Origin: an uncultured Trueperaceae bacterium
GTDB lineage: Bacteria > Deinococcota > Deinococci > Deinococcales > Trueperaceae
NCBI GenBank assembly: GCA_913057685.1
Contig: CAJXOA010000009.1
Coordinates: 1-63,463, forward strand
Length of the DNA stretch: 63,463 bases
Direction of reading: 5' to 3'
The notes beneath the pieces were generated by a model, which searched no databases, was not told the origin of the DNA, and saw only the letters and a list, made by a program, of their open reading frames with translations. Positions 1 through 63,463 of this stretch are shown in pieces. Both the position numbers and the translations under genes were made by a program. Numbering within the stretch: the stretch's first letter is position 1; each line of letters opens with the position of its first letter.

Positions 1-2179
<2,179 letters not shown>

Positions 2180-2193
2180 GATGGTCTCGAGCG

Positions 2194-2664
2194 CTACCAG
2201 CGGTAGTGGGCGTAGGCGCGGTTCGCCTCCGCCATGCGCTCGACGTCCTCCTTCTTCTTGACCGCGCCGCCGCGCCCCTGCGCGGCGTCCAGGAGTTCGC
2301 CCGCGACGCGCTCGACCGCGGTGCGTTCGGGGCGGGCGTCGGAGGCGGCCACCAACCAACGGAGGCTCAGGGACTGCGCCCGGCGCGGGCCGACCTCGAC
2401 CGGCACCTGGTAGGTCGCCCCACCGACGCGGCGCGACTTGACCTCGGTGCGGGGCTTGACGTTGTCGAGCGCCTGCCGGAACACCTTGAGCGGCTCCTGG
2501 CCGCTGCGCTCCTGCACGAGGCGGGCGGCCCCGTAGAAGATGCGGCTGGCGAGGTTCTTCTTGCCGTCGCGCATCAGCTTGTTGACGAACGCCGTCACGG
2601 TGGTGTCGGCGTAGACCAGATCCGGTTGCAGCTCGCGGACGTCGGCGCGTCTCCTACGACCCAT
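2194..2664 (-). CDS. rpsG: 30S ribosomal protein S7
   Basis: S7 is a primary 16S rRNA-binding protein that nucleates assembly of the 30S head. The protein is 156 residues, the usual length, with the conserved blocks [28 protein letters not shown] and the C-terminal [12 protein letters not shown]. The ATG has a strong purine-rich Shine-Dalgarno (GGGAGG). It follows rpsL by 12 bases and precedes fusA by 14, the standard str order. Confidence 0.98.
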
Positions 2665-2676
2665 GCGACCCCTCCC

Positions 2677-3075
2677 TTACTTCTTCGGCTTCTTGGTGCC
2701 GTACTTGCTACGGCCCTGGTTGCGTTGGACGTAGCGCCCGACGTCGACGCCTTGCGCGTCGAGGGCGCCGCGGACGATGTGGTAGCGGACCCCCGGGAGG
2801 TCCTTGACGCGGCCGCCGCGGATGAGGACGACCGAGTGCTCCTGCAGGTTGTGCTTCTCGCCCGGGATGTAGGCGGTCACCTCGTACCCGGTGGAGAGCC
2901 GCACGCGCGCGATCTTGCGCAGCGCCGAGTTCGGCTTCTTCGGCGTCTGCGTCTTCACCGCGGTGCAGACGCCACGCCGCTGCGGTCCGCCCTTGAGGGC
3001 GGGGGTCTTGTTCTTCTTGCTCAGCGTTTTGCGCCCCTTGCGGAGCAACTGGTTCACGGTCGGCAGTTCGATCAC
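2677..3075 (-). CDS. rpsL: 30S ribosomal protein S12
   Basis: S12 sits in the decoding centre and governs accuracy. The lysine-rich block [11 protein letters not shown] and the loop [12 protein letters not shown], both contact sites for streptomycin, are intact, and the tail ends [10 protein letters not shown] as in Thermus. The start is uncertain. The GTG at 3075 gives [11 protein letters not shown] but is directly abutted by AGGGAG. A CTG at 3066 would give the family-typical MPTVNQLL and lies 8 bases after that same AGGGAG. First gene of the operon. Confidence 0.96.
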
Positions 3076-3276
3076 TCCCTGCGGTGGTTCGGCAACCGAC
3101 GGCGTTCGACGCGGCGTCGGGCGCGGTGGCTCCGGCCTCGCTGCTTCTCGTCCGGGGGCGGGCCGTCCGCCCTCCTTCGGCGTGTTCCGGTGATTCGGCG
3201 CGCGGGACCCGGCGGGCGCCCGCAGACGAATCGACCCCCAGACCCGTCGCTGCGGGCCAGGGGCGCAAACCTACGC
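3076..3276 (-). other. str operon 5' leader
   Basis: About 200 bases separate the predicted transcription start from rpsL. I find no convincing small gene or riboswitch in it. The only clear element is the AGGGAG ribosome-binding site at its 3' end. Together with 3307-3345, which looks featureless, this accounts for the gap before the amylosucrase gene. Confidence 0.4.
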
Positions 3277-3306
3277 ACTGTACACGGTTCCCGGGCGCGG
3301 GTTCAA
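3277..3306 (-). promoter_or_regulatory. Promoter of the str operon
   Basis: Minus-strand TTGAAC (3306-3301), an 18-base spacer, then TACAGT (3282-3277). Good sigma-70-type match, correctly placed upstream of rpsL. It has a recognisable -35, unlike most protein-gene promoters in this window. Confidence 0.7.
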
Positions 3307-3345
3307 CCCCCTGCGCGCCGGCGCGGGCGCCGCCTCGGATCGACC

Positions 3346-5301
3346 TCAGATCAACCAGCGGCGGTCGTACGGCGCGAGGCGCACCCGCCCGGACCCGAGG
3401 TCGACGAACCCCTGCGCGATCTGGTCGTACGGCCGCTCCAGCCCGTGGTCGCGCAGCAGGTCCGCCGACACCTCCTGCGGCGCCTCGCTGACGTTCAACA
3501 GCCCCACGAACGTCCCCAACGGGTGGGGCCGAGCGTAGGCGAAGACGTGCGGGTTCCCCGCATCCAGGACGTCGGTCGTGTACGAGGCGTGCAGGTGCGG
3601 CGTCCGCGCGCGCGCCCGCGCCAGCCCCACCAGCCCCGCGAAGATGCGGCCCTCGACCGACCCGGGGTCGTGCCGGCGCGCCGCGGCGGTCCAGTCCATC
3701 GCCGGGCGGTGCATCCAACGGCTGTCGCCGCGGTGCTCCGGCACCGCCTCGTAGCCGTAGTCGTTGCGCATGCCCACCTCGTCCCCCATGTACACGAGCG
3801 GGATGCCGCCGAACCCGAAGATCAACGCGTGCCCCACCAGGATCCGTTCGATCGACAGGTCCACGCCCTCCGCGTCCCCCTCCTCCAGCGCCTTCTCGAG
3901 CCCCGCGAGGCTCGCCAGCATGCCGCTGACGCGCCGGTCGCCGGTCTTCGGGTTCGCCCCGAACACCCGCCCCCGCGCGTGACTTCCGGGGAACGCGCCG
4001 GTGTAGTACTCGCTCAGGAACGCCCGGTGGGCGGCGCCGTCGAGCCCGACCGCCGCGGCGTCGTCGTCGGAGATCGCCCAGCCGATGTCGTCGTGGCAAC
4101 GCAGGTAGGTCCCCCACGCGATCGAGGCGGGCGTCCGCGGGAACGCCGCCAGGGCGTGCGACATGAGGCGTGCGTCGCGACTCGCGAGCGCCGACCAGAA
4201 CTGCACCATGAGGCTGTTGTGGTAGGCGATGTTGGCGACCTTGCCGTAGCGCCGTCCGGTCCCGAAGTAGTGCACCAGGTCGCGCGGCCCGACGATCGCC
4301 TCCGCCTTGTGCGCCACCGCGGGCGTCGCGATCTTGCTGCACGTCCGCAACGCCTGCAACAGGTCGTGCACCTCCGGCTGGTTCTGGCAGTCGGTCCCGA
4401 ACCGCTTCCACAGGAACGCGACGGCGTCGAGGCGGAACACCTCCACGCCCAGGTTCGCGAGGTCCAGCATGATGCGGACCATCTCCAGGAACACGTTCGG
4501 GTTCGTCCAGTTGAGGTCCCACTGGTAGGCGTGGAACGTCGTCCACGCCCATGCGTCGAGGTCCTCCTGGTAGGTGAAGTTGCCGGGCGCCAGGTCGGGG
4601 AACACCTCGGGCAGCGTCCGCTCGTAGGCGTCCGGCGCGGTCCGCCCCTCGAACAGGTAGAAGTAGTCCTGGTAGTGCGCATCCCCCTCCCGCGCCCGCT
4701 GCACCCACGGGTGGTCGTCGGCGCAGTGGTTGAGGACCAGGTCGATGCAGACGCTGATCCCCCGCTCGCGCAGGCTCGTGCAGGTCGCGCGGAGGTCCTC
4801 GCGGTCGCCGAGCTCCGGGTCGACCTCGCGGTAGTCGCGGATGGCGTACCCGCCGTCGTTCTCCCCCTCGCGCGCCTGCAACGTCGACATGAGGTGCAGG
4901 TAGGTCGCGCCCATCTCCTCGAAGTACGGCCGGCGCGCCTCGACCCCCTCCAGGCTCCCCGCGAACCGATCGACGTAGAACACGTACCCCAGCATCGACT
5001 CGCGCTGGAACCAGTCGGGCGTCAGGTCCCGCTCGAGATCGAGCTCCTTCAGCGCCTCGGGGCGGGCGACGAACCCCTCGGCCAGGTCGCGGGCGAGCTG
5101 CAGCAGGAACGGCTCGAAGTCCGGGTGGTGGCCGTACACCGGCCGCAGGCCGTCGAGGAGGTTCTGGAACCAGCGCTCGAAACGCAACAGGAAGATCTGC
5201 CGGTCGCGCGGGTCGCTCCCCTCCAGGACGGGCTCGACCGCGTCCCGGACCCGTTCGAACAGGGCGCGTGCGTCGGGACCGAGGTGGAGGACGTTCTGCA
5301 T
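3346..5301 (-). CDS. Amylosucrase (GH13, subfamily 4)
   Basis: Amylosucrase transfers glucose from sucrose onto an alpha-1,4-glucan and releases fructose. The 651-residue product matches family length. The nucleophile region is VFRLDAVAFLWK (Asp about 292), the acid/base is in HKAEAIVGP (Glu about 334) and the transition-state pair lies in RCHDDIGWA (about 403-404). The helical N-terminal domain and the C-terminal beta domain are present. A GTG six codons upstream is open, but TACGCT ends exactly 7 bases before the ATG at 5301, supporting a leaderless start there. No sucrose transporter is adjacent. A sucrose-phosphate synthase is encoded at 21193-23349, so sucrose may be both made and turned over. 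Confidence 0.9.
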   Translation of the reverse strand: MQNVLHLGPDARALFERVRDAVEPVLEGSDPRDRQIFLLRFERWFQNLLDGLRPVYGHHPDFEPFLLQLARDLAEGFVARPEALKELDLERDLTPDWFQRESMLGYVFYVDRFAGSLEGVEARRPYFEEMGATYLHLMSTLQAREGENDGGYAIRDYREVDPELGDREDLRATCTSLRERGISVCIDLVLNHCADDHPWVQRAREGDAHYQDYFYLFEGRTAPDAYERTLPEVFPDLAPGNFTYQEDLDAWAWTTFHAYQWDLNWTNPNVFLEMVRIMLDLANLGVEVFRLDAVAFLWKRFGTDCQNQPEVHDLLQALRTCSKIATPAVAHKAEAIVGPRDLVHYFGTGRRYGKVANIAYHNSLMVQFWSALASRDARLMSHALAAFPRTPASIAWGTYLRCHDDIGWAISDDDAAAVGLDGAAHRAFLSEYYTGAFPGSHARGRVFGANPKTGDRRVSGMLASLAGLEKALEEGDAEGVDLSIERILVGHALIFGFGGIPLVYMGDEVGMRNDYGYEAVPEHRGDSRWMHRPAMDWTAAARRHDPGSVEGRIFAGLVGLARARARTPHLHASYTTDVLDAGNPHVFAYARPHPLGTFVGLLNVSEAPQEVSADLLRDHGLERPYDQIAQGFVDLGSGRVRLAPYDRRWLI

Positions 5302-5308
5302 CGGGAAA

Positions 5309-5314
5309 AGCGTA
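5309..5314 (-). promoter_or_regulatory. Leaderless-type -10, amylosucrase
   Basis: TACGCT on the minus strand, 7 bases before the ATG at 5301. No Shine-Dalgarno is visible. Confidence 0.6.
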
Positions 5315-5359
5315 CCCACGTCCCGGCCGGGACGTGACGGCCTCGCCGTACGTCGCGCC

Positions 5360-6385
5360 TCAGGCGGTCGCCCGCGCGACCCGGTCGCGGATCGCCGCCC
5401 ACGCCTCCCCCGCCGGCGGCGTCTCGATCCACAGCACGCTGGGGCGGCCGGCGTCGAGCCGGCGGACCGCGTCGTAGAAGCGGTGGGCGTACCCGGCGGG
5501 ATCCTCCGGGAGGCGCTCGGCGCGCGCCGCGAGGTGCGGCGGCAGCACCGCGGCGCGCACCAGCGCGACCGCGCCCGGGTCCGCCTCGAGGGCGGCGGCG
5601 ACGGCGTCCGGCGGTAGCGACGCCGCCCGCGCCCGCGGGGCGTAGTGGCTGGGCAGCGCGCCGGGCACGCGCGGGGCGTCGGCGTCGCCCGCCGCCCCCG
5701 CCCGCCCCGGCGGCGGCCCGTCCGACGGCCCGTCCGGCGTCGCGTCCGACGTCGCGTGCGGTGCGCGGGGACCCAGCACGCCGGCGAGGTCGGCGGCGGT
5801 CACGGCGCCCGGCCGGAGGATGCGGGGGGCGTCCGCGGTCAGGTCGAGGATCGTCGATTCGACCCCCACGCGGCACGGGCCGCCGTCGAGGACGAGGACG
5901 TCGTCGTCCGCGAACTCCGCGGCGACGTGCGCCGCGCGGGTCGGGCTGACGTGCCCGAAGCGGTTGGCGCTGGGCGCGACGAGGGCGCCCCCGAAGCGGG
6001 TCAGGAGGGCGGCGGCGACCGGGTGGTCGGGCTGCCGCACCGCGACGGTCGCCTGCCCCCCCGTCACGCGCCGCGAAACGTGCGCGGCGGCGGGCAGCAC
6101 CAGCGTCAGGGGACCCGGCCAGAAGGCGTCGGTCAGCGCCCGCGCGACGGCGGGCAGCGGGTCCGCCCAGTCCCCGAGGGCGTCGGCGGTGGCGAGGTGC
6201 ACGATCAACGGGTGGTCGGCCGGGCGGCCCTTCGCGGCGAACACGCGCGCGACCGCCGCGTCGCTCGCTGCGGCCGCCCCGAGGCCGTAGACGGTCTCGG
6301 TCGGGAACGCCACGAGGCGGTCGGCGGCGAGGCGGGCGACCGCCTCGGCGTACGCCGCGTCGTCGGCCGGACGGACCGTACTCAC
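5360..6385 (-). CDS. Threonylcarbamoyl-AMP synthase, Sua5 type
   Basis: Makes threonylcarbamoyl-AMP from threonine, bicarbonate and ATP for the t6A modification of tRNA position 37. The YrdC domain fills the first 190 or so residues, with the signatures FPTETVYGLGA, KGRPADHPLIVH and APSANRFGHVSPT. A Sua5 C-terminal domain follows (ALPSHYAPRA). The linker is unusually long and contains tetrapeptide repeats of the type PSDG/TPDG/TSDA from a 12-bp minisatellite (5712-5759). The start is a GTG inside the stop of the upstream kinase gene (GTGA at 6382-6385), so the two are translationally coupled. Confidence 0.92.
   Translation of the reverse strand: MSTVRPADDAAYAEAVARLAADRLVAFPTETVYGLGAAAASDAAVARVFAAKGRPADHPLIVHLATADALGDWADPLPAVARALTDAFWPGPLTLVLPAAAHVSRRVTGGQATVAVRQPDHPVAAALLTRFGGALVAPSANRFGHVSPTRAAHVAAEFADDDVLVLDGGPCRVGVESTILDLTADAPRILRPGAVTAADLAGVLGPRAPHATSDATPDGPSDGPPPGRAGAAGDADAPRVPGALPSHYAPRARAASLPPDAVAAALEADPGAVALVRAAVLPPHLAARAERLPEDPAGYAHRFYDAVRRLDAGRPSVLWIETPPAGEAWAAIRDRVARATA
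5712..5759. repeat. 12-bp minisatellite inside the Sua5 linker
   Basis: Four imperfect 12-base units (such as GGCCCGTCCGAC). The unit length keeps the frame, so the array encodes a tetrapeptide repeat in the interdomain linker. Confidence 0.6.
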
Positions 6386-7683
6386 GCGTCGAACCGCCCG
6401 GTCGGGTCGAGCCACACGAACCGCAGGTCGTTGACGTTCACGCCGGTCGGGCCCGGCGCGAACACCGCCCCCGCCGCCTCGCACGCCGCCAGCGTGTCGT
6501 CGGCGGCGTCCCACGCCGCCACCTGGGCGTCGGGCAGGTCGGCCAGGCCGCCCGGCTCGACGAAGGCGCCGGCGTGCCCCCCGACGCCGTCGACGCCGTC
6601 GCTGTCGGCGACGAGGGCGACGACCGGCGCCTCGGGGGGAAGCGCCCGCGCGAACGCCACCGCGAACGTCGAGCTGGGGCCGCCGCGCCCCCCGCCGCGC
6701 ACGTGCACGGTGACCTCCCCCCCGGCGAGCAGGACGAGCGGGCCCTCGCCCCGCGCGAGGCGGGCGGCGACGTCGTGAGCGGCGGCGCGTCCGGCCTCGC
6801 GCGCGTCGCCGGTCACCTCCCCCACCATCTCCGTCGCGAGGCCGCGCGCGGCGAGCGCGCGCGCCGCCGCCGCGAGCGCGTGCCGGCCCGACGCGACGAC
6901 CTCGGGCGGGGTCGCGTTCGGCACCGTCCCCACCGCCGCGGGCCCCGGGACCGACCCCGCCTCCATGCCGCGCAACGCCCGCACGACGTCGGGCCGGTCG
7001 ACGCCGGCCCCCGCGAGCGCCGCGAGGGCGCGGGCGGGGTCGCCGTCGCGGGCGACGGTCGGGCCCGACGCGATGAGGGCGGGGTCGTCCCCGACGACGT
7101 CGGAGACGATGCGGGTGTGGACGCGTGCGGGGTGGGCGAGGCGCGCGAGGCGGCCGCCGGCGAGCCGCCCGAGGCACCGGCGGACGGCGTTGACGTCGGC
7201 GACGTCGGCGCCCGCCCGGAGGAGGGCGTCGACGACGTCCGCCAACCCCTCCGGCGCGAGGTCGGTGCCGTCGGCGGGGGCGGCGACGAGCGAACTCCCG
7301 CCGCCCGAGACGAGGACCAGCAGGGCGTCGTCGGGCCCGAGGGGCGTGGCGAGGTCGGCGACGGCGTCGGCTGCGCGCGCCGAGCCTGCGCCCGGCACGG
7401 GGTGGTCCCCCTCGACGACGGTGACGCCCGCGCGGGGCTCGGCGCCGCCCGGCGGCACGACCGCGACGGCCGCCAAGGGCACGCCGTCCGCCTCGTAGGC
7501 CCGCAGGGCGACGTCGAGCATCCCGAGGGCGCCCTTTCCGAGCGCGACCACCGCCAGGCGGCCGGGGGGTGGGGCGGGCAGGCGCCCCTCGAGGACGACG
7601 GCGGGGTCGACGGCGGCGAGGGCGGCGTCGAAGGTGGCGCGTAGGACGTCGCGTGGCGCGGGCGTGGGGCCGGGGCGGGGCAT
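6382..7683 (-). CDS. Glycerate 2-kinase, MOFRL family
   Basis: Phosphorylates D-glycerate, feeding it into glycolysis. The 433-residue protein has the DUF4147 N-terminal domain with the glycine-rich LVSGGGSSL and NAVRRCLGRLAGGRLA, and a MOFRL C-terminal domain with LLAGGEVTVHVRG, ALVADSDGVDG and TGVNVNDLRF. The ATG at 7683 is 7 bases after TATCCT, a leaderless arrangement. Sua5 follows with a GTGA overlap. The long open frame further upstream is antisense to other genes and was discarded. Confidence 0.92.
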   Translation of the reverse strand: MPRPGPTPAPRDVLRATFDAALAAVDPAVVLEGRLPAPPPGRLAVVALGKGALGMLDVALRAYEADGVPLAAVAVVPPGGAEPRAGVTVVEGDHPVPGAGSARAADAVADLATPLGPDDALLVLVSGGGSSLVAAPADGTDLAPEGLADVVDALLRAGADVADVNAVRRCLGRLAGGRLARLAHPARVHTRIVSDVVGDDPALIASGPTVARDGDPARALAALAGAGVDRPDVVRALRGMEAGSVPGPAAVGTVPNATPPEVVASGRHALAAAARALAARGLATEMVGEVTGDAREAGRAAAHDVAARLARGEGPLVLLAGGEVTVHVRGGGRGGPSSTFAVAFARALPPEAPVVALVADSDGVDGVGGHAGAFVEPGGLADLPDAQVAAWDAADDTLAACEAAGAVFAPGPTGVNVNDLRFVWLDPTGRFDA

Positions 7684-7689
7684 GGCGGG

Positions 7690-7696
7690 TAGGATA
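7690..7696. promoter_or_regulatory. Bidirectional leaderless -10 in an 18-bp intergenic gap
   Basis: The heptamer TAGGATA reads TAGGAT on the plus strand (6 bases before the ATG at 7702) and TATCCT on the minus strand (7 bases before the ATG at 7683). One near-palindromic site can serve both divergent genes. Confidence 0.65.
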
Positions 7697-7701
7697 CCGC
7701 C

Positions 7702-7986
7702 ATGTTCGGGATGTTCCGCCGCCAGGATCCGCACTTCAAGGAGGAGCCCGGCGCCCTCCTCGCCCGCGTTCGGACGCAACGAAGCGGCGAGATCGTGAAG
7801 GTCCGGATCTCGAAGACGAGCGAGATGAGTACGTCCGGTCGGGGGTACTTCGTGCGCAAGGCGCTCGTGGGGCCGGAGACCTTCGACCAGGCGACCCTCG
7901 AGGTGACCACGAACCGGGCGCACAAGGTCGTGCAGGCCACGGTCGACGGCGGCGAACTGGTCCCCGTGTCGGCGTGGACCGACTGA
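7702..7986 (+). CDS. Conserved-looking small protein, function unknown
   Basis: A 94-residue soluble protein that I do not recognise. It starts MFGMFRRQDPHFKEEPG and is rich in beta-prone stretches (EIVKVRISKT, TFDQATLEVTT, HKVVQATVDGGELVPVS). No signal peptide, membrane segment or cysteine motif is visible. It is divergent from glycerate kinase, sharing the 18-bp gap and the TAGGATA site, and convergent with aroH. The leaderless promoter and typical codon use support a real gene. Confidence 0.75.
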   Translation: MFGMFRRQDPHFKEEPGALLARVRTQRSGEIVKVRISKTSEMSTSGRGYFVRKALVGPETFDQATLEVTTNRAHKVVQATVDGGELVPVSAWTD

Positions 7987-8000
7987 CGCCGGGGCGCGCC

Positions 8001-8378
8001 CTACTGCGCGCTGACGAGGTCGGGGCGCAGGCGTTCGGCGTCGCGCAGGTAGACGTGTCGGATCTCGCGCTGGGCCTTGCGGGTGTTGAGCTGCAGCATC
8101 ACGCGAACGACGCGCGGCAGCCGGTTCGGGACGGGGATTTCGGTGTTGCAGATCAGCGGCACCATGTCCATCCCCAGGTCGCGGGCCGCTTCGGCGGGGA
8201 AGGTCGCGGTCAGGTCGGGCGTGGTGGTGAAGAAGATCGCGGCGATCGCCTCGAAGTCGTCGATCGCGTTCGCCTCCAGCATCGCGCGGAGCAGCTCCGC
8301 GGTCGCCTCGAGGATCGCCTCGGGCGTGTCCGCCTCCACCGTGATCGCACCGCGTACCCCGCGCAGCCAGACGTCCAT
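8001..8378 (-). CDS. aroH: Chorismate mutase, AroH type
   Basis: Converts chorismate to prephenate for phenylalanine and tyrosine synthesis. The 125-residue protein has the AroH fold signatures: MDVWLRGVRGAITVEADT at the N-terminus, FFTTTPDLTATFPAEAAR in the middle, and VVRVMLQLNT then IRHVYLRDAERLRPDL at the end. The ORF can be extended to a TTG at 8387, but TACCTT lies 7 bases before the ATG at 8378, which matches the family N-terminus. Confidence 0.93.
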   Translation of the reverse strand: MDVWLRGVRGAITVEADTPEAILEATAELLRAMLEANAIDDFEAIAAIFFTTTPDLTATFPAEAARDLGMDMVPLICNTEIPVPNRLPRVVRVMLQLNTRKAQREIRHVYLRDAERLRPDLVSAQ

Positions 8379-8385
8379 GCGCGCC

Positions 8386-8391
8386 AAGGTA
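8386..8391 (-). promoter_or_regulatory. Leaderless-type -10, aroH
   Basis: TACCTT on the minus strand, 7 bases before the ATG at 8378. Confidence 0.6.
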
Positions 8392-8428
8392 GCACGCCGA
8401 ACCGGGGCGGCCGAGCGGGGGCGGCGGC

Positions 8429-9295
8429 GTGAGCCGCACGCCGGTCTTCCTGCTCACCGACTTCGGGACGCGCGACGCGTACGCCGGCATCCTGCGCGCC
8501 GTCGTCGTCGGGGAAGCGCCGGACGCCGCGGTGCTGGACCTGACGCACGAGATCCCCCCGCAGGACCTCGAGGCCGCCCGCATCGCCCTCGCGTCGGCGA
8601 CGCCGTCGCTGCCCGACGGAGCGGTGACGTGCGCGATCGTCGATCCCGGCGACCGCCCCGCCGTCGTGGTTCGCGCGCGCCGCGCCGACGGCGCGACGTT
8701 GTACGGCGTCGGGCCGGACAACGGCCTGTTCTCCCCGTGGCTGGGCGCCAGCCGGCCGCCGTACGGCGGCGACGTCCGCGCCGACGCGGCGTGGGTCCTC
8801 GACCCCCCGCGCGGGCCGGACGGCGACCGCCGCACGACGTTCGACGGGCGCGACCTGTTCGCGCCCGCCGCCGGGCGGTTGGCGCGCGGCACGCCTCCGG
8901 AGCGGTTCGGCGTCCCGTTCGACCCCGACGAGCTCGTGCGCCTCGCCTCCCCCGCGCCGGTCGCGCGGCAGGGCGCGATTCGGGGGCGCGTCGCCTGGAT
9001 CGACCGGTTCGGCGACGTCGTGACGAACGTGCCGGTGGACGAACTCCCGGCGGGACGGTTCGTCGTCGAGGTGGCGGGCCGCCGTATCACGGGGCCGCAG
9101 GCTAGCTTCGCCGACGTTCCGCCCGGCGCGAACCTCGCCTACCGGGGGTCGTTCGGGGCGCTGGAGCTGGCGATCGCGGGCGGGTCGGCGGCCGCCGACT
9201 GGGGCGTGACGATCGGTCAGCCGCTGCGCGTGCTCCCGCTCGAGGACGACGCCGCCGACACCGCGGCGGCGGAGGCGACGACGCCGCCCTCCTGA
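8429..9295 (+). CDS. SAM hydroxide adenosyltransferase (DUF62)
   Basis: The family hydrolyses S-adenosylmethionine to adenosine and methionine and is related to fluorinase and chlorinase. Signatures seen are LLTDFGTRDAYAGILR at the N-terminus, DLTHEIPPQD, AIVDPGD and YGVGPDNGLFSPW in the first domain, and WIDRFGDVVTNVP in the second. Length (288) is normal. The GTG start has no clear ribosome-binding site or TAnnnT at the usual distance. The last 79 bases overlap the convergent dusA gene. Confidence 0.9.
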   Translation: MSRTPVFLLTDFGTRDAYAGILRAVVVGEAPDAAVLDLTHEIPPQDLEAARIALASATPSLPDGAVTCAIVDPGDRPAVVVRARRADGATLYGVGPDNGLFSPWLGASRPPYGGDVRADAAWVLDPPRGPDGDRRTTFDGRDLFAPAAGRLARGTPPERFGVPFDPDELVRLASPAPVARQGAIRGRVAWIDRFGDVVTNVPVDELPAGRFVVEVAGRRITGPQASFADVPPGANLAYRGSFGALELAIAGGSAAADWGVTIGQPLRVLPLEDDAADTAAAEATTPPS

Positions 9296-10347
9296 CCGAC
9301 GTCCGTCGCCCCCACGCCGCCCCCCTCCTCGCCACCGGTCGCGGCGACGTCCGAAACGCCGTCGAGGACGGCGTCGGGCAACGTCGCGAGGGCGCGGTCG
9401 AGGAGGTCCGGGCCGGCGCCGGGCCGGTGCGCGCCCTCGCTGAGGGTGCGGCGCCACCCGCGCGCGCCCGGCACCCCCCGCGCCAACGCGATCATCGGCT
9501 TGACGACCGTCGCGAAGCGGGTTCCGCGAACGAGTTCGTCCTCCACGACGTCGCGCATACCGTCGATCACCGTGCGCAACGTCGGCGCGGGGGCGGTCGC
9601 GCCGAACACCCGCCGGTCGACGTCCACCCAACGCATCGGCATCTGGTAGGCGGCGCGCCCCACCATGACCGACGCGACGTCCTCGAGGTGCGCGAGGGCG
9701 CCGTCGAGATCCTGAATGCCGCCGTTCGTCTCGATCACCAGGTCGGGCCGCTCCGCCGCGAGGCGCGCGACCGCGTCGTGCCGAAGGGGGGGAACCGTGC
9801 GGTTCTCCTTGGGGCTCAACCCCTGCAACCAGGCCTTGCGGGCGTGCACCGTGAAGCGGTCGGCGCCGGCGTCGGCGACGACGTCCACGAAGCGGCGTAG
9901 GTCGTCGTAGGCGTCGGCGTCGTCGATGCCGATGCGGTGCTTCACGGTCACCGGGAGGGGCACCGCGGCGCGCATCGCCTCCACGGCGCGCGCGACGACG
10001 TCGGGATGCGCCATGAGGCACGCTCCGAAGCGGCCGCGCTGGACGCGGTCGCTGGGGCACCCGACGTTGAGGTTGACCTCGTCGTAGCCGTACGCGAGCG
10101 CCCGCCGCGCGACCTCGGCCAGCGCGTCGGGGTCGTCCCCGCCGACCTGCAGCGCCAGCGGCGACGTCTCCTCCGCGCGGGCGAGGTGCCGGTCGGCGTC
10201 GCCGTGCAGCACCGCGCCGGTCGTCACCATTTCGGTGTACAGCAGCGCGTGGCGGGTGATGCGCCGCATCATCCGCCGGTAGGGTCGGTCGGTCCACGCC
10301 ATCATCGGCGCGACCGAGAAGCGCGGTGTGGGCGCGCGCGGCGTCAC
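9217..10347 (-). CDS. dusA: tRNA-dihydrouridine synthase A
   Basis: FMN-dependent reductase that makes dihydrouridine in the tRNA D-loop. The DusA opening [20 protein letters not shown] is clear, the catalytic cysteine is in [14 protein letters not shown], and VKHRIGIDD and [18 protein letters not shown] follow. The GTG start lies in the ispH stop (GTGA at 10344-10347). The C-terminus carries a low-complexity tail of about 40 residues (glycine, valine, alanine, serine) that overlaps the convergent DUF62 gene and probably arose by read-through into it. Confidence 0.93.
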
Positions 10348-11381
10348 GGGACGGTCGGCAACGCCCCTCCGGGCGGGGGAACGCGCTTGGGTTTGCGGAA
10401 CTCGATGTCCTCCCACTCCCCCTCCTCGACGACGTCGAGGTCCGGGTTGCGGGCGCGGAACCAGGCGACGACCTCCTGCACCAGATCGTCGGGCGTCGAT
10501 GCGGCGCTGCTCACGCCGACCGTCGCGACGTCCTCGAACCAGGCGGGATCGAGGTCCGAGGCGCGCTCGATGCGGTAGGCGCGGGGCGTGATGCGCTCCG
10601 CGAGCTCGAGCAGGCGCATGCCGTTGCTGGAGTAGGTGCTGGTCACGACGACGAACGCATCCACCCGCGGCGCGATGCTGCGGACGGCGTCCTGCCGGTT
10701 CTTCGTGGCGTAGCACAGGTCGTCGCGCGCGGGCACCACCAGGTTCGGGAAGCGTTCGCGCAACAGCGCGACGGTCCGCATCGTGTCGTCGACCGACAAC
10801 GTCGTCTGCGTCAGGACGACGACCCGTTCGGGGTCGGGCACCTCGACGGTGTGCGGGTCGGCGAGGGCCGGGTCGTGCGTGCGGTTGCCGAGCACCGAGA
10901 CGACGGTGGTGGCGTCCGGCGCCTCCCCGCGCGTCCCGACGACCTCCTGGTGGCGGCTCGAGTCGCCGATCAACAGGATGTGGTAGCCCTCCCGCGCGTA
11001 CTTCTTCGCTTCGCTGTGCACCTTCGTCACGAGCGGGCAGGTCGCGTCGATCGTCGCGAGGCCGAGCGTCTCGGCTCGCTCACGGACGGCGGGCGACACG
11101 CCGTGCGCGCTGAAGACGACGGCGGGGTCGAGGCGTCCTCCGGACGCTTCGACCTCGGCGGCGACCGCCTCGAGTTCGCCGAGGTCCTCGACGAAGTGCA
11201 CGCCGTGGTCGGTCTCGAGGCGCGAGACGACGGTGTCGTTGTGCACGATGGCGTGGTACACGGCGAGGTCGCCGCGTCCCGCCTCGCGGTTGTCGCGCGC
11301 CGCCTCCTCGACGGCGTCGATCGCCATGACGACGCCGGCGCAGAAGCCGCGCGGTTTGGCCAGGTGGACGGTGTCGACCAT
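10344..11381 (-). CDS. ispH: 4-hydroxy-3-methylbut-2-enyl diphosphate reductase
   Basis: Last step of the MEP isoprenoid pathway, a 4Fe-4S enzyme that makes IPP and DMAPP. The three cluster cysteines are visible in [20 protein letters not shown] and [10 protein letters not shown], and the family histidine is in AIVHNDTVV. Length 345 is normal. TACTCT lies 6 bases before the ATG at 11381, giving a leaderless start. It is co-transcribed with dusA. IspD and IspE are at 46505-48081. Confidence 0.97.
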
Positions 11382-11387
11382 GCCGCC

Positions 11388-11393
11388 AGAGTA
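11388..11393 (-). promoter_or_regulatory. Leaderless-type -10, ispH
   Basis: TACTCT on the minus strand, 6 bases before the ATG at 11381. Confidence 0.6.
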
Positions 11394-11466
11394 CCCGCCC
11401 GCGGGCCGCTCCGGCGTCGGCGGGACGGCCGCCCTACCGCACGGCCCCGCGACGCCGCCCACGGGA

Positions 11467-11495
11467 TTGCACGGCCGGCGCTGGGGTGCTAGAGT
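11467..11495 (+). promoter_or_regulatory. tRNA-Ile promoter
   Basis: TTGCAC (11467-11472), a 17-base spacer, TAGAGT (11490-11495). The tRNA starts 13 bases after the -10. Same architecture as the two tRNA-Gln promoters. Confidence 0.75.
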
Positions 11496-11508
11496 CTCCT
11501 CCGCTCGG

Positions 11509-11585
11509 GGGCGATTAGCTCAGCCGGTTAGAGCGCGTCGCTGATAACGACGAGGTCGGTGGTTCGAGTCCACCATCGCCCACCA
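11509..11585 (+). tRNA. tRNA-Ile (GAT)
   Basis: 77 bases with encoded CCA. The acceptor stem GGGCGAT pairs with ATCGCCC, the anticodon stem is CGTCG/CGACG, and the loop CTGATAA gives anticodon GAT. The T-arm is GGTGG-TTCGAGT-CCACC. It stands alone, not in an rRNA operon. Confidence 0.97.
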
Positions 11586-11723
11586 GGGGGGTCCCACCCA
11601 CCCCCCAGAGAGGCTCCCCCGCCTCTCGAATCGAGGGCTCCCCCAGCCCTCTTTCCGGGGGCTCCCCCGCCCCCGGAGGATCCACCCCATCCCGAGAGCG
11701 CGCCCCTTCGGGGGCGCGTTCTC
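11586..11723 (+). repeat. Array of five hairpins after tRNA-Ile, three with a shared C-rich loop
   Basis: Five perfect or near-perfect stem-loops in 138 bases. H1 is 11586-11606 (7 bp, loop CCCACCC). H2 is 11608-11627 (GAGAGGC/GCCTCTC, loop TCCCCC). H3 is 11633-11651 (GAGGGCT/AGCCCTC, loop CCCCC). H4 is 11655-11676 (CCGGGGGC/GCCCCCGG, loop TCCCCC). H5 is 11694-11723 (13 bp with one G-T pair, loop TTCG). Stems differ while the H2-H4 loops hardly change. H5 looks like a terminator stem without a T-run. The array sits between the convergent tRNA-Ile and the protease gene. Confidence 0.75.
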
Positions 11724-11763
11724 GTGGTCGCGGCGGAACGCCGCTGGGTGGGGATGCGTCGTG

Positions 11764-11823
11764 GGCGTGTGCAGGGGGGTGTGCAGGCGTGTGTGGAGGG
11801 GTGTGTGCAGGGGTGTGCGCAGG
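11764..11823. repeat. 12-bp minisatellite, five units
   Basis: Five consecutive 12-base units of the form GGTGTGTGCAGG with one to three changes each. Non-coding, between the hairpin array and the 3' end of the protease gene. An open frame through it is only the repeat translated. Confidence 0.8.
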
Positions 11824-11837
11824 GGGCGGGGGTCGCG

Positions 11838-13187
11838 TCAGCGCGACGCGCCGAACACGTCGCGCTTCGCGCCCAACTCCAACTCCAGGCGGACCGTCGT
11901 CCGGCCGCGCTGCACGGTGAGGTCGACCGGTTCCCCGATCGTCTTGCCGCGAATGACCGCCAACAGGTCGTAGAAGGTCGGGGTCGGTTCGCCGTCGACC
12001 GCGACGATCACGTCCCCCGAGCGCTCGACGTCGACGACGTCGCCCTCCGGGCCGTAGACCGGCGTCTCCTCGAACGAGCGCAACCCCGCCGCCTCCGCCG
12101 GGCCGCCCGGCTGCACCTCGAGGACGATGGGGCCCGGCCGCCGCCCGAACGGGCGTTCCGCGTCGCCGGGCACGTAGTCGAAGCCCGGCCGCCAGGAGAA
12201 ACCGATCACCGGCACGTCGCGCGATTCGCCCGCCGCGATCGCCGTCACGAGCTCGCTCGACGCGCCGACCGGCACGGCGTACGACGCGAATCCGGAGGGC
12301 AGATCCAGCCCCCGCAGGAACGGCGGGACGTAGCCGTCGCCCGACGTGCCCTCCGCCGCGAAACTGATGTAGCTCACGACCCCGATCGCGTCGCCCTCCG
12401 CATCGAGCACCGGCCCGCCGGAGTCGCCCGGCGCGAGCGCCGCGGTCATCTCGATCGTGTCGTCGGCGAAGTCGGCGCGGGACGCCTCGACACCGAGCCG
12501 CACGACCCGCCCCGCGCGCGGCGCGAGCACGTCGCCGCGACTATTGCCGATCGCGACGACCTCGTCGCCACGCCGCGGGGCGGCGTCGGCGAGCGCGATC
12601 GGCGCGACGTCGGCGTCGACGTCGGCCTTCATCCAAGCGAGATCGAAGTAGGCGTCGAACCCGACGAGGTCCAGGGCGACCTCGTCGCCGTCCGCCTCGA
12701 CCCCGACGTAGGCGACGTCGCAGAAGCCGACCGAATCGTTCTCGACGACGTGGTAGGCGGTCAGGACGCCGCCGTCCGGCGTGACGTAGAAGCCGCTGCC
12801 GACCCCGAGCGCGCCGGCCCGCTCGCCGTCCTCGCAGCGCGCCTCGATCCGCAGGGTCGAGGGGCGCGCGGCGTCGTACACGTCGGCCAGCACGCCGGTC
12901 GGCGGCTCGGGTTCCGGCGCGCGGGCCTGCACGTGCTCGAACGTGACCGGCGGCCCGACGCGCGGCGGGAGGAGGCGTTCCCCGAGGTGCGGTGCGGCGT
13001 TCAGCGCGAGCGCGAGACCCAACGCCGCGGCCAGGAGGAACCCGACCGGCCCGCGGCGACGGCGGGGGACCGACTCCACAGGCGGGACCGGCACCAGGTC
13101 GTACCCGGGCACATCGTCCCGCCCGCCCGCGTCGTGCGGAGCGGTCGGGTCGTCCCCGGCGGGGGGCGGGCGGCGTTCCTCGTCCAT
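11838..13187 (-). CDS. Membrane-anchored HtrA/DegP-like serine protease with PDZ domain
   Basis: Trypsin-fold envelope protease for protein quality control. A proline- and charge-rich cytoplasmic tail (1-45) leads into one membrane segment (about 47-65). The protease domain carries His146 (LTAYHVVEN), Asp182 (FDLAWMK) and Ser256 (APGDSGGPV), so the triad is complete. A C-terminal PDZ domain (about 350-440) includes PGGPAEAAGL and GDVIVAVDGEPT. CATACT lies 6 bases before the ATG at 13187, a weak leaderless promoter. It converges on the repeat region after tRNA-Ile. Confidence 0.9.
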   Translation of the reverse strand: MDEERRPPPAGDDPTAPHDAGGRDDVPGYDLVPVPPVESVPRRRRGPVGFLLAAALGLALALNAAPHLGERLLPPRVGPPVTFEHVQARAPEPEPPTGVLADVYDAARPSTLRIEARCEDGERAGALGVGSGFYVTPDGGVLTAYHVVENDSVGFCDVAYVGVEADGDEVALDLVGFDAYFDLAWMKADVDADVAPIALADAAPRRGDEVVAIGNSRGDVLAPRAGRVVRLGVEASRADFADDTIEMTAALAPGDSGGPVLDAEGDAIGVVSYISFAAEGTSGDGYVPPFLRGLDLPSGFASYAVPVGASSELVTAIAAGESRDVPVIGFSWRPGFDYVPGDAERPFGRRPGPIVLEVQPGGPAEAAGLRSFEETPVYGPEGDVVDVERSGDVIVAVDGEPTPTFYDLLAVIRGKTIGEPVDLTVQRGRTTVRLELELGAKRDVFGASR

Positions 13188-13266
13188 GCCCCGAGTATGC
13201 GCGACGGACCGCCGTGGAACTGTTCGCCAGCCGCCGGTTCCGCCCCGGCCGCGCGAGCTCCCGCGG

Positions 13267-13272
13267 TATCGT
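13267..13272 (+). promoter_or_regulatory. Leaderless-type -10, DHH phosphoesterase
   Basis: TATCGT, 7 bases before the ATG at 13280. Confidence 0.6.
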
Positions 13273-13279
13273 CCTGCCC

Positions 13280-14302
13280 ATGACCCCCCCGAACGCCGCC
13301 ATCGACAACCGCGATACGCCCGACTACGACGGCACCCTCCGCGCCATCGCCGACCGCCTCGCGTCGTGGGAGGGACCGATCGTCGTCGTCGCGCACGTCG
13401 ATCCGGACGGCGACGCGTTGGGGAGCGCCCTGACGGTGGCGCGCGCGCTGCGCGCCCTCGGCAAGGACGTCACCCTCCCGATGGAGGTCCCGGACTACCT
13501 GGCGTTCCTCGTCGAGGACGGCGAGACCTCCGCGCCGCTCGAGGCGCTGCCGGAGGGGACGCTGCTGTGCGTCCTCGACGTCGCCGACGAGGCGCGCATC
13601 GCCGGCGCCCCGACCGACGGCGCGGCGTTCGTGGTCAACGTCGACCACCACGGCACCAACGCCCGCTTCGGGGACCTCGCCCTCGTGACGCCCAGCGCCG
13701 CCGCCACCGCGATCCTCGCCAAGGACCTGGTCGACGCGCTGCCCGTCGCCTGGACCGCCGACCTCGCCACCCCCTGCCTGACCGGCGTCCTGACCGACAC
13801 CGGGACGTTCCGCAACGCCAACACCGACGCGCGCGCGTTCGCCGTCGCGCAGGACCTCGTCGCGCACGGCGTCGACTACGCCGCGCTGTCCGACCGACTG
13901 CAGTGGCGACCGCCCGCCTACCTGAAGATGCTCGCCGAAGCGCTCGCGACGTTGCGCCTCCCGTTCGGGGGACGCTGCGCGATGGCGGAGGTGTCGCTCG
14001 CGGCGAAGGCGCGGATCGGGGGCGCGAAGGACGAGAACGACGACGTCATCGACGCCATCCGCTACGTCGAGGGGAGCTACGTCGCGGTGCTGCTCAAGCA
14101 GAAGGAGGACGCCGTCAAGATCAGCGTCCGGAGCCGCCCGCCGGTCTCCGCGCAAGCGATCTGCGTCGCGATGGGCGGCGGGGGGCACGTGCCCGCCGCC
14201 GGCGCGAAGCTCGAGGGGTCGGACCTCGACGCCGCCCGGGCGCGCGTCGAAGCGGAGGTCGGCCGGGAGCTGGCGCGGCACGGCCTGACGCCCGACGCCT
14301 GA
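13280..14302 (+). CDS. DHH/DHHA1 phosphoesterase, NrnA-like
   Basis: Probably degrades nano-oligoribonucleotides, pAp or cyclic dinucleotide products. Metal-binding motifs are AHVDPDGDALGSAL near residue 40, VLDVADEARI, and the DHH motif VNVDHHGTNARFGD; VLTDTGTFRN also fits. The DHHA1 domain ends with AMGGGGHVPAAGAKLEG. Length 340 is typical. The exact substrate cannot be read from sequence. Leaderless start after TATCGT. recN follows on the same strand with its own promoter. Confidence 0.9.
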   Translation: MTPPNAAIDNRDTPDYDGTLRAIADRLASWEGPIVVVAHVDPDGDALGSALTVARALRALGKDVTLPMEVPDYLAFLVEDGETSAPLEALPEGTLLCVLDVADEARIAGAPTDGAAFVVNVDHHGTNARFGDLALVTPSAAATAILAKDLVDALPVAWTADLATPCLTGVLTDTGTFRNANTDARAFAVAQDLVAHGVDYAALSDRLQWRPPAYLKMLAEALATLRLPFGGRCAMAEVSLAAKARIGGAKDENDDVIDAIRYVEGSYVAVLLKQKEDAVKISVRSRPPVSAQAICVAMGGGGHVPAAGAKLEGSDLDAARARVEAEVGRELARHGLTPDA

Positions 14303-14366
14303 GGGGGTCGGCCGCCCCACCCCCGGACCGGACCGTGGGGGGCGCCCGGCGCGGCCGCCCTCGCGC

Positions 14367-14372
14367 TATCCT
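14367..14372 (+). promoter_or_regulatory. Leaderless-type -10, recN
   Basis: TATCCT, 6 bases before the GTG at 14379. Confidence 0.6.
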
Positions 14373-14378
14373 CCAGGC

Positions 14379-16010
14379 GTGCTGCAGGCCCTCGAGCTTC
14401 GCGACTTCGTTCTGGTCGACGCCGCCCGCCTCGACCTCCACCCCGGCCTGAACGTCCTCAGCGGCGAGACCGGGGCGGGGAAGTCGTTGCTCGTCGACGC
14501 GCTCGGGCTGCTGACCGGCGTCCGCGCCGAGGCCGGCCTCATCCGCCGCGGCGCGGAACGCGCGCTCGTGCAGGCGGAGTTCGCCGGCACGACCGCGCCG
14601 ACGTCCGCGTCGCGGGCGTTGGTGGACGGCGGCCGCAACCACGCCCGCCTCGACGGCGAGCTCGTGACCGTCGCGGAGCTCGCCGACGGCGTCGGGGCGC
14701 GCGTCGCGGTGTTCGCGCAGCACGCCCAACAGGCCCTCCTCGCCCCCCGCGCGCAACGCGACGCCCTCGACCGCCTCCTGGAGGAGGACGGGCGGGCCGC
14801 CCGCGAACGCTGGCGGGAGGCGTGGCGCGAACGCGCCGACCTGCAGGCCGACCTCGACGCGCTCCACGCCGCCGCCCGCGAACGCCTGCAACGCCGCGAC
14901 CTGCTCGACCTGCAACTCCGCGAGATCGACGAGGCGAACCCCGTCGCGGGGGAGGAGGACACCCTCGCGACCGAAGCGCGTCGCCTTCGGCACGTCGACG
15001 GGATCCGCGATGCGCTCGAGGGGGCGCGCGGCGCCCTCGACGCCGACGACGGCGCCCTCCCGGCGCTCGCCGCCGCCCGGCGGGCGCTGGACGACGCCGC
15101 GCGCCTCGACGCCGACCTGGAGCCGCTCGCCCGCGACTTGCGCGACGCGCAGGCGGCGGCGTCCGCCATCCTCTCGGAACTGGAGGTCGCCGGCGACCGG
15201 TTGGACGCCGACCCCGCCCGCCTCGACGCGGTCGAGCGCCGCATCGCGACGCTGCAACGGCTGTTCGCGAAGTACGGCGACGGCAGCGCCGCGGTCCTCG
15301 CGCACCGCGAGGAGGTCGCCCGCGAACGCGCGACGTTGGAGGCGGACGACGCGCGCGGCGACGAGCTGGCGGCGCGCATCGCGACGCTCGACGCGGAGCT
15401 CGAGGCGCTCGGTGCGCGCCTCACCGCCGCGCGTCGGGCGGCGGCCGACCGCTTCGAGCGCGACGTCGCGCCGCTCCTGGAGCGCCTCGCGTTGCCCGGC
15501 GCGACGCTGCGCATCGCGGTGGAGCCCACCACGCCCGGCCCGCACGGGGCGGACGCCGTCCGCTTCGAGTTCGCCGCCAACCCGGGCGAAGCGGTCGCGC
15601 CGCTGGCGCAGGCGGCGTCCGGCGGGGAGCTCTCGCGCGTCATGCTGGCCGCCTGGACGTTGAGCGGGTCCGACCGCACGACCCTCGTGTTCGACGAGGT
15701 CGATGCCGGGGTCGGTGGGGAGGCCGCCTGGGCGGTCGGGGAGCTCCTGGCCAGCCTCGCCGACCGGCATCAGGTCCTGATCGTCACGCACCTCGCGCAG
15801 GTCGCCGCCCACGCCGACCACCACGTCGTCGTCGGCAAACGCGAGCGGGACGCCCGCACCGTCACCTCCCTCACGCCGCTCGAGGGGGACGAGGCGCGCG
15901 AACGGGAGCTCGCGCGGATGCTGGCCGGTCACGACGGCGACGCCGCCCGCGCCACCGCCCGCGACCTCCGCGCCCGCGCGCGGGCGGCCCGCACCGGCAG
16001 CGCCGCCTGA
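14379..16010 (+). CDS. recN: DNA repair protein RecN
   Basis: SMC-like ATPase that acts at DNA double-strand breaks. The N-terminal half has the Walker A motif GETGAGKSLLVDAL near residue 32, and the C-terminal half has the ABC signature ASGGELSRVMLA and Walker B LVFDEVDAGVGGEAA, then the switch LIVTHLAQVAAHAD. Between them lies a long alanine- and arginine-rich coiled coil. Length 543 is normal. GTG start, leaderless after TATCCT. Confidence 0.96.
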   Translation: MLQALELRDFVLVDAARLDLHPGLNVLSGETGAGKSLLVDALGLLTGVRAEAGLIRRGAERALVQAEFAGTTAPTSASRALVDGGRNHARLDGELVTVAELADGVGARVAVFAQHAQQALLAPRAQRDALDRLLEEDGRAARERWREAWRERADLQADLDALHAAARERLQRRDLLDLQLREIDEANPVAGEEDTLATEARRLRHVDGIRDALEGARGALDADDGALPALAAARRALDDAARLDADLEPLARDLRDAQAAASAILSELEVAGDRLDADPARLDAVERRIATLQRLFAKYGDGSAAVLAHREEVARERATLEADDARGDELAARIATLDAELEALGARLTAARRAAADRFERDVAPLLERLALPGATLRIAVEPTTPGPHGADAVRFEFAANPGEAVAPLAQAASGGELSRVMLAAWTLSGSDRTTLVFDEVDAGVGGEAAWAVGELLASLADRHQVLIVTHLAQVAAHADHHVVVGKRERDARTVTSLTPLEGDEARERELARMLAGHDGDAARATARDLRARARAARTGSAA

Positions 16011-16041
16011 GGACGCCCCCGACCCCCGCGCGTCGCCGCCC

Positions 16042-17283
16042 TCAGGCGTGCGCGGCGGCGCCCTCCTCGGCGAGGGCGTCGAGCAACGTCTGGACGTCGG
16101 TCTCGTCGGAGTAGTGCAGGAGGCTCGCGCGGACGACGCCGTCGGGCCGGGCGAGGTGCTCGCGGGCGAGGGTTTCGGCGTAGGCGTGCCCCGCGGTGAC
16201 GGCGATCGAGCGGCGCCCGAGGCGCGCCGCGACGTCCGCCGCGGACGCCCACGGCACCGTGAAGGCGACCGTCGCCGTCCGGCCGTCGCAGCCGGGCCGA
16301 CCGACGCGCGTCGCACCGAGCGCGTCGAGGCCGTCCAGGAGGCGTCCGCACAACGCCGTCTCGCGCCGCTCGATCGCCGCGAACGCCGCCGCCCAGCGGT
16401 CGCGGTCGGGGGCGTCCTCCGGCGCGCCGGCCAGCGTCCCGATCCACGCCAGGTGGTCGAGGGCCGCCCCGAACGCCACGATCGCCTCGTGGTTCTGCGT
16501 CCCCGGTTCCCACCGGAGGGGGCCGGCGGGGAGGAACGACAGGCCCCAGTCGGGCAGCGCCGCACGCCAATCCTCGGCGATCCACAGCGCCCCGAGGTGC
16601 GGCGCGACGACCTTGTAGGGGCTGAACGCGACCGCGTCGGCGCGCCAGGCGGCGGCGTCGGGCAGGCGGTGCGGGGCGTAGTGCACCGCGTCCACCACCA
16701 GCCGGGCGTCCCGCCCCTCCAGCCACGCGCCGACCTCCGCGACCGGCGCGTACGTCCCGATGAGGTTGCTGGCGGCGGTCATGGCGACCAGGCGCACCTC
16801 GTCGCTCCAGAGCGCCGCGAGGTCGTCCAGGTGCAGGTCCCCCTGCGCGTCGGGCGCCCACGTGCGGACCTCCACCCCGCGGCGCGCCAGGCGCCGCCAC
16901 GGATCGACGTTCGCGTGGTGGTCGAGGCCGGTCACGATCACCGCGTCGCCCGGCGCGAGGGTGTCGCCGACCGCTTCGGCGAGCAGGAACAGCAACGTCG
17001 TCGCGTTCGCGCCGAACGCGACGCCGCCCGCGTCGCCGGGCCGCCCGAGGAACGCCGCGGTGCGCGCCCGCACCGCCTCCTTCGCCTCGGTCACGCGGAT
17101 CGAGGCGGGGTAGGCGCCGCCCTTGTTCACCTGCATCGTCCGCATCGCCTCGTTCATGGCGTCGAGGACGCGCTCGGGGAGTTGCGCGCCGGAGGCGTTG
17201 TCGAGGAAGGTGACGTCGCCCCGCACGACGGCGGGGAACGCCGCGCGGACGGCGTCGAAGGGGACGGGCTCGGCAGGATGCAT
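16042..17283 (-). CDS. Class V aminotransferase, cysteine desulfurase-like
   Basis: PLP enzyme of the SufS/NifS fold, resembling the VC1184-type subgroup. Features seen are FLDNASGAQLPERVL at the N-terminus, GLDHHANVDPWR, the PLP aspartate and histidine region VVDAVHYAPHR, and the Schiff-base lysine in AFSPYKVVAPHLGALW. The C-terminal domain includes VRASLLHYSDETDV. No conserved cysteine loop of a true SufS or NifS is evident, so sulfur transfer is not certain. TACCCT lies 6 bases before the ATG at 17283. Confidence 0.85.
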   Translation of the reverse strand: MHPAEPVPFDAVRAAFPAVVRGDVTFLDNASGAQLPERVLDAMNEAMRTMQVNKGGAYPASIRVTEAKEAVRARTAAFLGRPGDAGGVAFGANATTLLFLLAEAVGDTLAPGDAVIVTGLDHHANVDPWRRLARRGVEVRTWAPDAQGDLHLDDLAALWSDEVRLVAMTAASNLIGTYAPVAEVGAWLEGRDARLVVDAVHYAPHRLPDAAAWRADAVAFSPYKVVAPHLGALWIAEDWRAALPDWGLSFLPAGPLRWEPGTQNHEAIVAFGAALDHLAWIGTLAGAPEDAPDRDRWAAAFAAIERRETALCGRLLDGLDALGATRVGRPGCDGRTATVAFTVPWASAADVAARLGRRSIAVTAGHAYAETLAREHLARPDGVVRASLLHYSDETDVQTLLDALAEEGAAAHA

Positions 17284-17289
17284 GCGGCG

Positions 17290-17295
17290 AGGGTA
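17290..17295 (-). promoter_or_regulatory. Leaderless-type -10, class V aminotransferase
   Basis: TACCCT on the minus strand, 6 bases before the ATG at 17283. Confidence 0.6.
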
Positions 17296-17333
17296 CCGCG
17301 CGCGCTGGTAGCCTCCCCCCCAGGAGGTGCGCG

Positions 17334-17564
17334 ATGTACGACGCCGAAGGCGAGCACGACGGCACCGCCTGCCCCGCGTGCGGGCGGACGGGCACGATCC
17401 GGTGGCGGTTCGTCGAGGGCTTCGACGAACTCGAGTGCCCCGACTGCGGCTACCGCAGCGACGACGCCGACCTCACCGACCTCACGCGCGCCGCGCTGGA
17501 CGTCCTGGAGCGCGAGGACGGCGAGACCACCCCGCCGCCGCGCGGCGACGCGTTGCGCGCCTGA
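17334..17564 (+). CDS. Small zinc-ribbon protein, function unknown
   Basis: A 76-residue protein with two paired cysteine knuckles, CPACGRTG and CPDCGYRS, 21 residues apart, forming a zinc ribbon. The C-terminal half is acidic. A strong AGGAGG (17322-17327) precedes the ATG, and TAGCCT (17309-17314) could be the -10. Divergent from the aminotransferase gene. Confidence 0.8.
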   Translation: MYDAEGEHDGTACPACGRTGTIRWRFVEGFDELECPDCGYRSDDADLTDLTRAALDVLEREDGETTPPPRGDALRA

Positions 17565-17612
17565 GGTGGGAGCGCTACCCTGGAGGGCACGACGCCCGTG
17601 AGAGGAGCGGAC

Positions 17613-18041
17613 ATGGACCCTGCCCCCGAGCCCGCCCCCACCCTCGATCCCGACGTGTCGGTCGACATGGTGCTCGGCAGCGACGAGATCCTGCGCGGCC
17701 TGAAGCACTACCGACGGATCGCCAAGCAGGACCTCCTGCGCGCCGACGCGACCGAGGATCCCGACGCCTCCCGGCGGCACGCCGAAGCGCGCCGCGAGGT
17801 GTACGCCGACCTCGCGACGTTGGCGTCGACGCACCCGCCCGAGACCGTCGCGAAGGCGGCGCTCGCCCGGTACGCCGACCTGCCGTTCGTGACCGGCAGC
17901 GCCGCGCACGAGCACGTCGACGTCAAGGGTGCCGAGAACGCCCTCGAGAACTTCTTCCTGATGATCGGGCTGGCGCCGAAGGTCCGCCGCGAGGTGCGCA
18001 GCCGCCGGCCGTCGAAGGCCGACGTCGATTCCGACGCCTGA
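17613..18041 (+). CDS. Helical protein of unknown function
   Basis: 142 residues, mostly alpha-helical and charged (DEILRGLKHYRRIAKQDLLR, RRHAEARREVYADLATLAS). No signal peptide or membrane segment. I do not recognise the family. An upstream GTG at 17598 is in frame, but AGAGGAG lies 5 bases before the ATG at 17613, which decides the start. TACCCT at 17576-17581 would give a 25-base leader. Next on the strand is the uracil-DNA glycosylase. Confidence 0.75.
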   Translation: MDPAPEPAPTLDPDVSVDMVLGSDEILRGLKHYRRIAKQDLLRADATEDPDASRRHAEARREVYADLATLASTHPPETVAKAALARYADLPFVTGSAAHEHVDVKGAENALENFFLMIGLAPKVRREVRSRRPSKADVDSDA

Positions 18042-18081
18042 CGCGGCGGCCGCGGGCGGGGCGCGTGGTAGAACGTCGCGC

Positions 18082-18696
18082 ATGACGTTGGACGACGTCG
18101 CCCGCGCGGCGACCGCGAAGCCGGCCCCCCTGCACGACCTGTCCGATCACGTCGTCTTCGGGGAGGGCCCCGAGGACGCCGACCTGATGATCGTCGGCGA
18201 AGCGCCCGGCGAGGACGAGGACCTCAGCGGCCGTCCGTTCGTCGGGCGCGCCGGACAGCTGCTCGACAAGATCCTCGCGAGCGTCGACCTGGCGCGCGAG
18301 GAGGTGTACGTCACGAACCTCGTCAAGCGCCGCCCGCCCGACAACCGCAACCCGACGCGCGAGGAGATCGCGGCGTCCGCCCCCGTCCTCGTCGACCAGA
18401 TCAAGGTGATCCGGCCGCGCCTCATCGCGCCCCTCGGGAACGTCCCGACCCGCTGGTTCTTGCAGACGCAGGAGGGCATCACGACGCTGCACGGGACGTG
18501 GCACGACTGGAACGGCGTGCGGGTGATGCCGCTGTACCACCCGGCGTACCTGCTGCGGAACCCGAGCCGCGAGAAGGGCGGCGCGAAGTGGCGCATGTGG
18601 GAGGCGATGCAGACCCTCGTCGCGGCGCTGCGCACGCTGCCCGACGCCCGCGAACCGGTCGCGATCGACACCGCCAAGCAACCGGAGTTGTTCTGA
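18082..18696 (+). CDS. Family 4-type uracil-DNA glycosylase without cysteines
   Basis: Removes uracil from DNA. Motif 1 GEAPGEDEDLSGRPFVG (40-55) and motif 3 YHPAYLLRN (152-160) are intact, as is ITTLHGTWHDW. Family 4 enzymes normally bind a 4Fe-4S cluster through four cysteines. This 204-residue protein has no cysteine at all: the N-terminal CxxC region reads TAKPAPLHDL and the KCRPP region reads VKRRPPDN. A TAGAAC 7 bases before the ATG is a poor match to the leaderless pattern. The downstream DUF1844 gene starts one base after its stop. Confidence 0.9.
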   Translation: MTLDDVARAATAKPAPLHDLSDHVVFGEGPEDADLMIVGEAPGEDEDLSGRPFVGRAGQLLDKILASVDLAREEVYVTNLVKRRPPDNRNPTREEIAASAPVLVDQIKVIRPRLIAPLGNVPTRWFLQTQEGITTLHGTWHDWNGVRVMPLYHPAYLLRNPSREKGGAKWRMWEAMQTLVAALRTLPDAREPVAIDTAKQPELF

Positions 18697-18697
18697 C

Positions 18698-19015
18698 GTG
18701 GCCGACCCCCGCTTCATCGGGCTCGTCCACAGCCTCCTCAGTTCCGCGCAGGCGGCGACGGGGGAACCGCACAGCCCCATGCACCGCCACCTGGATCGCG
18801 ACGGCATCCACGCCCGCCGGACCGCGACGCGCAGCCTGGGCCTCCTCGAGCTGCTCGCGGAGAAGACCGCCGGGAACCTCAATGAGACCGAACGCGCGGC
18901 GTTGCACGACGCGATCACGCGCGTCCGCGCCGCCCTCGAGGCGGCCGACCCCGGCGAGACGCAGGATGGCGACGTCGAACTGCCGACGATCCTGCCCGGG
19001 ATCCGCGACGAGTGA
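18698..19015 (+). CDS. DUF1844-like protein
   Basis: 105 residues, helical, resembling the DUF1844 family (FIGLVHSLLSSAQAATGE at the start, SLGLLELLAEKTAGNLNETE in the middle). Function unknown. The GTG start is one base after the glycosylase stop (TGACGTG), so it is co-translated with it. Ends with a short acidic tail. Confidence 0.75.
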   Translation: MADPRFIGLVHSLLSSAQAATGEPHSPMHRHLDRDGIHARRTATRSLGLLELLAEKTAGNLNETERAALHDAITRVRAALEAADPGETQDGDVELPTILPGIRDE

Positions 19016-19046
19016 AGCGCGCGGCCGCCACGCCGGACGGTCCGTC

Positions 19047-19514
19047 GTGAGGGCGGTCGTGCAGCGCGCCCGCGATGCGTCGGTCGTCGTCGCCGGGCGG
19101 ACGGTCGGGCGGATCGAGCGCGGCCTGGTGGTGCTGGTCGGCGTCGCGCGGGACGACGACGCGGACGACGTCACCAAGCTCGGCGCGAAGCTGGCGGGCC
19201 TGCGGATCTTCGACGACGCGGACGGCCGCATGAACCGCGACGTCGCCGCGGTCGGCGGCGAGGTCCTGCTCGTCAGCCAGTTCACCCTGCAGGCGGACAC
19301 CCGCAGCGGGACCCGCCCCGGCTTCTCCCCCGCCGCCCCACCCGACGTCGCCGAACCCCGCTACGAGGCGCTCGCGGACGACCTGCGCGCGCGCGGGCTG
19401 ACGGTCGCGACCGGCACCTTCGGCGCGGCGATGGAGGTGCGGCTGGTGAACGACGGGCCGGTGACGATCTTCCTCGATACGCGCGAGCGGATGGGGGCCC
19501 CGACGTGGACGTGA
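19047..19514 (+). CDS. dtd: D-aminoacyl-tRNA deacylase
   Basis: Hydrolyses D-amino acids mischarged on tRNA. The N-terminus MRAVVQRARDASVVV, the catalytic loop LLVSQFTLQADTRSGTRPGF and the Gly-cisPro-type motif region MEVRLVNDGPVTIFLDT are clear. Length 155 is slightly above average. The open frame runs upstream, but the GTG at 19047 gives the family start. Overlaps the next gene by 10 bases. Confidence 0.94.
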   Translation: MRAVVQRARDASVVVAGRTVGRIERGLVVLVGVARDDDADDVTKLGAKLAGLRIFDDADGRMNRDVAAVGGEVLLVSQFTLQADTRSGTRPGFSPAAPPDVAEPRYEALADDLRARGLTVATGTFGAAMEVRLVNDGPVTIFLDTRERMGAPTWT

Positions 19515-19930
19515 CCTTCGCGCTGGTGAACGTCGCGACCCTCCCCTGGTGGGGGTCGATGCTGTTGTTCCCGCGGACGCCGGCGACGGTGCGGATGGTG
19601 ACGTCGCCGTGGCCGTTCGTCGCCCTCGCCGGGGTGTACGCCCTCCTGCTGCTCACGGCGGTCGTGGGGGGCGACGCACCCGCGTCGCTGGAGGCGTCCG
19701 CCCTCGCGCGGGCGGCCGCCAGCCCGGCGGGGTTCCTGACGTTGTGGACGCACGTCGTCGCGCTGGACCTGTTCGTGGGGACGTGGATCTTCCGCGACGC
19801 GCGGTACTACGGGCGCCTGCCCCGCGTCGAGCTGCTGCTCACCTGGTTCGCGGGGCCCGTCGGTCTGGGGCTGTACCTGTGGCGCCGCCGCGCCTGGCGC
19901 GGGCCGGGCGGCGCGCGCGTCGTGAACTGA
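19505..19930 (+). CDS. ABA4-like (DUF4281) membrane protein
   Basis: 141 residues with four hydrophobic segments (about 5-22, 35-53, 75-95, 105-125). The WTHVVALDLFVGTWIFRDA stretch is typical of the ABA4-like family, whose plant member takes part in neoxanthin formation. A role in carotenoid or membrane lipid chemistry is possible but unproven. GTG start inside the end of dtd. Converges on carA, 6 bases away. Confidence 0.8.
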   Translation: MDVTFALVNVATLPWWGSMLLFPRTPATVRMVTSPWPFVALAGVYALLLLTAVVGGDAPASLEASALARAAASPAGFLTLWTHVVALDLFVGTWIFRDARYYGRLPRVELLLTWFAGPVGLGLYLWRRRAWRGPGGARVVN

Positions 19931-19936
19931 GCGCCG

Positions 19937-21088
<1,152 letters not shown>

Positions 21089-21192
21089 GGCACCTCCTGG
21101 AGCGTGATGGTAGCACCTGCGCGGCGGTGCGCCGTGCCCTGCGGGACGGCGCGCGCACGTCGATTCGCTATGGTGCCCGCCGGAGGTGCTCC

Positions 21193-23349
21193 GTGTCCGA
21201 CGCATCGGACGGTTTGGTGCTGCACCACGTCAGCGTGCACGGCCTCATCCGAGGCCACGATCTCGAACTCGGGCGCGACGCCGACACCGGCGGGCAGACG
21301 ACGTACGTCGTCGAGCTCGCGCGGGCGCTCGGCCGCCACGAACGCGTGGCGAAGGTCGTGCTCTTCACCCGCCTCGTCGACGACGAGCGCGTGTCCGACG
21401 ACTACGCCGAACCGATCGAGGTGCTGGGGCCGGGCGCGACCCTGGTCCGCATCCGCGCCGGCGGCGGCCGCTACCGCCGCAAGGAGACGCTCTGGCCGCA
21501 CCTGGACGCGTTCGTGAACGGCATGATGCGCTACTACCGCGAGACCGGCGAGACGCCCGACCTGCTGCACGGGCACTACGCCGACGCCGGAGCCGTCGCG
21601 AAGGAGGTCGCGGCGCGGCTCGGCGTGCCGTTGATCTTCACCGGGCACAGCCTCGGCCGCAACAAGCGGCGGGTGCTGCGCAACGCCGGCGTCGACGACG
21701 AGGCGATCGAGTCGCGCTACCACGTCGCCCACCGGGTCGCCGTCGAGGAGGACCTGCTGCGCAGCGCCGACCGGGTGGTGGCCAGCACCCGGCACGAGGT
21801 CGAGCACGGCTACGAACTCTACGAGGCGCACACGTCGGCGGACTACCTGGTGCTGCCGCCCGGCACCGACGTCGACCGCTTCTACCCCTGGTACTACGAC
21901 GTCGACGAATCGATCGACCCCGGTCCGGAGGTCGTCGAGGCGCGCGTCCGGATGCGCCGCGAACTCGACCGCTTCCTCACCGACCCCGAGAAACCGCTGA
22001 TCCTGGCGATCAGCCGCCCCGACAAACGCAAGAACATCGACGGGCTCATCGACGCCTACGGCACGAACAAGGAGCTGCAGAGCCTCGCGAACCTGGCGGT
22101 CTTCGCCGGCGTCCGCAAGGACATCGAGGCGATGAGCGACAACGAACGCGAGGTCCTCACCGACCTGCTCCTGCGCATGGACCGCTACGACCTGTACGGC
22201 AAGCTGGCGCTGCCCAAGCGCCACGACCCCGACACCGACATTCCGGTCCTCTACCGCCTCGCCGCCGAACGCGGCGGGGTGTTCATCAACCCCGCCCTCG
22301 TCGAGAACTTCGGGATCACCCTCATCGAGGCGTCCGCGTCGGGCCTCCCGGTCGTCTCCACCGACCACGGTGGGCCGAAGGAGATCCTGGCGCACTGCGG
22401 TTCGGGGAAGCTGGTCGACGCCCGCGATACCGAAGCGATCCAGGCCGCCCTCACGTCGATCCTCGTCGACGAGGAGGCGTGGGGGCGCTACAGCCGCGCC
22501 GGCGTCGAGGGGGTCCGCGAGCACTACAGTTGGCGGGCGCACGTCTCGACGTACCTCGACGCCGTCGCCCCCCTCGCCGAAGCGCCGCCACCGAAACCGT
22601 GGCGGGGGACGGTCGGCCGCGACCTGTTGGCCGCCGACGCCCTCCTCGTGAGCGACATCGACGGCACCCTGATCGGGGGGGAGGACGACGACGCCGCGCT
22701 CGCCGAGCTGAGCGAAGCGCTCGCGGCGAACCGGATCGCGTTCGCCGTCGCGTCGGGCCGCCGGCTGGCGCTCGTCGAGGAGGCGATCGCCGGCGGCCTG
22801 CCCGACCCGCTGGCGATCGTGACCGACGTCGGGACCGACGTGGTCTACGGACCCGAGCGCCGGCCCGACGGCGGCTACCGCCGCCGCATCGAACGGGAGT
22901 GGGACGCGGACGCGGTCCGCGCGACGCTGCTCGAGGCCGGCCTCACGCCGCAGGAGGACGCCGCGCAGACGCCGCGCAAGGTCAGCTTCTTCCTCGAGGA
23001 CGCGGGCCGCGTCGGCGAGCTCCGCGCGGCGCTCGAGGCGCGCGGCCTGAAGGCCCGCCTGATCGCCTCGCACGGCGCCTACCTCGACGCCCTCCCCGCC
23101 CGGGCGGGCAAGGACGCCGCCGTGCGGTGGTTGGCGGAGACGTGGGGGTTCGATCCAAAACGGATCGTGGTCGCGGGCGACAGCGGCAACGACGAAGCGA
23201 TGTTGACGGCGAAGACGCCGGCGATCGTCGTCGGCAACCACCACGGCGAACTCGCGCACCTGCGCGGGCGGCGCGGCGTGCGCTTCGCGCGCGCCGGGTA
23301 CGCCGCCGGCGTCCTGGAGGGCCTCCGGGCGCTCGGCTTCGTCCGCTGA
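21193..23349 (+). CDS. Sucrose-phosphate synthase fused to a HAD phosphatase
   Basis: Makes sucrose 6-phosphate from UDP-glucose and fructose 6-phosphate and probably dephosphorylates it. The GT-B part (1-480) has the SPS-like opening [40 protein letters not shown] and the GT4 E-x7-E motif ENFGITLIE. The C-terminal part (about 490-718) is an SPP-like HAD domain with [10 protein letters not shown] and [15 protein letters not shown] start with GGAGG 6 bases before; TATGGT at 21169-21174 is a likely -10. Sucrose as a compatible solute or as substrate for the amylosucrase is a reasonable inference. Confidence 0.9.
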
Positions 23350-23359
23350 CCCCCGCGCG

Positions 23360-23409
23360 GGCGGGGCTAGGCGGGGTCCGGCGGGGTCCGGCGGGGTCAG
23401 GCGGGGAAC
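23360..23409. repeat. 10-bp minisatellite, five units
   Basis: Five units of GGCGGGG plus three bases (CTA, TCC, TCC, TCA, AAC). It fills the gap between the convergent SPS and GlmU-like genes and contains the stop codon of the latter. Confidence 0.8.
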
Positions 23410-24392
23410 GTCGCGTCGGTCGCCACCGTGTGGGGGGGGACCGACGCGCCGGGCGCGACCGTGCAGCCGCGCAGGTGGGCGGCCGCCCCGACGTGCGCGC
23501 CCTCCCCCACCCGCGTGCCGCGCTGCAGCACGACGCCGGGCTCGAGCACCACGTCGGGCGCCAGCTCGACGTCGTCGTGCAGGTGGACGGTGGCGGGCGC
23601 GAGGAAGGTGACGCCGGCCGCCATCCAGGCGGCGGCGAGGCGCGCTTGGGCGATGCCTTCGAGCCGCGCGAGGTCGCGGCGGTCGTTGGCGGCCGCCGCG
23701 TCGTCGGGATCGGTCAGGGGGGCGGCCCGCACCGGCGCGCCGTCCGCGACGCTGGCGGCCGCCAGGTCGGTCAGGTAGACCTCCCCCTGCGCGTTGTCCG
23801 CCCCGAGCGCCGCGAGGCGCGGCCAGACGTCGGGCCCCAGCAGGTACGTCCCGGCGTTCGTTTCGCGCACCGCGCGGGTCGCGGCGTCCGCGTCGGCCTC
23901 CTCGACGATGCGGGCGACGCCTCCGTCCCCGTCCCGCACGATCCGCCCCAACCCCGTGGGGTCGTCCACCGTCGCGGTCGCGACCGTCACACCCGCCCCC
24001 GGCGTCGCGCCGGTGGCGTGCACCGCGGCGAGCTCCGCGAGGGTCGCGGGGCGCACGAGCGCCCCATCGCCGTTCAGCACGAACGTCGAGGCGCCCGCCC
24101 GGACGGCGTCCGCCACGGCGTCGGTCGCGGCGGCGAGGGCGTCCCCCGTCCCGCGGGGGGCGGCCTGCCGCACGAAGCGGACGTCCTCGCCGGCGAGGGC
24201 GTCGCGCACCGCCGGCTCGCCCGCGCCGACGACGACGATCACGTCGCGGACGCCCGCACCGCGGGCGGCGCGCACGACGTGACCGACCATGGGGCGGCCC
24301 GCCACCTCGTGCACGACCTTCGGCCGCGTCGAACGCATGCGGGTCCCCTGGCCGGCGGCCAGGACCACCGCGACGGCGGGGACGTCGCTCAC
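23397..24392 (-). CDS. GlmU-like uridyltransferase with truncated acetyltransferase domain
   Basis: Resembles the N-terminal half of GlmU, which makes UDP-GlcNAc. The nucleotidyltransferase has VVLAAGQGTRMRSTRPKV, APRGTGDALAAA, NGDGALV (metal-binding Asp kept) and ADNAQGEVYLTD. Only about four left-handed beta-helix coils follow, and the protein stops at 331 residues rather than about 455. The acetyl-CoA site and the catalytic histidine of the C-terminal half are absent. The stop lies inside a 10-bp tandem repeat. GTG start in the lgt stop (GTGA). It could be an intact monofunctional enzyme or a remnant. Confidence 0.85.
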   Translation of the reverse strand: MSDVPAVAVVLAAGQGTRMRSTRPKVVHEVAGRPMVGHVVRAARGAGVRDVIVVVGAGEPAVRDALAGEDVRFVRQAAPRGTGDALAAATDAVADAVRAGASTFVLNGDGALVRPATLAELAAVHATGATPGAGVTVATATVDDPTGLGRIVRDGDGGVARIVEEADADAATRAVRETNAGTYLLGPDVWPRLAALGADNAQGEVYLTDLAAASVADGAPVRAAPLTDPDDAAAANDRRDLARLEGIAQARLAAAWMAAGVTFLAPATVHLHDDVELAPDVVLEPGVVLQRGTRVGEGAHVGAAAHLRGCTVAPGASVPPHTVATDATFPA

Positions 24393-25300
24393 CGTTTCGC
24401 GCGCTTCGTCAGGCGTTCCCGCCGGGGGCCGGCGTCGGGATCCATGCGCAGCAGCGCGTACGCCGCGACGAGGATCAGGGGGATCGACACGAGCTGCGTG
24501 AGGGTCAACAGGCCCACGCCGGCCTGCGCGTTCTCGTAGATCGGGAGGAACAACGGATTGTCGCGGAACGGCTCCTCGATGACGCTGCGGAGCAGCGAGT
24601 AGCCGAGGACGAACCAGGCGAAGACGAAGCCGGGCGTGCGGCTGCGGCGGAACGCCCACGCCAACAACGGGATCAACGCGACCCCGACCAGCGCGCCGTA
24701 GACCGGCGTGAGGTGCACGACGCACGCCTCCCCCGCCGGAACGCCGCTGCAGATGGGGGGCGCGTACGCCCACAGGTCGTCGCCGAAGATCACGCGCCCG
24801 ACCGCCCCGAACGTCTCGGTCCCACGCTCGGGCCAGGCGACCCCGATCGGCCAGTCGGTCAGGCGACCGCCGGTGTCGGTGCCGTTCATGACGTTGCCGA
24901 TGCGCCCCCCGATGATGCCGAAGGCGCCGACGGGCGTCAGGACGTCCAGCACCGCCCAGGGCCGAAGGCCGCGGCGGGGCGCCAGCACGAACAGCGCGAG
25001 GGCGATCCCGAGGATGCCCCCGTGGATGCTGATGCCGCCCTGCCAGATGGCGAACGCCGACAGCGGGTCGCCGCCGGGACCGAAGAACGGTCCGGGGCTG
25101 GTGACGACGAACACGAGGCGGGCCCCGACGAGGCCCGCGACGACCAGCCACGGCGCCAAATCCAGGAGCGCGTCGGTGTCCATGTCGCGCCGGCGCGCCT
25201 CGCGAAGGCTCCACGTCGAGCCGACGAGGACGCCCACGACGATGAGGAGGCCGTACCAACGGAGCGCCAAGGGCCCCAGTTCCACCATGATCGGATCCAT
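24389..25300 (-). CDS. lgt: Prolipoprotein diacylglyceryl transferase
   Basis: Transfers diacylglycerol from phosphatidylglycerol to the lipobox cysteine of prolipoproteins in the inner membrane. Multiple hydrophobic helices; SIHGGILGIALAL contains the conserved HGG, and the signature is IIGGRIGNVMNGTDTGG, where the usual NGE reads NGTD. RSVIEEPFRD near the C-terminus matches the family. ATG at 25300 with a purine-rich site before it; TAGGCT (25334-25329) is a plausible -10. The lipoprotein RlpA (32523-33374) is a likely client. Confidence 0.93.
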   Translation of the reverse strand: MDPIMVELGPLALRWYGLLIVVGVLVGSTWSLREARRRDMDTDALLDLAPWLVVAGLVGARLVFVVTSPGPFFGPGGDPLSAFAIWQGGISIHGGILGIALALFVLAPRRGLRPWAVLDVLTPVGAFGIIGGRIGNVMNGTDTGGRLTDWPIGVAWPERGTETFGAVGRVIFGDDLWAYAPPICSGVPAGEACVVHLTPVYGALVGVALIPLLAWAFRRSRTPGFVFAWFVLGYSLLRSVIEEPFRDNPLFLPIYENAQAGVGLLTLTQLVSIPLILVAAYALLRMDPDAGPRRERLTKRAKR

Positions 25301-25353
25301 CGAAACCTCGCTTCCTTGCGCGCGCCCAAGCCTAGCCCACATCGGGCGGGGAC

Positions 25354-25842
25354 TCACGCCAGGGCCGGCACCATCACCACCGCCATCGCGACGAGCACGA
25401 GCGCCTTCGCGACGACGCCGCCCACCGTGCCGGCGAACGCGCCGATCCCGGCGCGCACGGCGTCCGCCCCCGAACGCCCGGCGAGCACCTCCGCCGCGAC
25501 CGCCCCGACGAGCGCCCCGACGAGGAAGCCGAGGGGCGGCGCGGCGAACAGGCCGACGAGCGACCCGACGACGCCACCCCAGAAGCCGGCGCGGCCCGCC
25601 CCCCCGAGCTTCGCGCCGATCGCGCCCGCCAGCAGGTCGACGACCTGCGCGACGACCGCGAGGACCGCGACCCACACGAGCGGGGCGGCGCCGACGACCT
25701 CGAACCCGCGGATCCAGGCGGCGGCGAGCGCGCCGACGGCGACGAGCGGCACGCCGGGCAGGACCGGCAGGAGGACGCCGGCGATCCCCACCAGCCACGA
25801 CGCCCCGAACACGACGTACGCCAGGACCAACGCCGTGCTCAC
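25354..25842 (-). CDS. DUF456 membrane protein
   Basis: 162 residues, almost entirely hydrophobic, with a glycine-rich helical pattern (GVVGSLVGLFAAPPLGFLVG, GAVAAEVLAGRS) typical of DUF456. Function unknown. The GTG lies within the stop codon of the upstream Mog-like gene (GTGA at 25839-25842). lgt starts 53 bases downstream with its own promoter. Confidence 0.85.
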   Translation of the reverse strand: MSTALVLAYVVFGASWLVGIAGVLLPVLPGVPLVAVGALAAAWIRGFEVVGAAPLVWVAVLAVVAQVVDLLAGAIGAKLGGAGRAGFWGGVVGSLVGLFAAPPLGFLVGALVGAVAAEVLAGRSGADAVRAGIGAFAGTVGGVVAKALVLVAMAVVMVPALA

Positions 25843-26348
25843 GCGTGCCAGGCGCTCGGGTCGCCGCGCCCCTCGCCGCGCAGGACGTCCAGCGCGTGCG
25901 GGAGGACGTCGAGGATCGCCTCCAGCGACTCCCGCGCCCCCTTCGCGCTGCCCGGGAGGTTCACGATCATCGTGCCGCCCCGCACGCCGACCACCGCCCG
26001 CGACAACGCCGCCTTGGGGGTGGCCTGCATGCCGACGGCGCGCATGCGTTCGGCGAGGCCGGGCACCTCGCGGTCCAGCACGTCGCGCGTCGCCTCCGGC
26101 GTCCGGTCGCGCGCCCCGAGGCCGGTCCCCCCGATCGTGAGGACCAGGTCGGCGTCGCCGCCGTCGCACCACAGGCGCAGGCGAGCGCGGAGGCGGGGCC
26201 GTTCGTCGGGCAGCAGTTCGTAGCCGACCTCCTCGAACGGCGCGCCGGCGTGCGCGCCGAGGGCGGCGCGGACGGCGTCGGCGGCGGTGTCCTCGCGCTC
26301 GCCGGCGGCGCCCTTGTCGGACAGCGTGACCAGCACCGTGCGGTACAT
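25839..26348 (-). CDS. Molybdenum cofactor biosynthesis protein, MogA/MoaB family
   Basis: Adenylylates molybdopterin before molybdenum insertion. The 169-residue protein has [15 protein letters not shown], the MPT-binding [18 protein letters not shown] and [17 protein letters not shown]. Mog and MoaB cannot be separated by eye. No other moa or moe gene is nearby. TACCCT lies 7 bases before the ATG, giving a leaderless start. Confidence 0.9.
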
Positions 26349-26355
26349 CGCGTGC

Positions 26356-26361
26356 AGGGTA
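26356..26361 (-). promoter_or_regulatory. Leaderless-type -10, Mog/MoaB gene
   Basis: TACCCT on the minus strand, 7 bases before the ATG at 26348. Confidence 0.6.
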
Positions 26362-26396
26362 CCCCGGCGCCGCGGCCGGGCGGCGCGCCGCTGCGG

Positions 26397-26402
26397 TAGG
26401 GT
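26397..26402 (+). promoter_or_regulatory. Probable -10 of sucCD
   Basis: TAGGGT followed by an 80-base leader with two small GC hairpins (around 26407-26445). No clear -35. The leader ends in AGGAGG (26477-26482). Confidence 0.4.
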
Positions 26403-26489
26403 GCGGCCGTTCGCGCGGCCCGCCCCCACGGGCGGTCCGCGGTGGCGCCCGCGCGCGGCGTGGGACACCCCCCTCCAGGAGGAACCAGC

Positions 26490-27713
26490 GTGAAGATTCA
26501 CGAGTACCAAGCGAAACGCCTGATGGCCGAGCGGGGCCTCGCGGTGCCGGAGGGCCGCGTGGCGACCACGCCGGAGGAGGCGGTCGCGGCGGTCGGTCCG
26601 CTCGTCGAGGCGGGCGGCTCCAGCGTCGTCGTCGTCAAGTCGCAGATCCACGCCGGTGGGCGCGGCAAGGGCCGCTTCGTCGAGCACCCCGACCTCGCCG
26701 GCGTGAACGTCGTCACCGACGGCGTCGAGGGCGGCGTCCCGTCGGCGGAGGCGAAGGTCCGCGCGCTCGCGGAGACGATGCTCGGCTCGACGCTGGTGAC
26801 GGTGCAGACCGGCGAGACCGGCACGCCGGTTCGACGCCTGTACGTCGAGCAGGGCGTCGCCATCGCCCGCGAGCTGTACCTCTCCGTCCTCCTCGACCGG
26901 GCGACCGGCCGGAACCTGATGATGGCGTCGACGGAGGGCGGCACGGAGATCGAGGAGGTCGCCGACGCGACCCCGGAGAAGATCCTGCGCGAAACGATCG
27001 ATCCCGCCGTCGGCCTCGCCGATTTCCAAGCCCGCCGGCTGGCGCTCGGGTTGGGCCTCGCCGGCGACGCGGCGAAGAACGGGATGCAGTTCATGAAGGC
27101 GCTCGCGGCGTTCGCCGCGGAGATGGACACCGACCTGGTGGAGATCAACCCGCTCGTCGTCACCGAGGACGACCGGGTGTTGGCGCTCGACGGGAAGATG
27201 GGCTTCGACGACAACGCGTTGTTCCGCCACCCGGGCGTCGCGGAGCTCCGCGACGAGGCGGAGGAGGACCCCGCGGAGCGCGAGGCGGGCGCGTACGGCC
27301 TGAGCTTCATCAAGCTCGACGGCAGCATCGGCTGCCTCGTGAACGGTGCCGGCCTGGCGATGGCGACGATGGACACCATCAAGCAGGTGGGCGGGGAACC
27401 GGCGAACTTCCTGGACGTCGGCGGCGGCGCGACGACGGAGAACGTCACCGCGGCGTTCAAGATCATCACGCGCGACCCGAACGTCAAGGGGATCTTCGTC
27501 AACATCTTCGGGGGCATCATGAAGTGCGACGTGATCGCCGAAGGCGTCGTCGAGGCGGTCCGCCAGGTCGGCCTCGACGTGCCGCTCGTCGTGCGGTTGG
27601 AGGGAACGAACGTGGAGCTCGGAAAACGGATCATCGACGCGTCGGACCTCGACGTCGTCAGCGCGGACGACATGAAGGACGGCGCGCAGAAGATCGTGGA
27701 GGCGACCCGATGA
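26490..27713 (+). CDS. sucC: Succinyl-CoA synthetase beta subunit
   Basis: ATP-grasp subunit of the TCA-cycle enzyme that couples succinyl-CoA to nucleotide triphosphate. It begins [16 protein letters not shown], has [12 protein letters not shown], the [16 protein letters not shown] metal-binding region and [17 protein letters not shown]. Length 407. The GTG has AGGAGG 7 bases before it. The Asp/Glu and Asn residues of the grasp site are kept; ATP or GTP preference cannot be read. ATGA overlap with sucD. Confidence 0.97.
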
Positions 27714-28648
27714 GCGTGCTCGTCGGACGCGACACGAAACTCCTGGTGCAGGGCATGGGCGGCGCCGGCCGCTTCCATACCGACACCGCGATCGCCTACG
27801 GCACGAACGTCGTGGCGGGCGTGCACCCCGGCAAGGGCGGCACGAGCCTGCGCTTCGAGGGGACGACCGACGCCAGCGGCGTGCCCGGCCGCGACGCGAC
27901 GTACGCCGTCGACGTCCCGATGTTCGAAACCGTCCGCGACGCCGTCGCCGCGACCGGCGCGAACGCCAGCGTCGTGTACGTCCCGCCCGCCGGCGCGGCG
28001 GACGCGATCCTCGAGGCGGCGGACGCCGGCCTGGAGCTGGTCGTCGCCATCACCGAAGGCATCCCGGTGCAGGACATGGTGGTCGTCAAGCGGGCGCTGC
28101 AGGGCACCGGCACCCGGTTGATCGGGCCGAACTGTCCCGGCGTCATCACGCCGCACGCCTGCAAGATCGGCATCATGCCCGGCTACATCCACGCGGGCGG
28201 ACGCATCGGCGTCGTCAGCCGCTCGGGAACCCTGACGTACGAGGCGGTGAAGCAGTTGAGCGACGTCGGCCTCGGCCAGACGACCGCCGTCGGCATCGGC
28301 GGCGATCCGGTGAACGGCACGAACTTCGTCGACGTCCTGACGATGTTCCGCGACGACCCCGCCACCGAGGGCGTCATCATGATCGGGGAGATCGGCGGGA
28401 CGGCGGAGGAGGACGCCGCCGCCTGGATCGCCGAGCACCTCGACAAGCCGGTCGCGGGCTTCATCGCCGGGACGACCGCCCCGCCCGGGAAGCGCATGGG
28501 GCACGCCGGCGCGATCGTGTCGGGCGGCAAGGGCACCGCGGACGCGAAGATCGCGGCGCTCGAGGGCGCCGGCGTCGTCCTCGCCCCCACCCCGACCGAC
28601 ATGGGGGCGGCGATGATGGACGCCATGAAGCGCGCCGGACGGGCGTAG
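27710..28648 (+). CDS. sucD: Succinyl-CoA synthetase alpha subunit
   Basis: CoA-binding subunit carrying the phosphohistidine. Signatures are [35 protein letters not shown] and the active-site [17 protein letters not shown]. Length 312. Starts inside the sucC stop (ATGA), and its stop shares one base with the xpt start (TAGTG). Confidence 0.97.
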
Positions 28649-29259
28649 TGGAGGCGCTCGTCCGCCGCATCGCGGACGAGGGGACCGTCACCGCCGACGG
28701 CCTGCTGCGCGTCGACGGCTTCGTCAACCACCGCCTCGATCCCGCCTTCGTTCTGGAGGCGGGATCGACGCTCTCCGCGCGGCTCGAGGCGGCCGGCGCG
28801 GCGCCCCCCGACCTGATCCTGACCGCCGAAGCGTCCGGCGTCGCGCCGGCCTTCGGGGTGGCCGCCGCCCGCGACGTGCCGCTGCTGGTCGCCCGCAAGC
28901 GGATCCCGGGGACGTGGACGCCGCCGATCCTCCGGCGCGACGTCGCGAGCCGGACGCACGGCGGCGTCGCGACCCTCGCGCTGCGCGCCGAGCACCTCCC
29001 GGCCGGCGCGCGGGTGTGGCTGATCGACGACGTCCTGGCGCGCGGCGCGACGCCCGCCGGCCTCGCGCAGCTCGCGGCGGACGCCGGCGCGCACGTCGGT
29101 GGGGTGGGCGTGTGGATCGAGAAGGCGGCGGAGGGCGGTCGCGCCGCGCTGGCGGACGTCGGCGCACCGGTCGCCGCCCTCGCGGTCGTCGAGGCGCTCC
29201 ATCGCCCCGGGACGCCGGAGGGTGGGCCCGCGGGGCGGGCGGTCGTGCGCGGCGGTTGA
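28648..29259 (+). CDS. xpt: Xanthine phosphoribosyltransferase-like
   Basis: Salvages xanthine (or a related purine) with PRPP to give XMP. The Xpt-type N-terminus MEALVRRIADEGTV, GFVNHRLDP, the EASGVAP loop and the PRPP motif VWLIDDVLARGATPAGL are present. 203 residues. GTG start overlaps the sucD stop by one base, an odd partner for a TCA-cycle operon. Confidence 0.88.
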   Translation: MEALVRRIADEGTVTADGLLRVDGFVNHRLDPAFVLEAGSTLSARLEAAGAAPPDLILTAEASGVAPAFGVAAARDVPLLVARKRIPGTWTPPILRRDVASRTHGGVATLALRAEHLPAGARVWLIDDVLARGATPAGLAQLAADAGAHVGGVGVWIEKAAEGGRAALADVGAPVAALAVVEALHRPGTPEGGPAGRAVVRGG

Positions 29260-29260
29260 C

Positions 29261-30292
29261 GTGCCCCGCGGTCGCTACGCCCCCTCCCCCACCGGCGGGC
29301 AACACCTCGGCAACGCCCGCACCGCCCTCGTCGCCTGGGCCCGCGCCCGCGACGCGGGGTTCGTCGTGCGGGTCGAGGACCTCGACGCCGCCCGGACGGT
29401 GCCCGCCGCGGTCGAGGGGAACCTCGACGAACTGCGCTGGTTGGGGCTGACCTGGGACGAGGGGCCGGACGTCGGCGGGCCGCACGCGCCCTACCGCCAG
29501 TCGGAGCGGACCGCGGCGTACGCCGCGGCGCTCGCGACGCTGGAGGCGGCCGGCGCGACGTTCGCCTGCTACCTGTCGCGCAAGGACCTCCGCACCCTGG
29601 CGTCCGCCCCGCACGCCGGCGAGCCGGGCGGCGAAGGGGGGCGCGGCGCCTACGGCCCGCGCGAGCGGGCGGAGAACGCCCGCGTCGCGGCGGCGAAGGC
29701 GGCGGCCGGGAAGCGCCCCGCGATCCGCGTCGCGGTGCCCGCCACCGAGGTCGAGGTCGCGGACGCGCGCCTCGGGACGCTCCGCATCCCCCTGCACGAG
29801 GCGGTCGGGGACGCCGTCCTGCGGCGCGCGGACGGGGTGTGGGCGTACCACCTGGCGGTCGCCGTCGACGACGGCGCGATGGGCGTCGCGGAGGTCGTGC
29901 GCGGCCGCGACCTGCTGCCCTCCGCGGCGCTGCAGGTGCACCTGCAGCGGGCGCTGGGGACGACGCCCCCGTCGTTCCTGCACGTCCCGCTGTTGCTCGA
30001 CGGCGACGGGGCGCGCCTCGCGAAGCGGCGCGGGGCGGGCACCCTGCACGCCCTGCGCGCGCGGGGGGTCCCGCCGGAGCGGGTGGTCGGCCTGTTGGCG
30101 TGGACGTTGGGGGTCACGGCGCGCCCCACGCCGCTCGCCGCCGACGAGGTCGCCGCCGCCTTCACGGTCGAGGCGACGCCTCCGCACCCGGTCGTCCTGA
30201 CGCGCGAGGCGCTCGCCTGGCTGGAGGGCGGCCCCACGCCGGACGGCCCTCCGGTCGCCGGCCCGCTGGACGCCGGCGGGGGTGGGGCGTAG
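29261..30292 (+). CDS. gluQ: Glutamyl-Q tRNA(Asp) synthetase-like protein
   Basis: Truncated GluRS paralogue that attaches glutamate to queuosine in tRNA-Asp. It has the class I HIGH-type motif in [30 protein letters not shown] and a degenerate KMSKS (ARLAKRRG). At 343 residues it lacks an anticodon-binding domain. The zinc site of this family (CxC...Y...C) is not kept: the region reads [12 protein letters not shown] with one cysteine. GTG one base after the xpt stop. Its TAG stop is part of the -10 of the trp leader. Confidence 0.87.
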
Positions 30293-30295
30293 ACT
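30290..30295 (+). promoter_or_regulatory. Leaderless-type -10 of the trp leader
   Basis: TAGACT, 6 bases before the ATG of trpL. Its first three bases are the gluQ stop codon. Confidence 0.65.
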
Positions 30296-30301
30296 CGGGC
30301 C

Positions 30302-30400
30302 ATGCGTGCACGACCTCGGGTCCGCACCCCCCGCGCGTTCAAACGCCGCCACCAACGCTGGTGGCGTCGCGGGTCGTCGGTCCCCCCCGCGCGGCCGTAG
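30302..30400 (+). CDS. trpL: trp operon leader peptide
   Basis: A 32-residue reading frame immediately upstream of trpBA, with two adjacent Trp codons (TGG TGG at 30359-30364, residues 20-21, context HQRWWRRG). Arginine-rich and without homology to an enzyme. The ATG sits 6 bases after TAGACT, so the leader peptide itself would be translated from a leaderless mRNA. Ribosome stalling on the Trp codons when charged tRNA-Trp is scarce would control downstream folding. Confidence 0.8.
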
Positions 30401-30429
30401 GTCGGTCCGCGCCCTCCCGACGATCCCGC
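30347..30429 (+). promoter_or_regulatory. trp attenuator structures
   Basis: Two competing folds. A pause hairpin CGCCACCA/TGGTGGCG (30347-30354 with 30359-30366) contains the Trp codons. A longer stem pairs 30369-30380 with 30417-30429 (12 bp with one bulged T). No T-run follows, so control could be at trpB translation or through a non-canonical terminator. Confidence 0.55.
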
Positions 30430-30463
30430 TCGCCCCGACGTTCGAGCCCTTCGCGAGAGGTGA

Positions 30464-32518
<2,055 letters not shown>

Positions 32519-32522
32519 CCCG

Positions 32523-33374
32523 TTACTCGCTGCGCGCCGAGGCGAGCACCGCGTCGCTGCCGACCCGCGCAGCGAGCGCCGGCGCGACCCACACCTCGCG
32601 CCCGGTCGCCTCGGCGTCGGGGCGTTCGGGAAGCTCGACGGCGCGCACGAGGACCTCGCCGCCGTCACCGGTCCGCAGGACCCACAACGAGCCCGGGCGG
32701 GCGCCCGGCACGACGACGTCGTAGCCGGACAGGCGGGCGTCGACGCGGATCGGCGCCGGGCCCGAGGGCGGTCCGGCGGGCGTGAGGCGGACGCGGGCGG
32801 TGCCGCTGCCGATCATGCCGATCGCCTCCGCCGCGGCGCGGGAGAGGTCGATGACGCGGCCCTGCACGAACGGACCGCGGTCGTTGATGCGGACGACGAC
32901 GCTGCGCTCCGTCGCGAGGTTCGTGACGCGGACGCGCACCCCGAACGGGAGGGTCCGGTGGGCGGCGGTCAACAACGTCGGGTCGAACGTCTCGCCGTTG
33001 GCGGTGGGTCGCCCCACGAAGTTCGGGCCGTACCACGAGGCGACGCCGGTCTGCGTCCAGGCGGGTGGGACGCTCGGCGGGGTGGGTGGCCGCAGCGCCG
33101 CGGCGGGGGCCGCCCCGCCGTCCATCCCGCCGTCCGTGGGGGCGTCCGCGGGGGCGTCCAGGGGGGCGTCCGCGGGGTCGTCCGGGGCGGCGCGGACGGC
33201 GACGGCGCCCGCCCCCTCGAACAACTGCGGGCCGTCGCCCGGCGTGCGGGTCGGGGCGGTGACGGCGGCGCCCGCCGCCGACCGCGCCGGCGGGTCCGGC
33301 GCGACGGCGGGCGCGCACGCGCCGAGGAGGGTGGCGGCGGCGAGGGCGAGCGCAACGAGCCGTCCGGCGTTCAC
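32523..33374 (-). CDS. rlpA: RlpA-like lipoprotein (septal lytic transglycosylase family)
   Basis: Envelope lipoprotein that trims denuded peptidoglycan strands at the septum in the studied members. The signal peptide ends in the lipobox LLGAC (Cys20). A disordered region (30-105) has DAP-type tetrapeptide repeats. The double-psi beta-barrel domain (about 108-200) has [30 protein letters not shown] and [19 protein letters not shown]-terminal domain of unclear type follows. GTG start 6 bases after TAGGAT. Confidence 0.9.
33129..33188. repeat. 12-bp minisatellite in rlpA
   Basis: About five 12-base units (such as GGCGTCCGCGGG on the plus strand) in frame in the rlpA linker, encoding [12 protein letters not shown]-like tetrapeptides. 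Confidence 0.65.
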
Positions 33375-33380
33375 GCCGGC

Positions 33381-33386
33381 ATCCTA
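33381..33386 (-). promoter_or_regulatory. Leaderless-type -10, rlpA
   Basis: TAGGAT on the minus strand, 6 bases before the GTG at 33374. Faces the tatD promoter across a 59-bp gap. Confidence 0.6.
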
Positions 33387-33421
33387 CCCGCCGGGACGGC
33401 GTGCGCGGCGCGGCGCTCGGC

Positions 33422-33427
33422 TACCCT
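33422..33427 (+). promoter_or_regulatory. Leaderless-type -10, tatD
   Basis: TACCCT, 6 bases before the GTG at 33434. Confidence 0.6.
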
Positions 33428-33433
33428 GAACGG

Positions 33434-34222
33434 GTGATCGACAGCCACTGCCACCTCGACCGCCTGGACGACCTCGACGCCGCACTGGACGCCGACCTGG
33501 ACGCCTTCGTGAGCGTCGGGACCGACGCGGCGCGCAGCGCGGCGACCGTCGCCCTCGCCGAACGCGACCCGCGCGTGTACGCCGTCGTCGGGCTGCACCC
33601 GAACGAGGCGTCGCGCATCGACGACCCGAGCGAGCGCGCGGGGCTCGAGGCGCTCCTCGACCACCCCCGCGTCGTCGCGATCGGCGAGACCGGCTTCGAC
33701 GACCACTGGGACGACGAGACCCTGGAGGCGCAACGCCGCGCCTTCGACGTGCACGCCGCATGGGCGCGCGCCACCGGTAAGCCGCTGGTGCTGCACGTCC
33801 GCGACCGGCAGGGGGGGAGCGACGCGTCGCACGCCGCCGCCGAGGCGGTGCGGGCGACGCCGGGGGTGCCCGGGGTCCTGCACTGTTTCGGGGGGAGCGA
33901 CGAGCTGCTGGAGGTCGGGCTGGCCGCCGACTGGTTCGTGTCGTTCGCGGGGAACCTGACGTACAAGAGCGCAGCCCGCCTCCGCGAGGTCGCCGCCCGC
34001 GTGCCCGACGCGCGCCTGCTCGTCGAGACCGACGCGCCGTTCCTGGCGCCGGTCCCGCACCGGGGGGAGCGCAACCGCCCCGCGTGGGTGCGGCACACCG
34101 CGCAGGTCCTCGCCGAGGTGCGCGGCACGTCGCTGGCGGCGTTGGAGCCGCGCCTCGACGCGAACGCGCGGGCGTTCTACCGGTTGCCGGACCCGCCGGT
34201 GCGTTCGACGTCGGGTTCGTGA
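33434..34222 (+). CDS. tatD: TatD-family metal-dependent deoxyribonuclease
   Basis: TIM-barrel hydrolase acting on DNA 3' ends or D-aminoacyl-type substrates in different members. Metal ligands are in MIDSHCHLDRLD, IGETGFDDHWDD, LVLHVRD, VLHCFGGSDE and LVETDAPFLAP. 262 residues. Leaderless GTG start. The last 46 bases overlap the convergent DUF4258 gene. Confidence 0.92.
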   Translation: MIDSHCHLDRLDDLDAALDADLDAFVSVGTDAARSAATVALAERDPRVYAVVGLHPNEASRIDDPSERAGLEALLDHPRVVAIGETGFDDHWDDETLEAQRRAFDVHAAWARATGKPLVLHVRDRQGGSDASHAAAEAVRATPGVPGVLHCFGGSDELLEVGLAADWFVSFAGNLTYKSAARLREVAARVPDARLLVETDAPFLAPVPHRGERNRPAWVRHTAQVLAEVRGTSLAALEPRLDANARAFYRLPDPPVRSTSGS

Positions 34223-34653
34223 CGGTCGTAGCGCAGGACCTCCGCGAGGCGGGCGCGGGAGGGGGCGCGGTGGGGGTCGCGGGGGATGAAGGCGGTGACG
34301 ACGTCGACGAAGCGGGGCTTGGCGAACTCCAGGACGACGTGCAGGGGGACCTTCACGTCGCGGCTGGCGGGGATCCACCCCAACACCAGCAACCGTTCGT
34401 CCTCGAGGTAACGCACGAGTTCGCGGCCGTGCAGGATCGTCGCGACGACGTCGCGTTCGGTGAACCCTTCGCTGGCGGCGTGGCGGACCGCGTGCCGCCC
34501 GAGGCGGTAGCGGCCCTCCTTGACGTGCGGTTGCAGGTCGGTGAGGACGCGGCGGCGGGGGGCGCGCCGGGGGGTCGGCTCGCGCGCCGGGCCGGACGAC
34601 GGCGCGGGCGTCGCGTCGGGGGTCGTCTCGGATCCAGGCGTCCGCCGGCCCAT
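34177..34653 (-). CDS. DUF4258-like protein
   Basis: 158 residues. A disordered N-terminal third rich in proline, then a small alpha/beta domain with GRYRLGRHAVRHAASEGFTE, ILHGRELVRYLEDERLLVLG and LHVVLEF, which resembles DUF4258, a fold related to RelE-type toxins. No antitoxin-like partner is adjacent on the same strand. GAGGAGG lies 5 bases before the ATG at 34653; TACCCT (34697-34692) would give a 30-base leader. Confidence 0.75.
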   Translation of the reverse strand: MGRRTPGSETTPDATPAPSSGPAREPTPRRAPRRRVLTDLQPHVKEGRYRLGRHAVRHAASEGFTERDVVATILHGRELVRYLEDERLLVLGWIPASRDVKVPLHVVLEFAKPRFVDVVTAFIPRDPHRAPSRARLAEVLRYDRHEPDVERTGGSGNR

Positions 34654-34721
34654 GTCCGCCTCCTCGCGCGCTCAACCTGCGGCGCAGCGTCAGGGTAGCA
34701 CGCGACCCTCCGCCGGTCGGC

Positions 34722-34727
34722 TACCCT
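34722..34727 (+). promoter_or_regulatory. Leaderless-type -10, unknown gene at 34734
   Basis: TACCCT, 6 bases before the ATG at 34734. Confidence 0.6.
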
Positions 34728-34733
34728 CACGGC

Positions 34734-35030
34734 ATGGATTCCGCCCCTCTCGTGACCTTCCTCGAGCGCCGCGACGCCGGCGCTCACGCCGCCCTCGCGA
34801 CGCTGCGCGACGCCTTCGCGCGGCGCGGGACGCCCGCCCGCCTCCTGCGCGGCCGGCAGGAGCCCGACACCTGGTTGTTGGTCGTCGACGGCGACCCGTT
34901 CGCCGGCGACGCGCCGTTCCCGACCCACGGCGTCGACGCCGCCGCCGCCGACCACCTCGCGGAGCACCGCGACGGCGGGCGCGACGTGCGCGCCTGGACG
35001 TTCGTCGAGGTGCGCGAGGGGGCGGCGTGA
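34734..35030 (+). CDS. Small protein of unknown function
   Basis: 98 residues, soluble, with an alpha/beta look (APLVTFLERRDAGAHAALAT, DTWLLVVDGDPF, DVRAWTFVEVREGAA). I do not recognise it. Leaderless ATG, and a GTGA overlap couples it to the hydrolase-like gene downstream. Confidence 0.7.
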   Translation: MDSAPLVTFLERRDAGAHAALATLRDAFARRGTPARLLRGRQEPDTWLLVVDGDPFAGDAPFPTHGVDAAAADHLAEHRDGGRDVRAWTFVEVREGAA

Positions 35031-35938
35031 GCGGCGACTGGATCGACGCGCCCATCACCATCCAAACGAAGGACGCCGACCTGTACGTCGAGCAGGTCGG
35101 TCCGCAGGAGGCGCCGGTGCTGTACTACCTGCACGGCGGGCCGGGCTACAGCGCCTTCAGCTTCCGGGACCTGATGGGCGACGAACTCGAGGGGTTCCGC
35201 GTCGTCTACGCCGACCAGCGGGGGGGCGGACGCAGCTACGCCGGGGGGCCGTTCACCGTCGACGACCTCGCCGGCGACGTCGCCACCACCCTCGATGCGC
35301 TTCGGCTGCCCGCCGCCACCCTCCTCGCGCACGGGTTCGGTGCGATTCCGGCGTTGCGCGCTGCGCGCCTCCACCCCGAACGCGTCGCGCGGGTGGTGCT
35401 GATCAACCCGTGGTTCTCCATGCCCCTCCTCGCCCGCACCCTGCAACGCCGCGCCGCGGTGCTCGCCGGCGCGCCGGACGAGGCGCTGCCGGACGAAGCG
35501 ACGTTGGCGGCGCAGGGGGAGTTGCCGCCCGACGCCCTCGATCCCGACGCCCTGTCGGAACGGGCGTACGACCTGATCGCACCCAAACAGCTGTTCGACG
35601 ACCTGGAGTTCCCCCTCCCGACGACCCGCATGCGCCTCGAGCACGTCGACGCCGTCGCGCAGTTCGGGCCGCAGCGGGCCGACGCGCCCGAGGACGTTTG
35701 GCACGCCGACGCCCTCGCGGACCTCGCGGACCTCACGGTGGCGCCCGTCGCGCTGTTCGGGCGGCAGGACGGCACCAGCGTCCCCGACCAGGCGGAGGCG
35801 GGGTTGGGGCGCCGCCCGGACGCGACCACCGGCCTGGTCGACGCCGGCCACTACCCGTGGATCGACGATCCCGACGCGTTCGTTCCGCTCCTGCACGAGG
35901 CGCTCGGGGGGGCGCCTGCTATCGTGCCGTCGGAATGA
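35027..35938 (+). CDS. Alpha/beta-hydrolase fold protein lacking the nucleophile serine
   Basis: Resembles prolyl iminopeptidase-type hydrolases (303 residues). The oxyanion motif YYLHGGPGYSAF, VYADQRGGGRS and the His-bearing VDAGHYPWIDDPDAF are present, and LFGRQDGTSVP supplies the acid. At the nucleophile elbow the usual GxSxG reads AHGFG (residues 101-105), so Ser is Gly103 (codon GGG at 35333-35335). It may be non-catalytic or act by another mechanism. GTG start in the previous stop; ATGA overlap with the next gene. Confidence 0.85.
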   Translation: MSGDWIDAPITIQTKDADLYVEQVGPQEAPVLYYLHGGPGYSAFSFRDLMGDELEGFRVVYADQRGGGRSYAGGPFTVDDLAGDVATTLDALRLPAATLLAHGFGAIPALRAARLHPERVARVVLINPWFSMPLLARTLQRRAAVLAGAPDEALPDEATLAAQGELPPDALDPDALSERAYDLIAPKQLFDDLEFPLPTTRMRLEHVDAVAQFGPQRADAPEDVWHADALADLADLTVAPVALFGRQDGTSVPDQAEAGLGRRPDATTGLVDAGHYPWIDDPDAFVPLLHEALGGAPAIVPSE

Positions 35939-36510
35939 CCACGCCCGCCCACGCGCCCCCTCCGCCCGCACGTCGCGCGCCCGACCTGCGCCTCGCGACC
36001 CTCGTCGAACTCGACGCCGGCCGGCTGGCCGACCTCGGGGTCGACGGGGTGCTGCTGGACGTCGACGAGACCCTCGTGCCGGCGGGCGTGCACGAACCCA
36101 GCGCGGCGGTCGCGGGGTGGGTGGCGCAGGTCCGCGCGCGTGGCCTGCGCGTCGCGGGCGTCTCGAACGGCGCTCCCAAGCGCGTCGCGAACGTCGCGCG
36201 CGCGGTCGGGATCCCCGCCGTGTCGCTCGCCGGGAAGCCGTGGCCGGGGACCTTCCGGCGGGCCGCTGCCCGCCTCGACCTGCCGCCGCACCGCGTCGCG
36301 ATGGTCGGCGACCAGTGGTTCACCGACGTGCTCGGCGCCTACCTGGCGGGCCTCCGCACCGTGCAGGTGACGCCGCTCTCCGACGGCGGCCTGCCGCACA
36401 CGCGGCTGTTGCGTCGCGTCGAGCGGCGCCTCGAGCGGCGGCGCACCCACGCGCTCGGCGCGACCGACGAGGGGAGGTCGGCGGATGGCGTCGCTCAGCG
36501 TCGCGGATAA
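35935..36510 (+). CDS. YqeG-like HAD phosphatase, subfamily IIIA
   Basis: 191 residues. HAD motif I is LLDVDETLVP, motif II GVSNGAP, the lysine lies in LAGKPWPGTFRRAA and motif IV is MVGDQWFTDVLGA. The family dephosphorylates small phosphate esters, and in plants phosphatidylglycerophosphate. The C-terminal 25 residues overlap pilB. Starts in the hydrolase stop (ATGA). Confidence 0.9.
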   Translation: MTTPAHAPPPPARRAPDLRLATLVELDAGRLADLGVDGVLLDVDETLVPAGVHEPSAAVAGWVAQVRARGLRVAGVSNGAPKRVANVARAVGIPAVSLAGKPWPGTFRRAAARLDLPPHRVAMVGDQWFTDVLGAYLAGLRTVQVTPLSDGGLPHTRLLRRVERRLERRRTHALGATDEGRSADGVAQRRG

Positions 36511-39142
36511 ACGCCTCGGGGCGGTCCTCCTCGAGCGGGGCGACGTCAGCGACGCCGCCCTGCAGGAAGCGATCCAACGCAGCGACGCGAGCGGCGAGCG
36601 GCTCGCCGACGCGCTCGTGCACCTCGGGATCGTCAGCGAGGACCGCATCGCGCACGCCGTGGAGCACGCCATGGGCGTGCCCCGCGTCGCGCTGCCGCGC
36701 ATCGACGTCGAAGCGGACGCCATTCGGTCGTTGCCCGGCGAGGTCGCGCAGTCGCTCGGCGCGGTGCCGTTCGCGCGGCGCGACCACCACCTCCGCGTCG
36801 CCTTCCGCGACCCCCTCGACATGCTCGCCGTCGAGGCGGTCGAGGACGCCTCGGGCTGCGTCGTCGAACGCTTCCAGGCGCTCGACCGGGAGATCGATTG
36901 GGCGTTGGCGACGCACTACCCCGACCTCGGCCTGGAGCCGCCCGACGACGTCGAACGCGACCTCGGCGGGCGCCTCGGGGCGCGGGCGGTGGAGCACGGC
37001 TTCACGACGCAGGCGCACCTCGACGCCGCCATTGACGCGCAGAAGCGGACCGGCGCCCGCTTGGGTCGGCAGCTGCTGGACGACGGCGCGATCGACGAGG
37101 TCCAGCTCGCGCAGTTGCTGGCCGAACAGGCGAACCTGCCCTTCACCACCGACCTGCAGGACGCCTCCGAGGACGAACGCCTCACCCGGACGCTGTTGCG
37201 CCTCGACGCGGTGCAGTTCGACGCCGTCCCGGTCTCCGAAGAGGGCGGCGTCGTGCGCATCGCGCTGGCCGACCCGCACCACCGCGACGACGTCGCGGCG
37301 ATCGTGCCGGGCGAGGCGACGTTCGTCGTCGCCCCCGCCAGCGCGGTCCGCACCCGCATCGACGCGTTGTACGCCGACGACGCCGGGCGGCTGGGCGACA
37401 CGCTGCTGCTGGCGAAGAAGTTGCGCCGCGACCAGTTGCGGCGGGCGTTGGAGACGCAAGCGGAGCTGGACGGCGTCAAGCCGCTCGGCGAGATCCTCGT
37501 CGACCTCGGCTTCGTCGCGCGCGCCGACGTCGACGCCGCCCTCGACCGGCAGCGAGCCGGCGGCGGCGACCTCGAGGACACGCTCGTCGAGTCCGGCCGC
37601 ATGGAGCCCGACGCGCTCGCGAAGAGCTTGGCGATGCAGCTCGGCTACGCGTACGTCGGCGAGGACGTACAGATCGACCCGTACGCCGTGAGCCTCGTGC
37701 CCGAAGCGACGGCGCGCCGCTACCAAGCGATGCCGCTGCGGCTCGAGGACGACGTCCTCGTCGTCGCCATGAAGGACCCCCGGCACGTCTTCGCGCTCGA
37801 CGACCTGCGCCTCATCACCGGCAAGGAGATCCGGCCTGCGGTCGCGACGGAGGACGTCCTCGCGCGGTTGTTGAACCGCTTCTACCGCAGCGAAGCGGAC
37901 ATGGACGAGTTGGCGTCGGCGTTGCTGGAGGAGGTCGGCCAGCGCGAGGAGGAGAGCGAAGCGCCGGACAGCGCCATCGACGAGAACGCCCTCGTGAAGG
38001 TCGTCAACAACCTGATTCGCGAGGCGATCCTGAACGACTTCTCCGACATCCACGTCGAGCCGCGGCCCGACGCGGTGAAGGTCCGCGTCCGCAAGGACGG
38101 CACCCTGCGGGAGTACATGACGATGCCGAAGGCGACGGCGGGCGCCCTGATCGCGCGCATCAAGATCATGGGGGGCCTCAACATCGCCGAACGCCGCCTC
38201 CCGCAGGACGGCCGCGTGCGCTTCCAGGACCGCACGACGGAGGTCGACCTGCGCCTCTCGACGCTGCCGACGGTGTACGGCGAGAAGGCGGTCATGCGGC
38301 TGTTGAAGAAGGCGACGTCGATCCCCGAGATCGAAAAGCTCGGCTTCGCCGACGACGTCTTCGCCCGCTTCGAGGACGTCATCCGCAAGCCGTACGGGAT
38401 GTTCCTGATCACCGGCCCGACCGGGTCGGGCAAGTCGTTCACGAGCTTCAGCATCCTCAAGCGCATCGCGACGCCGGACGTGAACGTCTCCACCGTCGAG
38501 GATCCCGTCGAGTACGAGATCCCCGGCATCAACCAGACGCAGGTCAACACGAAGGCGGGGCTCGACTTCGCGCGGGCGTTGCGGTCGTTCCTGCGGCAGG
38601 ATCCCGACATCATCATGGTCGGCGAGATCCGCGATCACGAGACCGCCAAGATCTCCATGGAGGCGGCCCTCACCGGCCACCTGTTGATCGCGACGTTGCA
38701 CACGAACGACGCCGCGGGCGCCATCACCCGCCTGCAGGAGATGGGGATCGAACCGTTCAACGTCTCCGCGTCGCTGATCGGCGTCCTCGCGCAACGCCTC
38801 GTCCGCAAGGTCTGCACGAAGTGCGCCGTGGCCTACACGCCCGACCCGGACGTCCTGCGGCGCTTGGGACTGGACGACGCCGCGATTCAGGGGCACACCC
38901 TGCGGCGGGGGGTCGGCTGCGAGGCGTGCGACGGGACCGGCTACGACGGGCGGACCGCGATCCACGAACTGTTGGTCGTCGACGACGACGTCGAGGCGGC
39001 GATCGTGCGGGAGGCGTCGGCGCAGGAGCTGCACGACCTCGCGATCGAACACGGCATGCATTCGCTCCGCGAGGATGGGGTCGCCAAGGCCCTCCGGGGC
39101 ATCACCACGCTCGAGGAGGTGCTGGCCCGCACCGCCGAGTGA
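36485..39142 (+). CDS. pilB: Type IV pilus assembly ATPase PilB (Thermus PilF-like)
   Basis: Hexameric motor that drives pilus extension. At 885 residues it is much longer than proteobacterial PilB. Three GSPII_E_N-type repeats lie in the first 470 residues or so (LGAVLLERGDVSDAALQEAI, LGRQLLDDGAIDEVQLAQLL, LGEILVDLGFVARADVDAAL). The ATPase domain has GPTGSGKSFTSF, the Asp box region, Walker B DIIMVGEIRDHETA and a tetracysteine zinc site CTKC...CEAC. In Thermus PilF such N-terminal domains bind cyclic di-GMP. Purine-rich GGGGAGG precedes the ATG. pilT follows 31 bases later. Confidence 0.94.
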   Translation: MASLSVADKRLGAVLLERGDVSDAALQEAIQRSDASGERLADALVHLGIVSEDRIAHAVEHAMGVPRVALPRIDVEADAIRSLPGEVAQSLGAVPFARRDHHLRVAFRDPLDMLAVEAVEDASGCVVERFQALDREIDWALATHYPDLGLEPPDDVERDLGGRLGARAVEHGFTTQAHLDAAIDAQKRTGARLGRQLLDDGAIDEVQLAQLLAEQANLPFTTDLQDASEDERLTRTLLRLDAVQFDAVPVSEEGGVVRIALADPHHRDDVAAIVPGEATFVVAPASAVRTRIDALYADDAGRLGDTLLLAKKLRRDQLRRALETQAELDGVKPLGEILVDLGFVARADVDAALDRQRAGGGDLEDTLVESGRMEPDALAKSLAMQLGYAYVGEDVQIDPYAVSLVPEATARRYQAMPLRLEDDVLVVAMKDPRHVFALDDLRLITGKEIRPAVATEDVLARLLNRFYRSEADMDELASALLEEVGQREEESEAPDSAIDENALVKVVNNLIREAILNDFSDIHVEPRPDAVKVRVRKDGTLREYMTMPKATAGALIARIKIMGGLNIAERRLPQDGRVRFQDRTTEVDLRLSTLPTVYGEKAVMRLLKKATSIPEIEKLGFADDVFARFEDVIRKPYGMFLITGPTGSGKSFTSFSILKRIATPDVNVSTVEDPVEYEIPGINQTQVNTKAGLDFARALRSFLRQDPDIIMVGEIRDHETAKISMEAALTGHLLIATLHTNDAAGAITRLQEMGIEPFNVSASLIGVLAQRLVRKVCTKCAVAYTPDPDVLRRLGLDDAAIQGHTLRRGVGCEACDGTGYDGRTAIHELLVVDDDVEAAIVREASAQELHDLAIEHGMHSLREDGVAKALRGITTLEEVLARTAE

Positions 39143-39173
39143 GCGGCGCGCCGGTCGGCCCGGAAAGGCGTTC

Positions 39174-40334
39174 ATGAGCGACGTTTCGAACCCGCACGCG
39201 TCGGTCGACATGGTCGACCTGTTGCGGCAAGCGATGGACGAGGGGGCGTCGGACCTGCTGATCACGGTCGGTCTGTCGCCGATGCTGAAGATCGACGGGG
39301 CGTGGAACGAGACCGAGCACGACGTCCTGTCGCCGGTCGATACCCGCCGCCTGATGTACGGCATCATGACGGAGAAGCAACAACAGCGGTTCGAGGAGAC
39401 GAAGGACCTCGACTTCTCCTTCAGCCTCTCGGGCGAGGGCCGCTACCGCGTGAACGTCTTCCAGCAACGCGGGTCGGTCGGGGGGGTGCTGCGCACCATC
39501 CACGACGAGGTGTTCTCCTTCGAGGCGTTGGGGTTGCCGCCCGAGGTCGCCGACGTCGCGCGTCTCCCCCGCGGCCTGGTGCTCGTCACCGGCCCCACCG
39601 GCTCGGGGAAGTCGACGACGCTGGCGACGATGATCGACCTGATCAACGAGGCGTCCGCGAAGCACGTCGTGACGGTCGAGGACCCGATCGAGTTCTTCCA
39701 CACCCACAAGCGGTCGGTCGTCAACCAACGCGAGGTCGGCGAGGACACCGAGGACTTCCACGCCGCCCTACGCAGCGTCCTGCGGCAGGCGCCCGACGTC
39801 ATCCTGGTCGGCGAGATGCGCGACCACGAGACGGTCGGGGCGGCGGTCACGGCGGCGGAGACGGGGCACCTGGTGCTCGGCACCCTGCACACGAACACCG
39901 CCGCGGAGGCGGTCGACCGCATCGTCGACGTCTTCCCCGAAGCGCAGCAGGACCAGGTCCGCATCCAGTTGGCGAACAACCTGCAAGCGATCCTGACGCA
40001 GCAGCTGCTACCCCGGCCCGCGGGCGGACGGGCGCTCGCGTACGAACTGTTGATCGCCACGCCCGCGGTCCGCAACCTCATCCGCGAGGCGAAGGGCCAC
40101 CAGATCGCGTCCGCCATCCAGACCGGGGGGGAGTTGGGCATGATCACGATGGACGCCTGCCTCGCCGACCTGCACCTGCGCGGCGAGGTGGATTTCGAGA
40201 CGGCGCGCGCGCGGTCGGTCGATGCCGCGGAGTTCGAGCGGCTCGTCGAGACCGGCGGGACGGCGGTCGGCACCGACGGTCCGCCCCGCGCCCCCGCACC
40301 GCGCGGACCGCAGCTGGGACGCAGCGGACGTTGA
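39174..40334 (+). CDS. pilT: Type IV pilus retraction ATPase PilT
   Basis: Motor for pilus retraction and twitching. 386 residues with SDLLITVGLSPMLKIDG at the start, GPTGSGKSTTLATM, VTVEDPIEF, APDVILVGEMRDHETV, and the AIRNLI-type ending as TPAVRNLIREAK. A 40-residue tail beyond the usual end is proline- and glycine-rich. GGAAAGG precedes the ATG. It is the natural partner of pilB. Confidence 0.95.
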   Translation: MSDVSNPHASVDMVDLLRQAMDEGASDLLITVGLSPMLKIDGAWNETEHDVLSPVDTRRLMYGIMTEKQQQRFEETKDLDFSFSLSGEGRYRVNVFQQRGSVGGVLRTIHDEVFSFEALGLPPEVADVARLPRGLVLVTGPTGSGKSTTLATMIDLINEASAKHVVTVEDPIEFFHTHKRSVVNQREVGEDTEDFHAALRSVLRQAPDVILVGEMRDHETVGAAVTAAETGHLVLGTLHTNTAAEAVDRIVDVFPEAQQDQVRIQLANNLQAILTQQLLPRPAGGRALAYELLIATPAVRNLIREAKGHQIASAIQTGGELGMITMDACLADLHLRGEVDFETARARSVDAAEFERLVETGGTAVGTDGPPRAPAPRGPQLGRSGR

Positions 40335-40374
40335 CGCCCCCACCGAACGCGGGGAACGCCGTCGCACACGCGCG

Positions 40375-40403
40375 TTGACAGGCCGAAGCGGCTTCGGTAT
40401 CGT
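40375..40403 (+). promoter_or_regulatory. leu operon promoter with palindromic spacer
   Basis: TTGACA (40375-40380), a 17-base spacer, TATCGT (40398-40403). The spacer carries the inverted repeat CCGAAGC-G-GCTTCGG (40383-40397), a candidate operator placed exactly between the two boxes. Confidence 0.75.
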
Positions 40404-40410
40404 CGCCGGC

Positions 40411-40491
40411 ATGCGACCGAGACGCCGCCTGGTGTGGGCGCAGTTCGTGCAGCACGTCGGCCTACGTCGCCGTCGGAACGACGGCGCGTGA
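40411..40491 (+). CDS. Candidate leu operon leader peptide
   Basis: 26 residues, MRPRRRLVWAQFVQHVGL followed by an arginine-rich tail. The ATG is 7 bases after TATCGT, so it is leaderless. It contains leucine codons CTG and CTA; CTA seems rare in neighbouring genes, and a stall there would influence the hairpin that starts four bases later. There are also three valine codons. The position between a strong promoter and leuC, with hairpins downstream, fits attenuation, but only two Leu codons are present. Confidence 0.6.
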   Translation: MRPRRRLVWAQFVQHVGLRRRRNDGA

Positions 40492-40572
40492 CGCGCTGCG
40501 TGGGGTCGTCCCGCCGAACCCCGCGCGCTCCGTGGCGACCGTCGTCCCGCCCCCGGTTCCCGACCGGGGGCG
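40468..40572 (+). promoter_or_regulatory. leu leader hairpins, including a terminator-like stem
   Basis: A first hairpin CGCCGTCG/CGACGGCG (40468-40486) sits just after the CTA codon. Its 3' part (40478-40484) can instead pair with 40539-40545. A perfect 10-bp stem CGCCCCCGGT/ACCGGGGGCG (40548-40572, loop TCCCG) follows, without a T-run. The remaining 80 bases to leuC hold only a GGAGG ribosome-binding site. Confidence 0.55.
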
Positions 40573-40653
40573 TCGTCACACCCGCCGGGCCGCGCGTCCC
40601 CCGGACCGCCGGCCGTCCCCTCCGCCCCACCGTCCGCTCCTGGAGGCTCCCGC

Positions 40654-42150
40654 ATGAACGACCCGACGCCCCGTGACCACGACCCCAGCGACGCGCCGCA
40701 CGGCGTCGCACCGCACGACGACGGCCCGAAGACCCTGTACAAGAAGGTCTGGGACGCGCACACCGTCCGCGATCTCGGGGGCGGCCGCACGCAACTGCTG
40801 ATCGGCACGCACCTCATCCACGAGGTCACCAGCCCGCAGGCGTTCGGGATGCTGCGCGACGCCGGGCTCGACGTCCGCATGCCGGAACGCACCTTCGCGA
40901 CCGTCGACCACATCGTGCCGACCCACAGCCTCGTCGAGCCGTTCGAGGACCCGATCGCCGACGAGATGATCCGCGAGCTGCGCAAGAACACCGAAGCGCA
41001 CGGCATCGAACTGTTCGACGTCACCACCGGCCGGCAGGGCATCGTGCACATGGTCGGCCCCGAGCAGGGCATCACGCAGCCGGGCACCACCATCGCCTGC
41101 GGCGACAGCCACACCAGCACGCACGGCGCCTTCGGCGCGATCGCCTTCGGGATCGGCACCAGCCAGGTCCGCGACGTCCTCGCGACGCAAACGATGGTGA
41201 TGAACGAACTGAAGGTCCGCCGCATCGAGGTGAACGGCACCCTGCGGCCCGGCGTGTACGCCAAGGACGTCATCCTCCACATCATCAAGACGCTCGGCGC
41301 GAAGGGCGGCATCGGCTACGCGTACGAGTACGCCGGCGACGTCTTCGACGCGATGACGATGGAGGAACGCATGACGGTGTGCAACATGTCGATCGAGGGC
41401 GGCGCGCGCTGCGGCTACGTCAACCCCGACGCGACGACGTTCGCCTACCTCGAGGGGCGCCCCTACGCCCCGAAGGGCGCGGACTGGGACGCCGCCGTCC
41501 AGCGCTGGCAGGCGCTCGCGAGCGACGAGGGGGCGCCGTACGACGACGTCGTCGTCATCGACGCCGCGGACATCGCACCGACCGTCACGTGGGGCATCAA
41601 CCCCGGCCAGGGGGTGTCGATCGCCGATCCCGTGCCCGACCCGGACGCCGTGGAGGACGAGGCGGAGGCCACCTCGATCCGCGAGGCGCTCGCGCACATG
41701 CAGCTCGAGCCGGGCGCCCCCATCCGCGGACAGAAGATCGACGTCGCCTTCTTCGGGAGCTGCACGAACGCCCGCCTCGGCGATTTCCTCGAGGCCGCCC
41801 GGGTGCTGGAGGGCCGCACGGTCGCGCCCGGCGTCGAGGCGATCGCGGTGCCCGGCTCGCAACTCGTGAAGGCGGAGTGCGAACGGCGCGGGATCGACCG
41901 GATCTTCATCGATGCCGGCTTCGAGTGGCGGGGGGCGGGCTGCAGCATGTGCCTGGCGATGAACCCCGACAAGCTCGAGGGCGACCAGTTGTGCGCCAGC
42001 AGCTCCAACCGAAACTTCAAGGGGCGCCAGGGGAGCCCCACCGGACGCACGGTCCTGATGAGTCCGGTGATGGTGATGGCGGCCGCCGTCACCGGGGAGA
42101 TCGCCGACGCCCGCGAGGTCTTCGGGACGGCCGCGGAGGTGCCGGCGTGA
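40654..42150 (+). CDS. leuC: 3-isopropylmalate dehydratase large subunit
   Basis: Aconitase-family enzyme that isomerises isopropylmalate in leucine synthesis. Signatures: [30 protein letters not shown], and cluster cysteines in [12 protein letters not shown] and [11 protein letters not shown]. 498 residues with a 24-residue polar N-terminal extension. GGAGG lies before the ATG. GTGA overlap with leuD. Confidence 0.96.
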
Positions 42151-42764
42151 GCGCCCTCCCACCGATCGCCGAGGTGCGCGGCCGCGCCGTGGTCGTGCCC
42201 GGCGACGACATCGATACCGACCGCATCATCCCCGCGCGCTTCCTGAAGTGCGTGACGTTCGACGACCTCGGGCCGGCGTTGTTCTACGACGAACGCTTCG
42301 AGGCGGACGGGACGTCGAAGGGCCACCCCCTCGACGCGCCCGAGGCGCAGGGCGCGACCGTGCTGATCAGCGGCGTGAACTTCGGCAGCGGCTCCAGCCG
42401 TGAGCACGCGCCGCAATCGATCCACAAGGCCGGCTTCCGCGCGGTGGTGGCGGGCAGCTTCGCGGAGATCTTCTTCGGCAACGCCACCACCCTCGGGATG
42501 CCGTGCGTGACGCTCGATCCCGACGACCTCGCGGTCCTGCAGCGGGTCGTGCGCGACGCGCCGGACACCGAGGTCACCGTCGACGTCGCGAACCGCGAGG
42601 TGCGGGCGGGCGAACGGGTGTTCCCCGCCGCGATCCCCGACGGGGCGCACGGCGCGCTCCTCGAGGGACGCTGGGATCCGCTCGGGGACCTGCTCGACGC
42701 CGCGGACGACGTCGACCGCCTCGCCCGCGACCTCGGGTACCTCCCCGACGGGAGCGGCGCGTGA
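42147..42764 (+). CDS. leuD: 3-isopropylmalate dehydratase small subunit
   Basis: Swivel-domain partner of Leu[31 protein letters not shown] and [17 protein letters not shown] are diagnostic. 205 residues. GTG in the leuC stop and GTGA overlap with leuB. Confidence 0.96.
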
Positions 42765-43849
42765 GCCGCACCGCGCACGTCGCGCTGTTGCCCGGCGACT
42801 ACGTGGGGCCGGAGGTCACGGACGTCGCGCGCACCGTCCTCGAGGCGCTCGCGCCGCAGGCGGACCTCACCCTGACGTTCACCGAGCTCCCGTTCGGGGG
42901 CGCCGCGATCGACGCGCACGGCGAGCCGTTCCCCGCCCCCACCCGCGCGGCGCTGGCGGACGCCGACGCCGTCCTGCTCGGCGCGGTCGGGGGGCCGCAG
43001 GACCACCCGTGGAACGCGCTGCCGCGCGAGCAACGGGTCGAGTCCGGCCTGCTCGCGCTCCGCGCGCACCTGGGGGTGTTCGCGAACCTCCGTCCCGTCG
43101 TCGTCCATCCCGGCCTCGAGCGCTTGAGCCCCCTCAAGCCCGAGGTCGCGGAGGGCACCGACGTGCTGATCGTGCGGGAACTCACGGGCGGCATCTACTT
43201 CGGGACCCCCAGCCACGCCGACGCGACGCGCGGCGTCTCGACGATGGTGTACGAACGCAGCGAGGTCGAGCGCATCGCGCGCGTCGCCTTCGACGCCGCC
43301 CGCGGGCGGGGTGGGACGGTCACGAGCGTCGACAAGGCCAACGTCCTCGACGTCTCGCAGTTCTGGCGCGACGTCGTGATCGGCGTCCGGGAGGCGGAGT
43401 TCCCCGACGTGACCCTGGAGCACACGTACGTCGATGCGGCGGCGATGAAGCTGGCGTCGGAACCGACCGCGTTCGACGTGATCGTGACCGGGAACCTGTT
43501 CGGCGACGTCCTCAGCGACCTCGCGGCGGTCCTGCCCGGTTCGTTGGGGCTGCTGCCGTCCGCCAGCCTCGGGGGCGACGTCGGGCTGTTCGAACCGGTG
43601 CACGGCAGCGCCCCCGACATCGCCGGACGCGACCTCGTCAACCCGGTCGGGATGCTGGGCAGCGCCGCGATGATGCTGCGGCACGCCCTGCAGGCGCCCG
43701 ACGCCGCCGACGCCCTCGACGCCGCCGTCCAGCGCGCCCTGGCGGACGACCCGACCGTCGACCTCGGGGGGACGCGCGGCACCGCGGCGTTCCGCGACGC
43801 GGTCGTCGACGCCCTGGCCGTGCCCACCCCCGCGCGGACGCCCCGCTGA
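42761..43849 (+). CDS. leuB: 3-isopropylmalate dehydrogenase
   Basis: NAD-dependent oxidative decarboxylase that makes 2-oxoisocaproate. [11 protein letters not shown] (usually GDGIGPE), [19 protein letters not shown], the catalytic lysine in [20 protein letters not shown] and [13 protein letters not shown] are present. 362 residues. GTG start in the leuD stop. The D-G-I to D-Y-V change in the first motif is unusual. Confidence 0.95.
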
Positions 43850-43884
43850 CCTCGCGCCGTCCGGCGCGCCGACAGGAGACCGAC

Positions 43885-45582
<1,698 letters not shown>

Positions 45583-45641
45583 CGTCGCTCCGTCGGGTGG
45601 GACCGCGCCGCGGTCCCGCCCGGCGGTCGGCGGGCCGCGGG

Positions 45642-45647
45642 TAGGAT
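45642..45647 (+). promoter_or_regulatory. Leaderless-type -10, thuA
   Basis: TAGGAT, 6 bases before the ATG at 45654. Confidence 0.6.
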
Positions 45648-45653
45648 GACGGC

Positions 45654-46415
45654 ATGAGCGACTCCTCCCCCACCCGCGTCCTGATCTGGAACGAGTACCT
45701 GCACGAGATCGAGAACGACGGCGTCGCGGCGCTGTACCCGAACGGCATCCACGGTGCGCTCGCCGACGCGTTCGGGGAGCGCGGCGGGTTCGCCGTGGAG
45801 ACCGCGACGTTGCGCGAGCCCGACCACGGCCTGAGCGAAGCGCGCTTGGCGGACACCGACGTGCTGTTGTGGTGGGGCCACAAGGCCCACGCGGAGGTGT
45901 CGGACGAGGCGGCGCGGATGGTGCACGAGGCGGTCCTGTCCGGCATGGGGTTGGTCGTGCTCCATTCGGGCCACATGTCGAAGGTGTTCCAACGGACGTT
46001 GGGGACGCACGGGACGCTCCGTTGGCGGGAGGCGGACGAGAAGGAACGCCTGTGGAACCTGCGTCCCGACCACCCGATCCTCGAGGGCATCCCGGAGTAC
46101 GTGGAGTTGGCGCAGGAGGAGATGTACGGCGAGCGGTTCGACGTGCCCGAACCCGACGAACTGCTGATGCTGAGTTGGTTCCAGGGTGGCGAGGTGTTCC
46201 GCAGCGTCGCGACGTGGCGGCGGGGCCTCGGGCGGGTCGTGTACGTCCGTCCCGGCCACGAGACCTACCCGACGTACCACGACCCGCACATCCGCCGCAT
46301 CGTCGTGCAGGCCGGCGCCTGGGCGGCGGCGCGGGTGCGGCAGGACGCGCGCCGCTGCACGAACCCCGCGTCGCTGGAACCCGTCCCGAACCCCGGGAAG
46401 GAACACATCCTCTAG
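45654..46415 (+). CDS. ThuA-family protein (trehalose utilisation type)
   Basis: 253 residues with the class I amidotransferase-like fold of Thu[73 protein letters not shown] and [17 protein letters not shown]. Rhizobial ThuA works on 3-keto-disaccharides. No trehalose genes are near. Leaderless start. Confidence 0.88.
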
Positions 46416-46475
46416 CCCCCGTCGCCCGAGCGCCCGTCGCCCAAGCCCCGATCGCCCGAGCCCCCGTCGCCCCCC
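46416..46475. repeat. 15-bp minisatellite, four units
   Basis: Four 15-base units of CCCCCGTCGCCCGAG with small changes, starting directly after the thuA stop and running into the terminator stem. Confidence 0.8.
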
Positions 46476-46499
46476 GCCCGCCGCACGGGCGGGGGGCGA
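46467..46499. terminator. Bidirectional terminator-like hairpin
   Basis: Perfect 14-bp stem (TCGCCCCCCGCCCG with CGGGCGGGGGGCGA), loop CCGCA, between the convergent thuA and ispE. No T-run on either side. Confidence 0.65.
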
Positions 46500-46504
46500 C
46501 CGCG

Positions 46505-47422
46505 CTAGGGTCCCGCGATCTGCGGCGTCAGGTCGCCCGCCGACGCGGGAACGCGGACGGGGCGGACCCACGCGTCGGGGTGGTCGCCGGCGAGCGCCGC
46601 GGCGGCCCGGCGGGCGTGCCCCTCGTCGTCCGCCAGCGCGAAGCAGGTCGCGCCCGACCCGGACAGGATCGGGGCGTGCACGCCTACTTCGCGGAGGGCG
46701 GCGAGGGCGGCGCGGACCGGGGCGTGGAGCCGCCCGACGCCCGGCTGGAGGTCGTTGCGCCAGCGCGGGGCGTCGCCCGCCGCCCACGCCGCCTGGACGG
46801 CGTCCCAGGGGATCGGGGGACCGAACCCCCCGAGCGCCCGGTAGGCCTCCCCCGCCGACACCGCGACCGGCGGGCGGAGCACCACCCCCCAGCGGGCGGG
46901 AAGGTCGACGGGACGGAGCCGTTCGCCGCGCCCCCGGCCGCGGGCGGCGGGGTGGCCGGCGGCGAAGAACGGCACGTCGCTGCCCAGCCCCTTCGCGAGG
47001 TCGTGGAGGGCGGCCGCGGGAAGCGCGTCGGGGCCCGCGAGGGCCTGGAGGGCGCGGAGGACCGCGCCCGCGTCGCTGCTGCCACCCCCGAGGCCGGCGG
47101 CGACGGGGAGGCGCTTCTCGAGCACGATCTCGATGCCGGGCCCGTCGGGGTCGGCGGCCGCCCGCCAGGCAACCGCCGCCGTCGCGGCGAGGTTGTCGCC
47201 GTCCAGGGGCGGGAGGTCGCCGTCGGCGGCCTCCCCGCGGGCGTCGTGGATGCGGCCGTGGACCCGTGGGCCGGCGCGGCGGACGTGGACGACGTCGCCG
47301 ACGTCCAGCGTCGCGAACAGCGTGTCGATCTCGTGGAAGCCGTCGCCCCGCAACGCCGAAACGCGCAGGCCGAGGTTGACCTTGCCGGGCGCGAACGCGG
47401 TGGCGGTGGGGGCGTCGCTCAC
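46505..47422 (-). CDS. ispE: 4-diphosphocytidyl-2-C-methyl-D-erythritol kinase
   Basis: GHMP kinase of the MEP pathway. FAPGKVNLGLRVSALR at the start, the ATP loop LPVAAGLGGGSSDAGAVL, KGLGSDVPFF and LSGSGATCFAL. 305 residues. GTG start in the ispD stop (GTGA). Confidence 0.95.
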   Translation of the reverse strand: MSDAPTATAFAPGKVNLGLRVSALRGDGFHEIDTLFATLDVGDVVHVRRAGPRVHGRIHDARGEAADGDLPPLDGDNLAATAAVAWRAAADPDGPGIEIVLEKRLPVAAGLGGGSSDAGAVLRALQALAGPDALPAAALHDLAKGLGSDVPFFAAGHPAARGRGRGERLRPVDLPARWGVVLRPPVAVSAGEAYRALGGFGPPIPWDAVQAAWAAGDAPRWRNDLQPGVGRLHAPVRAALAALREVGVHAPILSGSGATCFALADDEGHARRAAAALAGDHPDAWVRPVRVPASAGDLTPQIAGP

Positions 47423-48081
47423 GCCGGGGGGGCGTCGGCGGTGGCGGTGCGCGCCAGCGCGTCGACGAAGGCGAGGTCGTCGGCGTGAGTGATCTTGTGC
47501 GACCAGGGGCTGCCGCGCACGAGGGTGACGGGGTGCGGAAGCGCCCGCACGAGGGCGGCGTCGTCGGTCGCGTCCGTCCCCCGGTCCGCTGCGGCGTCGT
47601 GCGCGCGGCGCAGCAGGTCGGCGTCGAACGCCTGCGGCGTCTGGATCGCCCGCAACGCGTCACGCGGCACCGTCGCGTCGCGCCCGACGTCGTGGAGGGT
47701 GTCGGCGACCGGGAGGGCGGCGGTCGCGGCGCCGTCGGCGTGGGCGGCGTCCAGCGCCCGCCGGAGCACGTCGCGGGGCGTGAGCGGCCGGGCGGCGTCG
47801 TGCACGACGACGTACGGGGCGTCGGTCGCGGCGAGGAGCGCCGCGACGGTCCCCTGCCGCGTCGCGGCGCCCGCGACGACGTGGGCGGTGGGGACGTGGG
47901 CGCGGGCCGCGGCGAGCGCGTCGCCGGGGACGGCGACGACGACCTCGTCGCAGACGGCGGACAGTGCGCGGACGGCGTGCGCGATCAGCGGGACGCCGGC
48001 GACCTCCACGAACGCCTTGGGGCCGCGCCCGAGGCGGAGGCCCGCGCCGGCGGCGGGCACGAGCCCGGCGCAACGCCTCAC
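47419..48081 (-). CDS. ispD: 2-C-methyl-D-erythritol 4-phosphate cytidylyltransferase
   Basis: Forms CDP-methylerythritol in the MEP pathway. LVPAAGAGLRLGRGPKAFVE has the glycine loop and the lysine, VVVHDAARPLTPRDVL and IQTPQAFDADLL follow. 220 residues. The GTG lies in the ubiX stop (GTGA at 48078-48081). Confidence 0.94.
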   Translation of the reverse strand: MRRCAGLVPAAGAGLRLGRGPKAFVEVAGVPLIAHAVRALSAVCDEVVVAVPGDALAAARAHVPTAHVVAGAATRQGTVAALLAATDAPYVVVHDAARPLTPRDVLRRALDAAHADGAATAALPVADTLHDVGRDATVPRDALRAIQTPQAFDADLLRRAHDAAADRGTDATDDAALVRALPHPVTLVRGSPWSHKITHADDLAFVDALARTATADAPPA

Positions 48082-48656
48082 CCGTCCTCCTTCCAGCGGG
48101 GGCTGCGCGCGTGCGGCACGCCGAGGTGGTCGAGGACGCGGGCGGTGACCGACCCGACCGCGTCGGCGAGGGTCTCGGGCCGGTGGTAGAAGCCGGGGGA
48201 GGCGGGCACGAGGGTCGTGCCGGCGTCGTGCGCCTTGAGCATGTTCTCGAGCATGGGGCGGGAGTACGGCGCTTCGCGGACGACGGCGACGAGCGGGCGG
48301 CGCTCCTTGAGGGCGACGTGCGCGGTGCGGGCGACGAGGTTGTCGGTGAAGCCGGTCGCGACCTTCGCGAGCGTCCCGGCGCTGCACGGCACGATCGCCA
48401 TCGAGCGGAAGCGGAAGCTGCCCGACGCGATCGCCGCCCCCAGGTCGCGATCGTCGTGCACGACGTCGGCGCTGGCGTGCAGGTCGTGCACCGTCGCGTC
48501 GGTTTCGCTGGGCAGCACCTGCTTCGCGCCCTGGGTGACGACGAGGTGGACCTCGACGTCGGCGGGCCGGAGTTGCTCGAGGAGGTCGAAGGCGTACGTC
48601 ACGCCGGACCCGCCGGAAACGGCGATCACGACGCGGTCGGGGGTCGGGGGCGTCAT
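48078..48656 (-). CDS. ubiX: Flavin prenyltransferase, UbiX family
   Basis: Prenylates FMN with dimethylallyl phosphate to make the cofactor of UbiD decarboxylases. VVIAVSGGSGVTYAFDLLE, IVPCSAGTLAKVATGFTDNL, VVREAPYSRPMLENM and LVPASPGFYHRP are typical. 192 residues. It shares an operon with isoprenoid genes that supply the prenyl donor. Leaderless ATG after TAGCAT. Confidence 0.93.
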   Translation of the reverse strand: MTPPTPDRVVIAVSGGSGVTYAFDLLEQLRPADVEVHLVVTQGAKQVLPSETDATVHDLHASADVVHDDRDLGAAIASGSFRFRSMAIVPCSAGTLAKVATGFTDNLVARTAHVALKERRPLVAVVREAPYSRPMLENMLKAHDAGTTLVPASPGFYHRPETLADAVGSVTARVLDHLGVPHARSPRWKEDG

Positions 48657-48662
48657 GCGGGG

Positions 48663-48668
48663 ATGCTA
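48663..48668 (-). promoter_or_regulatory. Leaderless-type -10, ubiX
   Basis: TAGCAT on the minus strand, 6 bases before the ATG at 48656. Divergent from the DUF309 promoter in a 44-bp gap. Confidence 0.6.
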
Positions 48669-48687
48669 CCCCGGCGTCGTGGACGGG

Positions 48688-48693
48688 TACGCT
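48688..48693 (+). promoter_or_regulatory. Leaderless-type -10, DUF309 gene
   Basis: TACGCT, 7 bases before the GTG at 48701. Confidence 0.6.
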
Positions 48694-48700
48694 CACGGGC

Positions 48701-49054
48701 GTGAAGGATGCCGAAGCGTGGAACGAGGGGCGCGCCCTCTTCGAGGCGGGGCGCTACTGGGATGCGCACGAGGCGTGGGAGCCGGCGTGGCTCGCCGCGT
48801 CGGGGGTGCAACGCCACTTCCTGGCCGGCGCGATCCTGTTGGCGGCGGCGCTGCACAAGGCGCGCGAGGGGGGCAGCCCGCGCGGGGGGCGCCGCAACTA
48901 CGCCAAGGCGTTGCGGCACCTGGCGGTCGTGCCCGACCGCTACGGCGGCGTGGCCGTGCGCACCCTCGAGGCGCGGGTCCACGCGGCGCTGCGCGATCCG
49001 TCGCAGCAGCCGACGATCCCGCCGACCGACGAGGACGAGGGGGCCGGCGCGTGA
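48701..49054 (+). CDS. DUF309 protein
   Basis: 117 residues, helical, with the family motif FEAGRYWDAHEAWEPAW (HExWE-like) and FLAGAILLAAALHKARE. Function unknown; the histidine and glutamates suggest a possible metal site. Leaderless GTG start, and GTGA coupling to the PspC gene. Confidence 0.85.
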   Translation: MKDAEAWNEGRALFEAGRYWDAHEAWEPAWLAASGVQRHFLAGAILLAAALHKAREGGSPRGGRRNYAKALRHLAVVPDRYGGVAVRTLEARVHAALRDPSQQPTIPPTDEDEGAGA

Positions 49055-49314
49055 GCCGGGATGCGCTGCCGCACGACCAGCGGCGGGCGCGCCGTCCCGC
49101 CGGGACCGACGCGCGGCTGGCGCGGTCGCGCGACGACCGACGCATCGCCGGCATCGCCGGCGGCGTCGCCGCGTTCACGGGCGCGCGGCCCGACCGGGTG
49201 CGGTGGATCTTCGCAGGCATCGTGCCGCTCTCGCTCGGGATCGCGGTGATCGGGTACCTGCTGTTGTGGGTCCTCCTCCCGCTCGCGCCGGAGGGCGACC
49301 CGGGGGACGCCTAG
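49051..49314 (+). CDS. PspC-domain membrane protein
   Basis: 87 residues. A basic N-terminus, then the PspC core DDRRIAGIAGGVAAFTGARP and a long membrane segment (IVPLSLGIAVIGYLLLWVLL). PspC-like proteins sense envelope stress in some bacteria. GTG in the DUF309 stop. Its TAG overlaps the convergent stop in a shared CTAG. Confidence 0.85.
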   Translation: MSRDALPHDQRRARRPAGTDARLARSRDDRRIAGIAGGVAAFTGARPDRVRWIFAGIVPLSLGIAVIGYLLLWVLLPLAPEGDPGDA

Positions 49315-49541
49315 AGGTCCCCCTCGTCGAGCAAGGGGACGGCGCCCCGCAGGTCGTCGGCGTCCAGCAACGGCGGCGGTTCGGGGGCGGCGATCGCGAC
49401 GAGCGCCGCGACGACGTCGGCCTCCTCGATGCGTCCGCCGGGCCCACGCCCGGCGACGGTGCGGAGGTCGACGTCGTGGGCGTCGGCCAACGCCCGCGCG
49501 AGGACGGTCGCGTCCGGCGGCGCGGGGGCGTCGCCGCTCAC
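49311..49541 (-). CDS. Stand-alone E3-binding (peripheral subunit-binding) domain protein
   Basis: 76 residues. The central segment ATVLARALADAHDVDLRTV followed by GRGPGGRIEEADVVAAL is the peripheral subunit-binding domain normally found inside E2 subunits of pyruvate-type dehydrogenases. No lipoyl or acyltransferase domain is attached. GTG start in the stop of the PASTA gene (GTGA at 49538-49541), so the two are made together. Function unclear. Confidence 0.75.
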   Translation of the reverse strand: MSGDAPAPPDATVLARALADAHDVDLRTVAGRGPGGRIEEADVVAALVAIAAPEPPPLLDADDLRGAVPLLDEGDL

Positions 49542-51010
49542 GGCGCCCACGCCTGGAAGAAGATGTCGTTGACGTACGTCTGCAGGAGCGCGTCGTCGCC
49601 GCGGATGCGGACGTCGGCGAACACCGCCTCGCCGGCGGGGACGACCCCCTCGAGGGCGGTGCGTTCGCCGGCGCCGTCGCGGACGACGAGGCGGAGGGCG
49701 TAGTCGTTGCGGGTGAGGCTGGCGACCCCCAACCGTCCGGGGTCGAACGCGAAGGGAACGACGCGGCCGCCCGTCCCGTCGGGCACGCCGCCGCGGACGG
49801 CGGCGCCGTCGAGGGCGAGGTCGTCGAGGAAGTCGCGTTCGGCTTCGCCGTCGTCGGTGGCCTCCGCCTCGACGGGCGGCGGGGCGGTCGGGGCGGCCGG
49901 CGCGTCGGCGGCTGCCGCCGGGTCGGGGGCGTCCCAGGCGACCGGGGCGGCGCCCGGGTCGGCGTCGAGGATGGCGGCGATCCGGTCGGCGGCGTCGTCG
50001 TCCGGGGCGGCGCCGGTCGCGTTCACGACGAGGGTGACGGGGGCGCCGGGCACGGTGAAGCCGGAGGGGCGGACGCCGAGCACGCCGCGGGGGGCGTCGG
50101 GCCGGTCGACGCGGAGGACGGGGCCGGGCACGAGCCCGGCGCGCCGCAGCGTGCGGCGGGCGGCGGCGAGGTCGAGGCCGGCGACGGTGGGGACGCGGGC
50201 GACGTCGCGCCCCTCGACGGCGTACCCGAGGGTGACGACCGCCCCGGGGGCGTGCACCCGTCCGGCGGCGGGCCGCTGCTGCGTGACGGTGCCGGGCGCG
50301 ACCCCGCCGACCGCGACGCCGAGCGCCTCGACGCGGCGGAAGCCGCGCGCGGCGAGGCGGTCGCGGGCGGCGTCGAGCGGCAGGCCGGTGACGGCGGGCA
50401 CCTCGAGGGGGAACGGCTCCGCACCGCGCGCGACCTCGAGGGCGACGACCGCGTCGGGGCCGACGGGGGCGCCGGACGGCGGCGTCTGCGCGAGGATCCG
50501 TCCGGCGTCGGCGTCGGCGTACCGGAACGAGGTGTCGGGGCCCGGGAGGCCGAGGGCGTCGAGCGCCTCGAGCGCCTGCGGGAGGGTCGTGCCGACGAGC
50601 GACGGCATCGCCTGCGTCCCCGCCTGGGCGGCGACCCCGACGGCGACCGACCGGCCGGTCCGCACGACCGCGCCCGCGGGGGGCGACTGCTCGACGATGA
50701 CGCCGGCGTCGGCGTCGTCGGTGGCGACGTCGTAGCGGGCTGCGGCGAGGTCGCGCTCCGCCAGGAGGGGCGCGCCGGTGGCGTAGGGCAGGCCGACGAG
50801 TTCGGGGATGGCGACCTCCTCGGCGGAGAAGGCGCGCGCCACGAGCGCGGCGGTGAGGGCGAGGAGGAGCGCGGCGACGGTCCAGGCGAGCACCGCGACG
50901 CCGGGGCCGAGAGGCGCGCCCGCCGGCCGCGCGGGGTGCGCGCCGGTGGGCGCGGTCGCGGCCGCGCCGGCCGACCGGCGGTTTTGCCGTGCTGGAGGGC
51001 GCTCGCTCAC
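49538..51010 (-). CDS. Membrane protein with four PASTA domains
   Basis: 490 residues. A basic cytoplasmic tail, one membrane helix (about 38-60), then four PASTA repeats (about 65-130, 133-195, 200-265, 268-330), each with the VPxxxGLxxxxAxxxL pattern. A proline- and aspartate-rich linker and a C-terminal beta domain end the protein (ALRLVVRDGAGERTALEGVV). There is no kinase domain, unlike PknB. PASTA domains bind peptidoglycan fragments. Leaderless GTG after TACCCT. Confidence 0.88.
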   Translation of the reverse strand: MSERPPARQNRRSAGAAATAPTGAHPARPAGAPLGPGVAVLAWTVAALLLALTAALVARAFSAEEVAIPELVGLPYATGAPLLAERDLAAARYDVATDDADAGVIVEQSPPAGAVVRTGRSVAVGVAAQAGTQAMPSLVGTTLPQALEALDALGLPGPDTSFRYADADAGRILAQTPPSGAPVGPDAVVALEVARGAEPFPLEVPAVTGLPLDAARDRLAARGFRRVEALGVAVGGVAPGTVTQQRPAAGRVHAPGAVVTLGYAVEGRDVARVPTVAGLDLAAARRTLRRAGLVPGPVLRVDRPDAPRGVLGVRPSGFTVPGAPVTLVVNATGAAPDDDAADRIAAILDADPGAAPVAWDAPDPAAAADAPAAPTAPPPVEAEATDDGEAERDFLDDLALDGAAVRGGVPDGTGGRVVPFAFDPGRLGVASLTRNDYALRLVVRDGAGERTALEGVVPAGEAVFADVRIRGDDALLQTYVNDIFFQAWAP

Positions 51011-51017
51011 GCGATGG

Positions 51018-51023
51018 AGGGTA
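51018..51023 (-). promoter_or_regulatory. Leaderless-type -10, PASTA gene
   Basis: TACCCT on the minus strand, 7 bases before the GTG at 51010. Confidence 0.6.
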
Positions 51024-51053
51024 CCACGGGGGGGCGGGTGGCGGGCGGTCGGG

Positions 51054-51059
51054 TACCCT
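51054..51059 (+). promoter_or_regulatory. Leaderless-type -10, unknown gene at 51066
   Basis: TACCCT, 6 bases before the ATG at 51066. Divergent from the PASTA promoter in a 55-bp gap. Confidence 0.6.
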
Positions 51060-51065
51060 TCGCGC

Positions 51066-51737
51066 ATGGCGACGCCCCCCGATCCCGAGCGGCCGCGTCC
51101 GGCGTCCACCGCGCCACCCCCCGACGACGCGGCGTTGCTGGGCGCCGACCACCCCGACGCCCCCGCCCCCGACCGCGACGTGGTCGGCGCGGCGGGGCGC
51201 GCCGAGGTCGACGCCCTGCGCGCGGCGTCGGCGCCGTTGGCGCCGCGCGTGTGGGTTCCGGCGTCGGTCGAAGCGGCGTTCTACCGCCTGAACCAACTAC
51301 CTCCCCGCCTCGACGCGCTGTTCGCCGGGGTGGCCGGGCCCGATCCGGACGAGGACGACGTCGAGGACCTCGCGCCGGAGGCGCGCGCCCTGATCGCCGA
51401 GCACGCGTTGATGGACCTGTTCGTCGAGGCGTTCTACGAGGCGCTGGCGCCGCTCCCCGCGCGGGTGCGGGTCCGCCGCCTCGGGGCGGCGGGGCGGGTC
51501 GCGCCGCGCGGCCGTCCGGCCCTGCTGGCGTTGCGCGCGGCGTGGGCGGACGACTTCGGCGACGAAGCGATCCTGCGGCGCCTGCGGGCGGGGGGCGCCC
51601 TCACCCCGCCGCCCCGCCCGACGGTCGTGCACGCCGACGACGTCCTGCGCGGGGACGGCTTCGTGGACGGCGACGGGGCGTGGACGCGGCCCGCGCCGGC
51701 GGGGGGTGGGGCGGGCGACGCGTCCGACCCTGCATAG
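51066..51737 (+). CDS. Protein of unknown function
   Basis: 223 residues. A disordered proline- and aspartate-rich N-terminus (1-50), a helical middle (VEAAFYRLNQLPPRLDALFA, ALIAEHALMDLFVEAFYEAL) and a basic end. I recognise no family. Leaderless start and standard codon use support a real gene. Confidence 0.7.
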   Translation: MATPPDPERPRPASTAPPPDDAALLGADHPDAPAPDRDVVGAAGRAEVDALRAASAPLAPRVWVPASVEAAFYRLNQLPPRLDALFAGVAGPDPDEDDVEDLAPEARALIAEHALMDLFVEAFYEALAPLPARVRVRRLGAAGRVAPRGRPALLALRAAWADDFGDEAILRRLRAGGALTPPPRPTVVHADDVLRGDGFVDGDGAWTRPAPAGGGAGDASDPA

Positions 51738-51926
51738 CCTTGCGGCACCGTGCATGACGGCCGGGAGGGCGTTTGACGGGCGGTCGCGGGAGTGGTACAC
51801 CAAGGACCGTCCCCGCGGGCCGTTCTCGTCGCTGTCCCCTCCCGCGGGCCGCGTGTCGCACCTGCGCACGCAACGCCCAGGAGCCGCACCCCATCGCGGT
51901 TCTCCATTCACGTAAGGAGACCAGGT
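51738..51926 (+). promoter_or_regulatory. Promoter and leader of the amino-acid ABC transporter
   Basis: TTGACG (51773-51778), a 17-base spacer and TACACC (51796-51801) form a fair promoter. The 120-base leader ends with AAGGAG. I see no riboswitch or leader peptide in it. Confidence 0.5.
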
Positions 51927-52703
51927 ATGCACCGAGCCCTCTTGATCGCTCTGTCCGTCATCGCCGTGACGTTCGGCGGGGCCACCTTCGCGCAGACCCC
52001 GATCGACGACGGCGTGTTCACCGTCGCGATGTCCGGCGGCTACCCGCCGTTCTCGATGCCGGCCGAGGACGGCACCATCATCGGCTTCGACGCCGACACC
52101 GCCCACGAGCTCGGGGACCTCCTCGGCGTCGAGGTGGAGATCGTGCAGGCGGAGTTCAGCGGCATCATCGGCGGCGTCCAGGCCGGCCGCTTCGACGCGT
52201 CGATCGCGTCGCACGCCCGCACCCCCGAGCGCGAGCAGGCGGTCACCTACCTCGACTTCCCGTACTACTACGGCGGCGGGCAGTTCTTCGTGCCGGCCGA
52301 CAGCCCCTACGACAGCTTCGAGGCGCTGATCGAGGACGGCGGCACGATCGCCGTCGACCGCGGCGGCACGAACCAGCAGTGGCTGGAGGACAACGGCTAC
52401 GGCGACAACACCGCGACGTACGCCGACGTGCCGACCTCGCTGCAGGCGATCCAGGCCGGCAACGCCGAAGCGATCTTCACGAACCCGATCGTCGGCAGCC
52501 AGGCGTTCCAGACCGCCGGCATGCAGATGGAGCCGCTGGGCGGGCTCGTCTTCCAGGAGAACGCCTGGATCACGATCGCCGACGGCCAGCCGGCCTTCAA
52601 GCGCCTGCTGGAGTTGGCGCTGCAGGAGCTGCAGCAGAACGGTACGATGCAGGTGCTCAGCGAGCGCTGGATCGGCCTCGACATCGTCACGCCCCCGAAC
52701 TGA
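51927..52703 (+). CDS. Polar amino-acid ABC transporter, substrate-binding protein
   Basis: Periplasmic binding protein, family 3. A signal peptide (MHRALLIALSVIAVTFGGAT, cleaved after FAQ) precedes a typical SBP_bac_3 fold: FTVAMSGGYPPFSMPAEDG, GFDADTAHELGDLLGV, RFDASIASHARTPEREQAV. 258 residues. AAGGAG before the ATG. The substrate, probably a polar amino acid, cannot be specified. Confidence 0.93.
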   Translation: MHRALLIALSVIAVTFGGATFAQTPIDDGVFTVAMSGGYPPFSMPAEDGTIIGFDADTAHELGDLLGVEVEIVQAEFSGIIGGVQAGRFDASIASHARTPEREQAVTYLDFPYYYGGGQFFVPADSPYDSFEALIEDGGTIAVDRGGTNQQWLEDNGYGDNTATYADVPTSLQAIQAGNAEAIFTNPIVGSQAFQTAGMQMEPLGGLVFQENAWITIADGQPAFKRLLELALQELQQNGTMQVLSERWIGLDIVTPPN

Positions 52704-52723
52704 GGGCGTTCCCTAGAGTCGTC

Positions 52724-52754
52724 GCGCGGTCGGCCCCTCGTGGGTCGACCGCGC
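52724..52754 (+). repeat. Intercistronic hairpin
   Basis: Perfect 9-bp stem GCGCGGTCG/CGACCGCGC between the binding-protein and permease genes. Such hairpins often protect the upstream message or partly terminate, giving excess binding protein. Confidence 0.65.
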
Positions 52755-52771
52755 TCTCGTGAGGAGCCGGC

Positions 52772-53464
52772 ATGATCGCGTACTTCCAGGATCTGTTCAC
52801 GACCGTGTTCACCCCGACGACGCTGGGGCGTCTCTGGGAGGGCACGCAAGTCACCGCTGCGGTCACGTTGTTGGCCGGCGTCTTCGGGCTGCTCCTGGGG
52901 TTGGTCTCCGCCCTGGGCCGCATGTCGCGGTTCTGGCCGGTGAAGATCCTGGCGATCGCCTACGTCGAGTTCTTCCGCGGGACGCCGCTGCTGGTCCAGC
53001 TGTTCATCCTCTGGTTCGGCCTACCGACCCTGCCGTTCTTCTCCTGGGAGAGCGCCTTCCAGGCGGGCACGGTCGGGATGAGCCTGTACGGAGGGGCGTA
53101 CTTCTCCGAGATCATCCGCGGCGCGTTCGCGTCGGTGCCGCCCGGACAGAAGGAGGCGGCGATGGTGTTGGGCCTGAGCCGCATCCAGAACTTCCGCTTC
53201 GTGCAGCTCCCGCAGGCGACCCGGCTGGCGATCCCGGCGCTCGGCAACCAGTTCATCTCGTTGATCAAGGACTCCACCCTGGTGACGGTCATCAGCGTCC
53301 ACGACCTGCTGTTCCAGGCGGACAACGTCGTCTCGCGGACCTTCCGTCCCTTCCCGGTCTACATCGGCATCGCGATGGTGTACCTCGCGCTCAGCAACCT
53401 CGCGTCGCTCGGGGTGAACCGCCTCGAGGCGTACTACAACCGGCCCTACCGCGGCTCCGTCTGA
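52772..53464 (+). CDS. Polar amino-acid ABC transporter, permease
   Basis: 230 residues with about five membrane segments and the EAA-type loop VPPGQKEAAMVLGLSRIQNF. FFRGTPLLVQLFILWFGLP is typical of the HisMQ/GlnP class. GAGGAG before the ATG. No ATPase gene follows, so the importer must borrow one encoded elsewhere. Converges on the UPF0316 gene. Confidence 0.94.
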   Translation: MIAYFQDLFTTVFTPTTLGRLWEGTQVTAAVTLLAGVFGLLLGLVSALGRMSRFWPVKILAIAYVEFFRGTPLLVQLFILWFGLPTLPFFSWESAFQAGTVGMSLYGGAYFSEIIRGAFASVPPGQKEAAMVLGLSRIQNFRFVQLPQATRLAIPALGNQFISLIKDSTLVTVISVHDLLFQADNVVSRTFRPFPVYIGIAMVYLALSNLASLGVNRLEAYYNRPYRGSV

Positions 53465-53483
53465 GGCGGCGCCCCGCGCCGCG

Positions 53484-54008
53484 TCACTTGCGGGCGCGCC
53501 CGGCGTGGAACGGCGTCATGCGCGAGGGCGTCGTCCCCTCGAACGTCACGAAGGCGTCGGGGTTGACCGACCGCACGATCCGTAGGGCCCGCCGGACCTT
53601 CCGGCGCGGCAGGACCGAGAAGGCGACGCGCACCTGGCCGTTGCGGCCCTCGGCGTTCATCTCCGTCACGACGAAGCCGGCGTCGCGCAGCGCGCGGGCG
53701 CTGGAGATCGTGTCGACGGGCGCGACGATGCGCATCAGCATGTCGCCCACCGCCACCCACCGCTCCACCTGCACCCCGACCACCGTGCCGGCGGCGTACC
53801 CCGCGGCGTAGGCGACGAACTGCAGCGGCGAATCGAGGTTCGCGAACACCTGGGCGGCGGCCGCCAACCACACGAGGCTCTCGGCGAACCCGAGCGCCCC
53901 CGCCAACCAGGGGCGACCGCGCACCAGGAAGCCGATGCGGAGCGTGCCGAGGGCGACGTCGGCGATGCGCAGCGCGAAGATCGAGGCGGCGGCGAGGGCG
54001 AGCTCCAC
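53484..54008 (-). CDS. UPF0316/DUF2179-like membrane protein
   Basis: 174 residues. Three hydrophobic segments (3-22, 35-58, 65-85) followed by a cytoplasmic DUF2179-like domain (LMRIVAPVDTISSARALRDA, GFVVTEMNAEGRNGQVRVAF, FVTFEGTTPSRM). Function unknown. GTG start, 9 bases after the ROK kinase stop, with GAGGG before it. Confidence 0.85.
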   Translation of the reverse strand: MELALAAASIFALRIADVALGTLRIGFLVRGRPWLAGALGFAESLVWLAAAAQVFANLDSPLQFVAYAAGYAAGTVVGVQVERWVAVGDMLMRIVAPVDTISSARALRDAGFVVTEMNAEGRNGQVRVAFSVLPRRKVRRALRIVRSVNPDAFVTFEGTTPSRMTPFHAGRARK

Positions 54009-54017
54009 GTGCGGCCC

Positions 54018-54902
54018 TCAGCTCCGCGCGGCGACGGCGGCGGCGCCCACCACGCCGGCGTCGGTCCCGAGGCGGGCGGGGCGGAGCGGCGGGGTGGGCC
54101 AGCCGTGCAGGTAGGCGCGCATGGCGGCCTCGACGCGCTCCAGGTAGCCGCCCTCCGCCGCGCCGAGCCCCCCACCGACGACGAACGCGTCGGGGTCGAA
54201 CACCTTCACCAGGTTCGCGAAGCCGATGCCGGTGAAGCGCGCGGCGTTCGCGACGATGCGTTCCGCCTTCGCGTTCCCCTCCGCGGCGAGCGCGAACACC
54301 TCCGCGGTGTCGACCGGACGCCCCAACGCGAACGTCCCATCGCGGGCGATGGCGCGACCGCTGGCGATCGCTTCGAGGCTGCCGTCGTGCCCCTCGCCGC
54401 CCACCGGCCCGCCGGGCAGGACGGTGACGTGCCCGATCTCGCCCGCGACGCCGTGCGCGCCGTGCAGCACCCGGTCGCCGACGAACAGGCCGCCCCCGAT
54501 CCCGGTCGAGAGGGTGACGTAGACGCTGACGTCGCAGTCGCCGGCGGCGCCGTAGAGGTGTTCGGCGTACCCGGCGGCGTTCGCGTCGTTCTCCAGGACG
54601 ACGGGAAGCCCCAGGCGGTCGGTGAGGGCTCCGACGATGGGCGCGTCCTCCATGCCGGGGATGTTGGGGGCGAACAGCACCCGGCCGCCGGCCAGGTCGA
54701 GGGGGCCGGGCGAGCCGACGCCGACCCGTTCGGCGCGGCCGGCGGCCGCCATCAGGCGGGTCGCGGCGTCCGCCATCGCGTCGAACACCGCCCCCTGCCC
54801 CCCGGCGGGGGTCGGGGTGCGTTCCTGCGCCAGGATGCGTCCGTCCTCGACGAGGGCGACCGCGATCTTGGTGCCGCCGAGATCGATGCCGAGCGTGATC
54901 AT
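54018..54902 (-). CDS. ROK-family sugar kinase, glucokinase-like, without the zinc motif
   Basis: 294 residues. The phosphate-binding opening MITLGIDLGGTKIAVALVE, VGVGSPGPLDLAGG, ENDANAAGYAEHLYGAA and STGIGGGLFVGD fit a glucokinase. ROK proteins normally bind zinc with a His and three Cys (CxCGxxGC). Here the region reads GHVTVLPGGPVGGEGHDGSL, with the histidine but no cysteine. ATG in the ackA stop (ATGA). Confidence 0.9.
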   Translation of the reverse strand: MITLGIDLGGTKIAVALVEDGRILAQERTPTPAGGQGAVFDAMADAATRLMAAAGRAERVGVGSPGPLDLAGGRVLFAPNIPGMEDAPIVGALTDRLGLPVVLENDANAAGYAEHLYGAAGDCDVSVYVTLSTGIGGGLFVGDRVLHGAHGVAGEIGHVTVLPGGPVGGEGHDGSLEAIASGRAIARDGTFALGRPVDTAEVFALAAEGNAKAERIVANAARFTGIGFANLVKVFDPDAFVVGGGLGAAEGGYLERVEAAMRAYLHGWPTPPLRPARLGTDAGVVGAAAVAARS

Positions 54903-56086
54903 GCGGCGTCCTCCCCGCCCGCCAGCAGGGCCCGGGTCGCGTCGGCGATGCGGCCCTCCTCGTCGGCGGGCAGCACCCACACCTCGACGTCCGCGTCGCG
55001 CCGGCCGATGCGCGGCCCGTGCAGGGCGTTGGCTTCGACGTCGAGGGCGATCCCGAGGAACGCCAGGTCGTCGGCGACGCGCGCCCGCATGCGGGCGTCG
55101 TTCTCCCCCACCCCGCCGGTGAACGCGAGCGCGTCGATGCCGCCCATCGCCGCGGCGTACGCGCCGACGGTCTTGCGGATCCGGTAGGCGTACACCTCGA
55201 GCGCCGCGGCGGCGTCGTCGTCGCCGCCGTCCGCGGCGCGCCAAACGTCGCGCAGGTCGTTGGAGACGCCGGAGAGCCCCAGGAGGCCGGCCTCGCGGTT
55301 GAGGGTCGCATCGAGGGTGGCCACGTCCATGCCGGAGCGCAGCAGATGCAGCAGCACGCCGGGATCGACGTCGCCGGACCGCGTCCCCATCACCAGGCCC
55401 TCGAGGGGCGTGAACCCCATGCTGGTGTCGACGCTGCGGCCGTCCTGCACCGCGGCGGCGCTGGCGCCGTTGCCGAGGTGCAGCGTGACGATGCGCAGCC
55501 GCTCGCGGGGCCGCCCGAGGCGGCGCGCCACCTCGCGCGAGACCGCGTCGTGGCTGGTGCCGTGAAAGCCGTAGCGGCGGATGCCGCGCTCCCGGTAGAA
55601 CGCCATCGGGAGGGCGTACAGGTAGGCGCGGCGCGGCAGGTCGGCGTGGAAGGCGGTGTCGAAGACCGCCACGTGCTCGGCGGCGGGCAGCAGGGCGCGC
55701 GCCGCCCGGATGCCGGCCAGGTTGGCGGGGACGTGCAGCGGCGCGAGGGGGGTGAGGTCGTCGAGGTCGGCGACGGCGGCGTCGTCGAGGCGGAGCGGTG
55801 CGGTGTAGCGTTCGCCGCCGTGCACGACGCGGTGGCCGACGCGCGTGACGGCGGCGGGGTCGAGGGCGTCGCCCGCGAGGTCCAACGCCGCACGGAACGC
55901 CGCCTCGACGTCGGGGAGGGGGCCTTCTCGTTCGGGACCGTCGCGCACGGCGACGCGGGCGTCGTCGCGTCCGATGCGCTCGGCCAGGATCATTGGGCCG
56001 CCCGGCACCCGTGCGAGCTTGAGGCTCGAGCTGCCGGCGTTGACGACGAGGACCGGGGCGTCGCTCGGTCGGGGGGCTTCGCTCAC
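54899..56086 (-). CDS. ackA: Acetate kinase
   Basis: Interconverts acetate plus ATP and acetyl phosphate. LVVNAGSSSLKLARVPGG, VGHRVVHGGERY, FDTAFHADLPRRAYLYALP, RRYGFHGTSHDAVS, TLHLGNGASAAAV and FTGGVGEND are diagnostic. 395 residues. The GTG at 56086 has GGAGG 8 bases before it. TACACT (56163-56158) could be the -10, with a 65-base GC-hairpin leader. No pta is adjacent; it is co-transcribed with the sugar kinase. Confidence 0.96.
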   Translation of the reverse strand: MSEAPRPSDAPVLVVNAGSSSLKLARVPGGPMILAERIGRDDARVAVRDGPEREGPLPDVEAAFRAALDLAGDALDPAAVTRVGHRVVHGGERYTAPLRLDDAAVADLDDLTPLAPLHVPANLAGIRAARALLPAAEHVAVFDTAFHADLPRRAYLYALPMAFYRERGIRRYGFHGTSHDAVSREVARRLGRPRERLRIVTLHLGNGASAAAVQDGRSVDTSMGFTPLEGLVMGTRSGDVDPGVLLHLLRSGMDVATLDATLNREAGLLGLSGVSNDLRDVWRAADGGDDDAAAALEVYAYRIRKTVGAYAAAMGGIDALAFTGGVGENDARMRARVADDLAFLGIALDVEANALHGPRIGRRDADVEVWVLPADEEGRIADATRALLAGGEDAA

Positions 56087-56347
56087 CGTTTCCACCTCCG
56101 CCGTGCGGCGGGTCGGGGCCGGCCCGGCGGGCCGGCCCGCGCCCGGCTCGGCGAGGCAGTGTACCAACGCGCCCGGCACCGGCCCGGCGCCACCGCCCGC
56201 GCCGGTGTGGGCGCCGCCGTCCGGACCGCCGTCCGCGCCGCCGTCCGCCCCGCCCCCACCTTGAGCCGATCAGGCTCAGGTTATGTGGTACGGATTACCG
56301 CGGGGCGCGGAGGGCCGGGGGTACCCTGCGTGCAGCGGAGGTGAGGC
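56087..56347. other. Divergent ackA / DUF2203 intergenic region
   Basis: Holds the ackA leader, with a GC-rich inverted repeat around 56120-56142; the TACACT at 56158-56163; three 12-bp units GCCGTCCGnnCC (56216-56251); a small hairpin TGAGCC/GGCTCA (56262-56278) beside an AT-richer patch (56279-56300); and TACCCT (56322-56327), a likely -10 for the DUF2203 gene. The palindrome and the AT-richer patch could be an operator. Confidence 0.45.
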
Positions 56348-56782
56348 ATGTTCAAACTGTTCACCGTGGAAACCGCCAACGACCTGCTCGACGCCGTCGA
56401 GGCGCGCCTCACGGCGCTCGAAACCGCCGTGCACGACCTGCGCGAGGCGCACGCCCGCGCCCGCGAAGGCCGCCAAGACCCGGCCGAAGCGCTCGCCCTC
56501 CGCGCCGAGATCGGCTTCCTGGCTGGCGCGGCGCGCGACGCACGGCGTGAGCTCGAACGGCTCGGCGTGCAGGTCCCCGACCTCGAGGCCGGCGTCGTGG
56601 AGTTCCCCGCCCGCGTCGGTGGGGAGATCGTGCACCTCGTCTGGGAACGCGGCGAGGACACCGTCACCCGCTACCACCGCCTGACCGGCGACGAGGCGAC
56701 CTACCCCCTCGACCCCGACGACGCCACCCCGCGGCGCGGCGAGCCCGACCCGCCGCAGGGCACCCCCGAACCGCGCGCCTGA
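56348..56782 (+). CDS. DUF2203-like protein
   Basis: 144 residues. FTVETANDLLDAVEARLTAL at the start, then VPDLEAGVVEFPARVGGEIV and HLVWERGEDTVTRYHRL, which match DUF2203. Function unknown. GGAGG lies 6 bases before the ATG. Six bases separate it from the convergent phosphoesterase gene. Confidence 0.85.
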   Translation: MFKLFTVETANDLLDAVEARLTALETAVHDLREAHARAREGRQDPAEALALRAEIGFLAGAARDARRELERLGVQVPDLEAGVVEFPARVGGEIVHLVWERGEDTVTRYHRLTGDEATYPLDPDDATPRRGEPDPPQGTPEPRA

Positions 56783-56788
56783 CGCCCC

Positions 56789-57493
56789 TCAGGGGGCGTC
56801 CGGCGGCCACACGAGCGCCGGCCGGAAGCGCAGCGCGTCCGCCGCCGCGAACACCACCCGCACGCCCGGCACGACGGGCGTCGGGGGCGGCGTCGGGCCG
56901 TGCACGTGCGCGTAGACCAGCGCGTCCGGCGCGAACGCCTCGATGCGCTCGAGCAACGCCGAGCCCTCGAGCGACGGGGTCGTCGGCGGGAAGTGCAGCA
57001 TCACGATGCGCACGTCCCCCGGCTCCGCCAGGTCCCGCGCCGCCGCCAACGACAACTCCAGCCGGCCCACCTCGCGATCGAAGATCTTGCGGTCCTCCTC
57101 GGCGAACCCGGGGCTGCCGGGACACGTCCAGCCGCGGGTCCCCGCGACGACGACCCCGTCGATCCGCACCGCGTCGTTCTGCACCGCCCACATGCCCGCC
57201 GGCAACGCCGCGCGCAGCTTGCCGATCGCCGGCCACCAGTAGTCGTGGTTCCCCCGCAACAGCACCTTCCGGCCGGGGAGCGCCGCGAGGTCGTCCAGGT
57301 CGTCCCGCGCCGCCTCGAAGCGCAGCGCCCACGACACGTCGCCCGGCACCAACACCAGGTCGTCGTCGCGGACCACCGCCCGCCACCCGTCGAAGAACGC
57401 GTCCGGGTGGCCGCCCCAATGCGGCCCGAACACGTCCATCGGTTTCGGGTCGCGGCGCGACAGGTGGGGATCGCCGATGGCCAAAACGCGCAT
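56789..57493 (-). CDS. Calcineurin-like metallophosphoesterase
   Basis: 234 residues. Metal-binding motifs MRVLAIGDPHLSRRDPKPMD, LVLVPGDVSWALR, LLRGNHDYWW, IVMLHFPP and YAHVHGPT are in the order of the calcineurin-like fold. Substrate unknown. TAGACT lies 9 bases before the ATG, slightly further than the leaderless rule. 12 bases after folK. Confidence 0.9.
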   Translation of the reverse strand: MRVLAIGDPHLSRRDPKPMDVFGPHWGGHPDAFFDGWRAVVRDDDLVLVPGDVSWALRFEAARDDLDDLAALPGRKVLLRGNHDYWWPAIGKLRAALPAGMWAVQNDAVRIDGVVVAGTRGWTCPGSPGFAEEDRKIFDREVGRLELSLAAARDLAEPGDVRIVMLHFPPTTPSLEGSALLERIEAFAPDALVYAHVHGPTPPPTPVVPGVRVVFAAADALRFRPALVWPPDAP

Positions 57494-57505
57494 GCGGGCG
57501 GCAGT

Positions 57506-58023
57506 CTACCCCGTCCCCCACGCCACGCCCGACCGCGTCACCCCCGCCGTCGACAACGCGCGCAGGGCGTCCGCCGCCCGCACGCCCGTCCGCGGGTCGC
57601 GCCACGCCGGCGCGACGTCCAGCAGCGGCACCAGCACGAACGCGCGACGCAACGCCTCCGGGTGCGGCAGCGTCAACGTCGGTCCGTCGACCACCGCGTC
57701 GCCGTACGCGATCAGGTCGAGGTCCAACGTCCGCGCGGCGTGCCGGACGCCGCGCTCCCGCCCGAACCGCCGCTCGATCGCCCACAGGGCCTCCAGCGCC
57801 GCCTCCGGCGTCGCCGCCGCGCGCCCCACCCGGAGGCGCACGACGGCGTTGAGGTACGGCGGCTGTCCGGGCGGCCCCCCGACCGGCGCGGTGCGGTAGA
57901 TCCGCGATCGCGCCTCGATCCGCCCGAGCGCCGCCAACGCCTGCGCCGCCTGCGGCAGGGTCGCCGCCGGATCACCCAGGTTCGCGCCGAGCGCGACGAG
58001 GGCGACGTCGTCCCCTCCCCCAC
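57506..58023 (-). CDS. folK: HPPK (FolK) with an apparent frameshift near its start
   Basis: Pyrophosphorylates hydroxymethyl-dihydropterin for folate synthesis. The main frame has SRIYRTAPVGGPPGQPPYLN, ERRFGRERGVRHAARTLDLD and LPHPEALRRAFVLVPLLD. The conserved start VALVALGANLGDP is encoded upstream of the first possible ATG, GTG or TTG in this frame. A GTG at 58023, 20 bases after the folP stop, would give MGEGDDVALVALGANLGD if one more G were present in the G4 run (58012-58015). A sequencing error, a real frameshift or a non-standard start are all possible. Confidence 0.8.
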
Positions 58024-58043
58024 CGCCCGGCCCGCGGGCGTCC

Positions 58044-59312
58044 TCAGCGGCGACGATGGACCTCCGCGGTGACGTCCCCCACCACGCCGGGGAGGGGCGC
58101 GTCGGGCTTGTGGACGCGGACGCGGACGTCGTCCACCCGCGGGTGCTCGTCCAGCACCCGCCGCGCGATGCGTTCGGCGAGGACCTCGATCAGCGCGTAG
58201 CGCTCCCCCTCCGTCTCCCGACGCACCGTCGCCTGCAGGGCGGCGTAATCGACGGTCGCGTCGAGCGCGTCGCGCTGGGGGAACGCCAACCCCACCTCGA
58301 GGTCGACGTCGAAGCGCGCCCCCGTCTCCGCCTCCTCGGGGAACACGCCGTGCCGCCCGTGGAAGCGAAGGCCGTGCAACGTGACGCGGCCGCCCCCCAC
58401 CGCCGCCCGCCGGGCGGCGTCCAGGGCGTCGGCGACCGCCAGCGCCTGGTGCGCCCCGGGCACGTCGTGGACGCGGACCAACGCCGCACCCGCGCGGGCG
58501 GCGTCGACGTGCACGACGTGACTCCCCGGGTCGCGGCGGGCGGGCTCGGGCTCGCCGGCGAGGCGACCGATCGTCCCCTTGCGCGACGCCCCGACCAGGA
58601 CCGGCACGCCGAGCGCCACGAAGCGCGGCAGCGCCGCGACCAACGCCAGGTTGTCCGCATCGCGCTTCCCGAACCCCCAGCCCGGATCGAGCACGACGCC
58701 GGGCACCCCGTCGTCGAGCGCCGCGTCGCGCGTCGCGCGCAGGAAGCCCTCGACCTCCGCGACGACGTCGTCGTACGCCGGAGCGTCCTGCATCGTGCGC
58801 GGCTCCCCCTGCATGTGCATCGCGACCGCCGGCACGCCCGCCGCGGCGCAGGCGGCGCGCATCGCCGGGTCGCTTAGGCCCCCGACGTCGTTGACGAGGT
58901 GCGCGCCGGCCTCGAGGGCGACGCGGGCGACCTCCGCATGGCGGGTGTCGATGCTCACCAGCCCCTCCCCCGTCGCCGCGAGCGCCTCCACGACCGGCGC
59001 GACGCGGCGGATCTCCTCGTCCAGGCCGACCGGCTCCGCCCCGGGGCGGGTCGACTCGCCCCCGACGTCGACGATCCAGGCGCCGTCCCGCCAGGCGCGC
59101 CGGCCCGCCTCGACCGCCGCGTCGGGGCCGTCGTAGCGCCCCCCGTCGCTGAAGCTGTCCGGCGTGACGTTGACGACCGCCATGATGCGGGTCCCGCGCC
59201 ACGCGAGGCGCCAGCCGTCCCCGGCGCGCTCCGCGCCGGGCAGCGCGCGTCGCGCCGCGAGGACGTGCAGAGGCCCGTCGTCGCGGGCGCCGAAGGGCGA
59301 AACGTCGGTCAC
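58044..59312 (-). CDS. folP: Dihydropteroate synthase - dihydroneopterin aldolase fusion
   Basis: 422 residues. Residues 40-300 are FolP ([64 protein letters not shown]). Residues 305-422 are a FolB domain ([64 protein letters not shown]). Two folate steps are thus joined, with folK next. GTG lies in the wecB stop (GTGA) and also 7 bases after TACCCT, so it may be both coupled and made from its own leaderless message. Confidence 0.92.
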
Positions 59313-60463
59313 GGGGAGGAGGGTAGCACCGGCCCGCGCCAGTCGGCGGGGCGCGGGCCCACCCCCAGGCGCCAGGCGACCGCCGCCGCGACGCGGGGGG
59401 CCGCCGCCCCGTCGCCGTACGGGTTCGGGCGTTCGCGCATCGCCGCGAGCTCCGGGGCATCGGGCGCGAGCAGGGTGCGGAGGTCCGCTTCGACCGCCGC
59501 GGGGTCGGTCCCCACCAACCGCAGGACGCCCGCCTCGACCCCCTCGGGGCGTTCGGTGACCGCGCGCAGGACCGCGACCGGCACCCCCAACGCCGCCCCC
59601 TCCTCCTGCAGGCCGCCGGAATCGGTGACGATCAATCGGCTCGCTGCGAGCGTCGCGACCATCGCCTCGTAGTCCAGCGGGTCGCCGGCGATCACGTTCG
59701 GGACGTCCCGGACCGCCGGCAGGACCGCCTCGCGCACGGCGGGGTTGCGGTGGACCGGCCAGACGAACGCCAGGTCGGGGTGCGCGCGCGCCACCCGCGC
59801 GATCGCCGCGGCGAACGCCGGAAGGTGCTCCAGGTTCTCGCGGCGGTGCAGCGTGACCGTCACCCGGCCACGGGTCCCGCCGGGCAGCGGCGGGGTCGGC
59901 GCGCGACCGGCGACGGCGCGGACGGCGTCGACGCCGGTGTTGCCGGTCACGAGGACGGTGGCGTCGTCGCGCCCCTCGCGGCGCAGGTTGGCGCGCGCCC
60001 CCTCGGTCGGCGCGAGCGCGAGGTCGCAGATCGCGTCCACCAGGCGGCGGTTCCCCTCCTCGGGGAACGGCTGCGTCAAATCGAAACTCCGGAGCCCCGC
60101 CTCGACGTGCCCCACCGGCACGCCGCCGTAGAACCCGGCGAGCGCCGCCGCGAACGTCGTCGTGGTGTCGCCGTGCACCAGCAGGTAGGCGGGCGCGAGC
60201 GCCCGGAGGCGTTCGGCGAACGCCGGCACGATCCGCCCGACCAGGTCGGCGGAGCCCTGCCGGTCGGTCATGACGTCGAGGTCCTCGTCCGGCGTGAGGC
60301 CGAACGGCGCGAGGACGTCGCGCACCTGCTCGCGCTGTTGGCCGGTCGCGAGCACGTACGGCGCGGTCGCGGGGTGCGCCGCGAGGGCGGCGACGACCGG
60401 CGCCATCTTCGCGGCCTCCGGGCGGGTCCCGAAGGCGACGACGACGCGCTGCGGTCCGCTCAC
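59309..60463 (-). CDS. wecB: UDP-N-acetylglucosamine 2-epimerase
   Basis: Makes UDP-ManNAc for cell-surface glycans. [72 protein letters not shown] and [18 protein letters not shown] are family motifs. 384 residues. GTG in the wecA stop (GTGA at 60460-60463). Confidence 0.95.
59320..59325 (-). promoter_or_regulatory. Leaderless-type -10 inside wecB, for folP
   Basis: TACCCT on the minus strand, 7 bases before the GTG at 59312, within the last codons of wecB. Confidence 0.5.
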
Positions 60464-61650
60464 CGGCGGGGCCGGTCCTCGGGCGGCGCGACCGCCACCG
60501 CCCCCGCGGACGCCGCCCGCTCCGCCGCCCGTTCGGCCGCGCGCACCTCCGCCCAGCGCAGCGCGCTCGCGCCGCCGGTCGCGAGGACCGCCAGCGCGAC
60601 CGTCGCCGCCGTCGCGGCGGGGGGCGTGGAGGCCAGCAGCATCCCGGCGATCCCCAGCAGCAACGTCGCGGCCCACAGGGTCAGCACGACCCCCCGTTCG
60701 CTGCGCCCGCGGGCGCGCAGGAGGTCGTGCAGGTGGTCGTTGTTCGCGTGCGCCGGGTTGGCGCCGCGCCGCAGGCGGCGCAACGTCACCTGGGTGATGT
60801 TCACGACCGGCACGCCGAGGATCAGGACCGGCGTCGCGATCGTCACGGCGGCGGTGACCTTGAGCGCCCCGAGGACGCTGGCGGCGGCCAGGACGTACCC
60901 GAGCAGGTACGCGCCGGCATCCCCCATGAAGATCGTGGCGGGGCCGGCGTTGTGGCGCAGGAAGCCGGTGGCCGCCCCCGCGAGGGCGGCGAGGAGCAGG
61001 ACCGCGGCGGCGCGCCCGTCGACCTGCACCGCGACGGCGAGCAGGCTGAGGCTGCCGATCGCCGCGACCCCGGACGACAGGCCGTCGACGCCGTCGATGA
61101 AGTTGAAGGCGTTCGTGAAGCCCACCACCCAGAGGATCGTCAGGATCGCCGCGGCGGTCTCGCCGAAGAACACGAACGTCCCGTCGCCCGCCCACGCCGC
61201 GAACGGGCCGACGGCGAAGTAGTTCGTCACGAAGGCGATCGAGACGTCGTTGGCGACGAGGATGCCGGCGGCGACGGTCTGCACCGCGAGGCGCATGGCG
61301 ACCGGCAGGTCCCACAGGTCGTCGAGCAGCCCCACGAGCGTCATCAACACGCCCCCGAGCAGGATCGCGAACAACGGACCGCGGTCGTCCAGCCACGCCG
61401 CCGGCGCCAGGGCCGCGCCGACGGCGACGGCGACGAGGAACGCCGCGAGGAGCGCCAGGCCACCGACGTTCGGCACCGCCCCGCGGTGCCGCCGCCGCCC
61501 CCGACCGTGCCGGCCGCCCCCCTCCTGCACCGCCCCCACCCGCACCGCGAAGGCGCGGATCGGGGGGACGGCGAGCAACGCCGTCACCAGCGCGGCGAGG
61601 AACACCGCGGCCGCCAAGGGCACCAGCGGGACGAGGGCCGACGCGTTCAC
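60460..61650 (-). CDS. wecA: Undecaprenyl-phosphate GlcNAc-1-phosphate transferase (WecA/TagO type)
   Basis: Integral membrane enzyme that starts glycan assembly on undecaprenyl phosphate. About ten hydrophobic segments. Signatures: [49 protein letters not shown] and the [11 protein letters not shown] loop. 396 residues. GTG start 6 bases after TAGCAT. Confidence 0.93.
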
Positions 61651-61656
61651 GCTCCG

Positions 61657-61662
61657 ATGCTA
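61657..61662 (-). promoter_or_regulatory. Leaderless-type -10, wecA
   Basis: TAGCAT on the minus strand, 6 bases before the GTG at 61650. Confidence 0.6.
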
Positions 61663-61674
61663 CCGCCCGGCGGC

Positions 61675-62301
61675 CTAGAGCGTCCCGTAGATCCGGTCGC
61701 CGGCGTCCCCGAGCCCCGGCACGATGTAGCCGTGCTCGTTCAGGCGTTCGTCGAGCGCCGCGAGGACGATGGGGACGTCGGGGTGAGCCGCCTCCACCGT
61801 CGCGACGCCCTCGGGGGCGGCGAGGATGCTGAGGAGGCGGACGTTGTGCGCGCCGGCGTCGGCCAGGTGGTCGAGCGCCGCGACGGCGCTCCCGCCGGTC
61901 GCGAGCATCGGGTCGAGCAGGAAGGTGTCGCGTTCGGCGATGTCGCTGGGCAACTTCCCGTAGTACGACACCGGCGCGAGCGTCTCCGGGTCGCGGTAGA
62001 GGCCGATGTGCCCCACCCGCGCGCTGGGCACGAGGTCGAGGATCCCCTCGACCATGATCAGGCCGGCGCGGAGGATCGCGACGAGCGCCAGCTTCTTGCC
62101 GGCCAACCGTCGGACCTTCGCGGTCGCGACCGGGGTGCGGACCTCGGCGTCCTCGAGCGGCAGGTCGCGCATCGCTTCGAACGCCATCAGCATCGACAGC
62201 TCCGCGGAGAGCGAACGGAAGTCGCGGACCGGCGTCGTGGCGTCGCGCAACAGCGACAGCTTGTGCTGGATCAGGGGGTGATCGATGATCTGGGTCGGCA
62301 C
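61675..62301 (-). CDS. upp: Uracil phosphoribosyltransferase
   Basis: Salvages uracil to UMP. The opening [20 protein letters not shown], the region [31 protein letters not shown] (PRPP loop) and the C-terminal [13 protein letters not shown] are diagnostic. 208 residues. The GTG has GGAGG 8 bases before it; an upstream extension would overlap tRNA-Ser. Confidence 0.97.
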
Positions 62302-62345
62302 GTGGGGCCTCCACTCCTCCGACGCCGGCGCGTCGGCACGAAGGA

Positions 62346-62369
62346 ACGGCCGCCCCGGGGGACGGCCGT
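62346..62369 (-). terminator. Hairpin between tRNA-Ser and upp
   Basis: Stem ACGGCCG/CGGCCGT with a C/G-rich loop, followed on the minus strand by TCCTTCGT. Probably a weak terminator or processing site for the tRNA-Ser transcript. Confidence 0.5.
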
Positions 62370-62377
62370 GTCGCGAA

Positions 62378-62470
<93 letters not shown>

Positions 62471-62558
62471 TCGCTGCGTTCGCGCCCCGGGGGGCGCGGC
62501 GGGGAAGGCTACCACGCCGGCGCGCGCCGCGCCAAGGGCGGCGCGGTCGTCCGGACGG

Positions 62559-62587
62559 TTGACGGGGCGGGGGTTCGGGCGTAGCCT
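62559..62587 (+). promoter_or_regulatory. tRNA-Gln(CTG) promoter
   Basis: TTGACG (62559-62564), 17-base spacer, TAGCCT (62582-62587), 11 bases before the tRNA. Confidence 0.75.
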
Positions 62588-62598
62588 ACGCGGCGCGC

Positions 62599-62672
62599 TG
62601 GCCCGTCGTCTAATGGCAGGACATCCGGTTCTGGTCCGGACGGTCGGGGTTCGAATCCCTGCGGGCCAACCA
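62599..62672 (+). tRNA. tRNA-Gln (CTG)
   Basis: 74 bases with CCA. Acceptor TGGCCCG/CGGGCCA, anticodon CTG in TTCTGGT. Identical to the next tRNA except for the wobble base. Confidence 0.97.
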
Positions 62673-62679
62673 CGCCGCT

Positions 62680-62708
62680 GCGCCGCCCCCGTCCCTCGGG
62701 GGCGGCGC
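62680..62708 (+). terminator. Terminator hairpin after tRNA-Gln(CTG)
   Basis: Perfect 12-bp stem GCGCCGCCCCCG/CGGGGGCGGCGC, loop TCCCT. No T-run. Confidence 0.65.
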
Positions 62709-62713
62709 GCGCC

Positions 62714-62742
62714 TTGACCCCCCCGCCGGCCGCGGATACGCT
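62714..62742 (+). promoter_or_regulatory. tRNA-Gln(TTG) promoter
   Basis: TTGACC (62714-62719), 17-base spacer, TACGCT (62737-62742). A 7-bp hairpin GCGCCCC/GGGGCGC lies between it and the tRNA. Confidence 0.75.
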
Positions 62743-62765
62743 TGGTGCGCCCCGAGGGGGCGCGC

Positions 62766-62839
62766 TGGCCCGTCGTCTAATGGCAGGACATCCGGTTTTG
62801 GTCCGGACGGTCGGGGTTCGAATCCCTGCGGGCCAACCA
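62766..62839 (+). tRNA. tRNA-Gln (TTG)
   Basis: 74 bases with CCA, anticodon TTG. Differs from the tRNA at 62599 only by T for C at anticodon position 34. Confidence 0.97.
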
Positions 62840-62937
62840 CGCCGCCCCCCTCGCGGTCCTTTCCCTCCCGACCGTTCCACCCCCAGGACGCCCGGCTTCG
62901 GGCCTCCGCGCTTTCGTGCTTCCGGCCCCCGGCCCGC

Positions 62938-63463
62938 TCAGGCGGGCGGGTAGACGTCGAAGCGGGTCGTCCGCCCCCGCACCGCTCCGGTCGCGCCGGG
63001 CGCGATCGGTGGCGCCTTCGCCGGCCGCTTCACGACGACGCGCCGCGCGACGCGCCGCGCCGCCGCGACCAACGCCGCGCCCTCGGTTGGGTCGGGCGGC
63101 GGCCCCGTCCAGGCCCGCAGGAACGCCGCCCCCGCCCGCTTCGCCGCGCCCCGCTCGCCGGCCCGCGGGTACATCGGGTCCAGGTACACGACGGCGTCGC
63201 CCAGCTCGCCCGCGCGGGCGGCCAACCACGCCGCGGCGTCGCCCGGCACGACCCGGACGCGGTCGGCGAGCTCCGACGTCGCGGGGTCGGCGGCGGCGTG
63301 CGCGCGGGCGGCGGCCAACCACCACGCAAGGAGCGGGTCGCGCTCCAGCATCGTCACGGGCACCCCCGCCCGGGCCAGCTGCAGCGCGTCGGTCCCCCAG
63401 CCGGCGGTCGCGTCGATCGCGCGCTCCGGCGGCGCGCCGCGCCCGCGGACCGCCCGCACCAAC
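62938..63463 (-). CDS. RsmJ-like class I methyltransferase, partial
   Basis: The C-terminal 174 residues; the start lies beyond the right edge. AIDATAGWGTDALQLARAGV is the SAM-binding loop, MLERDPLLAWWL follows, and VVYLDPMYPRAGERGAAKRA plus RVVVKRPAKAPPIA match RsmJ, which methylates G1516 of E. coli 16S rRNA. Target inferred from the family only. Confidence 0.82.
   Translation of the reverse strand, partial: LVRAVRGRGAPPERAIDATAGWGTDALQLARAGVPVTMLERDPLLAWWLAAARAHAAADPATSELADRVRVVPGDAAAWLAARAGELGDAVVYLDPMYPRAGERGAAKRAGAAFLRAWTGPPPDPTEGAALVAAARRVARRVVVKRPAKAPPIAPGATGAVRGRTTRFDVYPPA

Follow-up and report, generated by a model that had tools for sequence, protein, structure and literature searches.

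What is the role of the row of hairpins that stands directly behind the tRNA-Ile gene of this Trueperaceae genome? The window, that is, the whole 63-kb stretch of DNA analyzed here (63,463 nt), makes up contig 9 in a draft genome of 2.29 Mb (G000), and the gene order at the locus is ispH on the minus strand, tRNA-Ile (GAT) on the plus strand, five hairpins at 11586-11724, and a gene for an HtrA-type protease on the minus strand. The locus was compared with that of a congeneric sister species (G004) and with those of five MAGs from a second Trueperaceae genus (g16). On balance, we lean slightly toward a model in which the array codes for a structured RNA that has not been described so far; it would be the 3' trailer of pre-tRNA-Ile and would probably serve as a C-rich-loop antisense small RNA (sRNA).

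The hairpin array behind tRNA-Ile

A sequence-only reading of this DNA had described tandem hairpins after the tRNA gene, and our analysis recovered five of them behind tRNA-Ile (GAT), at coordinates that were correct within one or two bases (Table 1). An invariant C5 loop, as claimed there, is seen in H2-H4 but not in H1 (CCCACCC) or H5 (TTCG). The C runs in the loops of H2, H3, and H4 are spaced 24 nt apart on unrelated stems. H1 begins at the first base past the CCA of the tRNA, so that the array adjoins the tRNA without a gap; as this leaves no room for a promoter between the two, pre-tRNA-Ile most likely contains the RNA as its 3' trailer. The candidate promoter upstream of the tRNA was not reported by the consensus scan; in g16, a TTGACA ... 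TACACT pair is found upstream of tRNA-Ile. No second copy of the tRNA-Ile at 80% identity or more was found in the G000 assembly. The real start of ispH is probably the ATG near 11380.

Table 1. Features of the tRNA-Ile locus (positions in the window)
Feature	Position	Strand	Details
Upstream neighbor, ispH (LytB)	10344..11462	-	Pfam LYTB
Possible promoter of tRNA-Ile and array	11467..11495	+	TTGCAC, 17 nt, TAGAGT; read by eye
tRNA-Ile, anticodon GAT, CCA encoded	11509..11585	+	ARAGORN; Rfam tRNA 72.3 bits
H1	11586..11606	+	7-bp stem GGGGGGT, loop CCCACCC
H2	11608..11627	+	7-bp stem GAGAGGC, loop TCCCCC
H3	11633..11651	+	7-bp stem GAGGGCT, loop CCCCC
H4	11654..11677	+	9-bp stem TCCGGGGGC, loop TCCCCC
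C-rich linker	11678..11692	+	identical in G004
H5	about 11693..11724	+	long GC hairpin, loop TTCG; probable terminator without T tract
Convergent neighbor, trypsin-like protease with PDZ domain (HtrA type)	11838..13187	-	Pfam Trypsin_2 and PDZ

The predicted fold is far stronger than expected from shuffled sequences, with an MFE of -96 kcal/mol where shuffled sequences average -64.4 (z = -8.35; 0 out of 200 shuffles as low). The array packs three hairpins with C loops into 70 nt vs one on the remaining plus strand of the window, and three or more appeared in 2 of 2000 local dinucleotide shuffles. Within the approximately 1.26 Mb of G000 that was scanned, nowhere but in the array do three or more C-loop hairpins cluster, and there is no second cluster of five hairpins, the C- or G-loop hairpins found elsewhere forming a scattered background; no other C-loop cluster was found there or in 0.4 Mb of the g16 genome G019.

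Several other repeats were observed along the way. Four G-rich 12-bp tandem repeats, GTGTGCAGGGG-like, lie just 3' of the array at 11763-11823 and are absent in G004. Folding a longer stretch brings them into competition with H1 for its CCCCCC arm. G000 also carries tracts of poly-C, each about 47 nt or longer (C7:34343-34411, C27:5754-5822 and C62:1-54), one of which sits at a contig end, and these could be real homopolymers or assembly artefacts. The four tandem hairpins of G019:C1:77432-77528 (L130:17432-17528), built as CGTACCCC-GCTA-GGGGTACG with a period of about 25 bp, are a palindromic repeat of another kind than the C-loop array.

Conservation in a sister species and in a second genus

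Comparison of G000 with G004 revealed zero differences from 11499 to 11694, a segment that covers the tRNA, H1-H4, and the linker, making the array (106 nt from H1 through the linker, 100% identical) as strictly conserved as the tRNA itself. The flanks have diverged, with 90.3% identity for ispH, 86.6% for the protease gene, and 85% for the ispH-tRNA spacer, and indels break the spacers; going outward, the first differences are met 11 nt ahead of the tRNA and within H5. Among the trailers of nine other orthologous tRNAs, 4-16 mismatches per 100 nt or large gaps separate the two genomes. H5 is the only hairpin that varies, and its two substitutions in G004, one changing A-U to G.U and the other G.U to A-U, keep the pairing on the plus strand only.

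The same pattern was found again in g16, where four to five hairpins follow tRNA-Ile, with stems unrelated to those of the G000 array and loops that are mostly C4-C6. The 116 nt of the array are the same in G019, G047, and G048, whose flanks are 9-13% apart; the loops are CCCC, CCCCC, and CCCCCC, with a last hairpin whose CCCCC loop is closed by a U.G pair, and the linkers are C-rich as well (CACCCC, ACCCCC). In G046 and G049, which have diverged further, a stem changed from U-A to G-C around an unchanged CCCCCC, and there is an unchanged CCCCC loop whose closing pair is U.G, C-G, or U-A. In the third stem, C-G was replaced by U-A and G-C by A-U, and the loop drifted to ATTCACCC or ACTCCACC. 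G049 has one extra hairpin at the front of its array. The stem changes in the g16 arrays are thus compensated. All double changes are lost when the pairings are slid; shuffles of the pair counts (128/500 and 56/500) are a weak test because only three distinct sequences are available. A DNA pattern search retrieved the g16 array in the public Trueperaceae MAGs C14-24, S08.Bin162, KA26, and S08.Bin137, with array sequences identical to those of G049, G046, G048, and G047, respectively. The tRNA-Ile of G049 had been missed by the tRNA finder because a contig end splits the gene (G049:C23, L162:1-28); the array behind it is complete.

G.U pairs are present in H5 of G000, in the last hairpin of G019, and in the second hairpin of G046. 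These would be A.C mismatches on the opposite strand, so the RNA under selection is that of the plus strand, co-directional with the tRNA. The earlier proposals of selection on RNA structure and of a small RNA trailing the tRNA are both supported by 106 nt remaining frozen against a 10-13% divergence of the flanking genes, by the recurrence in a second genus, by the compensatory changes, and by the plus-strand wobble pairs. Purifying selection acting strongly on the hairpins, loops, and linkers of two genera is well supported by these comparisons.

Distribution of the array and alternative explanations

In other Trueperaceae, including the congeners G001, G002, and G003, the tRNA-Ile trailer holds one terminator hairpin or none evident, and these array-less trailers drift even when the upstream DNA is 93-95% identical. 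As the array is absent from most congeners and genera, it must be dispensable. Supported branches of the ispH tree force two changes in array presence, pointing to two gains or to a single gain with several losses. The tRNA-Ile of G000 is identical to that of the array-less congeners G002 and G003, so the array was not imported together with a g16 tRNA.

The finding that relatives usually carry a single terminator-like hairpin at the same place, together with the convergence of the neighboring genes, the terminator-like H5, and the CTTTCC that follows H3, could suggest that the row of GC hairpins is a reinforced terminator or insulator between convergent units, one that stops the tRNA-Ile transcript, and the protease mRNA from the other side, in a genome rich in GC and poor in T tracts, its C loops being incidental. 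We regard this as unlikely. No T-tract site was found in 11380-11840, although the scan does not cover T-less terminators. One hairpin suffices in relatives, whose terminators change their loops fast (in the g11 pair, the loops differ although the upstream DNA is 93% identical), whereas the loops and linkers of the array are frozen and H5, the likeliest terminator, is the sole hairpin that varies between G000 and G004. A cluster of terminators, as the sequence-only reading had offered, would by itself leave the frozen loops and linkers unexplained.

The C-rich linkers of g16 and the three to four repeated sites might instead point to the binding of a C-preferring protein (Rho, the KH domains of PNPase or KhpA/B, cold-shock proteins, or S1), with the array acting as a decoy or tagging pre-tRNA-Ile for processing or stability. 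That no set of G-run targets came to light (see below) would also agree with this model. However, a simple C-binder needs no 106 nt of exact sequence, and there is no pointer to any single protein; we consider this quite improbable. Finally, it is very improbable that the array has no function as an RNA and is a recent insertion or recombinant block, its identity reflecting recent transfer, or a by-product of a C-run mutational bias: the patchy presence in two lineages, the two changes forced by the ispH tree, and the long poly-C tracts elsewhere in the genome would fit, but the blocks of identity match the structure boundaries in two genera with flanks diverged on both sides, the stem changes are compensated, there are no other copies, and the tRNA shared with the array-less G002 and G003 shows that tRNA and array did not arrive together.

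Searches for further copies likewise spoke against a mobile palindromic element or a repeat family: none was found in about 1.26 Mb of G000 and 0.4 Mb of G019, the class-wide pattern scan placed arrays only behind tRNA-Ile, and whole-genome model and pattern searches, which were not exhaustive, returned no repeat-family copies. The pattern GGCTCCCCCNCC occurs at 12 sites in G000, two of them inside the array, with the reversed pattern equally frequent; among the other sites that were folded, no C-loop hairpin array was found. A covariance descriptor (R1) of two tandem 7-bp stems with C5 loops and made-up stems, run over 39 genomes of the family, was convincing in G000 and G004 only, these negatives being weak because the known G019 array escaped its first pass, in which 150 candidates per genome were scored. 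Matches to a C5-triplet pattern were mostly poly-C and G+C-rich background. Across 111 genomes of the class, a pattern of the tRNA T-arm followed by two C5 runs retrieved the arrays of g1 (the genus of G000 and G004) and of g16 along with chance matches; a tRNA-Gln pair and, in G004, a tRNA-Ser were also retrieved, but no C-loop array forms when their trailers are folded. Rfam searches at the gathering score and at E up to 10 gave nothing credible except the tRNA, and no literature on small RNAs of Truepera was found.

A candidate C-loop regulator and known systems

If the array is an antisense sRNA, what could it pair with? The sequence-only reading had likened the loops to an anti-Shine-Dalgarno, which is correct only in part. 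The Shine-Dalgarno sequence here is GGAGG (68 of 424 genes vs about 10 at control positions); the C5 loop does match GGGGG, but this motif is not enriched before starts (10 vs 10-17 in controls). It is unlikely that the loops serve as a general anti-Shine-Dalgarno. G runs near starts were conserved in 10 of 16 cases vs 15 of 31 for C runs, which is not a significant difference (p = 0.54). The G000/G004 comparison revealed conserved G5 runs ahead of several ORFs, too few for a claim. One such region, in G000:C21 (L125 near 3315, minus strand), holds a nuoI-like ORF with the ribosome-binding site GAGGGGGGAAGC and a G run that is kept in G004; it is a possible target of the C5 loops, although only a lead. 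Perhaps the regulon is small, or the array binds a protein or some other RNA instead.

We infer the transcription, release, and targets of the array RNA as follows. Transcription would start at the tRNA-Ile promoter and stop at the last hairpin, and the 3' cut after CCA would release an RNA that is about 110-140 nt long and very stable. The three to four C-rich loops of this RNA, kept open by rigid GC stems, could pair with G runs in mRNAs or other RNAs and lower their translation or stability without Hfq, the several equivalent loops providing redundancy. No match to Hfq or ProQ was found in the genome, which fits the Hfq-independent C-loop sRNAs. If, as we propose, the loop matters more than the stem, stems would be replaceable as long as the loops remain C-rich. 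A bolder extension, which we advance as doubtful, is that two Trueperaceae lineages independently grew a multi-hairpin regulator coupled to tRNA-Ile, with stems that turn over, loops that stay C-rich, and a dose tied to tRNA-Ile synthesis, converging on sX13 and 6C. If our favored model of an antisense sRNA is right, the array would be an undescribed RNA of Trueperaceae, C-rich-loop regulators would arise repeatedly and could be built from a tRNA trailer, and regulator output would be coupled to tRNA production in Hfq-free bacteria. The constancy of loops and turnover of stems in two genera is a natural experiment on the needs of such RNAs.

The sX13 sRNA of Xanthomonas has stable stems and several apical C-rich loops (4C/5C; loop 3 is UCCCCCU), is Hfq-independent, and represses mRNAs that carry G motifs near their starts; both these and the C motifs of the sRNA are required (PMC3771888). 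The array shares the stable stems with several C-rich loops, but sX13 is a free-standing gene with its own targets and no tRNA link; no sequence relation between the two was seen. The 6C/B11 RNA of Actinobacteria also carries C-rich hairpin loops in high-GC hosts without Hfq or ProQ, and pairing by B11 is done by the C-rich loop of its terminator hairpin (PMC9569102, PMC12395582). The array is similar in its C-rich loops on hairpins, its high-GC host, and the lack of an Hfq/ProQ match, whereas 6C/B11 belongs to another phylum, has its own promoter, and keeps a conserved, described structure where the stems of the array are replaced between genera. The array was rejected as a 6C RNA: the Rfam 6C model gave no match, either at the gathering score or with E values up to 10, and 6C is found in Actinobacteria, whereas the host belongs to Trueperaceae, as indicated by the named MAGs with the g16 array and by kinship.

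In position, a close parallel is 3'ETS-leuZ of E. coli, a 53-nt RNA that is excised from a tRNA transcript, in its 3' external spacer, and acts as a sponge of RyhB and RybB (PMC8166272). The array would likewise lie in the 3' spacer of a tRNA transcript, from which it would have to be cut; it is directly downstream of the tRNA, on the same strand as judged from the wobble pairs, and before a probable terminator. Differences are that 3'ETS-leuZ is a sponge of sRNAs, has no C-loop array, and derives from tRNA-Leu. LhrC of Listeria reportedly has repeated UCCC motifs in a single RNA and, in this respect, is like the array, but it is said to be encoded by multicopy free-standing genes of a low-GC host. 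By analogy, the array, which belongs to no Rfam family, resembles the C-rich-loop sRNAs in plan, with its several stable hairpins and C-rich apical loops, and the tRNA 3'ETS RNA (3'ETS-leuZ) in position.
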